Part shown: piece after piece, positions 1-64,000 of the stretch
How positions within the stretch are numbered: position 1 is the stretch's first letter
Layout of the letters: the number at the start of each line of letters is the position of its first letter
NCBI RefSeq assembly: GCF_000430765.1
Contig: NZ_AUMQ01000022.1
Coordinates: 124,001-188,000 of the forward strand
Length of the DNA stretch: 64,000 nucleotides
Source: Peribacillus kribbensis DSM 17871
Lineage (GTDB): Bacteria > Bacillota > Bacilli > Bacillales > DSM-1321
Direction of reading: 5' to 3'
Translations under genes and position numbers: made by a program
Notes under the pieces: model-generated
The model's database searches: none
The model's input: only the letters and a program-made list of their open reading frames with translations
Told to the model about the DNA's origin: nothing

Positions 1-617
1 GAAAGGTCGGTACCTTCGCGCTTGACGTCTGCTTTGCCTAATGGAATGGTATATTCTTCTTCAGGCACTTCCTCACGGAAAGCACGGTACAGCTTTAAGT
101 GCTCAAGGAAGATGACAGGATCGTTATCACGGATGGATGAAATGAGAAGTCCCTTTGCATCATAAGGTGTTGATGGCACAACCACTTTCAGGCCTGGTGT
201 CTGGACCATAAGTCCTTCAAGGCTGTCTGAATGCAATTCTGGTGTATGAACACCGCCGCCAAATGGAGAACGGACAGTAATAGGCATATTGTAGCGTCCG
301 CCTGAACGATAGCGCATACGTGACATCTGGCCTGCAATGGAATCCATTACTTCGAATACAAATCCAAAGAATTGGATCTCAGGTACAGGACGGAATCCTT
401 GAAGGGCAAGACCGATAGAAAGTCCTCCGATTCCAGACTCTGCAAGCGGGGTATCAAAAACTTTATCTTCTCCGAATTCCTTCTGAAGTCCGTCAGTTAC
501 CCGGAATACACCACCGTTAACTCCGATGTCTTCCCCAAATAATAATACATTCGGATCGTTTTTAAGTTCATTGCGCAATGCATCATTGATTGCTTGAACC
601 ATTGTCATTTGAGCCAT
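1..617 (-). CDS. pdhB: Pyruvate dehydrogenase E1 component subunit beta (3' end cut by window)
   Basis: The N-terminal 205 or so residues of the E1 beta subunit, which with E1 alpha decarboxylates pyruvate and passes the acetyl group to lipoyl-E2 in the cytoplasmic pyruvate dehydrogenase complex. The reading frame begins [18 protein letters not shown], the familiar start of Bacillus PdhB, and carries the stretch [10 protein letters not shown] typical of transketolase-like beta subunits. The start codon lies only three bases after the pdhA stop, so the two subunits are translationally coupled. The rest of the gene, and presumably the E2 and E3 genes, lie beyond position 1. Confidence 0.95.
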
Positions 618-620
618 GGC

Positions 621-2430
<1,810 letters not shown>

Positions 2431-2467
2431 AAAAAGGTTCGGAATCAGTATATTCCGAACCTTTTTT
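2431..2467 (-). terminator. Intrinsic terminator of ykyA
   Basis: Inverted repeat of about 15 bp, AAAAAGGTTCGGAAT against ATTCCGAACCTTTTT, with a six-base loop. T-runs on both sides make it usable in either direction. It lies directly after the ykyA stop on the minus strand. Confidence 0.85.
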
Positions 2468-2486
2468 GGATTATTTTCAGGGCACA

Positions 2487-3143
2487 TCAATTGCTCTTAG
2501 ATTCGATGGCTTTAAGCAAATCATCCCTGCTGTTGTTGAAATCGGCCGTTAATTTGTTGAAGTTTTCATTCTCCTGTTTTACCTGGTCATACAATCCATT
2601 ATTTTTCTGGATCTGCGACTGCAGTTCTTCTGCTTTTAAATCCTTTTTCTTCAGCATCCTATAAAGTGTCTCATCCTGGGATAAACTTTCCTTATAAACT
2701 TGCACCAGCCTGCTGTGGCTCATGTACCTGTCCTTCATTAGCGTGAATACACGCTCTGTATTTTTCTTGATTTTTTTGTCTTCCATTTGCGGCTTGTTCT
2801 CCTTAAGGTTTTCAAACTCCTTTTGCGACTTGCCGAACATCTTGTTTTCCTTGTCAATCTCTTTTCTGCGAAGTGAAAGATTGTCGAGGGCCTGATCCGA
2901 CAGCTTTGTAATCGCGGCATAATCCTTCATGTCTAGTTGTATAATTTGATTATAGAGGCCGTTTTCCTTTTTTTCTAAATCTGCCAGTGTACTTTGTTCC
3001 TTTGAAAACCCGCTTTCAGCAGATTGGATTTTCCCAAACGCCTCATGGACCTTCTCCTCAGCATTTCCACCGCCCATGCATCCGCTGAGGAGCAATCCTG
3101 CCGTCAAGGCAATCGTTATGCTTTTTAAAGTTTTTTTCTGCAT
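2487..3143 (-). CDS. ykyA: YkyA-family lipoprotein
   Basis: Predicted membrane-anchored lipoprotein of 218 residues. The signal peptide runs from MQKKTLKS through a hydrophobic core to the lipobox LLSGC, which puts the lipidated cysteine near residue 22. The rest is highly charged and predicted alpha-helical or coiled coil, as in the YkyA family of putative cell-wall-binding proteins. I chose the ATG at 3143, because GGAGGG lies about eight bases upstream; a seven-codon upstream extension has nothing to support it. In B. subtilis ykyA also lies between def and pdhA. Its biochemical role is unknown. Confidence 0.85.
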   Translation of the reverse strand: MQKKTLKSITIALTAGLLLSGCMGGGNAEEKVHEAFGKIQSAESGFSKEQSTLADLEKKENGLYNQIIQLDMKDYAAITKLSDQALDNLSLRRKEIDKENKMFGKSQKEFENLKENKPQMEDKKIKKNTERVFTLMKDRYMSHSRLVQVYKESLSQDETLYRMLKKKDLKAEELQSQIQKNNGLYDQVKQENENFNKLTADFNNSRDDLLKAIESKSN

Positions 3144-3448
3144 GCCCCTTTCCCTCCCTGTCATTTAAATATCGAATTATGTACCCGTCATTATGTATGA
3201 TGCTGCACCCAAGATCCACTCCAAGGTAATCTTTTTAGGTTCAGCCCTATTATAGCATTCCGCAGATAAAAATTAGGTGGACATCCTTTTTACTGGGCGA
3301 TAGCCTGCACATAAGGACTATACGTGCATAGGCTATAGTAAACCTGATGATGATTCATAGCTCTCTATTCCTTGAATCAGCCTCATTTAAACCTGGATGA
3401 AGGCAAAGAATCAATGATCAGGCGATAAAAAGACAGGAGGAATTTCTT
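3144..3448. other. Short intergenic region, partly palindromic
   Basis: No gene seen. Positions 3300-3338 contain an imperfect inverted repeat, TAGCCTGCAC against GTGCATAGGCTA, with no T-tract. This may be a control element of the sporulation-type micro-gene that follows. Confidence 0.35.
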
Positions 3449-3592
3449 ATGTACGGTTTTGGCGGATATGGATATGGCGGATGCTGCTATCCGGTTGCTT
3501 ATGGAAGATGCGGTGGATTCGGAAGAGGCTTCGCTTTACTTGTAGTTCTATTTATATTGCTGATCATCGTGGGTGCATGCTTCCCATTTTAA
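3449..3592 (+). CDS. YjcZ-family small sporulation-type membrane protein
   Basis: A 47-residue protein with the layout of the YjcZ family seen in many Bacilli. The N-terminus is rich in glycine, tyrosine and cysteine ([16 protein letters not shown]), followed by one hydrophobic helix, [18 protein letters not shown], ending at the C-terminus. AGGAGG lies eight bases before the ATG. Family members are described as sporulation-associated and membrane-bound, without a known biochemical function. A hairpin follows at 3618. Confidence 0.85.
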
Positions 3593-3617
3593 TAAGTCTC
3601 ATTTACAATAATCATGC

Positions 3618-3655
3618 GCGGTCCGAGAGTCATTACTCGGACCGCATACGCTTTT
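3618..3655 (+). terminator. Hairpin terminator after the YjcZ-like gene
   Basis: Perfect 10-bp stem GCGGTCCGAG / CTCGGACCGC with an eight-base loop, followed by only a short T-run (CTTTT). Confidence 0.65.
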
Positions 3656-3739
3656 AAACCTCTTAATCGGTTAACTTTTACAAATTTATTTGCTACACTA
3701 TTACTACATATTTTTGCCTTAGTTTTAGGGGGGAACAAA

Positions 3740-4291
3740 ATGATTACAATGAAAGACATCATCAGGGAAGGGCATCCTGCGCTTAGAGAAGTCGCAAAAA
3801 ACGTAGAGCTCCCTGCCTCTGAAGAAGATAAAGCTACACTAAAGGAAATGATGGAATATATAGAAAACAGCCAAAATCCTGAAACTGCTGAAAAGTACGG
3901 ACTCCGTCCAGGCATTGGTCTTGCAGCTCCGCAAATCAATGTCAGCAAAAGAATGATTGCCGTGAAGGTACCCGACGAGAAAGGCGGTGTCATCAGCCAG
4001 GCTCTGTTCAACCCAAAGATTGTAAGCCATTCCGTGGAAAAGAGCTACTTAACCTCCGGTGAGGGCTGCTTGTCCGTTGACCGTGAAATTCCTGGCTATG
4101 TTCCAAGATATGCCCGCATCACAGTAGAAGGAACCAGCCTTGAAGGGGAAAAAATAAAACTCCGCCTAAAGGGCCTGCCAGCTGTTTGCTTCCAGCATGA
4201 GATTGATCATTTAAATGGAATTATGTTCTACGATCATATAAATCCGTCCAATCCATTTGCAGCTATCGATGGCATTGCGATCGAGCGCTAA
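3740..4291 (+). CDS. def: Peptide deformylase
   Basis: Removes the formyl group from N-terminal formylmethionine of nascent proteins in the cytoplasm. All three signature motifs are present in order: [13 protein letters not shown] (metal-binding Cys) and HEIDH (two metal-binding His and the catalytic Glu). The 183-residue length fits the DefB-type enzyme of B. subtilis. The start follows a run of six G residues, an adequate Shine-Dalgarno; the open frame extends upstream, but that part overlaps the preceding terminator. A strong terminator follows. Confidence 0.96.
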
Positions 4292-4301
4292 TGGTATCTT
4301 C

Positions 4302-4334
4302 GGCCCCCATAATTACCGGGGGCCTCTTTTTTTG
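4302..4334 (+). terminator. Intrinsic terminator of def
   Basis: GC-rich stem GGCCCCC / GGGGGCC followed by CTCTTTTTTT. Confidence 0.92.
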
Positions 4335-4525
4335 GATTTCCATCCTGCCCCTCCCCTCCCAATTTTGAATGTTCACTCTTTTATAAATTCCAAAAACATC
4401 CTTATTATTTTTATGCCAGAACGCATAACATACTAGAAATGACTCTATTATTTCCCCTCAAGTAAAAAGTTTTGTTTAATTCCGTGGATACATCAGGTAA
4501 TATTATAAGTAAGGAGTGATCCGCC

Positions 4526-4597
4526 ATGCTAAAACGATTGCGCAGAAAGCTTGCCGAACAGTGGAAGGATTTACTTAGAAAAAAAACAATTGCATAA
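4526..4597 (+). CDS. 23-residue basic amphipathic peptide, unknown
   Basis: A tiny open frame with an unusually good ribosome site (AAGGAGTGAT, ATG five to seven bases on) and its own intrinsic terminator 15 bases after the stop. The product begins MLKRLRRKLAEQWKDLL and ends RKKTIA. It has nine Lys/Arg against two acidic residues, one Trp, and leucines spaced to give an amphipathic helix. I do not recognise the family. It could be a membrane-active or regulatory peptide, or a leader. The signals around it are too good to ignore, but the product is too short for certainty. Confidence 0.55.
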   Translation: MLKRLRRKLAEQWKDLLRKKTIA

Positions 4598-4612
4598 AAC
4601 TTTTTAAAAAAA

Positions 4613-4645
4613 AGCCCTTCAAAACTTGCGAAGGGCTCTTTCCTT
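4613..4645 (+). terminator. Intrinsic terminator after the 23-residue peptide
   Basis: Eight-bp stem AGCCCTTC / GAAGGGCT, then CTTTCCTT. A-rich upstream flank. Confidence 0.85.
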
Positions 4646-4869
4646 ATTGTAAAGTACTTTAGTATATATAAAATTCTGCGTTTAAATATTTTCGCAGTGA
4701 AAATAATTGTAAAACATGAAAAATTCCCTTTTTTTCTATATAATATACATAATGATGTGAGTTTCGGAAAAATTGGGTTCTCCCCTGATGCATGAGGGAA
4801 GAAAATGACGGTACGAAGCAAATAATATTTATTAAATATATTAAAATAAGGATGTTAGGAGAGAAGGAA

Positions 4870-5079
4870 ATGATTTTTAAAGTATACTATCAAGAATCAG
4901 CAAGTGAGGTTCCTGTACGTGAAATGACAAAAACTCTTTATGTAGAGGGAGAATCTAAGCGGGAAGTCATCCGTAAGATATCTGAAAGAAACCATAATAT
5001 TCAATTTGTCGAAGAGATAAGCGGAAATTATCTTAATTATGAAAAGCAGAATGAAGATTTTAAAGTATTGGAGCTATGA
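4870..5079 (+). CDS. rpoY: RNA polymerase epsilon subunit
   Basis: A 69-residue small subunit of Firmicute RNA polymerase (formerly YkzG). The sequence matches the family from end to end: MIFKVYYQ at the start, the VPVRE segment, a central EGES helix, and the C-terminal FKVLEL. The ATG follows GGAGAGAAGG. The stop is six bases before rnjA, so the two are co-transcribed, as in B. subtilis. Confidence 0.95.
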   Translation: MIFKVYYQESASEVPVREMTKTLYVEGESKREVIRKISERNHNIQFVEEISGNYLNYEKQNEDFKVLEL

Positions 5080-5085
5080 TGATTT

Positions 5086-6753
5086 ATGAAATTTGTAAAA
5101 AATGACCAGACAGCTGTATTCGCTTTAGGCGGACTGGGTGAAATCGGAAAAAACACATATGCTGTTCAATTCCAGGATGAAATCATATTGATAGATGCAG
5201 GTATAAAGTTTCCTGAGGACGAATTGCTTGGAATCGATTACGTGATTCCTGATTATACGTACCTGGTTAAAAACGAAGATAAGATTAAAGGACTATTTGT
5301 TACGCACGGGCACGAAGACCACATCGGGGGGATTCCTTATCTCCTGAAACAGATCAACATTCCTGTCTATGGCGGCAAGCTGGCCCTTGGCCTGATAAAA
5401 AATAAACTGGAAGAACACGGCCTGCTCAGGCAGACCAAGCTGATTGAGTTCAAGGAAGACGATGTAATCAAGTTCCGTAAAACTTCTGTTACCTTCTTCC
5501 GGACCACTCACAGCATTCCAGATTCTTACGGGATCGTTGTAAAAACACCAAACGGACAAATTGTCCATACAGGAGATTTCAAATTTGACTTCACTCCTGT
5601 TGGCGAACCTGCCAACCTTACCAAAATGGCTGAAATCGGAAAAGAAGGCGTCCTGTGCCTCCTTTCAGACAGCACCAACAGTGAAATTCCTAATTTCACC
5701 ATGTCCGAGCGCCGGGTTGGGGACAGCATTCAGGATATCTTCCGTAAAGTAGACGGCCGTGTTATTTTTGCTACGTTCGCTTCCAATATACACCGCCTTC
5801 AGCAGGTTATTGAGGCTGCTGTGGAGCATGGACGCAAAGTCGCCGTTTTCGGACGAAGCATGGAAGCCGCAATCGATATTGGTCAGGACCTTGGCTATAT
5901 CAATTGCCCGAAGGATACCTTTATTGATGCTGCATCCATAAACCGTCTGCCCGCAAACAGGGTGACCATTTTATGTACAGGCAGCCAGGGTGAGCCGATG
6001 GCGGCTCTTTCAAGGATCGCTAATGGCACACACCGTCAGATTCAAATCATTCCTGGAGATACAGTCGTCTTTTCATCATCACCTATCCCAGGGAATAATA
6101 TCAGTGTTTCCCGTACCATTAACATGCTTTCCCGTGCAGGAGCGGAAGTCATCCATGGTCCTCTTAGTGACATCCATACTTCAGGGCATGGCGGCCAGGA
6201 GGAGCAAAAGCTGATGCTTCGCCTGATCAAGCCGAAATTTTTCATGCCGATCCACGGTGAGTATAGAATGCAGAAAATGCATGTAAAGCTTGCTGTCGAC
6301 TGCGGAGTCCAAGAGGAAAACTGCTTTATTATGGATAACGGCGAAGTCCTTGCCCTCAGCGAGGATAAAGCAGCCGTCGCAGGAAAGATTCCTTCCGGAA
6401 ATGTCTATATCGATGGAAGCGGAATTGGAGATATCGGCAACATCGTATTAAGAGACCGCCGTATTCTTTCAGAGGAAGGCCTTGTAGTGGTTGTCGTGAG
6501 CATCAATATGAAAGACTTTAAGATTTCTGCCGGTCCTGATCTCATTTCCAGAGGATTTGTCTATATGAGGGAATCTGGAGATCTAATCAATGACGCCCAG
6601 AGCCTTATTGCCAAACACTTGAATAAAGTAATGGAAAGAAAAACAACACAGTGGTCAGAAATTAAAAATGAAATAACTGACACGCTTGCTCCGTTCCTTT
6701 ATGAAAAAACAAAGCGCAGACCGATGATCCTTCCTATTATTATGGAAGTATAA
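5086..6753 (+). CDS. rnjA: Ribonuclease J1
   Basis: Metallo-beta-lactamase/beta-CASP ribonuclease with 5'-3' exonuclease and endonuclease activity, central to mRNA turnover and 16S rRNA 5' maturation. The zinc motif [10 protein letters not shown] lies near residues 73-82. The later metal ligands in HTGDFKFD and the beta-CASP motif in STNSE are present, as is HTSGHGG. Length 555 residues, as in B. subtilis. Translation begins [16 protein letters not shown]. It shares an operon with rpoY and ends at a strong terminator. Confidence 0.97.
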
Positions 6754-6757
6754 AAGG

Positions 6758-6787
6758 AGACCCCCATCAGTAGATGGGGGTCTTTTA
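6758..6787 (+). terminator. Intrinsic terminator of rpoY-rnjA
   Basis: Perfect 11-bp stem AGACCCCCATC / GATGGGGGTCT with an AGTA loop and trailing TTTT. Confidence 0.93.
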
Positions 6788-6796
6788 CTGCATGTA

Positions 6797-7085
6797 AGGT
6801 GTCTGCTTTTCAATTAGTCCAATTGGCTATTAAGATTGATTTTTCATAGTTCCTCAATTATTTGAAAAGCACCGTTCTCCGCTTTTCGTGGTGTCCAGCT
6901 CCAAGCTGAGACCCTCGAGTCATAAGCCAATCAGACCATGGGAAGAAAAGCGCTTCCCACGTTCTGCTCGTCTTATGCTTGTCGGGTCTCTGCTTTTCAA
7001 TAAGACGGGCTTTTAAATTAATTGTACTTCATCAATGTTCTCTATATATTTTTAATTTGAAAAGCACCGTTCTTCGCTTTTCGCT
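6797..7085. repeat. Interspersed intergenic repeat, copy 1
   Basis: The reverse complement of this segment recurs at about 14860-15410. Shared blocks, in order, are AAGGTGTCTGCTTTTCAATTAG, then AAAGCACCGTTCTCCGC, GAGACCCTCGAGTCATAAGCC and TTCCCACGTTCTGCTCGTC-like arms. The central part folds on itself, with CATGGGAAG facing CTTCCCACG. Such hairpin-rich elements are common between Bacillus genes. It fills the gap between the convergent rnjA and ktrC genes and encodes nothing. Confidence 0.75.
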
Positions 7086-7742
7086 TTAATTCACTTTTTT
7101 TTCAAATGCGGTGATGTCTTTGTCGGCTCCGATTACGATGAGGATGTCTTCTTCCTGGATGTAATCTTCGGCGCTTGGGGAGACGATGATATCTTTGTTT
7201 CGTTTGATGGCAACGATATTAAGGCCGTATTGTGCCCGAACATTCATTTCTACTATGGAATGGCCGGCGATTTTCTTTCCTGCTTTGATTTCGACGATGG
7301 AATGTTCGTCAGATACGGCAAGATAGTCAAGGACACTTGTGTGGACCATGCTGTGGGCAATTCTTTTGCCCATATCCCTTTCAGGGTGGACAATTTTGTG
7401 TGCACCGATTTTTTTCAGGACTTTTTCATGATAATCATTCTGTGCTTTGACCGTTATACTTGAGACTCCAAGCTCATTGAGGATAAGGGTGGTTAGTATG
7501 CTGGATTGGATATTGTCTCCGATCGCTACAATTACGTGATCGAAATTGCGTATGCCAAGGCTCTTTAACACTGCTTCATCCGTAGTATCGCCGACTACGG
7601 CATGCGAGGCAATATTGGCGAATTCGTTGACTCTTTCTTCATCTATATCGATTGCAAGTACATTCATTCCCTGTTCGGACAATTCCCGGCAGATGCTGCC
7701 TCCGAAGCGCCCCAGGCCGATAATGGCAAACTCTTTCTTCAA
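7086..7742 (-). CDS. ktrC: K+ uptake regulatory subunit KtrC (RCK domains)
   Basis: Cytoplasmic gating ring of a Ktr potassium channel. The N-terminal RCK_N Rossmann fold starts with the dinucleotide motif IIGLGRFGGSI, followed by IDIDEE. The hinge HIVHPERDM-like region and an RCK_C domain (about residues 135-218) follow; in relatives RCK_C binds c-di-AMP. 218 residues. The start is TTG with GGAGGAG eight bases upstream. Position beside rnjA is as for ktrC in B. subtilis, which separates it from the close paralogue KtrA. No membrane subunit is nearby. Confidence 0.9.
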   Translation of the reverse strand: MKKEFAIIGLGRFGGSICRELSEQGMNVLAIDIDEERVNEFANIASHAVVGDTTDEAVLKSLGIRNFDHVIVAIGDNIQSSILTTLILNELGVSSITVKAQNDYHEKVLKKIGAHKIVHPERDMGKRIAHSMVHTSVLDYLAVSDEHSIVEIKAGKKIAGHSIVEMNVRAQYGLNIVAIKRNKDIIVSPSAEDYIQEEDILIVIGADKDITAFEKKVN

Positions 7743-7854
7743 TTTATGATCTCCTCCCGAATCGATGCGTATTCTATCCCAGGCTATATGGCCGCCTTCT
7801 TATTTTACACAAAATATGAGCCTGTCTGCCAGAAAGGAACAAAACAATAGGGTA

Positions 7855-7891
7855 CAAAGAAAAAAACCGCTCTTCGAAAATAAGAGCGGCT
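7855..7891 (-). terminator. Intrinsic terminator of the ABC exporter operon
   Basis: Eight-bp stem CCGCTCTT / AAGAGCGG; on the minus strand it is followed by a run of about ten T. Confidence 0.9.
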
Positions 7892-7901
7892 GCTGGTTAG
7901 C

Positions 7902-9722
7902 CTATCCGGCATCCAGCATATTAAACTGTGCTTTCACCAGTTTATAATATTCACCTTTATGGTTCATGAGCTGTTCATGGCTTCCTGCCTCCAGGATGCT
8001 TCCCGATTTCAAGACAAATATTTTATCTGCATCCCGGATGGTTGAAAGCCTGTGTGCAATGATGATGGATGTCCTTCCATGAAGAAGTGTTTTTAGGGCT
8101 TCCTGGATCTTCATCTCAGTCTCCGTGTCGATACTGGCAGTTGCCTCATCAAGGATCAGGATTCTTGGATCTGCAAGCAGCGCTCTTGCAAAAGATAGAA
8201 GCTGCCTCTCTCCTACTGACAGGATGTTCCCTCTTTCCTGGACTTCTGTTTCATATCCATTTGGCAGCCTTTCAATAAATTCATGAGCACCGACTGATCT
8301 GGCCGCTGATCGAACTTCTTCATCGGTCGCCTCCGGATTTCCGAACCTAATGTTTTCCATGATGGTACCAGAAAAAATAAATGTATCCTGCAGGACGATG
8401 CTGATATTCCTTCTGAGGCTGGACAGGCTCACATCCCTTAAATTATACCCATCGATGGAAACAGCTCCTCCTGTTGGATCATAAAACCGGCTGATCAGAT
8501 TGGCGATGGTAGTTTTGCCGGAGCCCGTGTGACCGACGAGCGCAATCGTTTCACCGGCCTTCATTTCGAGTGAAATCCTATTTAATGCGGTTCTCTTTTT
8601 ATCATACGAAAACTCTACATCCCTAAATACGATATGCCCCTTGATTTCGCCCAATTCACGTGCATTTTCCTTTTCCGATACCAGCGGCCTCTCATCCAGA
8701 AATTCGAAGATCCGTTCAGATGAAGCCATACCAATCAGCAGCTGATTATAGACCTGGCCCATACGGGATATCGGGTCCCAAAACATACCGAGGTAAAAAG
8801 CAAACGAAACAAAAATACCTAGCGAAATGGTTCCATTTTGAATGAGGCTTGCCCCATACCAAATGAGTACGACCGTCCCCACTGCATTGGTCATTTCAAC
8901 AAGGGGACGGAACATGGCATTTTTCCTCGAGGCTGACTTCCAGCTTTCATAGTTTTCTTTGTTCACTTCATCAAAAAAAGCCATGTTTTCAGGCTCCTGT
9001 GTGAAAGCCTGGGTCACTCTGATTCCCTGTATGCTTTCATTCAGGTGAGAATTGAGCTTGGACTGCCTCAGCCTTACAATCTGCCAGCTCCTCCGGATAT
9101 TCTTTCTGAGGCTCGTGGAGATAAAGAACATAATGGGAAGAATCACCATGATGGCCAGGGTAAGCTGAGGACTTAGCGTAAAAAGAATCACGATGATTCC
9201 CAGCAATAAAACCATATCCATCATTAAATTTATAACTCCGTTTGTAAAAAGCTCCTGCAGGGAATTGATATCATTCATAATCCTGACCAGGATGGAGCCG
9301 GCCGAACGCTGATCGAAAAATCGGTGTGAAAGCGTCTGTACATGTGTGAACAACGCTTTCCTCAAGTCATAAATGATATTTTGCCCAAGATGATTCATCC
9401 ATTTCACCCTGTAAATATTGGCGATATAGGAGAGAATGTACAGGAAGGCTAAAAGGCTCACCAATCCTATCAACTGATTCATGTCTTTATTCTTTAAGGC
9501 ATGATCCAGTGTATATACCCCTATTAATGTCGGTACGATCAATTTGACAGCCGTTGTCAGCAGCACCATAAAAATGGCCTGCGGCAGAAGATTTTTTGAG
9601 TACGGCTTGATATAGCCAAGGAGCCGTATCATCTGTTCCCAGTTAAAGGGCTTTTCAATCAATTCCTCTGTAGAATAATGAAACCGTTCCAGCACCCTTG
9701 GATTTACCCGTTTTTCCTTCAT
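7902..9722 (-). CDS. yknV: ABC exporter half-transporter (YknV/YfiC-like)
   Basis: Six-helix ABC exporter fused to an ATPase domain, 606 residues. The membrane domain covers about residues 30-330 and the ATPase about 360-600. Walker A is GHTGSGKTT and Walker B is ILILDEATASID with the catalytic Glu. The signature is altered to LSVGE instead of LSGGQ. With the co-transcribed partner just upstream this predicts a heterodimer with one degenerate and one canonical ATP site, as in BmrCD-type exporters. The opening MKEKRVNPRVLERFHYS resembles B. subtilis YknV. The substrate is unknown; multidrug or lipid-linked export is typical. Confidence 0.8.
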   Translation of the reverse strand: MKEKRVNPRVLERFHYSTEELIEKPFNWEQMIRLLGYIKPYSKNLLPQAIFMVLLTTAVKLIVPTLIGVYTLDHALKNKDMNQLIGLVSLLAFLYILSYIANIYRVKWMNHLGQNIIYDLRKALFTHVQTLSHRFFDQRSAGSILVRIMNDINSLQELFTNGVINLMMDMVLLLGIIVILFTLSPQLTLAIMVILPIMFFISTSLRKNIRRSWQIVRLRQSKLNSHLNESIQGIRVTQAFTQEPENMAFFDEVNKENYESWKSASRKNAMFRPLVEMTNAVGTVVLIWYGASLIQNGTISLGIFVSFAFYLGMFWDPISRMGQVYNQLLIGMASSERIFEFLDERPLVSEKENARELGEIKGHIVFRDVEFSYDKKRTALNRISLEMKAGETIALVGHTGSGKTTIANLISRFYDPTGGAVSIDGYNLRDVSLSSLRRNISIVLQDTFIFSGTIMENIRFGNPEATDEEVRSAARSVGAHEFIERLPNGYETEVQERGNILSVGERQLLSFARALLADPRILILDEATASIDTETEMKIQEALKTLLHGRTSIIIAHRLSTIRDADKIFVLKSGSILEAGSHEQLMNHKGEYYKLVKAQFNMLDAG

Positions 9723-9736
9723 ATTGCCCCTCCCTC

Positions 9737-11488
9737 TTATCTGGATTCAAGCAGGATCTTTTCTCTATCCTGATACTGTATATTATAGATTCTTCGGTAG
9801 AGCCCCTCTTTTTCCAGAAGCTCTGAATGAGTCCCACGTTCAGCCACTTTTCCGCTGTCGAGGACCAATATTTCATCTGCATGCTTAACGGACGAAATGC
9901 GGTGCGCAATGATAAAGGTGGTACGTCCCGTCATGACCTCCTGCAGCGCTTCCTGGATCTTAAACTCAGTTTCCATATCCACGGCACTGGTAGCATCGTC
10001 CAATACCAAAATGCTTGGATTGATGCATATGGCCCTCGCAATCGCAAGCCTCTGCTTCTGTCCTCCAGAAAGGCCCATCCCCCTTTCACCCAGAATCGTA
10101 TCATACCCATCAGGCAGCTCCATAATAAAATCATGTGCCTGTGCCCTTTTGGCTGCATCTACGATTCTTTCCATAGACACGTCCGGATTGCCGTAAGAAA
10201 TGGAAGCTTTTATAGAAGAAGAAAATAAGAATGTTTCCTGCAGGACAAAACCTATGCTGCGCCTTAGGGTTTCGACGGAATAATCGGTGACCGGCTTTTT
10301 ATCGATGAGGATCTTTCCCTCCTGCGGTTCATAAAAACGGGTTAGGAGCTGCGTAATTGAGGTCTTCCCGCTTCCGGTAGGTCCAATCAGGCCGATTACC
10401 TTGCCAGGCTCTGCATGGAAGCTGATATTCGTTAAGGCGGGCTGATCTTCCTCCGTGTATCGGAGAGTAACATTCTGGAATTCTACTTCTCCATTCAACG
10501 TACCCTTCTTGATTGGCTCGGAAGCTTCTGTAACTTCTTGTTTCTTACTAAGGATCTCCAGCAGCCTTTCACCTGACGCCTTTGCCTGGGAAAACATATT
10601 AATGACAAAACCCAGGTTGACGATCGGCCAGATGATATACCAGACCAGGCTGTAAAAGGCGACTAATTCCCCCAGCTGCAGGGAGCTGCTGATCACAAGA
10701 TAGCCGCCGTAGGACAGGAGCAGGACCACTGATAAATTGCCCAGAAACTCCATTAAGGGAAAATACTTTGCCCAGATGCTGGAGGCAGCCAGGTATTGGT
10801 CTTTATAATCGCGATTGGATGAGTTAAACTTCCCTATTTCAAATTCTTCACGGGAGAGAGATTTCACTGTATTGATACCGCTTATATTTTCCTGTACATT
10901 GGTATTCAATCTTCCAAAGGACTTTCTGATTCCCCTGAAAGCCGGGTGAACGGCTTTATCGAATTTATAAACGACAATCACTAAAAAAGGAAGTGAAAGG
11001 ATCGTGACAAGCGTGAGCGGGACAGAATAAAAAAACATGACTCCGAGACTGATTCCTATCAATAAAAAGAACCGGAGCAATTCAGAAAAGCCATAGGAAA
11101 GGAAAAAGCGAAAGCCCTCAACATCCGCCGTCAGTCTTGACATCAAATCCCCGGTTTTGGCGTTATCATAATAGCGGTAAGGAAGATATTGAAGTTTTTC
11201 ATACAGGGAGTTTCGAAGTTTATAGACGGATAGAATCCCGAATATATCCCCAAAGTATTGATTTATGTATGTTGCAGAGCCCTTTACAGCCATAAGTGCA
11301 ATAAAGGATACAGCCAAGATTGGAATCCAGTTGTACTTTTTATCCATCACTACATCATCAATCGTAATCTGAAGAAGGATTGGATACAGGACTGTGATGC
11401 CCGTAACCAGGAGTAAAAAGGTAAGCGAAATAATAAAATACTTTTTGTACGGCCAATAAAACTGTTTCAGCCTTTTAAAGGTTTCCAA
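9737..11488 (-). CDS. yknU: ABC exporter half-transporter (YknU-like)
   Basis: Partner of the downstream exporter; the two genes are 14 bp apart. The membrane domain is at about residues 15-310 and the ATPase at about 335-575. Walker A is GPTGSGKTS and the signature LSGGQ is intact, but Walker B reads LVLDDATSAVD, with Asp replacing the catalytic Glu. I start it at the TTG at 11488 (583 residues), because AGGGGGA lies six bases upstream; the earlier ATG at 11506 has no ribosome site and would contain that SD as codons. The symbol is by resemblance to B. subtilis YknU; function unproven. Confidence 0.78.
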   Translation of the reverse strand: METFKRLKQFYWPYKKYFIISLTFLLLVTGITVLYPILLQITIDDVVMDKKYNWIPILAVSFIALMAVKGSATYINQYFGDIFGILSVYKLRNSLYEKLQYLPYRYYDNAKTGDLMSRLTADVEGFRFFLSYGFSELLRFFLLIGISLGVMFFYSVPLTLVTILSLPFLVIVVYKFDKAVHPAFRGIRKSFGRLNTNVQENISGINTVKSLSREEFEIGKFNSSNRDYKDQYLAASSIWAKYFPLMEFLGNLSVVLLLSYGGYLVISSSLQLGELVAFYSLVWYIIWPIVNLGFVINMFSQAKASGERLLEILSKKQEVTEASEPIKKGTLNGEVEFQNVTLRYTEEDQPALTNISFHAEPGKVIGLIGPTGSGKTSITQLLTRFYEPQEGKILIDKKPVTDYSVETLRRSIGFVLQETFLFSSSIKASISYGNPDVSMERIVDAAKRAQAHDFIMELPDGYDTILGERGMGLSGGQKQRLAIARAICINPSILVLDDATSAVDMETEFKIQEALQEVMTGRTTFIIAHRISSVKHADEILVLDSGKVAERGTHSELLEKEGLYRRIYNIQYQDREKILLESR

Positions 11489-11921
11489 ACAGTTTCCCCC
11501 TTTCATTTATAAGCAGGCATTCACGGCCTATTTCAATGAACGCGTAATACTAAATATAACGAGTTTCGAAATAATTTTCCACTGTTTTTTTGAAATTTTC
11601 CCTATTTTTTAAAAATATGCTTTTTTCTGGAGATAATCCGAATAAATTTGATTCCCTCTGGCGAACCATATATTTTTCCAGCTGAAATCTGCTTTGTTTT
11701 TGCCAGGATTGCCTATGTTTAGGTATAGTAGAATGTATTATCAATCTCTCGATGATGCATGTCTGACTGATCAGCCGGAAAAAGCATTTCTTTCCGGAAA
11801 AGTATAAAATTGGGCTATCTGCTGCGCATAAAGGTCCTTGAATTTTTTTACCATGTTGATGTACGTTAATAACTAAGAGTTTTAAATAGCTTAATGGGCT
11901 GAAGAAAGGTGATAAGATTTT
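11489..11921. other. Intergenic region between divergent exporter and MscS genes
   Basis: About 430 AT-rich bp with no supported gene. An open frame on the minus strand (11550-11957) overlaps the MscS start and has no ribosome site. The region should hold two divergent promoters, but none stands out. Confidence 0.5.
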
Positions 11922-12752
11922 ATGCTGGATTACGCACAGGGGAACCATTTCATACAAGGTCTTGAAAAATTTGATTACGGAGCAATGGCCATTAGTTTCG
12001 GGGTGATGGTACTCAAGATCCTGGCGATCATTATTATTCTTTATGCAGTCAGGGCAATTGCTTTAAAAATCATACATAAAAGCTTCCGCACGCTTCAGTC
12101 CGGAAAAAAGGTATCTGCCGCAAGGGTCAGAACCTTAGAAAGCCTGACACAGAATGTAGCCGGCTATGTCTTTATTTTTATCTTGATTGTAACCATCCTG
12201 CAAGTACTGGGAATTAAAGCAACTGCTGTGCTGGCCGGAGCAGGGGTAGTTGGCCTTGCAGTCGGATTCGGGGCGCAGGGGCTGGTCAGCGACGTGGTCA
12301 CAGGTTTCTTTTTGCTCCTTGAGAGGCAGGTAGAGGTCGGAGAGCATGTCACCATCGGGAATTTCACAGGGATCGTCGAGCAGATCGGACTTCGGACCAC
12401 TCTTATCAGGGGCTTCGACGGCACCCTGTATTTCGTTCAAAACCGGGGAATCACAAACGTAAGCAACCATTCCAGAGCCAATATGAAGGATGTCATAGAT
12501 GTCATAGTCCCCTGCCGGCATAACTTGGATGCTGCCCAGGAGCTTGTCCAAAAAGTATTTAATGACTATAAGAACGAAAATACGGCGATTTTGGACGGGC
12601 CAAGTGTCATTGCAGAAGAGACTCCAGGCAAGTCGGACAACAGCCTGAGAATCCTCGCAAGAGTGGTCAGCGGCCAGAGGAATGAAATAAAGGAAAAGCT
12701 TTTACAGCTTCTCCATGAAACACTGCAGACCCATCAAAATGAAATACAATAA
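11922..12752 (+). CDS. ykuT: Small-conductance mechanosensitive channel, MscS family
   Basis: Membrane channel that opens under membrane tension and protects against hypo-osmotic shock. 276 residues. A first hydrophobic helix lies near residues 25-48 and a second near 78-98. The pore-lining TM3, with the small-residue pattern AGAGVVGLAVGFGAQGLVSD, lies at about 105-125. The beta domain with GEHVTIGNFTGIVEQIGLRTT follows. The ATG is eight bases after AAAGGTGAT. It sits next to dapL, as ykuT sits next to ykuR in B. subtilis. Confidence 0.93.
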   Translation: MLDYAQGNHFIQGLEKFDYGAMAISFGVMVLKILAIIIILYAVRAIALKIIHKSFRTLQSGKKVSAARVRTLESLTQNVAGYVFIFILIVTILQVLGIKATAVLAGAGVVGLAVGFGAQGLVSDVVTGFFLLLERQVEVGEHVTIGNFTGIVEQIGLRTTLIRGFDGTLYFVQNRGITNVSNHSRANMKDVIDVIVPCRHNLDAAQELVQKVFNDYKNENTAILDGPSVIAEETPGKSDNSLRILARVVSGQRNEIKEKLLQLLHETLQTHQNEIQ

Positions 12753-12800
12753 ACATGCACAAGGCTGTCTCGCATCATAGGAGACAGCCTTGTGCATGTT
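12752..12800. terminator. Long bidirectional terminator between ykuT and dapL
   Basis: Perfect 20-bp stem AACATGCACAAGGCTGTCTC and its complement with a nine-base loop. The base of the stem overlaps the stop codons of both convergent genes. Confidence 0.88.
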
Positions 12801-13926
12801 ATTGATTGGCTTTGAACTCCAGGTAATTTACCGCAAGTCCTATAGCCTTTTCAATTGCTTCTTCTCTAGGATTAAGCTTTGAATGATGAAGGCCAAATGG
12901 GGAATCTACTCCAAGCCAAAACATGAATCCCGGGATTTTTGCGGTCATGAAGCCGAAGTCTTCTCCTGTCATTGCTTCCCGGCATTCATGCACATGGATT
13001 CCTTCCTGATTAGAGGCAAAATCCATGAACTCCCTGGTCAGCTTCTCCTCATTAAAGACCTGGTGATACATGGCACCGTAGTCAAGGGAGGCAGTACATT
13101 GGAAGCCCTCCTCGACTCCTTTGAGAATCTGTTCAATCCTTTGTTTAACCTTTTTCATATTTTCATCAGAAAACGTCCTGATTGTTCCTTCCAGACGGAC
13201 CGATTCAGCTATTATGTTCTGCGCAGTACCTCCCAAAATCCTGCCAAGTGTAATAACAGCAGAATCAAGAGGATCTACATTGCGGGAAATGATAGTCTGG
13301 AGCTGGCTGATCAGATGGCCGGCAGCCACGATCATATCATTGCTGAGATGCGGGTATGCTGCGTGGCCGCCTTTCCCTTTAAGATCGATATATAATTCAG
13401 AGGTATTGGCAAACAAGATGCCCTCCTTAACAGCGATTGTACCGGCTGGATATTCAGGAGCTATATGAAGGGCAAATATCATATCCGGCATCCATCTGGC
13501 CATGATGTCCGATTCAAGCATGGGCTGGGCACCGCCTGGTCCTTCCTCTGCAGGCTGAAAGATGAAAAGCAGATCATCCTGTACAGGGTGATGCACAAAA
13601 TGAGTCAAAACTCCAAGTGCAATACTCATATGAAAATCATGTCCGCAGGCGTGCATTCTGCCTTCATGGGAGGAGGCAAACTCCAGCCCTGTTTCTTCCG
13701 TAATGGCAAGGCCATCCATATCTGTCCGATAACCAATAAGCTTCCCGGGGTTCTGTCCTTTTACTTTTACAAAAAGACCCGTCTTCCAGGTCTCGATCTC
13801 CATCCGATCTGCCGGAAGGGTTCCAAGGTAATTAAGAAGGTACTGCTGTGTCTTATATTCCTGAAACCCAAGTTCAGGAATCATATGAAGCTCTCTCCTA
13901 ATTGCAACAAAAGGATTCATTTCCAT
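12799..13926 (-). CDS. dapL: N-acetyl-L,L-diaminopimelate deacetylase
   Basis: Last step of the acetylase branch of lysine/diaminopimelate synthesis: hydrolyses N-acetyl-diaminopimelate to acetate and L,L-diaminopimelate. M20-family metallopeptidase with the metal-binding HACGHDFH near residue 95, [11 protein letters not shown] near 130, and the C-terminal MTGEDFGFM. 375 residues. GGAGG lies eight bases before the ATG. It follows dapH by 85 bp on the same strand, as ykuQ-ykuR (dapH-dapL) do in B. subtilis. The aminotransferase of the same route, patA, is at 30 kb. Confidence 0.94.
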
Positions 13927-13967
13927 AGCCGCTGCCTCCCCATTTCGTTCCTACTTCAAAATATTAA

Positions 13968-13997
13968 GGGCCAGGCTCTAAAAGGAGCCGGCCCCAT
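13968..13997 (-). terminator. Hairpin between dapH and dapL
   Basis: Stem GGGCC-A-GGCTC / GAGCC-G-GCCC with one mismatch, followed on the minus strand by TTAATATTTT. It is a weak terminator at best and may lower dapL expression relative to dapH. Confidence 0.45.
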
Positions 13998-14011
13998 TAA
14001 GAAAATCTAAA

Positions 14012-14722
14012 TTACAGCTGACGAAGCTCTTGTTTGATCTCTGTTTTAGATTTGGTTTTCTCATCGATTTCTTTGATGACTCGTGCTGGAGTACCGGCAA
14101 CGACTGTGTATGGAGGAACATCCTCAATGACAATCGCACCAGCTGCAACAACCGCACCCTTACCAACAGTAATACCTTCTAATACAACAGCATTGGCGCC
14201 GATTACTACATCATCCTCCACAACCACTGGCTTTGCAGAAGGAGGCTCAATAACACCAGCCAAGACAGAGCCTGCACCAATATGGCAGTTCTTTCCTACA
14301 GTAGCACGGCCGCCTAGAACCACATTCATATCAATCATGGTACCTTCACCGATGACTGCACCGATATTGATGGATGCACCCATCATAATGACTGCGTTAT
14401 CCCCGATTTCAACCTGGTCACGGATAATCGCACCCGGCTCAATGCGCGCCTTAATATTTTTCATATCAAGAAGAGGAATCGCAGAATTGCGGCGGTCATT
14501 CTCTACCACATAATCCTCAATTTTAGACTCATTCGCAGTGATTGCTTCCTGGATCTCAGCCCATTCACCAAATACAACTCCCGTATTTCCGGTCACAAAC
14601 ACCTTGGAAGCTTCCCCGAAATTAATCCCTTCAAGATCTCCCTTTATATAAACCTTAACAGGCGTAGACTTCTTGCTATTTTGAATAAAAGAAATAATTT
14701 CATTAGCGTCCATCATCTTCAC
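14012..14722 (-). CDS. dapH: Tetrahydrodipicolinate N-acetyltransferase
   Basis: Acetylates tetrahydrodipicolinate with acetyl-CoA, committing it to the acetylase route to diaminopimelate. Left-handed beta-helix (hexapeptide repeat) protein: repeats such as [22 protein letters not shown] and [15 protein letters not shown] cover about residues 90-210. The start is GTG at 14722 ([16 protein letters not shown]), with AGGAGG ten bases upstream, giving 236 residues. A longer upstream frame runs into repeat-adjacent sequence and has no support. Confidence 0.95.
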
Positions 14723-14855
14723 TCTACAACTTCCTCCTAATATGTATCCAAATTTCGCCCCTGGACCGGCTGCCCCAAAAAACCAAAACAGCCTCACTCC
14801 ACAAGCCTATCATTTTTTTACTTTAACAAACTAAAAAGGTAAATTCAACAATTAA

Positions 14856-15410
14856 AAGCGGAAAGCGGTGCCTTCCTTCTCTATACTTTATTATAGCTCC
14901 ATGTTTTCATCAACTTATTAGAATATCCTACCTTAAATGGAAGGCAGAGACCCGATAAAGAAGACTTGCTGATAGGCGAGCGATAGCGAAGACAGAAGCT
15001 TAGTCGCACTTATACTTTAGTGCAAGCATAAGACGAGCAGGCCGTGGGAAGCGCCTTTCTTCCCATGGACTGATTGGCTTATGACTCGAGGGTCTCAGCT
15101 TGGAGCTGGATATCATTAAAAGCGCAGAACGGTGCTTTTCAAAGTAGAAAATTTCGGAGAACCTTGATGCAGATCATCTATTAAAAAATAATACTATTTG
15201 AAAAGCAGCCTTCCGACTAGCATAAGACGGGCCGTCCATGGGAAGTGCCCTTCCTTCCCATGGACGGCCTGGCTTATGACGGAAGGAAGGGAGTTCGGAG
15301 CTGGATATCATTAAAAGCGCAGAACGGTGCTTTTCAAAACAGAAATTTTTGGAGCACTTTGATGAAATTCAGGTTATTTTAAAAACAATACTAATTGAAA
15401 AGCAGACACC
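14856..15410. repeat. Interspersed intergenic repeat cluster, copies 2 and 3
   Basis: Two adjacent units in the opposite orientation to the copy at 6.8-7.1 kb. Unit 2 (about 14942-15145) holds GCATAAGACGAGCAG, CTTCCCATGGACTGATTGG, CTCGAGGGTCTCAGCTTGG and ends AGAACGGTGCTTTTCAAA. It also carries an extra block of about 65 bp after AGAGACCCGATAA. Unit 3 (about 15198-15339) has a long hairpin, GGGCCGTCCATGGGAAG against CTTCCCATGGACGGCC, and the same ending. The tail near 15391 repeats the outer edge of copy 1. No transposase frame is present. Confidence 0.8.
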
Positions 15411-15436
15411 TGATTGGATAAATAGATCCATTATCC

Positions 15437-15589
15437 ACAGGCAATCTATTCGGACTGCTTTCTTCCCCTGCGGCTAAACCTGTCCGAATAGCAGCATCCT
15501 CATTCGGTCACTTTCTTCCTTGGGCCGCATCCTGACTGAATAAGCTGCGCTTTCTTCCTCCCCAGGAGGTCCAGACAGAAAGCTGGATC
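15437..15589. repeat. Three imperfect stem-loop modules with CTTTCTTCC loops
   Basis: Three successive segments of about 50 bp each contain CTTTCTTCC. The first is closed by a perfect 10-bp inverted repeat, CTATTCGGAC / GTCCGAATAG. The second is closed by ATTCGGTCA / TGACTGAAT. The third is closed more loosely by AGCTGCGCTTTC and GAAAGCT. They lie directly after the ccpC stop on the minus strand. Role unknown; degenerate copies of a small repeat are likely. Confidence 0.5.
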
Positions 15590-16462
15590 CTATGATTGCA
15601 GAAACTCCTGCACTACCTCCACAAATGCCTTTACTTGTTTTAGCTCAAAGGCGGAATCATAACCCAAAAGCCAGGTGTCCCTTTCAATCGGCTGCTGGAA
15701 TTCATCCAGAAGGGGGATTTTGTATATATTTCTCTCATTTTCGGTTAGGGTGATTGCGGGAAGGATTGCATATCCGATTCCATTCATCGCCATTTGTTTG
15801 CATGTTTCAATTTGGTCAACGACAATGGTCCGTTTGGGTGTTGACTGAAATTGGCGGTGCCACCAGTCATGGATTTCCTGATGATAGCTGGAATCGCTTT
15901 TAAATTGAATGAAGGGCCTGTCAGTATCTGTGACCTGCTCTAATTGATTCATTTCTGTGTCCACCAGAAATAATGGATCCTTGAACAGATGTTTTTTGAC
16001 TCCCTTCCAATCGGGCGTGCCTCTAATAATTCCAATATGTACATGTCCTTCGTATAAGGTTTTCAGAATCTCGCTGCTCCAGCCGGTGATCAAAGATATT
16101 TTTGCCTGCGGATATTTGTTCAGAAATTTTTTTAACACCTTTGGCAGCCAATTTAAGCCAACAATGGAGGCACATGCGATTTTTAGCGTTCCATGGACCT
16201 TGGAATCAAGGGTTTGGATTTCCTCTTTAATCCTTTCTTCCTTTTCTAAAAATTCATTGGCAAGCTTTACGACAGATTCTCCAGCAGGTGTTAAAGTCAA
16301 CCCCTTTTGTGACCGTAAAAACAGCTTGGCCCCCCACTCTTTTTCAATGGACTGCAGGCGCTGTGATAAGGCAGGCTGCGAAACAAACAGCCTTTCTGCC
16401 GCCTTCCTCATATTCATTTCCTGTGCCAATACTGATAAAAGCTGAAATTCCGTAAATGCCAC
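15590..16462 (-). CDS. ccpC: LysR-family regulator CcpC (citrate-responsive)
   Basis: DNA-binding regulator which in B. subtilis represses citB and citZ and responds to citrate. The N-terminal winged HTH is at about residues 18-60, with MRKAAERLFVSQPALSQRLQ, and the substrate-binding domain at about 90-285. The segments ITGWSSEILKTLYE, PFIQFKSDSSY and QIETCKQMAMNGIGYAILP match CcpC as I recall it. 290 residues. Its neighbour darB (ykuL) is also adjacent in B. subtilis. The flavodoxin genes that follow ccpC there are absent here and repeats take their place. Confidence 0.88.
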   Translation of the reverse strand: MAFTEFQLLSVLAQEMNMRKAAERLFVSQPALSQRLQSIEKEWGAKLFLRSQKGLTLTPAGESVVKLANEFLEKEERIKEEIQTLDSKVHGTLKIACASIVGLNWLPKVLKKFLNKYPQAKISLITGWSSEILKTLYEGHVHIGIIRGTPDWKGVKKHLFKDPLFLVDTEMNQLEQVTDTDRPFIQFKSDSSYHQEIHDWWHRQFQSTPKRTIVVDQIETCKQMAMNGIGYAILPAITLTENERNIYKIPLLDEFQQPIERDTWLLGYDSAFELKQVKAFVEVVQEFLQS

Positions 16463-16556
16463 CTTTATTCTCCTTCAAGTTTATCTTTATCCTTTTTATT
16501 ATCTATTAACAGTATAGACAACACAAGCCATGCTCTTAGGAAGGGATGGCCAAGCA

Positions 16557-16596
16557 AAAAAAGCAATAAGCACCCCATCTGGGAGCTTATTGCTTT
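16557..16596 (-). terminator. Intrinsic terminator of darB
   Basis: Stem AAGCAATAAGC / GCTTATTGCTT with T-run on the minus strand; the darB stop codon lies inside the stem. Confidence 0.9.
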
Positions 16597-17033
16597 TTTT
16601 GCTGATGGATGGCCTGGTTGAATTTTTTTAGCAGAGTCCTTCTTGTCAGGATTCCTTCGAATATTCCTTCCTCATTTTCCACACAGATAAATGGATGGTC
16701 AATGAGCAGATCCAGGCCCTTTTTCAGCCGGTCTGTTATTTTCAGCCTCGGGATGCTGCTGTTCATTACTTCATGAACTTTCTTGTTCTCAAGCTGTTCA
16801 AACTCAATTCTCTGCAGTCCCAATATGGAATCTAAGATAGCGGGTGTGCTTAATAGACCGTGGAGTTTGTATTGCGGATCCAAAACTGGAATCGCTGTAT
16901 ATCCTGTTTTGGTCAATACCAATAAGGCATGTTCTAAATTATTTGACACTTGAACGTGTGCCACCCGTTCTGATGGAATAAGAAAATCTTTTATTTCCAC
17001 TTCCAGTATATCTTCATTATGAAGGCTAATCAT
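16587..17033 (-). CDS. darB: CBS-domain c-di-AMP receptor DarB
   Basis: 148-residue cytoplasmic protein made of two CBS domains (about residues 10-70 and 85-140). In B. subtilis YkuL/DarB binds c-di-AMP and in its free form stimulates the (p)ppGpp synthetase Rel and pyruvate carboxylase. Visible landmarks are IPSERVAHVQ, TKTGYTAIPVLD and the second-domain VMNSSIPRLKITD. Placed next to ccpC as in B. subtilis. Ligand binding is inferred from the family and was not tested residue by residue. Confidence 0.88.
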   Translation of the reverse strand: MISLHNEDILEVEIKDFLIPSERVAHVQVSNNLEHALLVLTKTGYTAIPVLDPQYKLHGLLSTPAILDSILGLQRIEFEQLENKKVHEVMNSSIPRLKITDRLKKGLDLLIDHPFICVENEEGIFEGILTRRTLLKKFNQAIHQQKKQ

Positions 17034-17102
17034 GTTTGTATCTCCTCACCCTTCGGATAATGCCCGCTGCTCACTGGGTTAATCCCATCGCAGCATGGGC
17101 GG

Positions 17103-17255
17103 TTATCCTTTATTTGTTTCTATATTCTTTTTTATGAAATCGCACGAAGGACATCTATAAATGATATTCTGATTAGATTGGGCTGTTAACACCCGGCTGT
17201 CCATCTCAGCTTCCGTGCTGCATTTCGGACACCTGACTATAGGAAAATCTAACAT
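17103..17255 (-). CDS. 50-residue zinc-ribbon protein, unknown
   Basis: Short frame starting MLDFPIVRCPKCSTEAE, with a second knuckle RCPSCDF near residue 35. The C-P-x-C pairs about 25 residues apart make a zinc ribbon likely. AGGAGG lies eight bases before the ATG, and no other frame competes. It sits between darB and ykuJ on the same strand. I do not recognise a named family; related mini zinc ribbons often act in nucleic-acid binding or protein contacts. Confidence 0.7.
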   Translation of the reverse strand: MLDFPIVRCPKCSTEAEMDSRVLTAQSNQNIIYRCPSCDFIKKNIETNKG

Positions 17256-17525
17256 ATCCCATTCCTCCTTATTAGTAGAGTGCAGGAACGGGGCGGGAAT
17301 ATACCAGAAAATCCTCTCGGCTCCAATAAAATAATATCCAATTGAACCTTCTTAAAACAAAGGAAAGAAGGCTGATCCCTCTTTATTGTACCATCATATG
17401 CGGCAGGAACTCCACCTAATCCTTTCTGTGGCCCGGCAGTCCACAATCCTAAAAATGACTGATGGCTTCCCTTCGAGGAATACAATAGAACATCAGGTGC
17501 CTATCCGCAGTGTGTGGAATAGCCA
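17256..17525. other. Intergenic region between ykuJ and the zinc-ribbon gene
   Basis: No supported gene. A 78-codon minus-strand frame here overlaps the zinc-ribbon start and has no ribosome site or family resemblance. Confidence 0.45.
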
Positions 17526-17550
17526 ATAAAAAAAAGCCCTGGAAGGGCTC
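17526..17550 (-). terminator. Intrinsic terminator of ykuJ
   Basis: Stem AGCCC / GGGCT with a long T-run on the minus strand and a shorter one on the plus strand. Confidence 0.85.
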
Positions 17551-17553
17551 TTT

Positions 17554-17793
17554 TTATGGAAGCAGTAAATCAAAAATTTCAATTGCGATCATATCGATAT
17601 TGTCGAATTGATACTTGGATGATTTGCTTTTATCGTTGAAAACTTCAAGTTCGAATGTTTCCGTCTTATTGAAGAAAGTAACCTGGCATACTCTTACTCC
17701 ATCTACTTCAAAAAAACGCTGAGCTTGTTCAGTTTCTTTCGCTTGATCCTGAAGATTTTTTAATCTTGTCAGAATTCCCTGCAACTGAGACAT
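17554..17793 (-). CDS. ykuJ: YkuJ-family protein
   Basis: 79-residue conserved Bacillus protein of unknown function. It has an N-terminal helix (MSQLQGILTRLKNLQ) and a small beta domain ending FDNIDMIAIEIFDLL, both characteristic of YkuJ. The ATG at 17793 has GGAAAGGAG seven bases upstream; six further upstream codons are not used. Neighbouring ykuK and abbA, present in B. subtilis, are not seen here. Confidence 0.88.
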   Translation of the reverse strand: MSQLQGILTRLKNLQDQAKETEQAQRFFEVDGVRVCQVTFFNKTETFELEVFNDKSKSSKYQFDNIDMIAIEIFDLLLP

Positions 17794-18107
17794 GTGCTCA
17801 CTCCTTTCCATTATGTAAGACCTTAAAAATAGGGTTCACAAATTTTAAGATTCTAATCACTTGCTGCATGTCCAAATTCACAATTTAGTAACCATGCCCA
17901 TATAATCAGAATAAATTAATGTGACAAATTTGTACATAATAATTGTTCAATATAGAAAAATTAAATGTTTTGCAAAAATTCTATATGAGTTGCAAGGACG
18001 GATTATTTATATAAAATAGAAAATAGGACCGGAACTATTTGTCGTCTGGGATCATTCAGGATAAAACTATAATCAGAGCTTGAAGTCTTGCCGATAGGAG
18101 TGAAAGC

Positions 18108-18344
18108 ATGCAGCCAACTATCATCCTTTACACACAGCCGGACTGCCCGCCGTGTGAATTTATAAAGTTATTTTTTAAGGAAAATAATATTCCTTTTGAA
18201 GAAAAAGACATAAAAAAAGATTCCAGGGCTCGACAAGAACTGACAAAAACATATCAGATCTTTTCTACTCCCGGAATCTTGATTGACCAAACGATTTATA
18301 CCGCCGCCCAGTTCGATGAGATTAAAGCGGTATTGAATATTTAA
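18108..18344 (+). CDS. Glutaredoxin-family thiol oxidoreductase
   Basis: 78-residue thioredoxin-fold protein with the active site CPPC at residues 14-17 (TQPDCPPCEF) and the cis-proline in STPGI near 59. Small glutaredoxins of this type reduce protein disulfides or mixed thiols in the cytoplasm, in Bacilli probably with bacillithiol or thioredoxin reductase rather than glutathione. TAGGAG precedes the ATG. It stands alone and ends in a terminator shared with the convergent neighbour. Confidence 0.88.
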   Translation: MQPTIILYTQPDCPPCEFIKLFFKENNIPFEEKDIKKDSRARQELTKTYQIFSTPGILIDQTIYTAAQFDEIKAVLNI

Positions 18345-18358
18345 CGGTCTATAAAAAA

Positions 18359-18400
18359 TGTCTTAGGAAGGAATCCCCCTTCCTAAGACACTTTAATTTT
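18359..18400 (+). terminator. Terminator between glutaredoxin and secreted-protein genes
   Basis: Thirteen-bp stem TGTCTTAGGAAGG / CCTTCCTAAGACA, then CTTTAATTTT; probably also serves the minus-strand gene. Confidence 0.88.
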
Positions 18401-18403
18401 CCC

Positions 18404-19090
18404 TCATTTAAGAAGGAGCTTTTGCATGGTGTCATATCCCTCACTTAAGAAGCTGAAGTCTATCATGGCAAGGTTTGTCCCTTCAAAAGACTTCCGCGGA
18501 GCTTCTTCCGCCCAGCTGAAGAATGGCTTATTTCCTTTTTTTTCTGCATTCACATGGTTTTCTTCACTTTCAGTTGCTGCTTTCTGAGTGCTGTCCGCTG
18601 CAGCAGGTTCATCTTCAGGAATAGCGCTATTCGTAATTTTATCGATCTTCCACACATCTTTATCCTTGATCAGCACCACGCTTTCATCATGTGCTTCATA
18701 GCTGACAGGACCGCCATTTTGAGCTTCGAAGTGCTGTGTCACGATCGTGGAATCCTTTTTTGGGATAACCTTTGTATGATTGTCATAATCAAAAAAGGGG
18801 ATATAATAATGCGCTGTATCTGATCCAAGTGTCTGATATGTACCGTTAATTTTCACTATATTTTCCTTCATAAAAACATCGATGAACTTTTCTGTAAAAT
18901 AGGGCTGCAGCCTTTCTTTTACTGCCGTTAAACTCTGGCCTTCATAACTGAGGGATACCTGCGCTGCAAAAGCCTCGATTAATAGATTATTTGCCGACTC
19001 CTTATCCAATCCAGTGTCTGCACTTGCCAGGCCGCTGCTTCCTGCCATTATAAAAAGTGCACCGAGGAATGAACAAAAAAACTTCTTCAT
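18404..19090 (-). CDS. Secreted protein of unknown function
   Basis: 228 residues with a clear Sec signal peptide (MKKFFCSFLGALFIMAGSSG, cleavage expected after ASA near residue 24). The mature part has an alpha/beta domain at about 27-155 and a low-complexity acidic linker, EDEPAAADSTQKAATESEE, near 160-180. Its fold resembles the DUF3993-type secreted proteins of Bacilli, but I am not certain of that assignment. It has no Cys after the signal, so it is not a lipoprotein. Probably extracellular or cell-wall associated. Confidence 0.7.
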   Translation of the reverse strand: MKKFFCSFLGALFIMAGSSGLASADTGLDKESANNLLIEAFAAQVSLSYEGQSLTAVKERLQPYFTEKFIDVFMKENIVKINGTYQTLGSDTAHYYIPFFDYDNHTKVIPKKDSTIVTQHFEAQNGGPVSYEAHDESVVLIKDKDVWKIDKITNSAIPEDEPAAADSTQKAATESEENHVNAEKKGNKPFFSWAEEAPRKSFEGTNLAMIDFSFLSEGYDTMQKLLLK

Positions 19091-19221
19091 ACTATCACTC
19101 CTTCAATAAAATTCCAAATGACTAATATAAATGCAAGGTTTGTTAATCAAGGTATACCCCGCACAGACATACAAAAACGTCATTCTCCATATTTAAAGCT
19201 TTTTCCTTTTCTTAATATATA

Positions 19222-19256
19222 GAAAAAAGCCATGGAACCCATTTGGGACCACGGCT
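19222..19256 (-). terminator. Intrinsic terminator of ykuI
   Basis: Stem AGCCATGG / CCACGGCT with inner AACCC / GGGAC pairs; T-run CTTTTTTCT on the minus strand. The ykuI stop TAG overlaps the stem. Confidence 0.75.
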
Positions 19257-20460
19257 ATAATAAAACATCATTTTCGTATAAATACGAATAGGATAAATCC
19301 AGGAATAAATACTTTTGATCATTTAAAGGGAATGAAAATGTTCGTATTGTTTCCCCGGTCTCAATATCGCTATACGAATCGGAAAGAAATCCTTTTTTCT
19401 CATGTCTCATCTTAATAATATTTTCTAGGAAATAAGGCCTCCAGCTCCAGTTTTTATCGACATATTCTTCCTGTATCCTCCATTCTCCTCCGCTATAAAA
19501 GAGATTTGGGGATTTTTGAAACCCTTCCTCATCACAAATATATAATCTGAAACACATGAACTGCAGTTCTGTCCCAAGTATTTTAAGAAGACTTGTTCCG
19601 AATGGCAGCTTCCTATGCCTGGCAAGGAGTTCCTGAAGATGGGTATGGAATTTGGCAGTGAGGTCGTATATAGCCTCAAGCTTTTCCTTTTCAAGAAGAA
19701 TGAATTGGTGGAATTCCTTTTTAAATTGGTCTCTTAATAAATTCCTAGGTACAAACTGGCCCTCTGGGGGCAGCAAATAATGGCCCTGATAATACCTTCC
19801 GCCGTTCTTCCATGCATAATGCATCCCATAATTTGTTTCTATATATTCATACAGGAGGATGGCCCCCATTTTTCGCGCCAGCATCCCAAGTGAATAAAGA
19901 ATATCCCGGGAAGAATCCCCAGAGTTTTGCAGGGTTTTCAGATTAATTTTCAGAATATGCGGGGAAAGCTGGGCAATTCTATCCATGTGGCTGTTTTCCC
20001 CCAGCCTATCGATCGCAAGTTTAATGCCATAAGTCTTGAAGTATGTAAGCATATGGTACAAGGGATCCAGTTCTCCCTTATAAGCAGCTTCAGATATTTC
20101 GATCACGATTCTGTTTAATTGCTCTTGCGGAACATACTCCTGCAATATCCGCAAAAATTCCTCACCATGATCCAGCATTAGAAGGTTAGGATCCCGATTG
20201 ATAAATAACATAAAGGGATCGTCTTGTTGCTCGTTAAACTTCCCAAGGGCAAGCCTTAGAAGATAGTTATCCACCTCAAGCCGATATTCCTCTGGTATGG
20301 AACCATCCGAGAAAAAGGGGCCAAGGCTTCTTATCTCATCTTCTTCCTGAAATCTGCCTAATAGTTCATATCCGATTACAAGATGTTCATCCGCACTGAA
20401 TATTGGTTGAAAATAGGGTTTAATTCTATCCATATTTGTTAAAACCTCAACTGCATCCAT
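19255..20460 (-). CDS. ykuI: EAL-domain c-di-GMP receptor YkuI
   Basis: 401 residues: an EAL domain at about 8-245 and a C-terminal PAS-like domain at about 260-400. Canonical catalytic positions are altered: the EAL triplet reads ELL, the usual DDFG loop reads DRLG, and the KID motif reads KIN. It therefore probably binds c-di-GMP without cleaving it, as proposed for B. subtilis YkuI. The start at 20460 follows GGGGGAG by five bases; seven upstream codons are rejected. Its position between ykuJ and fadH follows the B. subtilis order. Confidence 0.9.
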   Translation of the reverse strand: MDAVEVLTNMDRIKPYFQPIFSADEHLVIGYELLGRFQEEDEIRSLGPFFSDGSIPEEYRLEVDNYLLRLALGKFNEQQDDPFMLFINRDPNLLMLDHGEEFLRILQEYVPQEQLNRIVIEISEAAYKGELDPLYHMLTYFKTYGIKLAIDRLGENSHMDRIAQLSPHILKINLKTLQNSGDSSRDILYSLGMLARKMGAILLYEYIETNYGMHYAWKNGGRYYQGHYLLPPEGQFVPRNLLRDQFKKEFHQFILLEKEKLEAIYDLTAKFHTHLQELLARHRKLPFGTSLLKILGTELQFMCFRLYICDEEGFQKSPNLFYSGGEWRIQEEYVDKNWSWRPYFLENIIKMRHEKKGFLSDSYSDIETGETIRTFSFPLNDQKYLFLDLSYSYLYENDVLL

Positions 20461-20605
20461 ATTCTCTCCCCCACCCTCCAATGATGTTTTCTATTTTACC
20501 ATTTAAATCGGTCAAAAGAGAATGCACTTACCCATTCTTACCAAACATTACGCAGCACCTGCAGTGAAACCCTAACAAGAAATGCGGTTAATGGAGGAGT
20601 ACTAA

Positions 20606-21340
20606 ATGAGATATACCGTTTCGATTCTGCTGGCGGCAGTTATATTAGGCTCATGCAGCCCGGACCATAGCAGCAGCCCCCATAAAGGAAGCAGGATGAA
20701 TGTGATGGAGCAGGGTTCCCCCAAAAAGCAGGCCTTAAAAAACTCGGTCAAGCTGGATGTTCCTTTAGTCAAACAAAATCCTGAATTAAAATACGGGTGT
20801 GAAATCACCAGCCTGGCCATGGTATTACAGTACGCAGGAATCCATGTGGATAAAATGACCCTGTCCCGGCAGATAAAAATAGAAAACGACCCCTTAATCA
20901 CTTCAAAGAGTGGAAATATCCTCAGATGGGGAGATCCTGAAAAAGGGTTTGTCGGGGATATGACGGGAGTAAGCAAAAGAGGGTATGCCGTGTATGATAA
21001 ACCCATTGTGGACCTGATGGAGCGGTATCTGCCCGGACGCACGGTTAATTTGACCAAAAATGATTTCAGCAGCATCCTGTTTCACCTTTCGAATGGATCG
21101 CCGGTCATTACCTGGACCACCGGCGATTACAGAGTTCCGGACCGCCCTGAATCATGGAAGCATGGAAATAAAATCATTCATACTCCTATGGATCTCCACG
21201 CAGTGGTCGTATGCGGTTATGACAGTCAGTATCTGTATCTGAATGACCCGCTGTCAGGACAAAAAAGCCTTTCTGTACCAAAATCTGTATTTATTCAATC
21301 CTGGAAAGCACTTGGATGCAGAGCGGTCAGCTATCAGTAA
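20606..21340 (+). CDS. Lipoprotein with C39-like peptidase domain
   Basis: 244 residues. The N-terminus ends in a lipobox (ILGSC, Cys near 17), so it is anchored outside the membrane. From about residue 48 it carries a C39-like papain fold: catalytic Cys in YGCEITSLAMVL near 64, His in DLHAVVVCGYD near 204, and Asp/Asn in LNDP near 221. Relatives include B. subtilis YvpB. The substrate is unknown, with no ABC exporter or bacteriocin gene adjacent, so cell-wall or peptide cleavage is a guess. GGAGGAG precedes the ATG. Confidence 0.85.
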   Translation: MRYTVSILLAAVILGSCSPDHSSSPHKGSRMNVMEQGSPKKQALKNSVKLDVPLVKQNPELKYGCEITSLAMVLQYAGIHVDKMTLSRQIKIENDPLITSKSGNILRWGDPEKGFVGDMTGVSKRGYAVYDKPIVDLMERYLPGRTVNLTKNDFSSILFHLSNGSPVITWTTGDYRVPDRPESWKHGNKIIHTPMDLHAVVVCGYDSQYLYLNDPLSGQKSLSVPKSVFIQSWKALGCRAVSYQ

Positions 21341-21360
21341 CTCACCGTTTTAGGCAAGAA

Positions 21361-21407
21361 GAAAAAAAGAATCTCCACTTTCGAAGACATACTCCTTGAA
21401 AGTGGAG
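21361..21407 (-). terminator. Intrinsic terminator of fadH
   Basis: Stem CTCCACTTTC / GAAAGTGGAG, then ATTCTTTTTTTC on the minus strand. Confidence 0.9.
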
Positions 21408-21417
21408 GGCATGCGGA

Positions 21418-22182
21418 TTAAAAAGGATGCGTATTCAGCCATTGGCCTCCATCCATCGTAATACATTCACCATTTATATAGCCTGCACCTGAAGAAAGCA
21501 GAAACCGGGCAAGCTCTGCAATTTCTTCCGGTGTGCCCAGTCTTCTTAAAGGAACAGAGTTCAGCGTCCTTTTGGCGGCTTCATCGGATTCCCAAAGTTT
21601 CTCAGCCCCGCCTGTCCTTTCGATGGGACCAGGTGCAATGGCATTCACCCTGATTCCATACTTGCTTCCCCATTCAACAGCAAGAGTCCTCGTCATTGAG
21701 AGCACTCCCGCTTTGGCGCTTGCAGAATGGATGACGCCTGCCCCCGCATTCCAGGCATATGTAGCCACCATGTTGATGATGCTTCCCTTGATTCCATTTT
21801 CAATCCAGTACTTCCCTGTTTCACTAGAGCAATAAAAGGTTCCATTTAAAACAATATCAATGACCGACTTCCAGCCATTCGGACTCAGCTTCTCTGCAGG
21901 ACAGATGAAATTTCCGGCTGCATTGTTGATCAAAGAATCAATGGTTCCATATTCTTCGAGTGTTCTCTGGACCATATGCTTTACATGCTCCACTTCCCTA
22001 ACATCCATTTGAATGGGCAGTATTTGGCCGGGAAGGGAATTCATCTCTTCTTTGGCTGCTTCTAATTTATCCGGATTCCTGCCGGTTATGACTACCTTTG
22101 CCCCCTCACTGGCAAACCTCCGGGCCATATATTTTCCCATCCCGCTTGAACCGCCGGTTATGATGATCACTTTATCCTTCAT
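21418..22182 (-). CDS. fadH: 2,4-dienoyl-CoA reductase
   Basis: NADPH-dependent short-chain dehydrogenase that reduces 2,4-dienoyl-CoA, needed to beta-oxidise unsaturated fatty acids. The cofactor motif TGGSSGMG is at residue 9. Instead of YxxxK it has the DECR arrangement: Tyr in ATYAW, then Ser 11 residues later and Lys four after that in [24 protein letters not shown] is typical of FadH. 254 residues, as in B. subtilis YkuF. A FadR-type operator lies just upstream of the ATG, fitting control by long-chain acyl-CoA. Confidence 0.94.
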
Positions 22183-22205
22183 ATAGCTTCTCCTCGCTCC
22201 CTAAA

Positions 22206-22225
22206 AAATGAATGACTATTCATTT
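22206..22225 (-). promoter_or_regulatory. FadR-type operator upstream of fadH
   Basis: AAATGAATGACTATTCATTT: eight-base arms AAATGAAT / ATTCATTT around a four-base centre. It agrees with the Bacillus FadR consensus TGAATGANTANTCATTCA as I recall it, and ends 23 bp before the fadH start. Confidence 0.8.
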
Positions 22226-22270
22226 ATCTATTTTATCATCTAAAAACAAAATTTTCTAACAAAACAATGC

Positions 22271-22320
22271 AAAAAAAAGACTGCAGGCAAACCCGTATTC
22301 ACCGAATCCGCCCGCAGTCT
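22271..22320 (-). terminator. Terminator of the GNAT gene
   Basis: Stem AGACTGC / GCAGTCT around a 29-base loop with further partial pairing, followed by eight T on the minus strand. Confidence 0.75.
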
Positions 22321-22358
22321 GTAGTATCACAATTCTTCTATAAGCTGTAAGGAATCGT

Positions 22359-22844
22359 TCACAGAGTCAGCTGGTAAAATAAAACATCCTGCCATTCTCC
22401 GAATTTAAAGCCCACTTCCTTAAAACATCCAGCATACTCAAAACCAAATTTTTTATGCAGCGACACACTAGAATCATTGCCGGCAGTAATGCCTGCCATG
22501 ATCACGTGGTAGTCCTTTTCCCTTGCTATCGGAATGATGGCAGCCAGCAGCTTGCTTGCCAGTCCTTTACCTCTATGATGCTTTGATACATATATGGAAA
22601 TTTCCACAGTCTTCTGATAAGCCTTTTTATCCCTGAATGGAGATAAACAGCAATAACCTGCAGCCTCTCCCTCAACGTCGGCAACAATCAAAGGAAATTC
22701 TTCTCCATATTTAGAGAACCATTTTTTTCGTTCCTCAATATCCTGTTCGACTAAATCAAATGTTGCTGTTGTGTTCAGAATGGCATCATTGTAGATATCA
22801 AGCAGAGCAGGTAAATCTTTTTCTAAACCTGTTCGAATTAACAT
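22359..22844 (-). CDS. GNAT N-acetyltransferase, phosphinothricin-acetyltransferase-like
   Basis: 161 residues with the GNAT acetyl-CoA loop HRGKGLASKLL near residue 92. The segments DIYNDAILNTTATFD and GFKFGEWQDVLFYQ are typical of the Pat/YwnH group that acetylates phosphinothricin, methionine sulfone or similar amino-acid analogues. I start at MLIRTGLEK; a further ATG 22 codons upstream has GAGGT near it and would add a hydrophobic tail not seen in the family. Monocistronic. Confidence 0.85.
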   Translation of the reverse strand: MLIRTGLEKDLPALLDIYNDAILNTTATFDLVEQDIEERKKWFSKYGEEFPLIVADVEGEAAGYCCLSPFRDKKAYQKTVEISIYVSKHHRGKGLASKLLAAIIPIAREKDYHVIMAGITAGNDSSVSLHKKFGFEYAGCFKEVGFKFGEWQDVLFYQLTL

Positions 22845-22955
22845 AAATCCACCCGCAATTATGTATAGTAGTAAAAAGCAGAAAAGAGGTGTGAACCGCT
22901 TCCTGCTCATTTATTTTACCTCAATTCTGCAGGGAATCCCAGAAATAATGCAATC

Positions 22956-23165
22956 CTACTTTTTAGAAAGGATTTGATTTAATGTTAATAGAGAAAGGGT
23001 GAGCGTCCATTTTTTATTCTCACCTTTCACGGTAATGGAATATCCCTTATAGCACAGACATACTTCCCCAGGATAACCAGGTCTCTCAAATCCATAGATG
23101 TGGAATCTTAATAAGCCGATATTGGCAGGCACCAGCAGCAATTCCTTATAATCAAGATTCCTCAT
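22956..23165 (-). CDS. Hypothetical 69-residue protein
   Basis: Small protein starting MRNLDYKELLLVPANIG, with GGAGG five bases before the ATG, so translation is likely. It contains a predicted beta-rich core (LRFHIYGFERPGYPGEVCLCYKG) and no membrane segment or signal peptide. I do not recognise a family. It lies divergent to ykuE. Confidence 0.6.
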   Translation of the reverse strand: MRNLDYKELLLVPANIGLLRFHIYGFERPGYPGEVCLCYKGYSITVKGENKKWTLTLSLLTLNQILSKK

Positions 23166-23318
23166 AGCTTCCTCCGGTACTTTTTTTGATTCCTTTTCCC
23201 CTTTTGTCTCCCATAAAAACTAAAGGGCCGGAAATCCGGAGGTTATTTCTGTATATGTTCAACTGTATTTTTTAGTCTTTAAAAAAGAAGAAAATACGAA
23301 GTAGCTGGGTTGATAGGA

Positions 23319-24170
23319 ATGAAAAAAATCACTCGAAGATCTTTTTTAAAAACAGGTGCCGGTTCTCTGCTGTCACTGGCCGGAGCAGGTCTCGGGGGCA
23401 GATACTACGCTGAGAGTGTAGAACCCTACTTGCTTGAGACAAACTTATTTAAAATATTCCATCCTCTTATCCCTGAAGGATTCAACGGCCTCAGAATTGT
23501 GCAGTTCAGTGATACACACCTTGGATTTCAATTTGAGCTAAAAGATTTAAAGGCGATTATTGATGAAATAAATAAAATTCAGCCACACCTGATTTTTTTT
23601 ACGGGTGACCTCATGGATGCTCCGGATCAATATAAAAACAGCAGTGAAATCATTCCTGTCTTAAGTAAACTTAAGGCAAAAGGAAAATACTCCATTTACG
23701 GAAATCACGACCATGGAGGTTATGGAACGGATGTATACAGGAATATCATGGAAGGGTCCGGTTTTACTATGCTGAGAAATGAGCATGAAAAGCTTGTCCT
23801 TCCGACATCCGACAAAATCATCATTGCGGGCATTGACGACGCCATGCTTGGAAAGCCCGATATTGCTGCCGCCTTAAAGGGGACAGGAAATGAGTATAAA
23901 ATTATCCTTTCACATGCTCCAGATCTTGCAGATGAAATTTCAAGCTATGATATACACCTCCAGCTCAGCGGACATAGCCATGGCGGCCAGGTGCAGCTCC
24001 CTTTTTACGGGGCATTGGTCACTCCCCCATTCGGAAAAAAATACCCTGAAGGTTTTTATGACATCAGGTCACTGAAGCTCTATGTTAATAGAGGACTGGG
24101 AACCACCCGGCTTCCATACCGTTTTTTATCACGACCGGAAATTTCCATTTTCGAGCTGCATAATGCCTGA
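23319..24170 (+). CDS. ykuE: Tat-exported metallophosphoesterase YkuE
   Basis: Calcineurin-like phosphoesterase of 283 residues. A twin-arginine signal, TRRSFLK, precedes a hydrophobic stretch near residues 5-28; in B. subtilis YkuE is exported by TatAyCy and kept at the cell wall. Metal motifs appear in order: DTHLG, GDLMD, GNHDHGG, SHAPD and GHSHGG. I use the ATG at 23319; a TTG nine bases upstream is possible and neither has a perfect SD. Next to fadH and ykuI as in B. subtilis. Confidence 0.92.
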   Translation: MKKITRRSFLKTGAGSLLSLAGAGLGGRYYAESVEPYLLETNLFKIFHPLIPEGFNGLRIVQFSDTHLGFQFELKDLKAIIDEINKIQPHLIFFTGDLMDAPDQYKNSSEIIPVLSKLKAKGKYSIYGNHDHGGYGTDVYRNIMEGSGFTMLRNEHEKLVLPTSDKIIIAGIDDAMLGKPDIAAALKGTGNEYKIILSHAPDLADEISSYDIHLQLSGHSHGGQVQLPFYGALVTPPFGKKYPEGFYDIRSLKLYVNRGLGTTRLPYRFLSRPEISIFELHNA

Positions 24171-24191
24171 ACCAAAAACATCTTATTATGA

Positions 24192-24223
24192 TAAAGAAAG
24201 CTGATCCACAGTTGGACCAGCTT
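24192..24223 (-). terminator. Terminator of the GGDEF-EAL gene
   Basis: Stem AAGCTG / CAGCTT with inner TCC / GGA, then TTTCTTTAT on the minus strand. Confidence 0.7.
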
Positions 24224-24234
24224 CCGGGCTTCAT

Positions 24235-26352
24235 CTAAAGAGCGATTGTACGGTTTAATAATTTCTCCACTTCTGCTGGAGGCAGCGGCCGGGAATATAA
24301 AAAACCCTGAACTTTTTGGCAGTTTGCATCCTTTAAAAAGCCTGCCTGTTCCGGAAGTTCTACCCCTTCTGCAATGACCTCCAGCCCCAGGCTTTGGGCA
24401 AGATGGATAATCGTGGTGGTAATGGCTGCATCCTTTTGATCAGAAAGAATTTCCTTTACAAAGGATTGATCAATCTTAAGTGTATCAAGAGGGAATTGCT
24501 TTAAATAACTTAAAGAAGAGTAGCCGGTGCCAAAGTCATCGACAGAAATGGACAATCCAATTTCTTTTAGTCTTTTAACAATGGTCAGGCTCTCCGATAT
24601 GTCCTGGATCGCCCCTTCTGTTATTTCCACTTCCAGCCTTGAAGGGCGGATCCTGTATTTTTCAATCGTAACCTTGATCTTATCCACAAGCTGAGGCTGT
24701 AAGAATTGCTTTGGTGACAGGTTAATGGCAACCTTTAGTTCGTTAAGGCCCTTTTCATCCCATTCGACCATCTGCCTGCACACCTCTTCAAATACCCATT
24801 CCCCGATGGGGACGATGAGAGCCGTATCCTCTGCAAGGGGAATAAATTCTGCTGGGGAGACATAGCCCAGGGTGGGATTATGCCACCTCAGAAGCGCTTC
24901 CAAACTCTCAATTTCATTTGTAAGTAAGTTGACCTGCGGCTGATAATACAGGGTCAATTCTCTTTTATCAATCGCTCTCCGGAGATTGGACTCCATCACT
25001 ACGATGTTTGGCTGATGAAGCAGAATTTCCTTGCTGTAAAATTGATAATGCGATTTCCCCCTTTCCTTGACCTGCCGCAGTGCTCCATCTGCTTTCCTGA
25101 TTAACGATTCGCTGTCGAACCCATCACCGGGGTACATGCTGATTCCTATGCTTGAAGAGATATAGTAATCCTGGCGATTTAACACAAAAGGGAATTTTAA
25201 TAATTTGAATAAGATCCCGGCGAATTCCTCCGTTTCTGCTTTATTTACATTTTTTATCAGGATCGTGAATTCGTCGCCTCCCTGACGGTAGACTCTATAA
25301 TCATACCCCGGAATGCCGGCTATCCGATTAGCAAAATCACGAAGCAGGATATCGCCCATATTATGGCCCAGAGAATCATTCAGGAGTTTAAACCGATCCA
25401 GGTCAATGCTTAAGATTGCAATTTCCTTTTTAGCCTGAAGTCTTTCTGCTGCTATCATCTCATCCAGGTCCCTGATTAATGCCGGCCTGTTTAAAAGTCC
25501 GGTCAATTGATCATGAAAGGCCATATACTTAATCGTTTCGATATTGTGCAGCTGGGAGGAAATATTCCTCATGATGAGGTATATTCCTTTGACCGTTTCG
25601 GAAATGATAATAGGAATGGTCCTTAGATGAACCTGGATTTTCTCCCCGCTTTTATGAGTGAATGCCAGTTCTGAGGATTCAAGCGCCTTTCCTTTAATAG
25701 ACTGCTCAAATAGGTTGTTAAAGTTCTGGCGGTCACTGTCTTTCCAATACAGAAAAATTTCGCTGTCCTGAAGTTCTTTTTCTGTATATCCTGTCGTACT
25801 ATAAGCGGAGTTATTTGTGCTGAGTATGCTTCCTTTTAAATCCAGAGAAAAAATGGAATCCATGTTATGATCAATGATGGATCTGAATCGTTCCTGGCTT
25901 TCAATGAGTGCATGCTTCTCATGTACGGTTTCAGTTATATCCCGTGTCACACTTACAATGATTTGAATCTCACCACTGTCGTCCCTGACCGGAGTCAATA
26001 TGGATTCACCAAAAAAAGTACTGCCATCCATAGCCGCCGCATTATCTTTAAAGCTGACAATGCTTCCCGTTTCGATGACTTGATTATAGTAATAAATAAT
26101 TTCATCGGCTTTTTCTGGTGGAAGAACCTCCTGGATCAGCATGCCTGCGCATCCGGCATCCAGCGATGCCTTTTCAATTCCAACTTTATTGGCAAACAAA
26201 TAGCGGAACTGGCCTTTTCCTTCTGCCTTCATAATAAAAAGCATATCTTTTACATGTTTAAATACAATATCAAAAATAATTTTTTCGATGGTTTCTCTAT
26301 TTGAAAAATTACCAATCTCTTTTTTTAACCGCGCATTTAAGTTATTCATCAT
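24235..26352 (-). CDS. PAS-GGDEF-EAL c-di-GMP turnover protein
   Basis: 705 residues, cytoplasmic, with no membrane segments. Two PAS domains lie at about 25-145 and 150-270. The GGDEF domain at about 275-435 has an intact RQGGDEF active site. The EAL domain at about 455-700 has intact ESLEALLRW, INLSPKQF, DDFGTGYSS, KIDQSFV and EGVE motifs. It could both make and degrade c-di-GMP, with the PAS domains sensing a signal. Similar to the C-terminal half of B. subtilis DgcW (YkoW) but without its MHYT membrane part. AGGTG lies four bases from the ATG. Confidence 0.9.
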   Translation of the reverse strand: MMNNLNARLKKEIGNFSNRETIEKIIFDIVFKHVKDMLFIMKAEGKGQFRYLFANKVGIEKASLDAGCAGMLIQEVLPPEKADEIIYYYNQVIETGSIVSFKDNAAAMDGSTFFGESILTPVRDDSGEIQIIVSVTRDITETVHEKHALIESQERFRSIIDHNMDSIFSLDLKGSILSTNNSAYSTTGYTEKELQDSEIFLYWKDSDRQNFNNLFEQSIKGKALESSELAFTHKSGEKIQVHLRTIPIIISETVKGIYLIMRNISSQLHNIETIKYMAFHDQLTGLLNRPALIRDLDEMIAAERLQAKKEIAILSIDLDRFKLLNDSLGHNMGDILLRDFANRIAGIPGYDYRVYRQGGDEFTILIKNVNKAETEEFAGILFKLLKFPFVLNRQDYYISSSIGISMYPGDGFDSESLIRKADGALRQVKERGKSHYQFYSKEILLHQPNIVVMESNLRRAIDKRELTLYYQPQVNLLTNEIESLEALLRWHNPTLGYVSPAEFIPLAEDTALIVPIGEWVFEEVCRQMVEWDEKGLNELKVAINLSPKQFLQPQLVDKIKVTIEKYRIRPSRLEVEITEGAIQDISESLTIVKRLKEIGLSISVDDFGTGYSSLSYLKQFPLDTLKIDQSFVKEILSDQKDAAITTTIIHLAQSLGLEVIAEGVELPEQAGFLKDANCQKVQGFLYSRPLPPAEVEKLLNRTIAL

Positions 26353-26846
26353 TCAGCACCTAGGATGGAATATTATCCGAATTTTGTTAGTTTTTGTATA
26401 CAGTCATTTTACAAGATAATACCTATATTATCGAAAAAAATTTTAAAGAAGATCGATAAATAGTTCTTTTTACCCATTTTTTCTATTCCTCAGGTCTCCC
26501 ACAATATAAAATACAAGTTACAAATGAAGTGAAAGTTTACGGATTTAGTCTATTTTTAAGTAAATAGAAGCTTTTATTCCCTACTTTTGAAGCAAATTTT
26601 TGGAATTGTGTTTAATACTTATGCATATAGGGCAAACCGAGAAGGAACAGATTTTATCCACTTGATAAAAAATTATCTTTAAAAATCATGAAAATTTATT
26701 TCTCTTTACTAAAGTCAATAGTGATATAATTATTAATGGCTCTTTTATCGGACACCTCTAACGACTTAAAATCGCACAGACCTGACGACCTCGAGCTTTG
26801 TGTACATGACAAAAAAAGAAACTGTATTAATTGAAAGGAGCCTGTT
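26353..26846. other. AT-rich intergenic region between GGDEF-EAL gene and ykyB
   Basis: About 490 bp without a supported gene. A 69-codon minus-strand frame overlaps the ykyB start and is rejected. TATAAT at about 26724 has no good -35 partner. Divergent promoters are expected but not placed. Confidence 0.4.
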
Positions 26847-27353
26847 ATGGATCAGCCCAGCAGGGGCATTGCAAATGAACCAATTGCTGTTCACACACTC
26901 GCTCAAGCGATATTTGTAGTCAATAAGCATGCAAAGACTGCCTTGAAGCCCCAAAGCCTCTACTATCTCAAGCAAAAAGCATTAAATCAGTTAATTAAAG
27001 AAGGAAAAGCCAAAAAGGTTGGACTCCATTTTTCCGATAACCCAAAAAACTCCCGGCAGCAATCCGATGTCATTGTGGAATGCGGTGAATATATTTTTCA
27101 TCTGCCGCCTACAAGAGAGGACAAAACTTCACTTCCTCATTTAGGAAACCGGCTGACAGAAAAACGAAATCCGAAGGCTCAGGTATCACTTTCAAAGGCA
27201 AGAGCGATCATTCAAAAATATCTCGGCATTGAAAACACAGAGCAGCAGAATAAAAAGGATTTTCCAAAAAGGAAACGGGATCAATGGAAAAAGAAACCCG
27301 ACTGCTTTGCATCCTCTTTCCTTGGAAATGATTTGAACTTTTATAAAAGATAA
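26847..27353 (+). CDS. ykyB: YkyB-family protein
   Basis: 168-residue basic protein of unknown function. Conserved YkyB features are present: LAQAIFVVNKHAKTA at the start, KKVGLHFSDNP, the QQSDVIVECGEYIFHLPPTRED core, and NPKAQVSLSKA. The C-terminal tail is lysine-rich and about 15 residues longer than the B. subtilis form. AAAGGAG is six bases from the ATG. It lies near cheV and ykuE, as in B. subtilis. Confidence 0.88.
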   Translation: MDQPSRGIANEPIAVHTLAQAIFVVNKHAKTALKPQSLYYLKQKALNQLIKEGKAKKVGLHFSDNPKNSRQQSDVIVECGEYIFHLPPTREDKTSLPHLGNRLTEKRNPKAQVSLSKARAIIQKYLGIENTEQQNKKDFPKRKRDQWKKKPDCFASSFLGNDLNFYKR

Positions 27354-27365
27354 CAGGAGTATATT

Positions 27366-27420
27366 AAAAAGACCGGACGCCAAAAGGGACTAACCTCCCC
27401 CTTAGCATCCAGTCTTTTTT
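27366..27420. terminator. Bidirectional terminator between ykyB and the HD hydrolase
   Basis: Outer stem AAAAAGAC / GTCTTTTT with an inner GGACGC / GCATCC pairing (one mismatch). T-runs on both sides. Confidence 0.75.
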
Positions 27421-27976
27421 ATTTTTTCAAATCAGCTGCCAGCCTGCTCAGCTCGTAAAAAAACGGGGGAATGTCCGGTTCTCCCAAGTTTTCTAAAACA
27501 GCTGCTGCCGCTTCGGAATAATACCAGGCTTGTTTGTCCTTTCCCCTTTTAAAGAAATTCCACACAGCCGCTCCCTGAATGTTATATCCCTCAAGGATAC
27601 TTCTCAGATTATCGAGCTTATCTGCAGCAATCAGTGCCTTGACTTCCAGTGATGCCGTCCTTGCATAGCGGATTGTATGACTTTTTCTTTCTTCCCAGCT
27701 CTGTGTCTTATTCTCTGTGTTTCCCGCCACAAGGGCCGCAACCTCCGGACCGAACTTTAAGGCGATATCCCCGGAAGAAAAAGCTGTATCCTCCACCACA
27801 TCATGAAGATATGCTGCAGCGATCACCTCATCCCGGAACCCTGCTTCCTTGAGTATTTGAGCGACATTCTCCGGATGCTGAAAATATGGCAGACTGCCAA
27901 GCTTTCTTATCTGCCCTTTATGGGCTTGTAACGAAAAGTCCCTGGCTTCCGTGATCAAATCAGATCCACTATCCAT
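27419..27976 (-). CDS. HD-domain hydrolase, small-alarmone-hydrolase type
   Basis: 185-residue HD-superfamily phosphohydrolase. The metal site is spread as in RelA/SpoT hydrolase domains: His in YFQHPENVA, the HD pair in AAYLHDVVEDT, and later the Asp in AADKLDNLRSI. This order suggests a (p)ppGpp or nucleotide pyrophosphohydrolase of the MESH1/SAH kind; no synthetase domain is attached. The start at 27976 has AAGGGGGAG eight bases upstream, which rejects an ATG 11 codons earlier. Substrate not proven. Confidence 0.78.
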   Translation of the reverse strand: MDSGSDLITEARDFSLQAHKGQIRKLGSLPYFQHPENVAQILKEAGFRDEVIAAAYLHDVVEDTAFSSGDIALKFGPEVAALVAGNTENKTQSWEERKSHTIRYARTASLEVKALIAADKLDNLRSILEGYNIQGAAVWNFFKRGKDKQAWYYSEAAAAVLENLGEPDIPPFFYELSRLAADLKK

Positions 27977-28026
27977 TTCAGGCACTCCCCCTTCATTGTT
28001 CAAATGCAAAAGATTCCGAGCGGAAA

Positions 28027-28923
28027 TTATAAAACAAGCTGGTCTATAAGATTGATAAGCTCAACAATCTCCGGCTTGCTGACCTGCCCGTCCGCTCCTA
28101 CTATTTTTCCCTTATGCCTCAAATCATCCGTGATAAGAGATGAAAATATAATAACCGGAATATCGGACAGCCCTTCAGTGGATTTGATTTGTTTCGTCAA
28201 ATAATGACCATCCATTTTTGGCATTTCTATATCTGTTATTAAAAGCTGTACCTCTTTTGTGATTTCCGCTTTGTTCAGGGAGTGTAAATAATTCAGGGCT
28301 TCCTCGCCATTATTGAAGAATGTTATATGCTGAAAGCCAGCTTTATGCAAAGTTTCCTTTAAAAGGCCCTGAAGCAGCAATGAATCTTCAACTGCAATGA
28401 TCCGCTTTTTCGACCGCTCACCGCTTTCCATCCTTTCAACTTCGTCTGCCTGGATGGCAGAATCCGGATGAATGTCTGCCACCATCTTTTCAAAGTCCAA
28501 TAGCAAAATAAATTCATCCCCCAATTTTATGACGCCGGTAAGCTGGCTGGCAGATCCCTGGTAGATTCCTTCCGGCTTCTCAATCGAAGCCCAGGATGTC
28601 CTGTGAATCTGGGTAACATTATGAACATGAAAAATTAGTTTCTGCTTATTGAACTCTGTGACAATGAATTTATCCTCCTCAGGTTTTTCAGAAGGAGGCA
28701 GCCCCAGCGCTTTTGCTGTATCGACTACAGGCATGATTTCTCCCCTCAGCTCTATGATTCCCTCAATCGTTTCATGAATCTGGGGAATGAAGGTTACAGG
28801 GACTCTGTTGATAATTTCCTTTACTTTTATCACGTTAATGCCAAATTTACTTTGGCCAATCAAAAACTCCACCACTTCTATTTCATTTGTTCCGCTTTCA
28901 AGCAGGATTCCATTTTGCTTCAA
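28027..28923 (-). CDS. cheV: Chemotaxis coupling protein CheV
   Basis: 298 residues: an N-terminal CheW-like domain (about 15-155) that couples receptors to CheA, and a C-terminal receiver domain (about 170-295). The phosphorylated Asp is in LLITDIEMPKMDG, with the acidic pocket in VEDS and the conserved Lys in SKPE near the end. TTG start with AGGAGCG seven bases upstream. In B. subtilis CheV supports receptor adaptation. It lies between patA and ykyB as there. Confidence 0.94.
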   Translation of the reverse strand: MKQNGILLESGTNEIEVVEFLIGQSKFGINVIKVKEIINRVPVTFIPQIHETIEGIIELRGEIMPVVDTAKALGLPPSEKPEEDKFIVTEFNKQKLIFHVHNVTQIHRTSWASIEKPEGIYQGSASQLTGVIKLGDEFILLLDFEKMVADIHPDSAIQADEVERMESGERSKKRIIAVEDSLLLQGLLKETLHKAGFQHITFFNNGEEALNYLHSLNKAEITKEVQLLITDIEMPKMDGHYLTKQIKSTEGLSDIPVIIFSSLITDDLRHKGKIVGADGQVSKPEIVELINLIDQLVL

Positions 28924-29009
28924 TGTCTTTCGCTCCTAAATAAATGTTATATCCTTTTTATCGGAACTTTTGGCCTCTTTCTTTAGCAGGAATTCTCGTT
29001 TCCCTCTGG

Positions 29010-30008
29010 CTACCTCGAGTTGTTCGTTCTTCTGGTTTTGGGTACCCTGATTTTTTTTGTCCCAAGCCACCCTTTTAACTTAAAGAAATAAAACATGCAG
29101 CATCCGATAAGCAGCATGACCAAGAGCACAATGAAATAGCCATATTTATAATGCAGCTCCGGCATATTATCGAAATTCATTCCGTATATGCCTGCAATGA
29201 AGGTCAATGGCATAAAAATCGTGGTTATGACAGTAAGCGTCATCATGATGTTATTCATTGTATTTGAATTCATGGATATGTAGCTGTCTCTAATATCTGA
29301 CGAAAGTTCCCTGAAGGAATCCAGCATTTCTGCCAATTTTAGGAGATGATCATAAATATCATTGAAATACAATTTTTGATCCTTTAGGAAGCTTAATCGT
29401 TCTGAATTGATAATCCTGTAAAATAAGTCTCTCATTGGAATGAGGGTCTTTCTTATTTTATTGAGGTCGCCTCTCAAATCAAACAATTCCTCCATAACAT
29501 CCGAAGTCGAATTCCTGCTTGGATTGTCATCCAGATCAGAAAGCATTTCTTCTAAATCCATCATTAAGGGGAAAAAGTTATCCACGATTTTATCGATTAT
29601 CGAATGAGCGACGAAAAAGGGACCCTTTTGGTTATGGGTGTCTTCCTTAAATCCTTCCCAGATCCTTTCTAATTCAGGCAGCGGCTTCTTATGGAAGGTG
29701 ACGACATCCCTTCCATTGATAAATAAATCAATTTCCTCCGCCTCAAGTGTAGAATGATCGAGTGCATGTACCACAATGAATTGATAATTCTCATAAAAGT
29801 CGATCTTTGGCCTTTGGAGGAAATCATCAATACAATCCTCAACCGCCAGGGGATGATAATGAAAAAAGGATTCCAAAAACAAAGATTCTTCTCTGGACGC
29901 ATTAGAAAAATCTGTCCAGCTCCATTTAATATCTTCTTTCCGTGTTTCCTCGAGGGACAGGTTTTCAAGAACCTCCCCTTTTTCTGTTATTGCAAATGTT
30001 TTAATCAC
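29010..30008 (-). CDS. corA: CorA-family magnesium/cobalt transporter
   Basis: 332 residues. The large cytoplasmic N-terminal domain (about 1-265) includes long helices, and two transmembrane helices close the C-terminus. The selectivity motif YGMNF lies after the first helix (IYGMNFDNMPEL). I start at GTG 30008, because AGGAG is eight bases upstream; a GTG three codons earlier overlaps that SD. Mediates Mg2+ influx in characterised relatives; B. subtilis YfjQ is the nearest named one I recall. Confidence 0.9.
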   Translation of the reverse strand: MIKTFAITEKGEVLENLSLEETRKEDIKWSWTDFSNASREESLFLESFFHYHPLAVEDCIDDFLQRPKIDFYENYQFIVVHALDHSTLEAEEIDLFINGRDVVTFHKKPLPELERIWEGFKEDTHNQKGPFFVAHSIIDKIVDNFFPLMMDLEEMLSDLDDNPSRNSTSDVMEELFDLRGDLNKIRKTLIPMRDLFYRIINSERLSFLKDQKLYFNDIYDHLLKLAEMLDSFRELSSDIRDSYISMNSNTMNNIMMTLTVITTIFMPLTFIAGIYGMNFDNMPELHYKYGYFIVLLVMLLIGCCMFYFFKLKGWLGTKKIRVPKTRRTNNSR

Positions 30009-30090
30009 GCATTCCACTCCTGCCTCAGCCTAGCTTAAAGAGTATTCTTATTATGAATGTATCATAAAAAAATGAACAGTTGTTTTTCGC

Positions 30091-30133
30091 TTGCCCGCTA
30101 AAAGTGCTAGAATATTATTATGCACTTTTAGCG
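30091..30133 (+). promoter_or_regulatory. Inverted repeat overlapping the putative patA promoter
   Basis: Perfect 12-bp arms CGCTAAAAGTGC (30096-30107) and GCACTTTTAGCG (30122-30133) flank 14 AT-rich bases holding TATTAT. TTGCCC at 30091 is 16 bp upstream of TATTAT. It could be a repressor site over the core promoter or a leader hairpin. Confidence 0.55.
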
Positions 30134-30158
30134 TAAGGATTTCTAGGAGGATTACATA

Positions 30159-31307
30159 ATGGAAGAACACTTAAATTCATTGGTGACAGAAATAGAATTA
30201 TCAGGAATAAGGAAATTTTTCAATATGGTTTCCCAATATGAAGATGTTGTCTCACTTACCATCGGACAGCCCGATTTCCCTACTCCTCAGCACATCAAAG
30301 ATGCGGCAGTGAAGGCCATCCAAGAGGATTTTACCGGCTATACCCATAATGCAGGATTTTTTGAGCTCCGAGATGCAGTTTCCCGCTATATGAAGAAAAA
30401 ATATGGTGTATCCTACAACCCGGAATCCGAGGTCATTGTTACAACAGGGGCAAGCGAAGCAATCGATATCGCACTTAGGACGATCCTCACACAGGGAGAT
30501 GAAGTCATTCTTCCAAGCCCGGTCTACCCAGGATACGAGCCATTGGTAAAGCTTGCCGGAGCCAAGCCAATTTATGCTGATATTACAAAGAACGGCTTCA
30601 GAATGACAGCTGATGTGATTGAAAATTGTATGACTGGGAAAACCAAATGCATTATCCTTCCTTACCCTTCCAATCCAACCGGAGTCACTTTAACGAAAGA
30701 AGAACTTAAGGAGATAGCTGAGCTTGTAAAGGGAAAAGGCATTTTTATCCTGGCTGATGAAATCTACAGCGAACTCCTTTATTCCGAGAAGCATAGCTCG
30801 ATAGCGGAATTCTTAAAAGAGCAAACCATTCTAATAAACGGACTGTCCAAATCCCATTCTATGACAGGCTGGAGGATCGGCTTTTTATTTGCTCCCGAAA
30901 CGATCGCCAAGCACATTTTAAAAGTGCATCAATATAATGTAAGCTGTGCGTCTTCTATTTCGCAAAAGGCAGCTTATGAGGCCGTTACTGCCGGATTTGA
31001 TGATGCAAAAGCCATGCGCGAGGAATACAGGGTAAGAAGGGACTTTGTCTATAAGCGACTTAAAGAATTAAACTTTGATGTGACCATGCCTGATGGTGCC
31101 TTTTACTTTTTTGTGAGAATCCCGGAAGGCTTTTCATCCTCACAGGAATTCGCCCTTCAGCTGCTAAAAGAGCAGAGGGTGGCGGTCGTTCCTGGAGACG
31201 CATTTTCCGACCTAGGAGAAGGATACGTCAGGATCTCCTATGCCTATTCAATGGATACCCTGAAAAAAGCCATGAACAGGATGGAGGAATTTCTTAAAAA
31301 CAGGTAA
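30159..31307 (+). CDS. patA: PLP-dependent aminotransferase PatA
   Basis: Fold-type I aminotransferase of 382 residues. The Schiff-base lysine is in NGLSKSHSMTGWRIGF, with YPSNPTG and the cofactor Asp/Tyr in LADEIYSELLY before it. PatA of B. subtilis is assigned as the N-acetyl-L,L-diaminopimelate aminotransferase, the step between dapH and dapL, both of which are in this window. GATTTCTAGGAGG precedes the ATG. A 12-bp inverted repeat sits over the likely promoter. Confidence 0.92.
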   Translation: MEEHLNSLVTEIELSGIRKFFNMVSQYEDVVSLTIGQPDFPTPQHIKDAAVKAIQEDFTGYTHNAGFFELRDAVSRYMKKKYGVSYNPESEVIVTTGASEAIDIALRTILTQGDEVILPSPVYPGYEPLVKLAGAKPIYADITKNGFRMTADVIENCMTGKTKCIILPYPSNPTGVTLTKEELKEIAELVKGKGIFILADEIYSELLYSEKHSSIAEFLKEQTILINGLSKSHSMTGWRIGFLFAPETIAKHILKVHQYNVSCASSISQKAAYEAVTAGFDDAKAMREEYRVRRDFVYKRLKELNFDVTMPDGAFYFFVRIPEGFSSSQEFALQLLKEQRVAVVPGDAFSDLGEGYVRISYAYSMDTLKKAMNRMEEFLKNR

Positions 31308-31331
31308 GAAAAGCCAGAAAAATGTTTAATT

Positions 31332-31382
31332 AAAGACTGTAGACCGTTTGGTAACATATCAATTGGTCTACAGTCTTTCTTA
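31332..31382 (+). terminator. Terminator of patA
   Basis: Fourteen-bp stem AAAGACTGTAGACC / GGTCTACAGTCTTT with a 19-base loop, followed by CTT. Confidence 0.75.
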
Positions 31383-31401
31383 TGGGTCTTGCTTTAAAAA
31401 T

Positions 31402-31545
31402 GAGCTGACTGAGTTCCATTCCAGGCGCTTCGCTTTCCGTGGGGCGGGCGGTGAGCCTCCCCGGCTTGGCCTGCGGGGTCTCATCTGTCCCGCTAATCCC
31501 GCTTAGAAAAGCGGAGAACGGTGCTTTGCAGACCACATAAAAGTT
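31402..31545. repeat. GC-rich intergenic repeat of a second type
   Basis: Block with CAGGCGCTTCGCTTTCC, GGGGCGGGCGGTGAGCC, CCTGCGGGGTCTCATCTGTCCCGCT and a tail GAGAACGGTGCTTTG. The tail matches the end of the repeats at 7 and 15 kb, and its head recurs in short form at 42.3 kb. Such blocks are widespread between Bacillus genes. Non-coding. Confidence 0.7.
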
Positions 31546-31627
31546 AAGCAGAATGAGCCGCATAATTTATTCAAGAGACATTACTCTGGTACCATACAAG
31601 TATTAGTCCACTATAAAACTGAATATA

Positions 31628-31663
31628 AAAAAGGGTTGGGAATTGATCATTCCTAACCCTTTT
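31628..31663 (-). terminator. Terminator of ykwC
   Basis: Stem AAAGGGTTGGGAAT / ATTCCTAACCCTTT; T-run on the minus strand. Confidence 0.88.
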
Positions 31664-31666
31664 ATT

Positions 31667-32545
31667 TTACTGTGCCCAATACTTATATAAGGCATGTGTT
31701 CCGCTGTTTTCCTCTCCTGAGGCAGCCAGTTTTTCGTACATGGACTTGGCGAGCGATAAGCCCGGCAGCTCCAGTCCCATTTTTTCTGACTCATCGAGCG
31801 CGATCTTCATATCTTTAATAAAATGCTTAATATAGAATCCCGGCTCGAAGTTCCCCTGGATCATTCTAGGCGCAAGATTGGAGAGGGACCAGCTTCCGGC
31901 TGCACCGGATGATATGCTCTTCAAGACATGCTCCGGATCCAGACCTGCTTTTTCTCCATAGACGATGGCTTCGCACACTCCAATCATATTGGAGGCAATG
32001 GCGATTTGATTGCACATTTTCGTATGCTGTCCCGCTCCGGCTTTTCCCTGATACTGAACATTATTACCCATTGCTTCCATTATAGGCTTCAGGAATTCAA
32101 AGTCCTCTTCATCGCCGCCTGCCATGATGCTCAAAGAGGCATTTTTCGCTCCTACATCCCCTCCGGATACAGGGGCGTCAATGGAATGCATGCCCTTTTT
32201 CCGTGCTTCTTCATAAATCTTCCGGGCAAGGCTTGGTGTGGATGTGGTCATATCGATTAGATAGGTCCCTTCTCTGCCATTGGTAACAACACCATCTTCT
32301 CCCAGATACACTTCTTCTACGTCCTTTGGATACCCGACAATGGATATGACAACCTGCGCCTGCTCTGCGATTGCCCGCGGCGATTCTGCCCACTGGGCAC
32401 CTTTATCCAGCAGTTCCTGCGCTCTCTCTTTTGTCCTTGTATAAACCACTACAGGGTGTCCCTTCTTCAGCAGCTGGCCAGCCATGCTGCTGCCCATGAC
32501 TCCCGTCCCGATAAAACCAATAGCTAGATTTTCAGTGTTTGTCAT
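31667..32545 (-). CDS. ykwC: Beta-hydroxyacid dehydrogenase YkwC
   Basis: 3-hydroxyisobutyrate-dehydrogenase family, 292 residues. The N-terminal Rossmann motif is IGFIGTGVMGSSMAG. The substrate motif DAPVSGGDVGA lies near 122, and the catalytic Lys in GAGQHTKMCNQI near 172. NAD(P)-dependent oxidation of a short beta-hydroxy acid is expected; the physiological substrate is unknown. AAAGGATGA precedes the ATG. Close to patA and cheV, as in B. subtilis. Confidence 0.87.
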   Translation of the reverse strand: MTNTENLAIGFIGTGVMGSSMAGQLLKKGHPVVVYTRTKERAQELLDKGAQWAESPRAIAEQAQVVISIVGYPKDVEEVYLGEDGVVTNGREGTYLIDMTTSTPSLARKIYEEARKKGMHSIDAPVSGGDVGAKNASLSIMAGGDEEDFEFLKPIMEAMGNNVQYQGKAGAGQHTKMCNQIAIASNMIGVCEAIVYGEKAGLDPEHVLKSISSGAAGSWSLSNLAPRMIQGNFEPGFYIKHFIKDMKIALDESEKMGLELPGLSLAKSMYEKLAASGEENSGTHALYKYWAQ

Positions 32546-32673
32546 TTATTATCATCCTTTATATTTTCTAAAATAGCTGTTTTGACAAAATTTGTTGCTT
32601 TGGAACAAGGGCGTTGGTAATGGGATCGCTTTTCAACTCTTTAAAAAACAACAATCTTTTAGAAAAGAGCCTT

Positions 32674-33459
32674 TTAAATGGACTTGACCATTCCCCCGTC
32701 TATCAGGAAAGAGCTGCCTGTCATATATGTATTGGCATCAGATACCAGGAAGGCCACCACATTGGCGAATTCCTCCGGCCTTCCATATCGGCCCAGCGGA
32801 ATCTGTCCCTTCATTTTCTCTTCCACTGTTTCAACCGGCTGGCCTGACTTTTCTGCATTCACCTCATCCAGGTGGCGCACCCTGTCTGTTGCGATTCTCC
32901 CGGGTGCCGCTGTATTGATTAATATATTATAAGGTGCAAGCTCACTTGCCAAGGTTTTGGAGAGGCCGACAATGGCTGTTCTAAAGGTATTGGATAAAAT
33001 TAAACCAGGAATCGGTTCTTTAATAGAAGATGAGGCAATATTCACAATTCTGCCGCCATTTTTCTTCATATGAGGCAGCGCTTCTCGGATCAGCCGGATA
33101 TAGCTCAATAAATTCAGTTCAAAAGAATTCTGCCATTCCGTATCTGATAGGCTTTCGAAGGATCCTGCCGGAGGTCCGCCGGCATTATTGATCAGAATAT
33201 CAAGCGTCCCAAATTCTGTTACCGTTTTTTCTACAATCCTGGCAATATCTTCGGATGACGTGATATCTCCGGCTATGTAGACTACCCGGCCTTTTTGAAG
33301 CTGACTGAGTTCCTCTTGCACCTGCATCAGTTTTTCTTCGCTTCTGCTCGTAATCGCCACATTGGCCCCTTCTTTTACGAGTGCTTCAGCGATGGCTTTT
33401 CCCAGCCCCTGGCTGGAAGCGGCAACTAACGCGGTTTTTCCTGACAAATGATAATTCAT
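32674..33459 (-). CDS. SDR-family oxidoreductase with degenerate active site
   Basis: 261-residue Rossmann-fold protein resembling 3-oxoacyl-ACP reductases. The cofactor motif is altered (AASSQGLG in place of TGxxxGIG), while NNAGG is present. The catalytic Ser is retained in IASSS, but the YxxxK motif is missing: the aligned stretch reads ILSNTFRTA, with Leu for Tyr and Phe for Lys. It belongs to a known group of SDR-like proteins without a full catalytic tetrad. Activity is therefore doubtful. Monocistronic; separate from ykwC. Confidence 0.82.
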   Translation of the reverse strand: MNYHLSGKTALVAASSQGLGKAIAEALVKEGANVAITSRSEEKLMQVQEELSQLQKGRVVYIAGDITSSEDIARIVEKTVTEFGTLDILINNAGGPPAGSFESLSDTEWQNSFELNLLSYIRLIREALPHMKKNGGRIVNIASSSIKEPIPGLILSNTFRTAIVGLSKTLASELAPYNILINTAAPGRIATDRVRHLDEVNAEKSGQPVETVEEKMKGQIPLGRYGRPEEFANVVAFLVSDANTYMTGSSFLIDGGMVKSI

Positions 33460-33561
33460 GTTCTGCCTCCTCTTCCCTTTTGTGTTATATCTTTATTTTA
33501 CTTGATATTTTATAGGGTTACAAAACGGATGACTTGAAGAAACAGAAAGGCTGTGAGAAGA

Positions 33562-33591
33562 AGAAAAGCTGACCCGCATTTGAGTCAGCTT
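33562..33591 (-). terminator. Terminator of the betaine-type ABC operon
   Basis: Stem AAGCTGAC / GTCAGCTT, then TTCTTCTTCT on the minus strand. Confidence 0.8.
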
Positions 33592-33597
33592 GATCCC

Positions 33598-35160
33598 TTA
33601 ATCAATTAACTTTTTCTTTTTCAAAAATGCACGCGCCACGTCTCTTGGTTCTTTTTTATCCAGATCGACCTGGGCATTCATTTCAGCCATATCCCCTTCA
33701 GAAATTTTACCTGCAAGCTCATTGACCGCAGCTCTAAGCTTTGGATATTTTTTCAGTGTATCTTCTCTGATAACGGCAGCCGCATAATATGGAGGGAAGA
33801 ACTTTTTGTCGTCTTTAATAGTCTTCAAATGGAATCTTACAATCCTTCCATCTGTCGTAAACGCAGGGATTGCCTCCACCTTATTTTCCTTCACCGCAGT
33901 GTACATGAGGTTGGCATCCAGGCTGCGCTTGTCCTTAAAGTTCAGATCATATGCTTTGGCAAAGGCGGTATATCCGTCCTCTCGTTCGTAAAATTCAGTC
34001 GGTGCACCGAAAATCACATCAGGAGATTTTGAAGCAAGCTCTGAAATCGTCTTTACATTCAATTTTTTGTATGCCTGCTGATTCAAGGTCAAGGCATATG
34101 TATTTTCAAAACCGAGAGGCTTCATCCATTCAAGGTTATATTTATCATGATACCCCTGTTTTACTTTTCTGTAGATATCATCCGCTGAATCAGTTGGATC
34201 ATATTTTTCCTTAAGAATAGTAAGCAGCCCTGTTCCTGTATATTCCACATACATATCGATATCGCCTTTTTTGATAGCCTGGGTCAAAATCGGCGTTTCT
34301 CCCAGTCCCTCTCTGACCTGGACTTTATAATCCGTTTTATTTTCCACATATTCTGAAATGATGTAAGGAAGGATGTATTGCTCAGTCCATTTTTTCCCCG
34401 CAATGACCACCGTATCATCTGAGGTTCCTCCCCTGAACCCCAAGAACAGAAGGACTGCGGCTATAGGGACAAGAACATAGGCAGCTTTTTTCCACGTAAA
34501 CACAGACTTCCTTCTGTTAAGCGGATTGGACGATGCTTCAATGCGCTTTAATATAAGGTCGATTACGATAGCGAGGACAGCCGCAGGGATCGCTCCTGCA
34601 AGCACAAGTTCATTCCTTGTCGTGGAAAGGCCCCTATAGATTAAATCTCCCAATCCTCCAGCACCGATAAAGGCAGCCAGAGTGGCTACTCCAATCGTTA
34701 AAACAGTGGCGGTACGAAGCCCGGCCATAATAACCGGCATGGCCAGCGGAAGCTCAATCATCCGAAGGATCTGCCCCTGTGTCATTCCCATGCCTTTTCC
34801 TGCTTCAACTGCTGACTTGTCTACACCTGTCAGACCTGTATATGTATTTTGCAACAGCGGGAGAAGGGCATAAATCGTAAGGGCAATGATAGCCGTAACA
34901 CTACCTATCCCAAATACCGGAAGAAGAAATCCGAAAAGCGCCAGGCTCGGGATTGTCTGGAACACAGACACAACACCGATCACTCCGTTGGCAATCCGTT
35001 TCCTCCTGGCAATAAAAATACCCAAAGGAATGGCAATGAGTGTTGCAATAGCAATGGAAACTACGGATAAAAACAAATGCTGCTGAAGACCCTCTAAAAT
35101 ATCTGGCCATCTTGTGCGAAATGTATCAATAAGCGAACCCCAAAAGCTTTCTTTATTCAT
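33598..35160 (-). CDS. Fused permease/substrate-binding ABC subunit (OpuC/EgtU type)
   Basis: 520 residues. The N-terminal half (about 1-210) is an OpuCB/ProW-type permease with about six helices and the EAA-like loop around GMGMTQGQILRMIELPLAMPV. After another helix (about 228-247), the C-terminal half (about 255-520) is an OsmF/OpuCC-type binding protein starting VVIAGKKWTEQYILP. Fusions of this kind serve betaine, carnitine or choline uptake, and the ergothioneine transporter EgtU (BilEB) has the same build. The ATG overlaps the stop of the ATPase gene by eight bases. Confidence 0.88.
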   Translation of the reverse strand: MNKESFWGSLIDTFRTRWPDILEGLQQHLFLSVVSIAIATLIAIPLGIFIARRKRIANGVIGVVSVFQTIPSLALFGFLLPVFGIGSVTAIIALTIYALLPLLQNTYTGLTGVDKSAVEAGKGMGMTQGQILRMIELPLAMPVIMAGLRTATVLTIGVATLAAFIGAGGLGDLIYRGLSTTRNELVLAGAIPAAVLAIVIDLILKRIEASSNPLNRRKSVFTWKKAAYVLVPIAAVLLFLGFRGGTSDDTVVIAGKKWTEQYILPYIISEYVENKTDYKVQVREGLGETPILTQAIKKGDIDMYVEYTGTGLLTILKEKYDPTDSADDIYRKVKQGYHDKYNLEWMKPLGFENTYALTLNQQAYKKLNVKTISELASKSPDVIFGAPTEFYEREDGYTAFAKAYDLNFKDKRSLDANLMYTAVKENKVEAIPAFTTDGRIVRFHLKTIKDDKKFFPPYYAAAVIREDTLKKYPKLRAAVNELAGKISEGDMAEMNAQVDLDKKEPRDVARAFLKKKKLID

Positions 35161-36301
35161 TTATACTTCCTCCTTCCCCAGCTGACGGTTTTATGCCCGC
35201 AAGCCCTCTCATCATGGAGGACCTTGTAATCAGCCCGGCAAGTTTTCCATTTGACAGGACAGGGATGGAGACTGCTCCTCCAGCAAAAAGGCCAGCCACC
35301 TCTGAATAAGGGGTATCCGCCTGTACAGATAGGAAGTTCTTCCTCATGATATCATTCAGTGTTTTCGTTTCATCATTATAATATTGCTCGACATCATCAA
35401 TGGTTGCCACTCCGAGCAGCCGATTTTCCTGGTCGGTTACAAGGAGGCTGTCCACATTATATGTCCTCATGGTTTTAAGAGACTGCGCAAGCCCTCTGAT
35501 TGGCTTTGCGGTTATCACTTTCTTCAGCATAAGGTCGCTTGCATCAGGGCCGGAATTAATCTCTCTGTCCAGCCTCTCCTCTCCTATGAAGCCCCTGACA
35601 AAGTCATTTGCCGGGTGCCGCAGGATTCTCTCTGGTGTATCAAATTGAATGATTTCTCCATCTTTCATGATGGCAATGCGGTCAGCAATTTTAATGGCTT
35701 CGTCCATATCATGGGTAACGAAAACAATCGTCTTCTTAATATTTTCCTGCAGCTGTACCAATTCATCCTGCAGCTGCTCTCTGCTGATCGGATCAAGGGC
35801 GCTGAATGGCTCATCCATTAAGATAATAGGCGGCTCAGCCGCAAGGGCCCTGATAACCCCTACCCTCTGCTGCTGTCCTCCGCTTAAGTCTCCTGGAAAA
35901 CGGGTTTTATATACCTCTGGATCTAGGCCTACCAAATTAAGCAGCTCGTCTACTTTCTTTATGTATCGTTCCTTTTCCCACCCCTTTAGACGGGGAACAA
36001 GCGTAATATTATCCTCGATGGTCATATGGGGAAGGAGACCGATCTGCTGGATGACATACCCAATATTCCGACGAAGGTGTACAGGATCAGTCTTTGATGT
36101 ATCCTCCCCGTTAATCAAGATGGTCCCGCTTGTAGGTTCCATTAAACGGTTAATCATTTTCATGGTGGTGGTTTTACCGCAGCCGCTTGGCCCGATCAGA
36201 GCAACCAGCTCCCCCTCGTCAATTTCAAAATTAATGTCCTTGAGGGCAATAAATCCATCTGGATATTTCTTTTGTACATGCTTAAATGTAATCAATGGCA
36301 T
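35153..36301 (-). CDS. Quaternary-amine-type ABC transporter ATP-binding protein
   Basis: ATPase partner of the fused permease, 382 residues. Walker A GPSGCGKTT near 38, signature LSGGQQQR, Walker B ILMDEPFSALD, and two C-terminal CBS domains (about 255-370) with VDSLLVTDQENRLLGVATI. This is the OpuCA/ProV layout; CBS domains in such proteins respond to ionic strength or c-di-AMP. I start at MPLITFKHV (36301), with AAGGGA just upstream; the ATG four codons earlier has no ribosome site. Confidence 0.9.
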   Translation of the reverse strand: MPLITFKHVQKKYPDGFIALKDINFEIDEGELVALIGPSGCGKTTTMKMINRLMEPTSGTILINGEDTSKTDPVHLRRNIGYVIQQIGLLPHMTIEDNITLVPRLKGWEKERYIKKVDELLNLVGLDPEVYKTRFPGDLSGGQQQRVGVIRALAAEPPIILMDEPFSALDPISREQLQDELVQLQENIKKTIVFVTHDMDEAIKIADRIAIMKDGEIIQFDTPERILRHPANDFVRGFIGEERLDREINSGPDASDLMLKKVITAKPIRGLAQSLKTMRTYNVDSLLVTDQENRLLGVATIDDVEQYYNDETKTLNDIMRKNFLSVQADTPYSEVAGLFAGGAVSIPVLSNGKLAGLITRSSMMRGLAGIKPSAGEGGSINE

Positions 36302-36420
36302 AAATCCCTTCATAGATTTTTTTAATTTGCAGGAATATTTTTAGCTGTATGTTTGCATAATGCGGGCATATGATCAGCTGGTGCTTAGTTGGAGGAAAGG
36401 TGAGGAAAGGATGTTTAGAT

Positions 36421-36525
36421 ATGTTGAATGGAAATAAGGATAATCAGACTGAATCCTGTATACGATGTAATGACATTCTTAGCTCCGAATCACTTTATAA
36501 CAATTCCCTAAAGCCCCAGTGTTAG
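36421..36525 (+). CDS. Possible 34-residue Cys-rich peptide
   Basis: Frame starting MLNGNKDNQTESCIRCND and ending KPQC. It has a C-x2-C pair and a C-terminal Cys, and GAGGAAAGG lies about ten bases before the ATG. There is no terminator directly after it and no family that I recognise. It could be a real micro-protein or chance; it lies in an 860-bp region without other plus-strand genes. Confidence 0.3.
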   Translation: MLNGNKDNQTESCIRCNDILSSESLYNNSLKPQC

Positions 36526-36696
36526 TGTTATTTTGTACAATCCCAATAAAAATTATCTGAAACATATATGCATTGATGAATGAACCTCAAAAATAACAGC
36601 AGCTACCCTGCAAATTAAAATATTAAAATAATATTTTTTTGAATACCCTTTCTAATCTGTGCCTAAACCTTTTTTCTATTTTCAATAGATTAGGAA

Positions 36697-36729
36697 TAAA
36701 AAAACCAGCTAATCTTTAGATTAGCTGGT
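36697..36729 (-). terminator. Strong orphan terminator on the minus strand
   Basis: Perfect 12-bp stem ACCAGCTAATCT / AGATTAGCTGGT followed on the minus strand by eight T and TATTCC. No recognised gene ends here; ptsI already has its own terminator 400 bp upstream. Confidence 0.85.
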
Positions 36730-36886
36730 AAAGGGGGGAAATGAGAATGTAAGCTGCATAAACTAGATCACATTCAAATTGTTGCTATTCATTGTTTACC
36801 CTGATATAAACCGCATAAACATCTTTATCCATTTTTTTATTTTTATTTGGGTTCAGCTCAGGTTAAAACTCATTCAGACACCTTCT

Positions 36887-37050
36887 GGACCATTCCCCTG
36901 CAGATCGGATCATTAACAAAACGGCCAGGCCTTCAACATATACTTTGGATCATTAATAAGTGATTTTGGCTCATTTGTTGAATAAAACGGATCATAAAAG
37001 TGAAAAAGCGGATCATTTACTCAAAATTCCGGATTATAACCTACAGCCCC
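36887..37050. repeat. Phased 20-21 bp tandem array with GGATCATT core
   Basis: GGATCATT or GGATCATA occurs exactly at 36907, 36947, 36989 and 37010. Near matches are at 36887 (GGACCATT), 36968 (GGCTCATT) and 37031 (GGATTATA). Spacings are 20, 40, 21, 21, 21 and 21. The bases between are AT-rich and poorly conserved. It lies between the ptsI terminator and an orphan minus-strand terminator. Confidence 0.75.
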
Positions 37051-37129
37051 GTCTAATCCTACCCCAGCCTGTTCCATTTTGGCATACCCCCGCCTCTGGC
37101 CATAAGCTTCTCCGGAGCCAGTAAACCAC

Positions 37130-37167
37130 AAAAAAAGAGCCCGGAATGGGACATCCCGAACTCTTTT
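37130..37167 (-). terminator. Terminator of ptsHI
   Basis: Stem AAGAG-UU-CGG / CCG-GG-CUCUU on the minus strand (G-U pairs in the middle), then a seven-base T-run. Confidence 0.85.
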
Positions 37168-37170
37168 GTC

Positions 37171-38889
37171 TTATTTAGCTACCGCAGCCTGTACAGCTTG
37201 TACTACTTCATCAGCAGTGGACATGCTTAGAACCCGGTTTGCTAATTCTTCCATTTCAGGCTGTGATAAGTTCCTGATAAGAGAACGTGCTCTCAAGATA
37301 GAAGTTGCACTCATGGAGAACTCATCAAGGCCCAATCCAAGCAGAAGCGGGATTGCAGTTTCGTCGCCTGCCATCTCTCCGCACATTCCAGCCCACTTGC
37401 CTTCTTTGTGCGCAGCATCAATGACCATTTTAACCAGGCGCAGGATAGCTGGATTATATGGCTGATATAGATAGGAAACGCGTTCATTCATACGGTCAGC
37501 TGCCATTGTATACTGAATCAAGTCGTTTGTACCGATGCTGAAAAAGTCGACTTCTTTGGCAAAAGTGTCAGCCATGACAGCAGTGGATGGGATTTCCACC
37601 ATGATTCCAGTTTCAATTTTGCCAGCTACTTTAACGCCGCTTTCAATAAGAGACTGCTTTTCCTCTTCCAGGATGGCTTTAGCTTGTCTAAATTCATCAA
37701 GGGTTGCGATCATTGGAAACATGATTTTTAGATTTCCATAAGAACTTGCACGAAGCAGAGCACGAAGCTGAGTCCTGAAGATTCCCTGTTCTTCAAGGCA
37801 TAGCCGGATCGCACGGAATCCAAGGAACGGATTCATCTCTTTTGGAAGATCTAAGTATGGAAGTTCTTTATCTCCGCCGATGTCCAGGGTGCGGACAACT
37901 ACAGGTTTTCCTTCCATTCCCTCTAGGACTGCCTTATATGCTTCGAACTGCTCATCCTCAGTTGGGAGCTGGTCTCTGCCCATATATAAAAACTCGGTTC
38001 GGTAAAGGCCCACAGCTTCTCCGCCGTTGCTTTTTACGCTTTCCAAGTCACCAGGAGTCCCGATGTTTGCAGCTAATTCGACATGATGGCCGTCAGCAGA
38101 AACTGTTTTTTCATTAACCAGCTTTGCCCACTCGGCTTTCTGTTTTTCATAGTCTGCATGCATTTGCTCATACTTTGTTACAAGTTCAGGGGTTGGATTG
38201 ATATGCACCTCGCCATTTAATCCATCTACGATGACAAGATCTCCATTTTGAATAGAAGCTGTTGCTTCTTTCGTACCGACAACTGCAGGGATTTCAAGAG
38301 AACGGGCCATGATGGCAGAGTGGGAGGTTCTTCCTCCGATATTGGTTGTAAACCCTTTAACATATGTACGGTTTAATTGAGCCGTATCGGATGGAGTTAA
38401 ATCTTCAGCAATGATAATGACCTCTTCGGAGATCATGCTTGGATTCGGTATCTGAACTCCCAATAAGTGTGCAAGCACACGCTTGGTTACGTCGCGGATA
38501 TCAGCTGCACGTTCTTTCATATATTCGTTGTCCATTTGCTCGAACATCATAATGAACATGTCAGCAGTTTCTTTTAATGCGAACTCTGCATTTACTTGTT
38601 CATTCTTGATTTTATCTTCAATAGGTGAAATTAATTCAGGGTCACTCAGCACAAGAAGATGGGCATCGAAAATCGCTGCCTTGTCTGGACCGAGGTCTTT
38701 GTCAGCTTTATCACGGATGGCCTGTAATTCCTCTTTCGACACTTTCAGAGCTTCCTGGAAACGTGCTGTTTCTTCGGAAGTGTTGTCTGCCGTCTGTTTT
38801 TCAACCTTTAGATCGGGTTCAATCAGACGGTATGCTTTAGCGATAGCAATACCGTTTGATGCGGCAATCCCCTTTAGCATGGTTGACAT
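37171..38889 (-). CDS. ptsI: Phosphotransferase system enzyme I
   Basis: PEP-dependent kinase that phosphorylates HPr at the head of the sugar PTS. 572 residues: HPr-binding and swivelling domain at about 1-250 with the phospho-His in [13 protein letters not shown] near 190, then the PEP-binding TIM barrel with [14 protein letters not shown] and the Cys in GMCGEMAGD near 502. Its ATG overlaps the ptsH stop by one base (TAATG), so translation is coupled. No ptsG lies upstream in the window, unlike the ptsGHI arrangement of B. subtilis. Confidence 0.97.
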
Positions 38890-39155
38890 TACTCAGCCAG
38901 GCCTTCTCTTTTTAAAGTTTCTTCAAGGGTATTTAAAGCATCCTGCTCATCGCTGCCTTCAGCCGTGATTTTAATTTCTGCACCTTGTCCGATTCCTAGA
39001 GACATTACACCCATGATTGATTTAAGGTTTACGGTTCTTCCTTTATACTCAAGGTTGATTTCTGAATCGAATTTGCCAGCTGCCTGAACCAATAATGTTG
39101 CTGGACGTGCATGAATACCAGTTTCCGCTGTAACTGTAAATGTTTTTTCTGCCAT
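38889..39155 (-). CDS. ptsH: Phosphocarrier protein HPr
   Basis: 88 residues. His-15 in [10 protein letters not shown] receives phosphate from enzyme I. Ser-46 in [10 protein letters not shown] is the HPr-kinase site, which makes HPr a CcpA co-repressor in Firmicutes. The ATG at 39155 follows AAAAGGAG; fifteen upstream codons that stay open are not used. First gene of ptsHI. Confidence 0.97.
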
Positions 39156-39560
39156 TTGATAACGACTCCTTTTAAATAATAGTAAGAATAGGATATGCAA
39201 CTATCTTCAGGTAACGGCCAAAAAGCTTTACTTCTAGATGTTTCCCTTTTTGATCAAATCTATGTTGATCATTTTTATCCTATATGGAAAAAATTATTGT
39301 TCGTTGCAAAACCTGCTTCTTTAGCATTTTAAAGGAGAAAAACTCTCCTTTCCCTAAAGAATAGCACTTTGGAGATATAGTGACAATCTTAATGATTCAT
39401 TTTATAATTTTTTTAACATTCTAAAACTTTGTGCTTTAAAAGGAACGGAATGACCCCTCTGAAATGAAAGCGATTCCTTTCGGATTAACCATAAAAATAT
39501 GTTGAAATTCCCTTATATATCTAGTAAATAATAAGAATAAAGAGTTTATGGAGGAAACAC
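39156..39560. other. Divergent promoter region of ptsH and the PilZ gene
   Basis: About 400 bp without a gene. A small inverted repeat, AAAGGAGA / TCTCCTTT, lies at 39331-39350 about 175 bp upstream of ptsH. No catabolite (cre) box with full consensus was found by eye. Confidence 0.4.
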
Positions 39561-39926
39561 ATGATATACAAAAGAGAGGAATCCTTCCGGTTTTCATTAA
39601 AGGTCCCTGTGACAGGTGAATTCGCCATTATTTCCCGCAAAGGAGCGGCCCATCAGGATAAATACGGCGCCCTTGAAATCCTTGATATAAGTCCCAATGG
39701 ATTAAAGTTCAGTTCAACTCTTAATCTGCCATTAGATGAAAATATCCAGATCCTGGTCCATTTCACTCTGAACTCTACCCTGCTGGAACTCCCGGGTTCC
39801 ATCGTCTGGAAAAAGATTCATCTCGGAAGATGGCATTACGGTTTTATGGTACAAGGGCCTGAATCATTGAAAGAAAAAATCAGGCAGCAGATCATTTCTG
39901 AACTGAAGCTTTATATTAAAAAGTAA
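39561..39926 (+). CDS. Single-domain PilZ protein (putative c-di-GMP receptor)
   Basis: 121 residues, nearly all one PilZ beta-barrel. The c-di-GMP signature is present in both halves: arginines in MIYKREESFRF at the N-terminus, and the D-x-S-x-x-G turn as DISPNGLKF near residue 42. It lacks the YcgR N-terminal domain of B. subtilis YpfA/MotI, so its output is unclear. GGAGG precedes the ATG. Two other c-di-GMP genes occur at 19 and 24 kb. Confidence 0.85.
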   Translation: MIYKREESFRFSLKVPVTGEFAIISRKGAAHQDKYGALEILDISPNGLKFSSTLNLPLDENIQILVHFTLNSTLLELPGSIVWKKIHLGRWHYGFMVQGPESLKEKIRQQIISELKLYIKK

Positions 39927-40000
39927 GAGTTACGTAATCTTTGCTCCTGCAGATCCGGCTTTTTACAGAACATGCCGGAGTTAATAGTCGATTTACCCTG

Positions 40001-40026
40001 AAGGCTTTAGGTATAAGCCTTTTTTT
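40001..40026 (+). terminator. Terminator of the PilZ gene
   Basis: Stem AAGGCTT / AAGCCTT followed by TTTTT. Confidence 0.8.
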
Positions 40027-40762
40027 AATGCTCGTAAATCATTTTTCTCGTCATACCGCCATCCACCACGATATTTTCTGCATTAACAAAATCATTCTCA
40101 GGATCGCATAAGTAGAAGCATGCTTTTGCAATATCGTCTGGTCTTCCCACCCTGTTTGAGAAATGCTGTTCATGGTCAACCTGCCTTAAATCGTCATAAT
40201 CCCCTGTTTCAATCCAGCCCGGGCTGATTGAATTGACGTTGATCCCAAGAGGCGCAAAACTTGCTGCCATTGCATGGGTGAGTGCCGCAATACCGCCCTT
40301 AGATGCCGCATAAGCCTCAGAGTCTGGTTCTGACATAAATGCTCTAGTAGATGTGATATTGACGATTTTCCCTCCCCGCCCCATTATTTTAGCGGCTTCC
40401 TTGGAAGCAATGAACATACTCCTGAGATTAATATTAAGGATATTGTCCCATTCAGCAACAGAAAGTTCAAAAATTGGCTTAAAGCTTGATACACCTGCAT
40501 TATTGATCAATACATCCAAAGAGCCAAAGAGTTCCTTAGCAGTCTTCAGCATATGAATGATTTCAGACTCATTCCGGACGTCTGTTTGTACGAACCTTGC
40601 CCTTCCGCCTTCCTCCGTAATGATTCTTTCTGTTTCTTTACCTGTTTCGTTTATTTCTGCTATAACCACATTTGCGCCGTTTTTTCCAAAGGCACGGGCA
40701 ACTTCTTTGCCAATTCCACTTCCGGCTCCGGTTACAACCACAGTTTTTCCGCTGAATTTCAT
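40025..40762 (-). CDS. Short-chain dehydrogenase/reductase
   Basis: 245-residue classical SDR. The cofactor motif is TGAGSGIG, with NNAGVSSF in the middle, and the catalytic Ser-Tyr-Lys are in NITSTRAF and YAASKGG (Tyr near 148). The substrate-binding loop and the closing VDGGMTRK are standard. Closest in style to 3-oxoacyl-ACP reductase or glucose-dehydrogenase-like SDRs; no specific substrate can be named. Stands alone, convergent with the PilZ gene and sharing its terminator region. Confidence 0.88.
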   Translation of the reverse strand: MKFSGKTVVVTGAGSGIGKEVARAFGKNGANVVIAEINETGKETERIITEEGGRARFVQTDVRNESEIIHMLKTAKELFGSLDVLINNAGVSSFKPIFELSVAEWDNILNINLRSMFIASKEAAKIMGRGGKIVNITSTRAFMSEPDSEAYAASKGGIAALTHAMAASFAPLGINVNSISPGWIETGDYDDLRQVDHEQHFSNRVGRPDDIAKACFYLCDPENDFVNAENIVVDGGMTRKMIYEH

Positions 40763-41067
40763 TACTGCTTCCCCCTGTTATCTTTATCAATGTGCCTGCG
40801 ATATTAATTATTTCCTTAATAGATGGTTTACTAACCTATTTTTAACTCATTGTTAATTTTTCTGAATTTTCAACAAAATAAAAGAAACTTGTCTTTTATG
40901 CAAATTCCTCTTAAATATTATACTTTTCAAGCAGTCTTTCCATATTATATTGCTTTTTTTAGAGACGAAAACCTGTTTTCTTCACTTCGTATTCCATTTT
41001 CTCTTTTTATATCCTGAAAGCAGCCGGTAAATCTGTGTAAGCATGCTTATAGAAATGGGAAAGCCTA
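40763..41067. other. AT-rich intergenic region upstream of the sigma-like gene
   Basis: About 300 bp without a gene or a clear promoter. Long A/T runs only. Confidence 0.4.
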
Positions 41068-41589
41068 ATGGACAATTTCGAAGAAATCACTGAAAGATAT
41101 ACTCCTATGATTTACAGCATCATCCGCTCACTCCATATTTATAAGGATCAGGATGAATATTATCAAATAGGATTAATAGCATTATGGGAAGCTGAACAAA
41201 ATTTTACCAATTCAAAAGGCGCCTACACTTCCTATGCCTATTCTACGGTAAAAGGCAAAATATTAAACTATCTTAAAACACAGAGCAGATGGGACAGCCA
41301 CCTGCTTATCGAATCCAATGATACGGCTGACCGATTGTCAGACGCAGTGTTTGATCTCTATTTTCCCCACGAAGAAATTAAGGAAAGTTTAAGCGTTCTG
41401 ACGGATAATCAAAAAAAGTGGGCTGTTGGCTGTCTTTTCGAAGGCAGGAGAATAGAAGATGTCGCCCAGTACTATCAGGTTTCAAAGGAAGTTATAAAAT
41501 CCTGGAGAAAGGGCGCTATCCAAAAATGGAGGTATTATTACAACAAAAAAAAGAAGCATCAGCTTCTTGGTTCATCCAAATATTTATAA
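41068..41589 (+). CDS. Sigma-70-family factor (orphan, small)
   Basis: 173 residues. Region 2 at about 10-75 includes DEYYQIGLIALWEAEQNF and the DNA-melting-like FTNSKGAYTSYAYSTVKGKI. A region-4-like helix-turn-helix at about 120-160 includes RIEDVAQYYQVSKEVIKSWRKG. There is no region 1 or 3, and no anti-sigma gene is adjacent. It resembles the small Xpf/YvrI-type sigma proteins more than classical ECF factors. The ribosome site is weak. Its 3' end overlaps the convergent small gene by 31 bases. Confidence 0.8.
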   Translation: MDNFEEITERYTPMIYSIIRSLHIYKDQDEYYQIGLIALWEAEQNFTNSKGAYTSYAYSTVKGKILNYLKTQSRWDSHLLIESNDTADRLSDAVFDLYFPHEEIKESLSVLTDNQKKWAVGCLFEGRRIEDVAQYYQVSKEVIKSWRKGAIQKWRYYYNKKKKHQLLGSSKYL

Positions 41590-41753
41590 ATAACCTCACC
41601 ATTTTGGCGGGCAATCCCCCTGAAATGTTTAAAGTCCGGCCGTTTTACAAGGCAGGCGCGGAAGATTAAAAAGGTTTCTTTGGTTACCAGCACTTCATCC
41701 ATTCCTTTTGAAGCCAGGTTATCCAATAATTCTTCTGCCATTTGCTTATCCAT
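41559..41753 (-). CDS. Hypothetical 64-residue protein
   Basis: Starts MDKQMAEELLDNLASKGMDE, with AAAGGAG seven bases before the ATG, so it is probably expressed. The core (VLVTKETFLIFRACLVKRPDF) looks like a compact alpha/beta fold, with basic residues in the second half. No family is recognised. The last ten codons overlap, antisense, the end of the sigma-like gene. Confidence 0.65.
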   Translation of the reverse strand: MDKQMAEELLDNLASKGMDEVLVTKETFLIFRACLVKRPDFKHFRGIARQNGEVIYKYLDEPRS

Positions 41754-41881
41754 ACGTATTCTCCTTTATATATCCTGCTACCATTGTAACATGGCATTCT
41801 TTATTTAAAAGCATTAAAAAAAAGACTGGGAAAATAAAAAGTAAACCGCTTTCTTTTTCTACTATTCTTTTAAAAACAGAG

Positions 41882-41890
41882 TGGTATAAT
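41882..41890 (+). promoter_or_regulatory. Extended -10 element upstream of ykvS
   Basis: TGGTATAAT fits an extended -10 (TGn TATAAT). No good -35 is present 17 bp upstream. It would leave a leader of about 110 nt before ykvS. Confidence 0.4.
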
Positions 41891-42004
41891 AGATAGTAAT
41901 TTAAATTGACTAAATAATAAAAACCCTTTACGATTTTCCAAATTTATTGCAAAATATTTATAAATTGTAAAAGAATATCCATTAAGGCAGAAGGTTGTGA
42001 TCAA

Positions 42005-42196
42005 ATGAAAAGAGCAGAAGTTGGCAATGTTATTGAATTTCGCGATGGATTACAGGGCATTGTGGAAAAGGTGAATGAAAATTCCGTAATTGTAGATCTT
42101 ACCTTTATGGATAATTACCGTGAACTCGAGCTTGAGCAGAAAACGGTGGTCAACCACAAAAACTATAAAATCATCAAAGTCACTGAAAAAGCATAA
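42005..42196 (+). CDS. ykvS: YkvS-family (DUF2187) protein
   Basis: 63 residues, SH3/KOW-like small beta barrel: MKRAEVGNVIEFRDGLQGIV, then ENSVIVDLTFMDNY and VVNHKNYKI, the hallmark of DUF2187. Function unknown. AGAAGG precedes the ATG. It ends at a strong terminator. In B. subtilis ykvS is in the same ykv neighbourhood as ykvI and kinD, which are close by here too. Confidence 0.9.
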   Translation: MKRAEVGNVIEFRDGLQGIVEKVNENSVIVDLTFMDNYRELELEQKTVVNHKNYKIIKVTEKA

Positions 42197-42225
42197 ACTT
42201 TTATCTTGCAGCTCAGTCTGATTAA

Positions 42226-42268
42226 ACAAAGGGCTTGGAATGGTTTCATTCCAAGCCCTTTGTTGTTT
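42226..42268 (+). terminator. Terminator of ykvS
   Basis: Perfect 17-bp stem ACAAAGGGCTTGGAATG and its complement with a four-base loop, then TGTTGTTT. Confidence 0.88.
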
Positions 42269-42269
42269 G

Positions 42270-42773
42270 CTATTATTTTCTTATTCATACGGGGATGCGC
42301 CCGAGTTCCGTTCCAGGCGCTTCGCTCGGGCAGGTTCATAAAATAATTTTTATTCAATCTATACAAGAGGAAACCATGCAGCGGCAGGTAATACCCAAGG
42401 ACATTTATTTGAATTCAAGTACTTCATTTCATAACTTTACACTGGAAAACGGCTGACATCTTTAAGAATTGAACTGTTAATCTAATTCCTTACTATCAAC
42501 CATTTATTTGCCCCTAAAAATCCCACGCTAAGTCGGATTTTGGTAAAATTTATCGATTTTTCCATTCTCCCCTTTTATATTTATGTATTTCTCTTATAAT
42601 ATAGGTAAGACTTCTGTTTGTGATTCCTTCTAAAAAACAAGAAATTTCGCAAAAAAGTCTTTTACTCGTAACTAATCGCCTTTGGATTCCGTCTATACAA
42701 AAGACAACAAAAATTGCTGCCTGAAAACCCTAGAACAAAAGCGCATCTCAGGTGAGCATATTAAGGGGGTTAC
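42270..42773. other. Intergenic region with a repeat fragment
   Basis: About 500 bp, no gene. Positions 42297-42340 hold a short, self-complementary remnant of the GC-rich repeat at 31.4 kb: GCGCCCGAG, then GTTCCAGGCGCTTCG, then CTCGGGC. The rest is AT-rich and should include the promoter of the lipoprotein gene. Confidence 0.45.
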
Positions 42774-43463
42774 ATGATGATTAAGTATAGCAAATTATTA
42801 ATTGGGACCGGTCTGCTCTGTATCGGACTCGCAGGCTGCGGGACTTCAAATGATGCTGGGAAGAAACCGGAGAAAAAAGCGGAGCAAACGTCGGCACAGC
42901 CTTCAGGTAAAACGGAACAAGCGTCCGGCAGTGCTGGTTCCCAGTCGGACGGGAAAACGGCTGATAATAGCTCAGCTGAACAAAGCGGAGTAAGAGTCAT
43001 GGAACAAAATCTTACTTTTCAGCTGAATGGAGCATCCAAAACTGAAACAGCTTTTCTTAAAAAGAGTGATAATCAAAGCTATTCGTTGTATATACTTCCC
43101 GAATTCGAATTAACATCAGAGGAACCCGGTAAGGATAATATCTTCCTAAAAAGTGATGACAGTGTCTTCATGAGGGTTGAAATTCTGTCTGATAGTGCAG
43201 ACCTCACTACGGAGGAAGAAATGATCAAAGCCCAGCTTGGAGCCGTTTCAAAGGATATCTCCACTCCAACGCTAGGGAAGCTTCCATTTAAAAATGCAGC
43301 AGCATTCGAAGCAGCCAATAACACTGATGTGGTAACCAGTATTCTGGTCAAAGATGATAAGACACCATTTAAAGTGACCATGTTTACCAAAAAAGGAGCC
43401 GATTATCGCTCTGCTTTCATTCAGATGGCCAATACCGTTCTGGTCAGCCCTGAAAAAAAATAA
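42774..43463 (+). CDS. Lipoprotein of unknown function
   Basis: 229 residues. The signal peptide ends in the lipobox IGLAGC (Cys near residue 22). A Ser/Gln/Lys-rich linker (about 24-75) and a globular domain (about 78-225) follow. GGGGG precedes the ATG. It faces ykvI and shares a terminator with it. The globular part is not assigned to a family with confidence; an extracytoplasmic sensing or binding role is possible. Confidence 0.7.
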   Translation: MMIKYSKLLIGTGLLCIGLAGCGTSNDAGKKPEKKAEQTSAQPSGKTEQASGSAGSQSDGKTADNSSAEQSGVRVMEQNLTFQLNGASKTETAFLKKSDNQSYSLYILPEFELTSEEPGKDNIFLKSDDSVFMRVEILSDSADLTTEEEMIKAQLGAVSKDISTPTLGKLPFKNAAAFEAANNTDVVTSILVKDDKTPFKVTMFTKKGADYRSAFIQMANTVLVSPEKK

Positions 43464-43469
43464 CTTTGT

Positions 43470-43499
43470 ACGTTCAGGTATTTACCTGAACGTTTTTTT
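43470..43499 (+). terminator. Terminator of the lipoprotein gene, inside the ykvI 3' end
   Basis: Stem ACGTTCAGGT / ACCTGAACGT with an ATTT loop and seven T. Its right arm is the last four codons and stop of ykvI on the other strand. Confidence 0.88.
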
Positions 43500-44537
43500 C
43501 ATTATTTTTTTTTCACGAATCCATAACAGGACCAGAAAGGCCAGGCTTATTTTTCCAAACAGCGGATACAGATATGAGAGGAGACTGCCATAATCAATCA
43601 GACTCAAAATATACGCGGATAAAAATAATAAAAGAAAGATCAGCAGCGGACGAAGTTTAAGATAAGATTTCAGCTGCCGTTCTAAGCCAAACATATTGCC
43701 AATCACAGAAGTGAAGATTTCTCCATATAAAACAAAAATATAAATCCAGTAAAAATGCTCAGCAAATCTTTTCATAATTTCAGCGGTGGGAATTTCATAC
43801 ATCCCTATTTGAGGAAGGCTGATCAGAGATAGGTGGCTCGTAATAAGGATGAGGGTCAGAAAAACGCCGCCGAGTATAGCACCAGCCTTGATCGTTTTTT
43901 CATCTCCAATATCACTGGCAACCGGAACAAGTACAGCCTGGGATAAGGCCAGATTGAAAGCTGTGTACAAAAATGGTGAAATAGCCGGCTCCCACCAATT
44001 AGTCAAGGGAGGACTATTAAATATAACAGCAGCTGCCTCTCCTCCTTTTAAAGACATTAGGCACATCATGATGCTGAAAAAAATCATGATGGGCACCACA
44101 AATACATTCACGGCAAACAGCCCTTTAATTCCTCCAAGCAGCACTGCCAGAGCCAGCGCCATGGTGATCAGCACTCCAGCTGCTTTTGGCATCCCCAGCT
44201 GCTCTTCAAATACAGCTCCTGCTCCAGAGAACATGACAGAAGTCACCCCAAGGAGCATGAAAAAAAAGAGGATATTCAATATGTGGCCAGCCTTTTTTCC
44301 AAAGATAAATATATTAAATTCTTCATATGACCTGACTCCTGATTTCAGTGCCATTGTCATCAGCTTAGTCCCGGTAAATATAAAGAGAATGCCTGCTGTC
44401 AGGATACTCAATAACCCTATAAATCCATATTTGGTGAAAAATTCATAAATTTCCCGGCCGGTAGCAAATCCCGCTCCTACAACCGTCCCAATATATACTG
44501 CAGAAATTTGAATAGCACCGGACCATTTTACACGCAT
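43482..44537 (-). CDS. ykvI: YkvI-family membrane protein
   Basis: 351-residue integral membrane protein with about ten hydrophobic helices and an N-terminal GTVVGAGFATGREIYEFF motif. That motif resembles the unwound first helix of the amino-acid/polyamine/organocation transporter superfamily. The family is annotated YkvI; the substrate is unknown. The start at 44537 has GGGGGTG five bases upstream; six earlier codons are not needed. Divergent from a kinase remnant. Confidence 0.86.
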   Translation of the reverse strand: MRVKWSGAIQISAVYIGTVVGAGFATGREIYEFFTKYGFIGLLSILTAGILFIFTGTKLMTMALKSGVRSYEEFNIFIFGKKAGHILNILFFFMLLGVTSVMFSGAGAVFEEQLGMPKAAGVLITMALALAVLLGGIKGLFAVNVFVVPIMIFFSIMMCLMSLKGGEAAAVIFNSPPLTNWWEPAISPFLYTAFNLALSQAVLVPVASDIGDEKTIKAGAILGGVFLTLILITSHLSLISLPQIGMYEIPTAEIMKRFAEHFYWIYIFVLYGEIFTSVIGNMFGLERQLKSYLKLRPLLIFLLLFLSAYILSLIDYGSLLSYLYPLFGKISLAFLVLLWIREKKIMKKTFR

Positions 44538-44566
44538 TGCTTCACCCCCTCTCATATATCTATGAT

Positions 44567-45190
44567 AGGAGGAAGCTATTTAGACAGGCTATCTTTGCAT
44601 CATTCCAAATTCAAATGCTTAGTGAACAGGACAAGGAACATACGCACTATTTTTCAATTATCAATTCAGAAATCATCAGAATGAATTCCATTATTCAGGA
44701 GTTTTTGATCCTTTCCAAACCGCATGAAGCAAATTTGAAGATTCATAATATCAGAGGATTGGCGCATGAAGTAATCCTCTTGTTCCAGTCAGAGGCACAC
44801 TACAGAAATGTGGACATTAAGTATTCTTATGATGAGGATTTACTGCCCGTCATGTGTGAAGGAAATGCCTTAAAACAGGTTTTTATTAACCTTATGAAGA
44901 ACAGCCTTGAAGCCATGCCGGCTGGAGGTCAAATACGTTTTCATATCAACAATGGGAATGGAAAGGTGGTGATTGCCATCGAGGATGATGGCATGGGAAT
45001 GCCGGAGCATATTCTTAAAGATGCTGGCAAACCGTTCTTCACTACCAAAGATGACGGAACAGGACTCGGGCTTATGATTTCTGAACGCATTATTCACCAG
45101 CATAAAGGAGCATTATCCATAACCAGTCATGTGAATTCCGGGACCCGCATAGAAATTACCCTTCCGGCAGCTCATATGGAATCGGTATAG
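44567..45190 (+). pseudogene. Remnant of a KinD-like sporulation histidine kinase
   Basis: Only the C-terminal part of a histidine kinase remains. An HisKA-like helix (EQDKEHTHYFSIINSEI, then IIQEFLILSKP) leads into a full HATPase domain with N-box NLMKNSLEAMP, G1 EDDGMGMP, F-box FFTTK and G2 GTGLGL. The phospho-accepting His box and all sensor domains are missing. Upstream is an intact AGGAGG at 44567 with no start codon at the right distance, as if an internal deletion joined the old ribosome site to the middle of the gene. Neighbours ykvI and mhqR support a kinD origin. Confidence 0.75.
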
Positions 45191-45229
45191 AGTGATCAGC
45201 CCGCGAATATGACTGATAATATCATAGAA

Positions 45230-45262
45230 AAAGAGAGAGCTGGGATTCAGCTCTCTCTTTAT
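45230..45262. terminator. Bidirectional terminator after the kinase remnant and pepF-like gene
   Basis: Thirteen-bp stem AAAGAGAGAGCTG / CAGCTCTCTCTTT. Confidence 0.85.
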
Positions 45263-45272
45263 TCGTGCTCTA

Positions 45273-46967
45273 TTATAGGGCCTGGTCATCCACTGACTGC
45301 AGATATTCATCAATGACACTTGCTACAGAAAGTACACATCCATCCTCGAATGGCGACTGCAGGCCAGCCGTTTCTACAAGGGCCAGGAACGATTTGCTGC
45401 CTCCCTGTTTACACAGGTCAAGATAGTCTTTCCAAGTCTTTTTCTGATCTTCCCTGGATCTTTTCCAGAACTGAAACGCACAAATCTGGGCAAGCGTATA
45501 ATCAATATAGTAGAAAGGGGTGCTGTAAATATGCCCCTGGCGCTGCCAGAACCCTCCAGCTTCCAAATACTCGTCACCATCATAATCTCTATGCGGGAGG
45601 TATTTTCTCTCTAAGTTTCTCCATGCAGTCTTTCTTTCCGCTGGGGATGCCTCCGGATGTTCATAAACAAAATGCTGAAACTCGTCAACAGCCACTCCAT
45701 AAGGAAGGAATAACAGTGATTCACTTAAGTGGGTATATTTATATTTGTCAGTGTCTCCCTGGAAAAACAGCTCCATCCATGGCCATGTTAAAAACTCCAT
45801 GCTCATGGAATGAATTTCACACGCCTCGTGTGTAGGCCAGGTGTACTCCGGAACCTCATAGTCCCTGCTCATATAGACCTGAAAAGCATGCCCTGCTTCA
45901 TGGGTTAAAACATCAATATCTCCGGAAGTTCCGGTGAAATTAGAGAAAATAAACGGCGCACCATAATTACGTACGATTGTGCAGTAGCCGCCTCCGGTCT
46001 TCCCTTTCTTTGCTACAAGGTCCATGAGTCCCTCATCAGCCATTTTATTGAAAAACTCTTCTGTCTCCGGAGACAATTCATTGTACATTTTTCTTCCGTT
46101 CTCAATGATCCAGTCAGGTTCGCCCTTTGGAGCGGCATTTCCTGATTTGAATTTGAAGCTTTCATCATAGAACTTCAAGGAATCCACGCCAATCCTATTT
46201 TGCTGGCGTTCTCTCAATTTTACAGCCAGGGGTACAATATAGTCTTTTACCTGCCGGCGGAATTCTGCTACCATTTCGGCATTATAATCTGTACGTGCCA
46301 TGCGGTAGTAACCTAGCTCAACAAAATTTTCGTAGCCAAGCTTTACAGCCATTTCGTTCCTGACTTTCACCAAATTATCATATATCTGATCCAGCTTATC
46401 TCCATTTTCCGCCATAAAGCCGCTTCTGGCGTCACTGGCCCTCCTTCTCATTTCCCTGTCCTCTGATTCTGCGAAGGGCTGGAGCTGAATCAGGGTTCTC
46501 TCTTCCCCCTCAAACATGATTTTTGCTGAAGCCATAAGCTGCTTATATTCCGATACCAATTTATTTTCCTTCTGAAGCAGAGGAATAATATCAGGTGAAA
46601 ATGTCTTCAGCTGATATTCTGCCAGGGCAAACAACTGGATGCCCCATTTTTCCTCAAGCTCACTCCTGAACGCTGATTCAGTCAGTGCCTTATAATACTT
46701 GGATACAAATTCTTCAAGCTCTGGTTCGATTTCATCCAGGTAATCCTGCTCTGCTTTATAAAATTCATCCGTTGTGTCAATGGTATGGCGGATGTAGCAA
46801 ATATTAACCATCGTATCTACATCGTTACGGATTTTGTTTATTCTCTGCATGCATTCGTTTTGCTCATCAGCCGTAGATGCATGGCTGAATTCCTCGATTG
46901 CAAGAGTTAAACTTTCTTTGATTTCTGATATATCCGGGCGTTTATATTCAAACTGTTCAAATTTCAA
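45273..46967 (-). CDS. M3-family oligoendopeptidase (PepF-like)
   Basis: Zinc metallopeptidase of about 564 residues that cleaves medium-length peptides in the cytoplasm. The catalytic HExxH is in DVLTHEAGHAFQVYMS near residue 355, with the third ligand Glu in HEACEIHSMSMEF. GGGYCTIVRNYGAPFIFSNFTG before it is typical of the PepF/M3 group. No ATG is available at the N-terminus. I take TTG at 46967 (MKFEQFEYKRP); a TTG nine bases earlier is equally possible. Confidence 0.9.
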   Translation of the reverse strand: MKFEQFEYKRPDISEIKESLTLAIEEFSHASTADEQNECMQRINKIRNDVDTMVNICYIRHTIDTTDEFYKAEQDYLDEIEPELEEFVSKYYKALTESAFRSELEEKWGIQLFALAEYQLKTFSPDIIPLLQKENKLVSEYKQLMASAKIMFEGEERTLIQLQPFAESEDREMRRRASDARSGFMAENGDKLDQIYDNLVKVRNEMAVKLGYENFVELGYYRMARTDYNAEMVAEFRRQVKDYIVPLAVKLRERQQNRIGVDSLKFYDESFKFKSGNAAPKGEPDWIIENGRKMYNELSPETEEFFNKMADEGLMDLVAKKGKTGGGYCTIVRNYGAPFIFSNFTGTSGDIDVLTHEAGHAFQVYMSRDYEVPEYTWPTHEACEIHSMSMEFLTWPWMELFFQGDTDKYKYTHLSESLLFLPYGVAVDEFQHFVYEHPEASPAERKTAWRNLERKYLPHRDYDGDEYLEAGGFWQRQGHIYSTPFYYIDYTLAQICAFQFWKRSREDQKKTWKDYLDLCKQGGSKSFLALVETAGLQSPFEDGCVLSVASVIDEYLQSVDDQAL

Positions 46968-46976
46968 GAAAAACAA

Positions 46977-47254
46977 TTCCTTCCCATCCGTCTATTTATT
47001 CAACTGTGCTTATATCCCCGCTCTTCATATCTTCCATACACCCTGCCAGCATTCCTTGAAAACTTCCCTGGCTCATCTACCCGTATATGTATTCGATTCA
47101 CTTCTCATATAATGCCGAATGCTATAAACGAAGGATATAAACCATCGCTGGCAGAAAGTAAGTTTTTCTAACCGATTGCAGCATACTCCCACCTGCATTT
47201 CCATTATACACCAACCAGAAGGAACCATCTTATCTCAGAGAAAAAACAACAAAA
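46977..47254. other. Intergenic region upstream of the M3 peptidase
   Basis: No gene seen. Short open frames on the plus strand lack ribosome sites. Confidence 0.4.
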
Positions 47255-47312
47255 AAGACCTTCATCCGCTCCCCTCATTCAGGATGAGAAGCCGCGGTTT
47301 TCGAAAGGTCTT
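47255..47312 (-). terminator. Terminator of the MarR-family gene
   Basis: Outer stem AAGACCTT / AAGGTCTT around an inner CATC / GATG hairpin, then TTTTTTGTTGTT on the minus strand. Confidence 0.75.
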
Positions 47313-47333
47313 GGTTTCGGAGCATCATGAAGC

Positions 47334-47777
47334 TTATTTAACGCCGTCTGCATGCTTGCCCAATTTTTTCAGTAAATCAATGGCAGTCATTTTTTCTTCT
47401 TCTGTAAGAATGCTGGTCAATTCATCGATTCCTTGTTCATGCTCGGGAAAAACAGATTCAATGAACTCTTTTCCTTTTTCCGTAATCCTCGCAAACGTGA
47501 CCCGGCGGTCTTCTTTACATGCCACCCGGACAAGGAAGTCTTTTTTCTCAAGCTTATCCACTACATACGTAATGCTTCCGCTTGCCAGGAGGATCTTGCC
47601 GCCGATCTGCTGCAGGGGCTGGTCTCCCTTATGGTATAAAAGCTCCAGAACAGCAAACTCTGTAGGATTCAATCCCTGTTCTGCAATGTATTTATTCACC
47701 CTGTCATTAATCGATCGCTGTGCTCTTGATAATACAATAAACAATTTAAGCGATTGCTGAATGCTTTCTCTGCTCAT
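47334..47777 (-). CDS. mhqR: MarR-family regulator, MhqR-like
   Basis: 147-residue winged-helix repressor. The recognition region is around PLQQIGGKILLASGSITYVVDKLE (about 58-80), and the wing carries VACKEDRRVTFARITEKG. In B. subtilis MhqR (YkvE) lies beside kinD and represses quinone and azo-compound detoxification genes. I use the ATG at 47777, with GGCGGTG upstream; an in-frame GTG three codons earlier exists. A palindrome resembling the MhqR box lies 41 bp upstream of this start. Naming rests on synteny and that site. Confidence 0.75.
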   Translation of the reverse strand: MSRESIQQSLKLFIVLSRAQRSINDRVNKYIAEQGLNPTEFAVLELLYHKGDQPLQQIGGKILLASGSITYVVDKLEKKDFLVRVACKEDRRVTFARITEKGKEFIESVFPEHEQGIDELTSILTEEEKMTAIDLLKKLGKHADGVK

Positions 47778-47817
47778 GCATTTCACCGCCTTTTTTAAAA
47801 TAGAATAAATTTCGATT

Positions 47818-47837
47818 ATCTTGAATTCAAGGTTATT
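47818..47837 (-). promoter_or_regulatory. MhqR-box-like palindrome
   Basis: TATCTTGAATTCAAGGTTAT contains a perfect 12-bp palindrome, CTTGAATTCAAG. It resembles the MhqR box (ATCTcgAAtTCgAGAT, as recalled). Position just upstream of the MarR gene suggests autoregulation. Confidence 0.6.
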
Positions 47838-48150
47838 ATAAAAAAATAGTTTACTTTTGTCAAATCCATCTATTAATTTAAGCGATCAATGATGCGCTCC
47901 AATTTTTGCTCGCGGATTTTATAGATTTAGACTCCTGTTTTTTCAGCCTAACGCCTTAAAGTCAACCATAGCTCTTTGAGTCCTATAATAAACTTCTTCA
48001 CCCGTGAAACCACTTCAGAGATTTCGAAGAAGCTGCAATCACCATTTAGCTTTTAGAAGATTGTCGTGACCTCTTTTTTGTTTGGGCTGTTTTTTTCTAG
48101 CGGATTTATAAAAAAACGGGGACGAACCTAAGGCACTTCTTCCGCATGAC
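47838..48150. other. Intergenic region between the MarR gene and ywrK
   Basis: No gene seen. It contains T-rich runs near 48070-48095 but no convincing hairpin. Confidence 0.4.
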
Positions 48151-48234
48151 CATATATATATAGTACAGCAATACCAAAAGTACAAATGCAGAGGGTGGAC
48201 AAGTACCCTCCATGACGAGGCAAGTATTCGTCAT
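48151..48234 (+). promoter_or_regulatory. ywrK leader: possible sigma-K -10 and twin hairpins
   Basis: CATATATATATAG at 48151 is similar to a sigma-K -10. Two small hairpins follow: GAGGGT / ACCCTC (48191-48210, loop GGACAAGT) and ATGACGA / TCGTCAT (48212-48234, loop GGCAAGTAT). The loops are alike. Both lie 45-90 bases before the ywrK ATG. Confidence 0.4.
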
Positions 48235-48278
48235 TTTGTGACATCTGGAACAACCACCCGGAAAGAAAGGGGAGAATT

Positions 48279-49640
48279 ATGTTAGAACCGATGGTTTGGA
48301 TAACCATTTTATCCTTTATAGGTACACTTATATTGATCCTATGGAGACCAAGGGGGCTTAACGAGGCAATACCCGCCGCTGCCGGTGCAATCATTGTCCT
48401 GCTAAGCGGGAGTGTTACGGTTTCAGATTTGGGAGTCATTGCATCAACAATCAGCGGCGCAGCCATAACGATTATGGCCACTATTGTAATGGCGAATGTT
48501 TTAGAAAGCATTGGTTTGTTTCACTGGATTGCGGAGCTGCTTGCCGCCAAAGCAAAAGGATCAGGGATACGCCTTTTTTGGTATGTCAATCTCTTGTGTT
48601 TTCTCATGACACTCTTTTTCAATAATGATGGCAGTATATTGATTACCACACCCATTTTGGTGATGCTATTAAACAATATGGGATTAAAAAACAACCAAAA
48701 AATACCCTACTTGTTGTCAGGCGGGCTGATTGCGACCGCATCCAGCGCACCGATCGGTGTCAGTAATATTGTTAATTTGATTTCATTGAACATCGTGCAT
48801 ATGACTCTTTACTTGCAGACAGCTATGATGTTTGTCCCTGCAACGCTGGGCTTACTGTTCTTAGTTGTGCTTTTATTCCTCCGCTTTCGCGGCATCCTCC
48901 CGAAAAAAATCCCGACAAGAGTTTCAGGACTCACCCTGCCGTCATACCACCCGCTTAGGGATGGACCCAGGAATGGTACAGCAAAAGATCATTCAAAGCT
49001 TATGTGGAGAATCCTTATTTTCGTGCTTGCTGTTCGTATCAGTCTCTTTGCAGCCTCTTTTCTTGCCATTCCAATCTCAATAATGGCTGTCCTTGGGTCT
49101 GTCATCCTTTTAGGATGGAGATGGTGGTATTTAAAGATTCCTCCGGGTGACATGGTGAAAAAAACACCGTGGTATATAATCATTTTTGCGTTTTGCATGT
49201 ATACCATCATATACGGATTAAAAAATATTGGTTTAGCGGATTTACTCATCGATATTATGCAGCCAATGGTTTCAGGAAGCCTGCTCCATGTAAGCATTTT
49301 GATGGGGGCAGTCATGACTGTAATGTCCAATATTTTTAATAATCACCCAGCTCTAATGATTGGAACTCTGACATTAACTCATATGAATCTTGATGTACTC
49401 TCCATGAAAATAGCGTATCTGGCCATTGTTATCGGAAGTGACATGGGATCATTGCTTCTCCCAATGGGAACCCTTGCTTCCCTCATGTGGATGCATCTTC
49501 TAAGACGCGGAAAAATAAAATTTACCTGGTGGGAATATACAAAACATACAATGGTGGTAATACCGCCTGCTGTGTTTTTCACCTTGGTCATTTTATATTA
49601 TTGGGTCTCAATTTTTTTCGGCGGGGTCCTGGAAAAATAA
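48279..49640 (+). CDS. ywrK: ArsB/ion-transporter-superfamily membrane protein YwrK
   Basis: 453 residues with about 11 hydrophobic helices. Features of the ArsB/NhaD-type fold are present: NVLESIGLFHWIAE, the NNDGSILITTPI loop near 110, and in the second half SNIFNNHPALMIGTL and GSDMGSLLLPMGTLASLMW. Related to arsenite efflux pumps, but B. subtilis YwrK lies in the same cot neighbourhood with no ars genes, so the true substrate is uncertain. GAAAGGGGAG precedes the ATG. Followed after 22 bp by ywrJ, probably one operon. Confidence 0.85.
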   Translation: MLEPMVWITILSFIGTLILILWRPRGLNEAIPAAAGAIIVLLSGSVTVSDLGVIASTISGAAITIMATIVMANVLESIGLFHWIAELLAAKAKGSGIRLFWYVNLLCFLMTLFFNNDGSILITTPILVMLLNNMGLKNNQKIPYLLSGGLIATASSAPIGVSNIVNLISLNIVHMTLYLQTAMMFVPATLGLLFLVVLLFLRFRGILPKKIPTRVSGLTLPSYHPLRDGPRNGTAKDHSKLMWRILIFVLAVRISLFAASFLAIPISIMAVLGSVILLGWRWWYLKIPPGDMVKKTPWYIIIFAFCMYTIIYGLKNIGLADLLIDIMQPMVSGSLLHVSILMGAVMTVMSNIFNNHPALMIGTLTLTHMNLDVLSMKIAYLAIVIGSDMGSLLLPMGTLASLMWMHLLRRGKIKFTWWEYTKHTMVVIPPAVFFTLVILYYWVSIFFGGVLEK

Positions 49641-49662
49641 AACCTTATGAAAAAGGAGAATA

Positions 49663-50340
49663 TTGATGTCCATAGATTTAAAGAATTTAGTAGGAAAAAA
49701 CATTGAAATTGAGATTTCTGGAGGCAGATTACAAAAGGGCATATTAATTGATGCTGGTTTGGATCTTGTCGTCCTATATAAAGGAGAAGTGAATTCGTTT
49801 CTATACATTCCCTTGATCCATGTTCAGAGATTAAAGGAAATGAACAACACAGAAGAAGCTTATTATACCCCTCCTTCAGAGCAGCCAATTGAGATGGAAA
49901 CGATCTCCTATAGAAAAATTTTAATGAACGCAAAAGGATTGTTTGTCAAAATTTATGTAACCGGAAATAAATCCATTCATGGATATTTAACCAATATCAT
50001 GAATGACTATTTTGTTTTTCACTCTCCTGCCTACAAGACTATGTTTGTTTCAATGAACCATGTAAAATACCTCATACCCTATCCACCCAATTCAACGCCC
50101 TATTCAATAGACAATCAATATTTTCCGCTTAATCCAACTGTATCCACTACACTATCCCGGTCTTTTAGTGAACAGCTGAAAAAATTCGAAAATCAATTAG
50201 TTATTCTGGATGGAGGGGATAACCCTGAAAAGATCGGCCTGCTTAAAGAGATTCATGGCAGACAGGCAATTCTGATTACAGCTGAGGGAGAAACCATCTA
50301 TAGGAATTTAGAGCACATCAAAACCATTCAATTTCCTTAA
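49663..50340 (+). CDS. ywrJ: CotB-related protein YwrJ
   Basis: 225 residues, the length I recall for B. subtilis YwrJ. It contains repeated Sm-like/DUF2642 beta units: LVGKNIEIEISGGRLQKGILIDAG (about 6-30), FVKIYVTGNKSIHGYLTNIMNDYFVFHSP (about 98-126), and QLVILDGGDNPEKIGLLKEI (about 182-202). The same units make up the N-terminal half of spore-coat protein CotB. AAAAGGAG precedes the ATG. Placed directly downstream of ywrK. A coat or spore-surface role is inferred from family and neighbourhood. Confidence 0.82.
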   Translation: MMSIDLKNLVGKNIEIEISGGRLQKGILIDAGLDLVVLYKGEVNSFLYIPLIHVQRLKEMNNTEEAYYTPPSEQPIEMETISYRKILMNAKGLFVKIYVTGNKSIHGYLTNIMNDYFVFHSPAYKTMFVSMNHVKYLIPYPPNSTPYSIDNQYFPLNPTVSTTLSRSFSEQLKKFENQLVILDGGDNPEKIGLLKEIHGRQAILITAEGETIYRNLEHIKTIQFP

Positions 50341-50389
50341 GAGAAAGTATGAAGGCAGAGAAAAAAGGTCTAAATACCGTTCATAAAAA

Positions 50390-50456
50390 CAGCTATCCTT
50401 ACTTGTAGTCAGCCTCTGTTGCTGACTACATGAAAGGATAGCTGATATTTTTTTAA
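50390..50456 (+). terminator. Terminator of ywrKJ
   Basis: Two-step stem: CAGCTATCCTT / AAGGATAGCTG outside and TGTAGTCAG / CTGACTACA inside, then ATATTTTTTT. Confidence 0.9.
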
Positions 50457-50842
50457 AAATGTGTGCTAACTCTGTATATAAGCTTTATGTATTGGGGGTG
50501 TACGGCCATCTGAAGTAAGAAGAAAAATATGAAGCAGCAGACGATTATGTATTTTTTTAAAGAATGCAGAGAAAAAAGGGTTTAATATTCTTGTAAGATG
50601 GCACAATAGGAACCTCAATATCGAAAAATATATAGCTGGACTGGATGGCCGGCAGCGATACAAATAGCGGGAATATAGGGATCCCTGTGTGGTTGATAAG
50701 GAATTTTCACACTCAGGATCTCCTAGTATCTGCTGGGCTGTCGTCCTTTTGTTTCGGAGATAGTGTCCGTAGCGACTTTAACTGCTGGTTTTCCTGGCAG
50801 ACCCTCCCGAACATCCTTTGTAACAGAAATACTCCTTAAAAT
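50457..50842. other. Non-coding gap between ywrJ and cotB-like genes
   Basis: About 385 bp with no supported gene. Short open frames on both strands lack ribosome sites. Confidence 0.4.
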
Positions 50843-50872
50843 AATTTATGTCGCTTCTAATGAGAAGCGACA
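50843..50872 (-). terminator. Terminator of the cotB-like gene
   Basis: Stem TGTCGCTTCT / AGAAGCGACA with an AATG loop, then TAAATTATTTT on the minus strand. Confidence 0.82.
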
Positions 50873-50890
50873 TTATTGGGTCTATTCATT

Positions 50891-51385
50891 TCACCTTTTT
50901 TTACCTTTACCTTTATTTTGTGCTTTTTGATTTTCTTTTTCTGTTTCAGAATCCTCTTTTTTCTCTTCGGTCTTCACACCCAAGCTGATGTTCCGTACAT
51001 GGAACATTGAAATCCTGATTATTTCTTCATGCATTACTACCGTAATAAAGTCATCATTTACGTCTTCTAACACACCTTCCAGGGATTCCTTTCCACCACG
51101 GTTGATTTTTACCCATTGCCATTGGAGTGAGTTGATTGCTTTTCTAAAGGTCGGAAATGCTACGAACTCTTGTGGGGCTTCTATTTCTAATCCGAACTTA
51201 TTTTTCGAATTTTCTGTAATGCTTTTGATATGATGTGTTGTGTAAAAGATCACTCCCTCATCTTGGGTCAGAAGAGAAAAGAAGTCCTCCCCTACAGCTA
51301 GGAGTTTCCCAATCCGGGATTCTGGCCCGCCTCTGTCCACTTTCAATGTCTTACCAACAAAAGTTTGCATCATTTCAGTTTTCAT
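50891..51385 (-). CDS. cotB: Short CotB-like spore coat protein
   Basis: 164 residues. Two Sm-like/DUF2642 units: FVGKTLKVDRGGPESRIGKLLAVGEDFFSLL (about 9-40) and WVKINRGGKESLEGVLEDVNDDFITVV (about 90-117). The tail is charged, with Lys and Glu (EEKKEDSETEKEN, then NKGKGKKR). It lacks the long Ser-rich tail of B. subtilis CotB, which is the region CotH phosphorylates there. AGGAGG lies 11 bases before the ATG. It is downstream of cotH on the same strand, with a 137-bp gap. Confidence 0.82.
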   Translation of the reverse strand: MKTEMMQTFVGKTLKVDRGGPESRIGKLLAVGEDFFSLLTQDEGVIFYTTHHIKSITENSKNKFGLEIEAPQEFVAFPTFRKAINSLQWQWVKINRGGKESLEGVLEDVNDDFITVVMHEEIIRISMFHVRNISLGVKTEEKKEDSETEKENQKAQNKGKGKKR

Positions 51386-51522
51386 GCTGCATTTTTCCTC
51401 CTAATAATTAGTTTCCCTGTACTATATGTTTAAACCTAAGACAAAGTACTATAACAAACGCCCTATTTCTTGTACTGAACTGATTTAATGCGCAATAACG
51501 GCCTATTAAAAATCCTAAGGAG

Positions 51523-52596
51523 TTAAGATAAGCGAACTAACTCCCTTGATAAGTACCCCCTTCTGTCTCTGACAAAATCCAGCATAAATTGGGGTTCTGA
51601 TAAAAAAATCGGCATTTTCTCTTTTATATATGGATCTTTTTCAATCCAGGGCTGTAATTTTTCCATTTCTGAATAAATCAAGGGTTTTTGCCGGTCTTCT
51701 GTAAAATAATTCAGTAGGATATCCTCCATGATTTTCTTGTATAAGTTTCGAAATGCAGAATGATGTAGAATCCGGGCAGATAATGTATTGTAACCCTCAA
51801 TTGGAATATAATCATACGGCAGTAATTCCCCGTGCCTATTCCTTCCCCAGGTTCCATCACAATCCCAGGGAGAAATTTCAAAAAGGCCTGTCCCACTATT
51901 CCAGTAAAGGGCATAGTTATGGATAAAACCATCGAAATTTTGTGTGCAGACAACTCCCGAAAGCCATTTCAAATATTTCTCTAGATCAATCATCTTAGGT
52001 ATTTCTCGTTCAAATTCCAGATTTGTCAGTGTGTTAATCTTGAATATAAGTTCAGAAAGAAGCTGCTCCCCTTTTCCGTTACTATCATATACTTCAGAAT
52101 ATCCTTGTAAAATTTCCGTTTTCGCATCTTCTTCTTCAGTCAATAAAGAAAAATTGGCATCATTATCAGTCGCATAAAAGATTCCTCCTTCAGGAAGATT
52201 CCATTTTTTCAGAAAGAATTCATCAAATGATTCAAGCTCAAGATAAATCCCGCGGCATTGACCATTCAAAATTAATAAAACATGCTGGGCATTTGGTGTT
52301 AAGATTCCCAGGCTTCTGAAAAAATCCAGGGACAGCTTATTTCGAATTAGAGAAGGATCTTTATATTCGCTGTTTAAATGGACAACGTGGTTCCTCTCCA
52401 CAACATAAGGTTTCCTGAAGGTAATTTGATAAGATTTTTTTTTATTTTTTCGGATGGAGTCTCCCCTGTAGGCTACATCAATTAAATATCTTTTTTCGTC
52501 ATGCTTAAGTGTTCCCGGAACCGGGTCATCTCTCCAAATATCTTTATTTAAGGTTTGTAATTCTGCCGGTTGAATATACAGCTTATAACTCTTCAC
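51523..52596 (-). CDS. cotH: Spore coat morphogenetic protein kinase CotH
   Basis: Atypical protein kinase that phosphorylates serines of CotB and CotG and controls assembly of the CotH-dependent coat layer. 357 residues. Family landmarks in order: DIWRDDPVPGTL, AYRGDSIRKNKKKSY, HLNSEYKDPSLIRNKLSLDFF, ELESFDEFFL, DGFIHNYALY, and the metal/ATP site SPWDCDGTWGR, where the two Asp flanking Cys match the WDYD of B. subtilis. GTG start with GGGAG ten bases upstream. Divergent from the cotG-like gene, as in B. subtilis. Confidence 0.94.
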   Translation of the reverse strand: MKSYKLYIQPAELQTLNKDIWRDDPVPGTLKHDEKRYLIDVAYRGDSIRKNKKKSYQITFRKPYVVERNHVVHLNSEYKDPSLIRNKLSLDFFRSLGILTPNAQHVLLILNGQCRGIYLELESFDEFFLKKWNLPEGGIFYATDNDANFSLLTEEEDAKTEILQGYSEVYDSNGKGEQLLSELIFKINTLTNLEFEREIPKMIDLEKYLKWLSGVVCTQNFDGFIHNYALYWNSGTGLFEISPWDCDGTWGRNRHGELLPYDYIPIEGYNTLSARILHHSAFRNLYKKIMEDILLNYFTEDRQKPLIYSEMEKLQPWIEKDPYIKEKMPIFLSEPQFMLDFVRDRRGYLSRELVRLS

Positions 52597-52724
52597 TTTA
52601 GAAACTCTCCCTAAAAACTCTTTTTTGATTCTAAATTATGTAACCCCAGTAAAACGGTGACCCCTCAGCTAATGGATTATTTTATAAGCGGGCTTTTAAT
52701 GTCCAAGCAGCAAACCAAAATTTT

Positions 52725-52733
52725 CATACCATG
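52725..52733 (+). promoter_or_regulatory. Possible sigma-K -10 box for the cotG-like gene
   Basis: CATACCATG differs at one position from the sigma-K -10 pattern CATAnnnTA. It lies 30 bp before the ribosome site in the 167-bp gap between the divergent cotH and cotG-like genes. Confidence 0.4.
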
Positions 52734-52763
52734 AATAAAAAGTAAAAAATTTAGGAAGGGTGA

Positions 52764-53423
52764 ATGTTATTGTCAGCAACTTATGATATTGTAAAAGCAA
52801 TTTCAGATGCAGCTCATAATGGCCTTACAGGATTCATGGTTAATAATCCGGTTGATAAAGACTATAATACTCAAACAATCCAAATGAAAAATAAATCCGA
52901 AAAAAACGATAGTAAAGGGAATAAATCCGGTTGTAAAAATGGCTCTAACGGCAGTAAGTCCGGTGGCAGGAATGGGTCTAAAGGCAATAAATCCGGCCAG
53001 AAAAACAATGGTAGATGCAATAAATGCGGTAGAAAAAATGGCTCTAACGGCAATAAGTCCCACGGTAAGAATGGCTCCAAAGGCAATAAGTCTGGCCAGA
53101 AAAACAATGGTAGATGCAATAAATGCGGTAGAAAAAATGGCTCTAACGGCAATAAGTCCCACGGTAAGAATGGCTCCAAAGGCAATAAGTCTGGCCAGAA
53201 AAACAATGGTAGATGCAATAAATGCGGTAGAAGGAATGGCTCTAACGGCAATAAGTCCCATGGTAAGAATGGCTCCAAAGGGAAAGGCAATAAGTCTGGC
53301 CAGAAAAACAATGGTAGATGCAATAAATGCGGTAGAAGGAATGGCTCTAACGGCAATAAGTCCCACGGTAAGAATGGCTCTAAAGGTAATAAATCCGGCG
53401 CCGGAAAAGGAAAAAAGGGATAA
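52764..53423 (+). CDS. cotG: CotG-like repeat spore coat protein
   Basis: 219 residues, extremely rich in Lys, Asn, Gly and Ser. The N-terminus SATYDIVKAISDAAHNGLTGF is unique sequence and resembles the B. subtilis CotG head (D-I-x-x-A-V-x-x-A-x-x-x-G-L, as recalled). A partial unit near 50-72 is followed by four 33-residue repeats from about residue 74. Each repeat reads GNKSGQKNNGRCNKCGR, then xNGSNGNKSHGKNGSK; the third has an extra GK. Every full unit carries one CxxC and about four Ser next to Lys or Gly. Likely substrate of the adjacent CotH kinase. AGGAAGGG precedes the ATG. Confidence 0.85.
   Translation: MLLSATYDIVKAISDAAHNGLTGFMVNNPVDKDYNTQTIQMKNKSEKNDSKGNKSGCKNGSNGSKSGGRNGSKGNKSGQKNNGRCNKCGRKNGSNGNKSHGKNGSKGNKSGQKNNGRCNKCGRKNGSNGNKSHGKNGSKGNKSGQKNNGRCNKCGRRNGSNGNKSHGKNGSKGKGNKSGQKNNGRCNKCGRRNGSNGNKSHGKNGSKGNKSGAGKGKKG
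52983..53400 (+). repeat. 99-bp tandem repeats inside the cotG-like gene
   Basis: Units start at 52983, 53082, 53181 and 53286, with a partial fifth at 53385. Spacing is 99 bp except 105 bp after the third, where GGGAAA is inserted. Units are nearly identical in DNA. Confidence 0.92.
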
Positions 53424-53457
53424 ATGTCCGAATGTATGCATACTAAAGGGATGGAAT

Positions 53458-53496
53458 TATCAAAAACGGAGCTCATAATGGAGCCCCGTTTTTGAT
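53458..53496 (+). terminator. Terminator of the cotG-like gene
   Basis: Stem ATCAAAAACGG / CCGTTTTTGAT with inner GCTC / GAGC. Confidence 0.88.
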
Positions 53497-53499
53497 AGT

Positions 53500-53700
53500 T
53501 GATTCCGTATTTTCTAATCTTTGGACCTTCTATATTTGCCTCAAAAGCCCCTATGGGCGCAGTTCGATGGTGGCCTATGGAGGCCGATGATTCATTAGAA
53601 ACGTGTATCCAGTATGCCAGGCTTTGCGCTTCATGCAGTGAAAAAGCAGTAGTGGTGCGTAGCTTTTCACGAAAGTACTAATATGCTAAGTAACAGTTCA
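53500..53700. other. Gap with no convincing gene
   Basis: A 60-codon plus frame (53499-53681) has no ribosome site and no recognised motif. Confidence 0.35.
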
Positions 53701-53702
53701 AA

Positions 53703-53745
53703 AAAAAGGCAGCCTGAGTTTATATTTATAAGGTCTCAGGCTGTT
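53703..53745 (-). terminator. Hairpin with minus-strand T-run
   Basis: Nine-bp stem CAGCCTGAG / CTCAGGCTG. A seven-base T-run follows on the minus strand, yet no minus-strand gene ends nearby, so its purpose is unclear. Confidence 0.65.
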
Positions 53746-53923
53746 AGGATTTTATATTAAACAGGCTCATCGTAACTCAAGGTTACTCCTCTCATCTCCA
53801 TCAATCCGGTTTTAAAGAAGAAAATTTGCGGAAACAGTAAAATACTTAAAAAAATGATTCTCAAAAACTGGAACTCTTGCATAAACTAACTATAAATCCA
53901 ATAAAAAAAGGAGTGACCCCTAA

Positions 53924-54265
53924 ATGGCATGGTTTCCTGGATACGGGGAATTTTATCAGCGCGCACTTCTTCAAATGGGCCAGAGCGATTCTGCCTCTTG
54001 GCAGAATGAAAGAGAAGATGAGGCTCCGACTCACTGGCTCATTGCACTGCAGGGATATCCAAAAGACCCCTTCTCCGATTTCTACTCCTGGGAAATCCTG
54101 ATTTACGAAGCGACCAGCCATGGCTCTTTTCATTATGAGCACCCTTTCTACAGATCAGAGGTGTACACCTGCATCCATAAAGCGTATGACATGTCCAGAG
54201 CTTTCACAGAGATGGCCCGGGATGACCGGATTGCAGGCCTTCAGCCAGAGGAACAAATCAGCTAG
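53924..54265 (+). CDS. Hypothetical 113-residue acidic protein
   Basis: Starts MAWFPGYGEFYQRALLQMGQ. It is rich in aromatic residues, with HWLIALQGYPKDPFSDFYSWEI and SHGSFHYEHPFYRSEVYTC. No signal peptide or membrane helix. GGAGTG lies eight bases before the ATG, and an intrinsic terminator follows. I do not recognise a family. The place beside coat genes makes a sporulation role possible but unproven. Confidence 0.65.
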   Translation: MAWFPGYGEFYQRALLQMGQSDSASWQNEREDEAPTHWLIALQGYPKDPFSDFYSWEILIYEATSHGSFHYEHPFYRSEVYTCIHKAYDMSRAFTEMARDDRIAGLQPEEQIS

Positions 54266-54267
54266 AC

Positions 54268-54305
54268 AAAAAGAGAAACTTGTTCTCCATGATTTTTCTC
54301 TTTTT
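54268..54305 (+). terminator. Terminator of the 113-residue protein gene
   Basis: Eleven-bp AT-rich stem AAAAAGAGAAA / TTTCTCTTTTT. Confidence 0.8.
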
Positions 54306-54436
54306 ACTCAGCCATGTGAAGGAAACTACATAACGAAAATCACTCCTTTTGTACATATACATAAGGTTTTTTTATTTTTATCTGAATGTACGAAAACCAA
54401 TAATGAATCATAACAGGCCTATTCTTAAAACTAAAA

Positions 54437-54463
54437 AAGCCGATCAGATTCCTCTAATCAGCT
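54437..54463 (-). terminator. Terminator of fixABCX
   Basis: Stem AGCTGAT / ATCGGCT (one G-U pair) then TTTTTTAG on the minus strand. A second hairpin, GGGAAATGG / CCATTTCCC, lies between it and the fixX stop (54478-54516). Confidence 0.75.
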
Positions 54464-54519
54464 CTGGGAAATAAACTGGGAAATGGACAGCCCCCAGCGG
54501 AGTCCCCATTTCCCGTTTC

Positions 54520-54801
54520 TCAGGCAAGCCTGAAGACGATTCCGTGGCCCCCTTTTGGGTATTCCCATTTTATGTTTTGGTAGGGACACCCGATTCTGCA
54601 GCTGCCGCATTCGTGGCATCCTTCATATCCTACCTGCATTCTGAGCCCCTCCCATTTATAGACTTCGGCAGGACAGAAAAGTGTACATAATTTATCCGGG
54701 CAGTTTTTCAGGCAGATATCGTCATCAAGGACGGTCAGATGAGATTTTTTATCAGCTTTAAAGCGGACGAGATATTGTTTTTCTTCGATGCTTCCAGTCA
54801 T
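54520..54801 (-). CDS. fixX: Ferredoxin-like protein FixX
   Basis: 93-residue ferredoxin that relays electrons with FixC. Cysteines: CLKNCPDKLCTLFCP near 30-45 and the 4Fe-4S set CHECGSCRIGCP near 62-73. It begins directly after the fixC stop (TAAATG), so it is co-translated. Last gene of fixABCX; the terminator is 55 bp further on. Confidence 0.92.
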   Translation of the reverse strand: MTGSIEEKQYLVRFKADKKSHLTVLDDDICLKNCPDKLCTLFCPAEVYKWEGLRMQVGYEGCHECGSCRIGCPYQNIKWEYPKGGHGIVFRLA

Positions 54802-56097
54802 TTACTTCACCGCTTTCCATGCTTTATAGACATCCTTTATCAGCTTTATGGTACCTTTTTCCGAAGTCATGGTTTTAATGATCTGTTTTTGTTTTGTTTT
54901 TTTGGAGCTTCCATCTACAGTGAAGAATTTACTTGCTGCCCTGTTTAACATGGGAACATACTCTTTAAAATACTGAGGATTATGCTCGAACACATGAGTG
55001 GCATTCTTGTATTTCTTTAAATCTTTGATAATAAAGCTGTCGTATAATTTGTCTCTGTAAGCATTAAGGAATTCATGGCTGAAGTCTCCAGCCTGATGTG
55101 CTTCCATAATGGTTTCAGCCGCCATCCTGCCCGAGGCCATCGCCATATTTGAACCTTCACGATGGATGGCATTCACAAGCTGTGCCGCATCCCCGACAAC
55201 AAGGACTCCATTCCCTGCCACCTTAGGCACGGAATGATATCCTCCTTCCGGAATCAGATGGGCCAGATATTCAGCCGGCTCCCCTCCGCCGATCAGGTTC
55301 CTCACCATAGGGTGGTTTTTTAGATAGTCAAGAAGGTCATACGGCTTCATCCTTGATGAAATCATGCTTGAAAGAGTGGTCCCTACTCCTATGTTAATGC
55401 TTTCTTTATTGGTGTAAATAAAGGCTGTTCCCAGATTGCCTTTTGTAGAATCCCCGAAAATTTCTATCGTGCATCCCTGGTTATCTTCGAGATTGAAACG
55501 GTCGTTGATTTTATCTTTAGAAAGATTGATTACCTCCATGACTGTCAAGGCTACCTCATCCGGCCGGAATTCCTTGTGAAAACCCAGCTGTTTTCCAAGA
55601 AGGGAATTTACACCATCAGCCAGGACCGTCACATCCGCATACACCTCGCCGTCAGGCCTGTCGGTTTTGATACCAACCACCTTTCCATCTTCTACAATAC
55701 ATTCCGTGGCAACGGTTTCATTTATAAGCAGCACACCTGCTTCTACGCCTTTTCCAGCGAACCACTGATCAAACTTTGCCCGGAGGACCGTAAAATTATT
55801 ATAAGGCTCCTTTGCCCATTCCAGCCCTTTATACCCAAAGGATACTGCCGACTCTTTATCCATCATCCAAAAACGCTGCTCCACGACAGGCCTTTCAAGC
55901 GGTGCCTCCTTCCAGAACTCCGGGATGATTTCCTCCATTTGCTTCCTGTATAAAACGCCGCCCATTACATTCTTGCTGCCGGGATATTCTCCGCGTTCAA
56001 TCTGCAGCACCTTCAGCCCGTTTTTGGCACAGGTATACGCACAGGATGTTCCTGCAGGTCCTGCTCCCACGACAATGACATCAAATTTTTCAGGCAT
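54802..56097 (-). CDS. fixC: Electron-transfer-flavoprotein:quinone oxidoreductase FixC
   Basis: 431-residue FAD protein. The dinucleotide motif is VVGAGPAGTSCAYTCA at the N-terminus, with the second FAD contact in LVVGDAAQLVN near 295. It passes electrons from FixAB to quinone with FixX. I use the ATG at 56097, which overlaps the fixB stop by eight bases (ATGCCTGA); a GTG four codons earlier is closer to the SD than usual. No membrane helix. Confidence 0.92.
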   Translation of the reverse strand: MPEKFDVIVVGAGPAGTSCAYTCAKNGLKVLQIERGEYPGSKNVMGGVLYRKQMEEIIPEFWKEAPLERPVVEQRFWMMDKESAVSFGYKGLEWAKEPYNNFTVLRAKFDQWFAGKGVEAGVLLINETVATECIVEDGKVVGIKTDRPDGEVYADVTVLADGVNSLLGKQLGFHKEFRPDEVALTVMEVINLSKDKINDRFNLEDNQGCTIEIFGDSTKGNLGTAFIYTNKESINIGVGTTLSSMISSRMKPYDLLDYLKNHPMVRNLIGGGEPAEYLAHLIPEGGYHSVPKVAGNGVLVVGDAAQLVNAIHREGSNMAMASGRMAAETIMEAHQAGDFSHEFLNAYRDKLYDSFIIKDLKKYKNATHVFEHNPQYFKEYVPMLNRAASKFFTVDGSSKKTKQKQIIKTMTSEKGTIKLIKDVYKAWKAVK

Positions 56098-57109
56098 GGG
56101 TTTTTTCACCGCCCTTTTTGAAAGCCTCTTTAAACTGTTTGATCAATAAAGGAACAATTTCATGGGCATCGCCTACAATTCCGTACGTGCTCACACCAAA
56201 AATGGGTGCATGGGGATCCTTGTTGATGGCAATGATCGTTTCCGAATTCTTCATTCCGACGAGATGCTGGATGGCGCCTGACAGGCCGATGGCAAAATAA
56301 ATCTTGGGAGTGACCGTCTCCCCTGTCTGGCCGATTTGATGGTCATGGCCAATCCAGCCGGCTTCCACCACATCCCTGGTCCCTCCGACCCCCGCTCCCA
56401 TAACATCCGCCAGTTCATGGATCAGCTGGAATCCTCGCTCATCCCCCATCCCTTTTCCGCCGCATACAATGATATGTGCATCTGCCAGGCCTGGTTTTGT
56501 GACATCCTTCACAATTTCCAGTACCTTTGTCCTCATCTCTTCTTCCCGCAGATCCATTTTTTCTTCGATTACTCTGCCTTTCCTTGAAGAATCCCTTGGC
56601 AGTGCCTTCATGACCTTCGGACGGACCGTAGCCATCTGCGGTCGATGTTTTTTGCAGAGGATGGTTGCCATGATGTTTCCCCCAAAAGCCGGCCGGCTGG
56701 CCTCTAAAAGGCGTTTTTCCACATCAACATCAAGCATGGTCGTATCTGCTGTCAGACCTGTGCTTAAATCCGTCGCCACAGCGCTCGCTACGTCTTTTCC
56801 GTTCGGCGTTGCCCCATATAAAAAGATTTCTGGTTTATACGCTTCAGCCAGCTGAATGACACCCTTCATATAAGATTCTGTACGATATTGCTTTAAAACA
56901 CTGTGTTCAATCACATAAATCTCATCTGCACCATGGTAAATAACTTCATCGGAAAGATGCCTGATCGAATCCCCGAGTATAACGCCTGCCAGTGGTACCT
57001 CAAGCTTATCAGCAAGCTTTCTCCCCGCTCCAAGCAGCTCCAGGGAAACTCCTTCAATCTTTCCTTCGTTTTGCTCAATATAAACCCATACTCCACGGTT
57101 CTCCTGCAT
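56090..57109 (-). CDS. fixB: Electron transfer flavoprotein alpha subunit FixB
   Basis: 339 residues. The N-terminal domain, with WVYIEQNEGKIEGVSLELLGAGRKLA, is followed by the C-terminal FAD domain with VVEAGWIGHDHQIGQTG and the ETF-alpha hallmark GLSGAIQHLVGMKNS to AINKDPHAPIF. It pairs with FixA. GGGAG precedes the ATG by nine bases. FixAB-type ETFs bifurcate electrons from NADH to ferredoxin and quinone in diazotrophs. Confidence 0.93.
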   Translation of the reverse strand: MQENRGVWVYIEQNEGKIEGVSLELLGAGRKLADKLEVPLAGVILGDSIRHLSDEVIYHGADEIYVIEHSVLKQYRTESYMKGVIQLAEAYKPEIFLYGATPNGKDVASAVATDLSTGLTADTTMLDVDVEKRLLEASRPAFGGNIMATILCKKHRPQMATVRPKVMKALPRDSSRKGRVIEEKMDLREEEMRTKVLEIVKDVTKPGLADAHIIVCGGKGMGDERGFQLIHELADVMGAGVGGTRDVVEAGWIGHDHQIGQTGETVTPKIYFAIGLSGAIQHLVGMKNSETIIAINKDPHAPIFGVSTYGIVGDAHEIVPLLIKQFKEAFKKGGEKTHA

Positions 57110-57130
57110 AAATGGCAGCTCCCTCCCTAC

Positions 57131-57946
57131 CTAGTTCACTGAAAAAAGTTCCTTATTTTTAAGCAGAACCTCGACGATCTGTCCTGCCTGCTCTGAAGGC
57201 GTACCTTCTAGAACATGGCCTCCCTCGGGCTTAGGGGGGGTGAACATCTTCCCGACAATCGTTGGGGAACCTTTTAACCCCAGCTGTGTTCGATCCACTT
57301 CGTCAAGGTCACTTACTGCCCAGATCACCGGCTGATATCGCGCTGCTCTTATCATATTGGGAAGCGGGGAATACTCAATGGGGTTAATTTCTTTTTCTAC
57401 AGTCAGCAGGCATGGCAGCCCAGTTTCAATCCGTTCATATCCATTGATGATCTTCCGTTTGACCCTGACTTTTCGTATTTTTAGATCGATATCCGATATT
57501 TCAATGACATTTGTGATAGGAGGAATATCCAGCCTGCGGGCGATTCCCGGGCCCACCTGGCCTGTGTCCCCGTCGATGGCATGCTTTCCGCAAATGATGA
57601 GATCGATGGGCTTATCCTTCGAAATCCGGTCCAGGGCTTTAAAAAGGGCATAGCTGGTAGCCAGGGTATCCGCACCTGCAAAGGCTCTGTCTGTGATTAA
57701 ATACCCCCCATCCGCCCCGATTTCCACACTCTTTTTTATGATCTCTACAGCCTGGGGAGGGCCCATGGAAAGTACGGAGATTAGCCCTCCGTATTCTTCT
57801 TTGACTTTTACGGCTGCCTGTACAGCATGAGCATCGTATGGGTTCAAGATGGCTGGTGCACTTCTTCGGTCCAGAGTATTGGTTTTCGGATTAATTTTAA
57901 TGATTTTGGTATCCGGCACCTGTTTTACACAGACTACGATATGCAT
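57131..57946 (-). CDS. fixA: Electron transfer flavoprotein beta subunit FixA
   Basis: 271 residues starting MHIVVCVKQVPDTKIIKI. AILNPYDAHAVQAAVK and CGKHAIDGDTGQVGPGIARRL are typical of ETF-beta. The ATG at 57946 is the only reasonable start, though GGAG lies 13 bases away, which is long. First gene of the fix operon; the 210 bp upstream must hold its promoter. The function of a complete fixABCX in an organism with no visible nitrogenase or carnitine genes is open. Confidence 0.92.
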   Translation of the reverse strand: MHIVVCVKQVPDTKIIKINPKTNTLDRRSAPAILNPYDAHAVQAAVKVKEEYGGLISVLSMGPPQAVEIIKKSVEIGADGGYLITDRAFAGADTLATSYALFKALDRISKDKPIDLIICGKHAIDGDTGQVGPGIARRLDIPPITNVIEISDIDLKIRKVRVKRKIINGYERIETGLPCLLTVEKEINPIEYSPLPNMIRAARYQPVIWAVSDLDEVDRTQLGLKGSPTIVGKMFTPPKPEGGHVLEGTPSEQAGQIVEVLLKNKELFSVN

Positions 57947-58082
57947 AAAGGAAGTATCACTCCTATCCGTTAAATTAAAACGTGTGCAGTGCTCAGTTCT
58001 ACTTCTATATATGACGAGCCAAAATAATATATGCATGGGGAGGAGGAAGCTGTATGTTTAATCAGTTTGACAAAAAACACAA

Positions 58083-58131
58083 AAGGAGGCTGTCTGGTAC
58101 TGGGTACAAAACCCGTATCAGACAACCTCCT
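58083..58131 (-). terminator. Terminator of the chromate transporter genes
   Basis: Long imperfect stem AAGGAGG-TGTCTG-TAC-GGG against CCC-GTA-CAGACA-CCTCCTT, then TTTTGTGTTTTTTG on the minus strand. Confidence 0.88.
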
Positions 58132-58156
58132 TATGCGGTTTACGAAAATATTTCGG

Positions 58157-58690
58157 TCACGACAAAAATAGGGCACCATACCCCAGTGCACCGACAATGA
58201 CAAAAGCAGGATGCACTTTGACTTTTTCCATAAGGAAAAAGCTGGCGGCCATCAGAATGAGTGTCTGAATAGAGCCGATGTCCTTATAAGATCCGAAAAA
58301 GAATTGACAGGCCATCACACCCAGCATGACCGCGATCGCTGGACGCACCATTGAAGTCATTTTTTTGACCCTTGGAGAGTCCTTGAATTTATACAATAGG
58401 CCGACAAGAGCAATCAACAGGATTAACGAAGGGGCCACAGAAGCAAAGACAGCTGTAACTGCTCCTAAGACTCCTCCCTCCTCATAGCCGATATACCCCG
58501 CCATCTTAGTGGCGATCGGTCCGGGCAGAGAATTCCCAAGTGCCAGCATCTCACTGAATTCCTTCACCGTCAGCCAGCCATATCGATCGACCACTTCATT
58601 TTCAATCAGAGGGATTGTACTGGGTCCGCCTCCATATCCTAAGATCCCAGGAATAAAGAATGCTAAAAAAATCTTCCATTGTAAAATCAT
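58157..58690 (-). CDS. ywrA: Chromate transporter, short-chain half (second gene)
   Basis: 177-residue membrane protein of the CHR family, with AFFIPGILGYGGGPSTIPLIENEVV near the N-terminus and the hallmark LALGNSLPGPIATKMAGYIGY. Short-chain CHR proteins work as pairs with opposite membrane topology; the partner gene overlaps it by four bases. B. subtilis YwrA/YwrB is the matching pair. Chromate export is the characterised role of some relatives, and the natural substrate may differ. Confidence 0.88.
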   Translation of the reverse strand: MILQWKIFLAFFIPGILGYGGGPSTIPLIENEVVDRYGWLTVKEFSEMLALGNSLPGPIATKMAGYIGYEEGGVLGAVTAVFASVAPSLILLIALVGLLYKFKDSPRVKKMTSMVRPAIAVMLGVMACQFFFGSYKDIGSIQTLILMAASFFLMEKVKVHPAFVIVGALGYGALFLS

Positions 58691-59274
58691 ATTGTCTTCC
58701 TCTTCTCAGCAGATTCCTGCTCCACAGCTGTTCCTTTTTTCTTTTTTTCCGGGGAAAAAACAGCCCAGCCGAGAAGGATGGCAATTAAAATCCCGGGGTG
58801 CAGTCCAAGCACCTCCATTATGATCAGGCTAGCGGCTGCCAGAAGGATATTCGCCTTCCACCCCAGTCCTTTTTGGCCATTCTGGAAAAATTGCCAGGTC
58901 AGCACTGTGAGCATGACGCCAACTACCGGTACAACAGCTCTTGTCATGCCAAGAACCCAGGTCTGTTCTTTATAAGCTGATAATGATTTGAGCAGGACGA
59001 TCATTAAAAGGATGGTAGGGAGAACCGAAGCAAGCAGGGCGGTAATCAGCCCTGCCGGACCTGCTACCCGGAAGCCGATATAGCCCGCCAGCTTCGTTGC
59101 GATGGGGCCTGGCAGTGTATTGGCCAATGCCAGCAGATCCCCGAACTCTTCATCATCCATCCACTTAAAATTACCGACCACTTCTTTTTGAACGAGAGGG
59201 ATAGAGGAGGGTCCGCCTCCAAATCCAAGCATCCCCGATCTGAAAAAAGCTAAAAATAAATGCCAATGCTTCAT
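58687..59274 (-). CDS. ywrB: Chromate transporter, short-chain half (first gene)
   Basis: 195-residue CHR-family partner, with FFRSGMLGFGGGPSSIPLVQ and ALANTLPGPIATKLAGYIGF. It has an additional basic C-terminal tail of about 20 residues. Its stop overlaps the start of the next half (ATGA type), so the two are translationally coupled. Located just after the gamma-glutamyltransferase gene, as in the ywr block of B. subtilis. Confidence 0.88.
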   Translation of the reverse strand: MKHWHLFLAFFRSGMLGFGGGPSSIPLVQKEVVGNFKWMDDEEFGDLLALANTLPGPIATKLAGYIGFRVAGPAGLITALLASVLPTILLMIVLLKSLSAYKEQTWVLGMTRAVVPVVGVMLTVLTWQFFQNGQKGLGWKANILLAAASLIIMEVLGLHPGILIAILLGWAVFSPEKKKKGTAVEQESAEKRKTI

Positions 59275-59342
59275 ATGAAATCAAATCCTTTAGTTTTAGG
59301 CTTTTATGTATGCCCTTCTATGGAAGCATGCAGGCAAAAATA

Positions 59343-60956
59343 TTACCAGACTGCAACGGCTCCATCCGTCCGGGGCTCTGTGCCTCCCCGCAGCACTCCG
59401 TTTGCCTGGTCTCTCCAAATGATCTGGCCCCTGCCGAATCCGCCGGAATCAACAGCCACTCTAATATCATGCCCCCTGCGGGTGAGTTCTTCAACTATAT
59501 GATGCGGCACTCCCCGTTCTACTTCAACTGTTTTGCCTTCTATCCACTGCCATCTAGGTGCATCTAAAGCTGCCTGCGGATTCAAGTGGAAATCGATGGT
59601 ATTCATAATAACCTGAACATGTCCCTGCGGCTGCATATAGCCTCCCATTACGCCGAATGGGCCGACCGGCTGTCCGTCCTTTGTGAGGAAACCCGGGATA
59701 ATGGTGTGATATGTCTTCTTTCCAGGCTCCAGTTGATTATCATGATCTGGGTCAAGAGAAAAATCGTGTCCGCGGTTCTGCAGGGCAATACCTGTTCCCG
59801 GAATGACGATACCTGAACCAAAGCCCATATAATTGGATTGAATAAAAGAAACCATATTCCCTTCGGCATCCGCTGCCGACAGATAGACTGTACCGCCGGA
59901 TGGAGGAGTTCCCGGTTCTGGGGCCAGCGCTTCATGGCCGATTAAATTCCTCCGTACTGCCCCATACTCTTCACTTAAGAAAGCTTCCGTAGTATGCCTC
60001 ATCTTATCCCGCTGAGTGATATACTTCTTGCCGTCAATAAAGGCGAGCTTCATGGCCTCAATCTGCTTATGATACGATTCAGCCGTTTCCCTTTCTTGAA
60101 ACGTGAATCCTTTTAATATATTCAGTGCCATCAAGGCGACTAAACCCTGACCGTTTGGAGGGATTTCCCAAACATCATAGCCACGGTAATTTACACCGAT
60201 AGGCTTTACCCACTCCGGCTGAAAGGATTCCAGGTCGCTTTTTCTGATAAACCCTCCATGTTTGCGTGAAAATTCGTCTATCTGATCCGCAAGTCTTCCT
60301 CGGTAAAAGGACTCTGCATTCGTTTCGCCGATCTCTCTCAGTGCAGCAGCATGGCCCGGTAATTTCCATATTTCCCCCGGCCGCGGGGCTCTGCCATCCT
60401 CAGTAAAAGTATCAAACCAGGGCTGAAATTCTTCCCCTTTAAGAATTCCCTTGAATATGCGCGCTGCTCTTCCCCAGTACTTGCCGAGAGTGGGAGAAAC
60501 GGGATATCCATGCTCAGCATATTGGATGGCAGGTTCCAGGACTTCCCTTAAAGGCAGCTTCCCGAACCGCTCGGATAGGGCAGCCCATGCCCCCGGTGCC
60601 CCCGGCACGGTCACAGGTGTAAGTCCAAACTTAGGCATTGCTTCATGCCCCTGGCTTTTTACATTTTCAATGCTCAACATTTCTGGGGCATGGCCGCTTG
60701 AATTAAGCCCAAACAATTCACCCTTTGTCCAGACAATCGCAAAAGCATCACCGCCTATTCCATTAGATGTAGGTTCGACTACTGTCAGGCATGCAGCTGT
60801 TGCAATGGCAGCATCTATGGCATTTCCGCCCTTTTTTAAAATGTCCAGTCCTGCCTGGGCAGCAAGGGGCTGGGAAGTAGCAACCATCCCGCGTGATGAA
60901 ATGCTCTCCATCCTCTGGGAAGGATATGGATAATGTAAAGATTCATATTTTGGCAT
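59343..60956 (-). CDS. ywrD: Gamma-glutamyltransferase-family protein YwrD
   Basis: 537-residue Ntn-hydrolase precursor without a signal peptide, so cytosolic. The autocatalytic cleavage site precedes the Thr in SGGTVYLSAADAEGNMVSF near residue 358. GKKTYHTIIPGF and GGYMQPQGHVQV lie in the small subunit, and SNGIGGDAFAIVW in the large one. It may hydrolyse glutathione or gamma-glutamyl peptides; B. subtilis YwrD activity has been questioned. A peptide ABC transporter lies 120 bp upstream on the same strand. Confidence 0.9.
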   Translation of the reverse strand: MPKYESLHYPYPSQRMESISSRGMVATSQPLAAQAGLDILKKGGNAIDAAIATAACLTVVEPTSNGIGGDAFAIVWTKGELFGLNSSGHAPEMLSIENVKSQGHEAMPKFGLTPVTVPGAPGAWAALSERFGKLPLREVLEPAIQYAEHGYPVSPTLGKYWGRAARIFKGILKGEEFQPWFDTFTEDGRAPRPGEIWKLPGHAAALREIGETNAESFYRGRLADQIDEFSRKHGGFIRKSDLESFQPEWVKPIGVNYRGYDVWEIPPNGQGLVALMALNILKGFTFQERETAESYHKQIEAMKLAFIDGKKYITQRDKMRHTTEAFLSEEYGAVRRNLIGHEALAPEPGTPPSGGTVYLSAADAEGNMVSFIQSNYMGFGSGIVIPGTGIALQNRGHDFSLDPDHDNQLEPGKKTYHTIIPGFLTKDGQPVGPFGVMGGYMQPQGHVQVIMNTIDFHLNPQAALDAPRWQWIEGKTVEVERGVPHHIVEELTRRGHDIRVAVDSGGFGRGQIIWRDQANGVLRGGTEPRTDGAVAVW

Positions 60957-61015
60957 ACAGATCTCCTTAATTTTGTGTAGTTTGATAATTCTTATAATTC
61001 ATTTTAAACGAATAA

Positions 61016-61037
61016 GGCAGCCTTCGCATCGGCTGCC
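61016..61037 (-). terminator. Hairpins between oppF-like gene and ywrD
   Basis: Stem GGCAGCC / GGCTGCC then TTATTCG on the minus strand, preceded by a second hairpin TTTTGGGGA / TCCCCAAAA at 61044-61067. Probably a partial terminator. Confidence 0.6.
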
Positions 61038-61075
61038 CCATATTTTTGGGGATGAGGCTCCCCAAAATAGTCGAT

Positions 61076-62059
61076 TTATCTATAATGACAGGCCGCAAAA
61101 TGCCCCTCCTCGACCTCTCTCCACTCCGGTCTCTCTGCCCTGCACAGTTCTGTTGCAAGAGGGCAGCGTGTATGGAACGCACAGCCTGCAGGCGGGTCCG
61201 CCGGGCTGGGCAGATCTCCTTTTAATCGGATCCTTTCCCTCCTTTGCCCGACAACCGGACGTGGAATAGCCGAAATCAGGGCCTCCGTATACGGATGAAG
61301 AGGATTTTCATACAGCCTCTCTACAGGAGCAAGCTCCACCATCTGACCAAGATACATGACCAATACTCTGTCGCATAAATGGCGGACTACCCCCAGATCG
61401 TGAGATACGAATAAATAGGTCAAGCCATGCTTCTTTTGCAGATCTTCAAGAAGCATGATAACCTGGGCCTGCACAGAGACATCAAGAGCTGATACAGGCT
61501 CATCGCATACAATAAAGGAAGGATTGATCGCGATTGCCCTTGCTATGCCGATCCGCTGGCGCTGGCCTCCCGAAAATTCATGCGGATATCGTTCATAATG
61601 TTCTTCCTTAAGTCCCACTTCCTTTAAGAGCTGTACCACTTTTTCCCGCCGTTCTGCTGACGATAAATCTGTATGGATGATCAGGGCTTCCTCAATAGCC
61701 TGGCCGATCTGCTGTTTCGGGTTTAAGGACGCATATGGATCCTGAAAGATCATCTGCATTTCACGTTTGAATGGCTTCAGCTGGCGCTGGGATTTAGTGC
61801 TGATGTTTTCCCCTTTAAAGACCATTTCTCCCTCAGTCGCAGATTCTAACCCAAGAATCGTCCTGCCGAGTGTTGACTTCCCGCAGCCGGATTCCCCAAC
61901 AACACCAAGAGTCTCCCCTTTGTATATGTCCAGGGAAATCCCATCAACAGCCTTCACATGGTTTTTAACTGTTTTAAAGATGCCCCCTTTGATCGGGTAG
62001 TGTTTTTTTACATTTTTTAAGCTATACAGCACTTGATGGCTGACATTTACTGTACTCAT
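61076..62059 (-). CDS. Oligopeptide/dipeptide ABC transporter ATPase (OppF/DppF type)
   Basis: 327 residues. Walker A GESGCGKSTLG, signature FSGGQRQRIG, Walker B FIVCDEPVSALD, and the C-terminal OppF zinc/Cys-type motif GCAFHTRCPLATELC. The start is the ATG at 62059, with AGGAGG nine bases upstream; it overlaps the end of the upstream ATPase gene by 38 bases. Forms a heterodimer with it to energise peptide import. Confidence 0.92.
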   Translation of the reverse strand: MSTVNVSHQVLYSLKNVKKHYPIKGGIFKTVKNHVKAVDGISLDIYKGETLGVVGESGCGKSTLGRTILGLESATEGEMVFKGENISTKSQRQLKPFKREMQMIFQDPYASLNPKQQIGQAIEEALIIHTDLSSAERREKVVQLLKEVGLKEEHYERYPHEFSGGQRQRIGIARAIAINPSFIVCDEPVSALDVSVQAQVIMLLEDLQKKHGLTYLFVSHDLGVVRHLCDRVLVMYLGQMVELAPVERLYENPLHPYTEALISAIPRPVVGQRRERIRLKGDLPSPADPPAGCAFHTRCPLATELCRAERPEWREVEEGHFAACHYR

Positions 62060-63029
62060 CCGCTTCCGCCTCCTGCAGCCAGCATCTGACTGAATGATTT
62101 TGTTTCCTGTTTGTTTGGACAGGTGATGCCTGCACACATTTCTCCATGGCAAAAGGGCATCGGGGATGAAAACGGCATCCTCTTATTTCTTCATTCAGGT
62201 TAGGCAATGTGCCTGGAATGGGATTTAGTTTGAATTCAGGATCATCTACATTCGGTACTGAAGCCAGAAGCCCTCTTGTGTACGGATGCTGAGGGTCATT
62301 GAAAAGCTCTTCAACAGAACCTTCCTCAATGACTTCTCCTGCATACATGACGATGACACGGTCGGCAACCTCTGCCACAACCCCCATATCATGGGTGATC
62401 ATGATGACACTCGTTTCGAACTCTTCCTTCAAATCATTCAATAAATCCAAAATCTGCGCCTGAATGGTTACATCCAGGGCGGTAGTGGGTTCATCCGCAA
62501 TTAACAGCTTGGGACTGCACGCCAGGGCAATCGCAATCATGACTCTCTGCCGCATGCCTCCTGACAGCTCATGCGGATATTGCTTCATCCTTTTCTCCGG
62601 CATGGGGATTCCCACCTGCTTGAGAAGGTCGATCCCCTTCTGCCTTGCAGCCTTCTTGGATAGATTTCTGTGAATCAATAAGGGCTCGCATAACTGAAAA
62701 CCGATTGTGAATGTAGGATTCAATGCTGTCATAGGCTCTTGAAATATCATGGATATATCATTTCCCCGGATTTTTCTCATTTCATCCTGTTTCAATTCCA
62801 GAAGGTTTTTTCCATTGAAATGTACATTCCCGCGGGATTTGGCGTTTGCTGCAAGAAGTCCCATGATTGAGAGGGCTGTAATGCTCTTTCCGCAGCCCGA
62901 TTCCCCTACAATACAAAGTGTCTCTCCTTTTTTAAGAGAAAAAGAGATTCCGCGGACGGCGGATACTTCGCCGCCCGCTGTTTTGAAAGTGGTCACCAGG
63001 TCTTCTACTTCAAGAATGGTCTTCTCCAT
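62022..63029 (-). CDS. Oligopeptide/dipeptide ABC transporter ATPase (OppD/DppD type)
   Basis: 335 residues. Walker A GESGCGKSITALS, signature LSGGMRQRV, Walker B LIADEPTTALD, and the OppD C-terminal CRFHPRCPFAMEKC motif, which binds a 4Fe-4S cluster in some relatives. GGGGGA precedes the ATG. The stop of the binding-protein gene is eight bases upstream, so the three genes are one operon. Confidence 0.92.
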   Translation of the reverse strand: MEKTILEVEDLVTTFKTAGGEVSAVRGISFSLKKGETLCIVGESGCGKSITALSIMGLLAANAKSRGNVHFNGKNLLELKQDEMRKIRGNDISMIFQEPMTALNPTFTIGFQLCEPLLIHRNLSKKAARQKGIDLLKQVGIPMPEKRMKQYPHELSGGMRQRVMIAIALACSPKLLIADEPTTALDVTIQAQILDLLNDLKEEFETSVIMITHDMGVVAEVADRVIVMYAGEVIEEGSVEELFNDPQHPYTRGLLASVPNVDDPEFKLNPIPGTLPNLNEEIRGCRFHPRCPFAMEKCVQASPVQTNRKQNHSVRCWLQEAEADEYSKCQPSSAV

Positions 63030-63037
63030 TTTTCCCC

Positions 63038-64000
63038 CTACTTTCTTTCCGCTTTATATAACGTCCACTGTCCGGTAGGTTCAAGATTAATTCCCTGTAA
63101 AGATTTGTCTGTGGCCATGGATGCGACACCATGATAGAGCGGGATGACTGGTAAATCAGTTAAGACAAGTTCGTTTGCCTGTTTAAGAAGTGCTTTACGC
63201 TCATCCTGGTCAACCGTTGAACGGGATGCTTCAATGAGTTTGTCCAGCTCTGGATTCTTGTAGCGCCCGATATTGGTGGATCCGGAATTTGCAGAATGAA
63301 GTCTTGGATACAGCAGCTCGCTGCCGTCTCCCGTTACGTTTGACCATCCGGCGACGGTAATATCAAATTTGCCGTTCTGGGTTGCCTCCAAATAGGTTCC
63401 CCACTCAAGGGTTTCAATTTTGGCTTTGATGCCCGCTTCTTCAAGCTGAGCCTGAAATACTTCCGCCATATTCATATAGCTGGCAGTATTCGCTGCAAGA
63501 AGAGTGACCTGCTGCTTATCAAATCCATTTGCTTTTACGATTTCTTTCGCCTTGGCAGGATCATATTGAATAGCTTTTTGTTCAGATGATGGATCATAGC
63601 CAAATAATTCCGGACCAATGAATGAACGCGAATCCACTCCAAGACCGCGGAGTTTTTTGACATAACTTTTCGTATCCAATGCATAAGCAACAGCCTTGCG
63701 GAACTCAGGATTGTTCATCGGGGCTTTTTCCATGTTAAAAGCCATGTAGTAGACTGGAGTCCCTTTCTTTTTCTCAATGCTTACATTCTTTAATTTTTCT
63801 ACTCGGGGCATCAGCTCTGATGTAACACCATCAAGGAAATTGACCTTGCCTGTCTGCAGCATGGAAACAGCAGTTGTAATTTCTGGGACTACTTTATACG
63901 TCACTTTTTTCAGCTTAGGGGCACCCTGCCAATAATCCTTATTGGCTTCTAACACGATGTCTTCCCCATTTTCCTTTGCTTTGAATTTGAATGGACCGGT
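63038..64000 (-). CDS. Peptide ABC transporter substrate-binding protein (5' end cut by window)
   Basis: The C-terminal 320 residues of an SBP_bac_5 family protein. The frame is open to the window edge, where it reads TGPFKFK, and continues VLEANKDYWQGAPKLKK, a segment typical of DppA/OppA proteins. Later landmarks are YMAFNMEKAPMNNPEFRKAVAYALD and DLPVIPLYHGVASMA. The mature protein would be a membrane-anchored lipoprotein on the outer face. Permease genes are not between it and the ATPases, so they must lie beyond position 64000. Confidence 0.92.
   Translation of the reverse strand, partial: TGPFKFKAKENGEDIVLEANKDYWQGAPKLKKVTYKVVPEITTAVSMLQTGKVNFLDGVTSELMPRVEKLKNVSIEKKKGTPVYYMAFNMEKAPMNNPEFRKAVAYALDTKSYVKKLRGLGVDSRSFIGPELFGYDPSSEQKAIQYDPAKAKEIVKANGFDKQQVTLLAANTASYMNMAEVFQAQLEEAGIKAKIETLEWGTYLEATQNGKFDITVAGWSNVTGDGSELLYPRLHSANSGSTNIGRYKNPELDKLIEASRSTVDQDERKALLKQANELVLTDLPVIPLYHGVASMATDKSLQGINLEPTGQWTLYKAERK

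Follow-up and report, generated by a model that had tools for sequence, protein, structure and literature searches.

The cotH gene of the window (the whole stretch of 64,000 nucleotides of Peribacillus kribbensis DSM 17871 that was analyzed), its divergent repeat gene and the CotB-like gene that follows it are best explained, with a probability of about 0.7, as a CotH-CotG-CotB-type phosphorylation module of the outer spore coat, in the version of one of two kinase clades (clade A), with phosphorylation as the predicted reaction. This reading is based on the presence of a conserved N-terminal head on the ORF divergent from cotH in 84 of 87 cotH loci, on the occurrence of the head and coat-type CotH in the same genomes, both in the family and in the order, and on the presence of the two catalytic-type Asp residues in the kinase, together with a promoter box and the precedent of B. 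subtilis. Against it stand the lack of a match of the window head to the NCBIfam model NF047410, a -10 element that taken alone is at chance level, and three of the 87 cotH loci plus two of 12 further coat-CotH loci without the head. Against a substrate role of the repeat protein stand its Ser+Thr share, the lowest of 80 repeats (0.14), and the absence of a Ser-rich tail from the CotB-like protein. Even so, the repeat protein is probably the target of the neighboring CotH.

In the proposed mechanism, the mother cell would make CotH and the CotG-like protein late in sporulation, the head would dock the latter to its coat partners, and CotH would phosphorylate several of the 24 serines in the basic, disordered Gly/Lys/Asn/Ser tail. 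Phosphorylation would lower the charge of the tail, so that aggregation would be avoided and assembly could proceed, and the cysteines of the repeat might then cross-link the CotG-like protein. Tandem duplication would rewrite the repeat unit quickly, with the head, the position and the overall composition remaining tied to the kinase lineage.

Gene arrangement of the locus

The first-pass annotation had described cotH, a divergent repeat gene and a cotB-like gene, and ORF calls and domain matches place all three genes where it had put them (Table 1). The CotG-like gene adjoins cotH in divergent orientation, the position taken here to mark a CotG-like protein; a TTG codon at 52770 is a possible alternative start.

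Table 1. Features of the cotH locus, in window coordinates
Feature	Position	Strand	Description	Evidence
cotB-like gene	50891..51385	-	164 aa, downstream of cotH, same strand	
cotH	51523..52596	-	357 aa, GTG start	PF08757 E 4e-71; 5jd9 E 1.5e-113; kinase trees (clade A)
promoter box	52700..52733	+	TGTCCA-N19-CATA(CCATG)	clade A signature
cotG-like gene	52764..53423	+	219 aa, divergent from cotH	ORF call; head profile
conserved head	52782..52847	+	22 residues, DIVKAISDAAHNGLTGFMVNNP	own profiles; NF047410 no match
tandem repeat array	52902..53399	+	99-bp period, 5.0 copies; 33-aa unit of three 11-residue sub-repeats	

Concerning the CotB-like protein, its match to DUF6897 is weak (24.1 bits for a cut-off of 23.9) and that to DUF2642 is below the cut-off. 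It ends in a short charged tail with one Ser in the last 28 residues, a value used for the window only, the cut that defines the tail being unreliable in clade B. The Ser/Lys/Arg-rich C-terminal region of CotB was not found in it, which is why the protein is called only CotB-like, and it does not stand out as a second substrate. All 41 clade A loci have a CotB-like gene downstream of cotH, on the same strand in 39 of them; a search seeded with the window protein gave such a gene in 10 of 45 clade B loci, which is a lower bound. At window positions 48279-50340, an ArsB-like permease is followed by a second CotB-like/DUF2642 protein (49663-50340); a similar-looking permease is found directly behind the cotG-like gene in Neobacillus loci, e.g., L014, L017 and L035.

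The CotH kinase and its pairing with the head

The window CotH covers positions 1-322 of the 322 of PF08757 and matches the solved CotH 5jd9/5jda through residues 2-353 (E-values in Table 1). Asp222 and Asp245 are at the places of the B. subtilis-type D228 and D251, the latter presumably the second catalytic-type Asp of B. subtilis CotH. Both Asp motifs are kept in 86 of the 87 CotHs surveyed, and the D228Q mutant is called catalytically inactive in the excerpt available of PMC7821199. By these features, the window protein is a coat-type CotH with its catalytic-type Asp residues in place, and its kinase activity is a prediction. The nearest kinase is that of Bacillus sp. B1-b2 (L011), with 55% identity and a sister position supported at 99/86 in the careful tree described below. 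The window genome contains a single CotH and a single head with E<1e-3, while both are absent from the other two genomes in its genus.

The pairing of kinase and head is tight. In the family of the window, coat-type CotH is present in 28 of 43 genomes and the head (E<1e-3) in the same 28, at 282-318 bp from the kinase match; the other 15 genomes gave no head at E<1e-3, with G029 coming near (0.003). Among the 199 genomes of the order, 19 have the head (E≤1e-3), all of them within the 37 with coat-type CotH, a class that was assigned to these 37 by score. In the order, 18 coat-CotH genomes gave no head match, and the loci of 12 of them were read: eight have clear heads, L186 has a weak one, L187 and L190 have none, and L176 is cut by the end of its contig. 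It can be added that the contigs of L013, L015, L016, L018, L040, L046, L053, L056 and L079 stop within the open cotG-like frame, some hundreds of bases upstream of cotH. Assemblies thus appear to break in the repeats, and because of this the CotG-like family is probably under-recorded.

A tree of 86 CotH rows, which omits L004, is split in two with SH-aLRT 99, and a careful tree built from 67 of them, without the long rows L003 and L008 and without 17 rows closely related to retained ones, gives the same split at 100/100. The clade labels A and B were taken from the quick tree, on which neither head type nor Gly content depends. Clade A comprises 41 rows, including the window; 40 of their heads end in NP (mostly NNP) and that of L037 in NTP. 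Clade B comprises 45 rows, including the B. subtilis group, with 36 [DE]P heads, two NP heads (L003 and L048) and seven rows in which the head is of another type or absent. When the 78 NP and [DE]P rows are considered, two changes of the head label are needed on the tree. In three Neobacillus-type genomes, cotH-cotG pairs of both clades occur together and differ in their repeat chemistry (L014/L084, L016/L085 and L018/L047).

A second kind of coat CotH occurs in the family of the window, with a fused C-terminal SET domain (L008:1369-2889, SET E 1.9e-17), and frames of 528-540 aa are present in several of its genomes. At L003:1437-1808, a separate SET gene (E 3.3e-18) comes after cotH, beside a KGTG repeat protein. 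The conjunction of SET and CotH makes lysine methylation of coat repeats, beside serine phosphorylation, a possibility.

The repeat array and its composition

The tandem copies of the window repeat agree at 90% of positions, and an example of the unit is CNKCGRKNGSN GNKSHGKNGSK GNKSGQKNNGR, i.e., Gly, Lys, Asn and Ser with Cys. The array is made up of 11-residue sub-repeats, tripled to 33 residues and then amplified; two of the copies are identical at the DNA level, so some of this amplification is recent. With 24 Ser in 190 residues and a net charge of +0.25 per residue, the protein displays the central tandem repeats with Ser, and the usually positive charge, that are expected of a CotG-like protein. 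A zinc-finger reading of its CNKC motif yielded only sub-threshold Pfam matches. The sub-repeats carry NKC beside NKS, one base apart, which makes a Ser-to-Cys change with formation of disulfides likelier than a zinc finger.

The sharing of 5-mers between the window repeat and 80 others was no greater than composition predicts, as judged from shuffles; in the 12 best rows listed, the shuffle fraction went down to 0.04, which is not significant for 80 tests. The unlikeness to the SHKKS units of B. subtilis, pointed out in the first-pass annotation, thus holds, and the window unit is not recognizably related to these or to any of the 80 repeats. To speak of a re-invented substrate, as was done there, is fair for the repeat unit but not for the protein, whose head is inherited. 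The further claim, that the partnership is preserved in position and composition but not in sequence, can be kept in part. The position is conserved, as the divergent heads indicate, but so is the sequence of the head; the composition is conserved only inside a given kinase clade, where a repeat Gly share of at least 0.18 is found in 38 of 39 clade A repeats versus 2 of 41 clade B repeats, but not across loci, where Lys+Arg ranges from 0.03 to 0.50. Since the head is common, the Gly content clade-linked and the unit unlike the 80 others, it seems reasonable to interpret that the repeat unit is new, that the head is inherited, and that the composition follows the kinase clade. Among the partners of coat CotH in the order, L182, L183 and L188 bear the head and almost pure Gly-Ser repeats with hardly any charge.

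The wide range of repeat charge, together with the low Ser+Thr share of the window, would also agree with a repeat that serves chiefly as a disordered spacer, separating coat contacts and setting permeability, its phosphorylation being incidental and its sequence free to change. According to the portion available of PMC9765600, the B. subtilis repeats act as spacers and their replacement by differently charged ones is without the effect of a deletion. However, a free spacer would not explain why the repeat protein is so closely paired with a kinase that is intact, nor why repeat composition is linked to the kinase clade, and we regard it as unlikely that this is the main function of the repeat. 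Returning to the phosphorylation module, a more tentative extension, for which the odds seem to us somewhat unfavorable, is that Bacillales possess two old, parallel coat kinase-substrate systems. Their kinases would have diverged in preference, each serving its own CotG, a Gly-rich Ser/Lys one in clade A and a Gly-poor Arg/Lys-rich one in clade B, even where a single Neobacillus genome holds both, as NZ_CP133262 does (L014 of clade A and L084 of clade B). The window would then represent the clade A pair alone, with a repeat invented within the rule.

The CotG-type head

The first-pass annotation had noticed a CotG-like head, which was borne out by head profiles, although the quoted DIVKAISDAAHNGL is only part of a conserved stretch that continues to GFMVNNP. 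The 87 loci surveyed are 80 named loci, the window (L005) and six family loci, contain one duplicate pair (L004/L076) and leave out the long-type CotH loci L006, L009 and L010; the named loci being the 80 of 281 that are most similar to the window kinase, the counts lean towards its kin. Of the 84 heads, 81 were found by pattern, those of L051 and L069 by inspection and that of L001 from its DNA; none was found at L008, L036 and L089. An HMM built from all heads minus that of the window gave the divergent ORF as the best of its locus in 84 of the 87 loci (E<0.01 in 83), and no other ORF of 5458 reached E<0.01, a recovery that is circular for every locus except the window. The window head itself, absent from that profile, scored E 5e-4 among the 5458 ORFs. 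When the three B. subtilis-group loci were left out of the HMM, it recovered all three of them. A cross-test by Lys/Arg content (31/44 and 38/39) mixes both kinase clades and is no evidence for homology between them.

NF047410 (NCBIfam, CotG/ExsB N-terminal domain) is a model of the same head, with 26 positions, and recognizes 24 in a set of 36 diverse heads at E≤10, but not that of the window. The head of L066 (B. subtilis group) reaches 45.4 bits, while ten of ten other '..NP' heads, nine from clade A loci and one from L003, stay at 15.8 bits or less versus a cut-off of 28; by this strict cut-off the clade B head of L067 falls just short too (26.3 bits). Plain HMMs hardly crossed the head classes in the A to B direction (5 of 45 loci, with 1-9 in permuted controls), and with the clade B profile the window head came out on top in its locus, though with E not below 0.05. 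These results, and the miss of NF047410, would be expected if an unrelated gene had taken the place beside cotH and the likeness of the heads were due to chance or convergence. On the other hand, the B to A direction recovered 15 of 41 loci (0-3 in permuted controls), and the profile-profile comparison of A and B heads gave a probability of 96.5 and a score of 31.3, versus a maximum of 15.5 in 200 permuted controls, with z values of the window head of 7.3 to clade A and 6.9 to clade B. In addition, the place, length and promoter box of the window gene are the same as in other clade A genes, and convergence is considered very improbable. We take the A and B heads to be homologous, with the caution that they were initially chosen with a loose pattern, which favors agreement at its fixed positions.

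Promoter region

Upstream of the head, a box TGTCYA-N18-22-CATA occurs in 37 of 41 loci of clade A and in 3 of 41 of clade B, where shuffles expect 0.07 and 0.10, respectively. The upstream region of the window carries it, while that of L011, though of clade A, does not. The exact CATANNNTA, which we take to be a sigma-K-like -10 consensus, was found in 43 of 83 upstream regions, while the reverse strand gave 5 and shuffles 5.4. The -10 of the window has one mismatch to it, and one-mismatch forms are uninformative (77/83 forward, 65/83 reverse, 57.9 in shuffles), so that this element alone is no better than chance. With regard to late sporulation expression under sigma-K/GerE control, which would be expected of a CotG-like protein, the window offers the conserved box and this -10.

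Relation to known CotG-like proteins

In the excerpts available of the cited papers, CotH phosphorylates CotB and CotG, the latter in its repeat region (PMC7821199), and CotG-like proteins are reported in nearly all spore formers with CotH (PMC7821199). Bacilli with CotH are described as mostly carrying a CotG-like repeat protein that has the same chromosomal organization but is not homologous to that of B. subtilis (PMC9765600 and PMC7821199, citing Saggese 2016), with a common modular structure, central repeats and mostly positive charge (PMC9765600). That a CotG-like partner is kept by position and not by repeat sequence is, as far as these excerpts go, already in print (PMC9765600, PMC7821199), and the arrangement itself is largely known; what is new here is a kinase-linked class with a conserved head and a promoter box. 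The two kinase-linked classes were not found in print in the open-access literature searched, nor was any paper found there on the head domain, the glycine-rich class, a CotH kinase with a SET domain, or CotH/CotG in Neobacillus.

The window protein resembles B. subtilis CotG (L066 of the B. subtilis group) in that its gene is divergent from cotH, in its N-terminal head, and in basic tandem repeats at its center that contain Ser and Cys. It differs in the clade of its kinase, in the head, which ends in YQEP in B. subtilis and has 7 of 22 residues identical to that of the window, and in the Gly share of the repeat (0.24 versus 0.01 in B. subtilis). The Ser-rich phosphorylated region of B. subtilis CotB, mentioned in the excerpt of PMC7821199, is absent from the window CotB-like protein. 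Chromosomal organization, modular structure, central repeats and positive charge are shared with the CotG-like modular proteins of PMC9765600 and PMC7821199; these are described there, in the parts available, as mutually non-homologous, whereas a common head and two kinase-linked classes are found here. There is also resemblance to the clade A loci of Neobacillus, Peribacillus alkalitolerans (L076) and Bacillus sp. B1-b2 (L011), all with a clade A kinase, an NNP head, a Gly-rich repeat (with Cys also in L011) and a linked CotB-like gene, although the repeat unit of each differs from that of the window.

Altogether, the data suggest a common head, a rewritten repeat and a composition that follows the kinase lineage. 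This makes testable the general question of how a kinase keeps its substrate while the sequence of the substrate is replaced, and points to a branch of coat proteins unnamed by the present NCBI head model (NF047410).

Coding frame and flanking sequence

Frames other than the + frame are also open across the repeat array of the window, according to the ORF list. The + frame is favored as the coding frame because of the head, the ribosome-binding site, the promoter box and the third-position-biased divergence among sub-repeats, which for the eleven 11-mers is 0.16, 0.17 and 0.32 at codon positions 1, 2 and 3. That there is no gene at all, but spurious open frames in a non-coding tandem repeat, as the several further frames might suggest, can be practically dismissed in view of the in-frame conserved head, the promoter box and this bias.

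Just 3′ of the cotG-like gene, an inverted repeat (ATCAAAAACGG / CCGTTTTTGAT, window 53459-53496), found by eye and unlisted by the program, is a possible terminator. In window 53880-54265, an exact CATAAACTA is present upstream of an ORF of 113 aa (53924-54265), which gave no family match above the cut-off and is perhaps another late sporulation gene.
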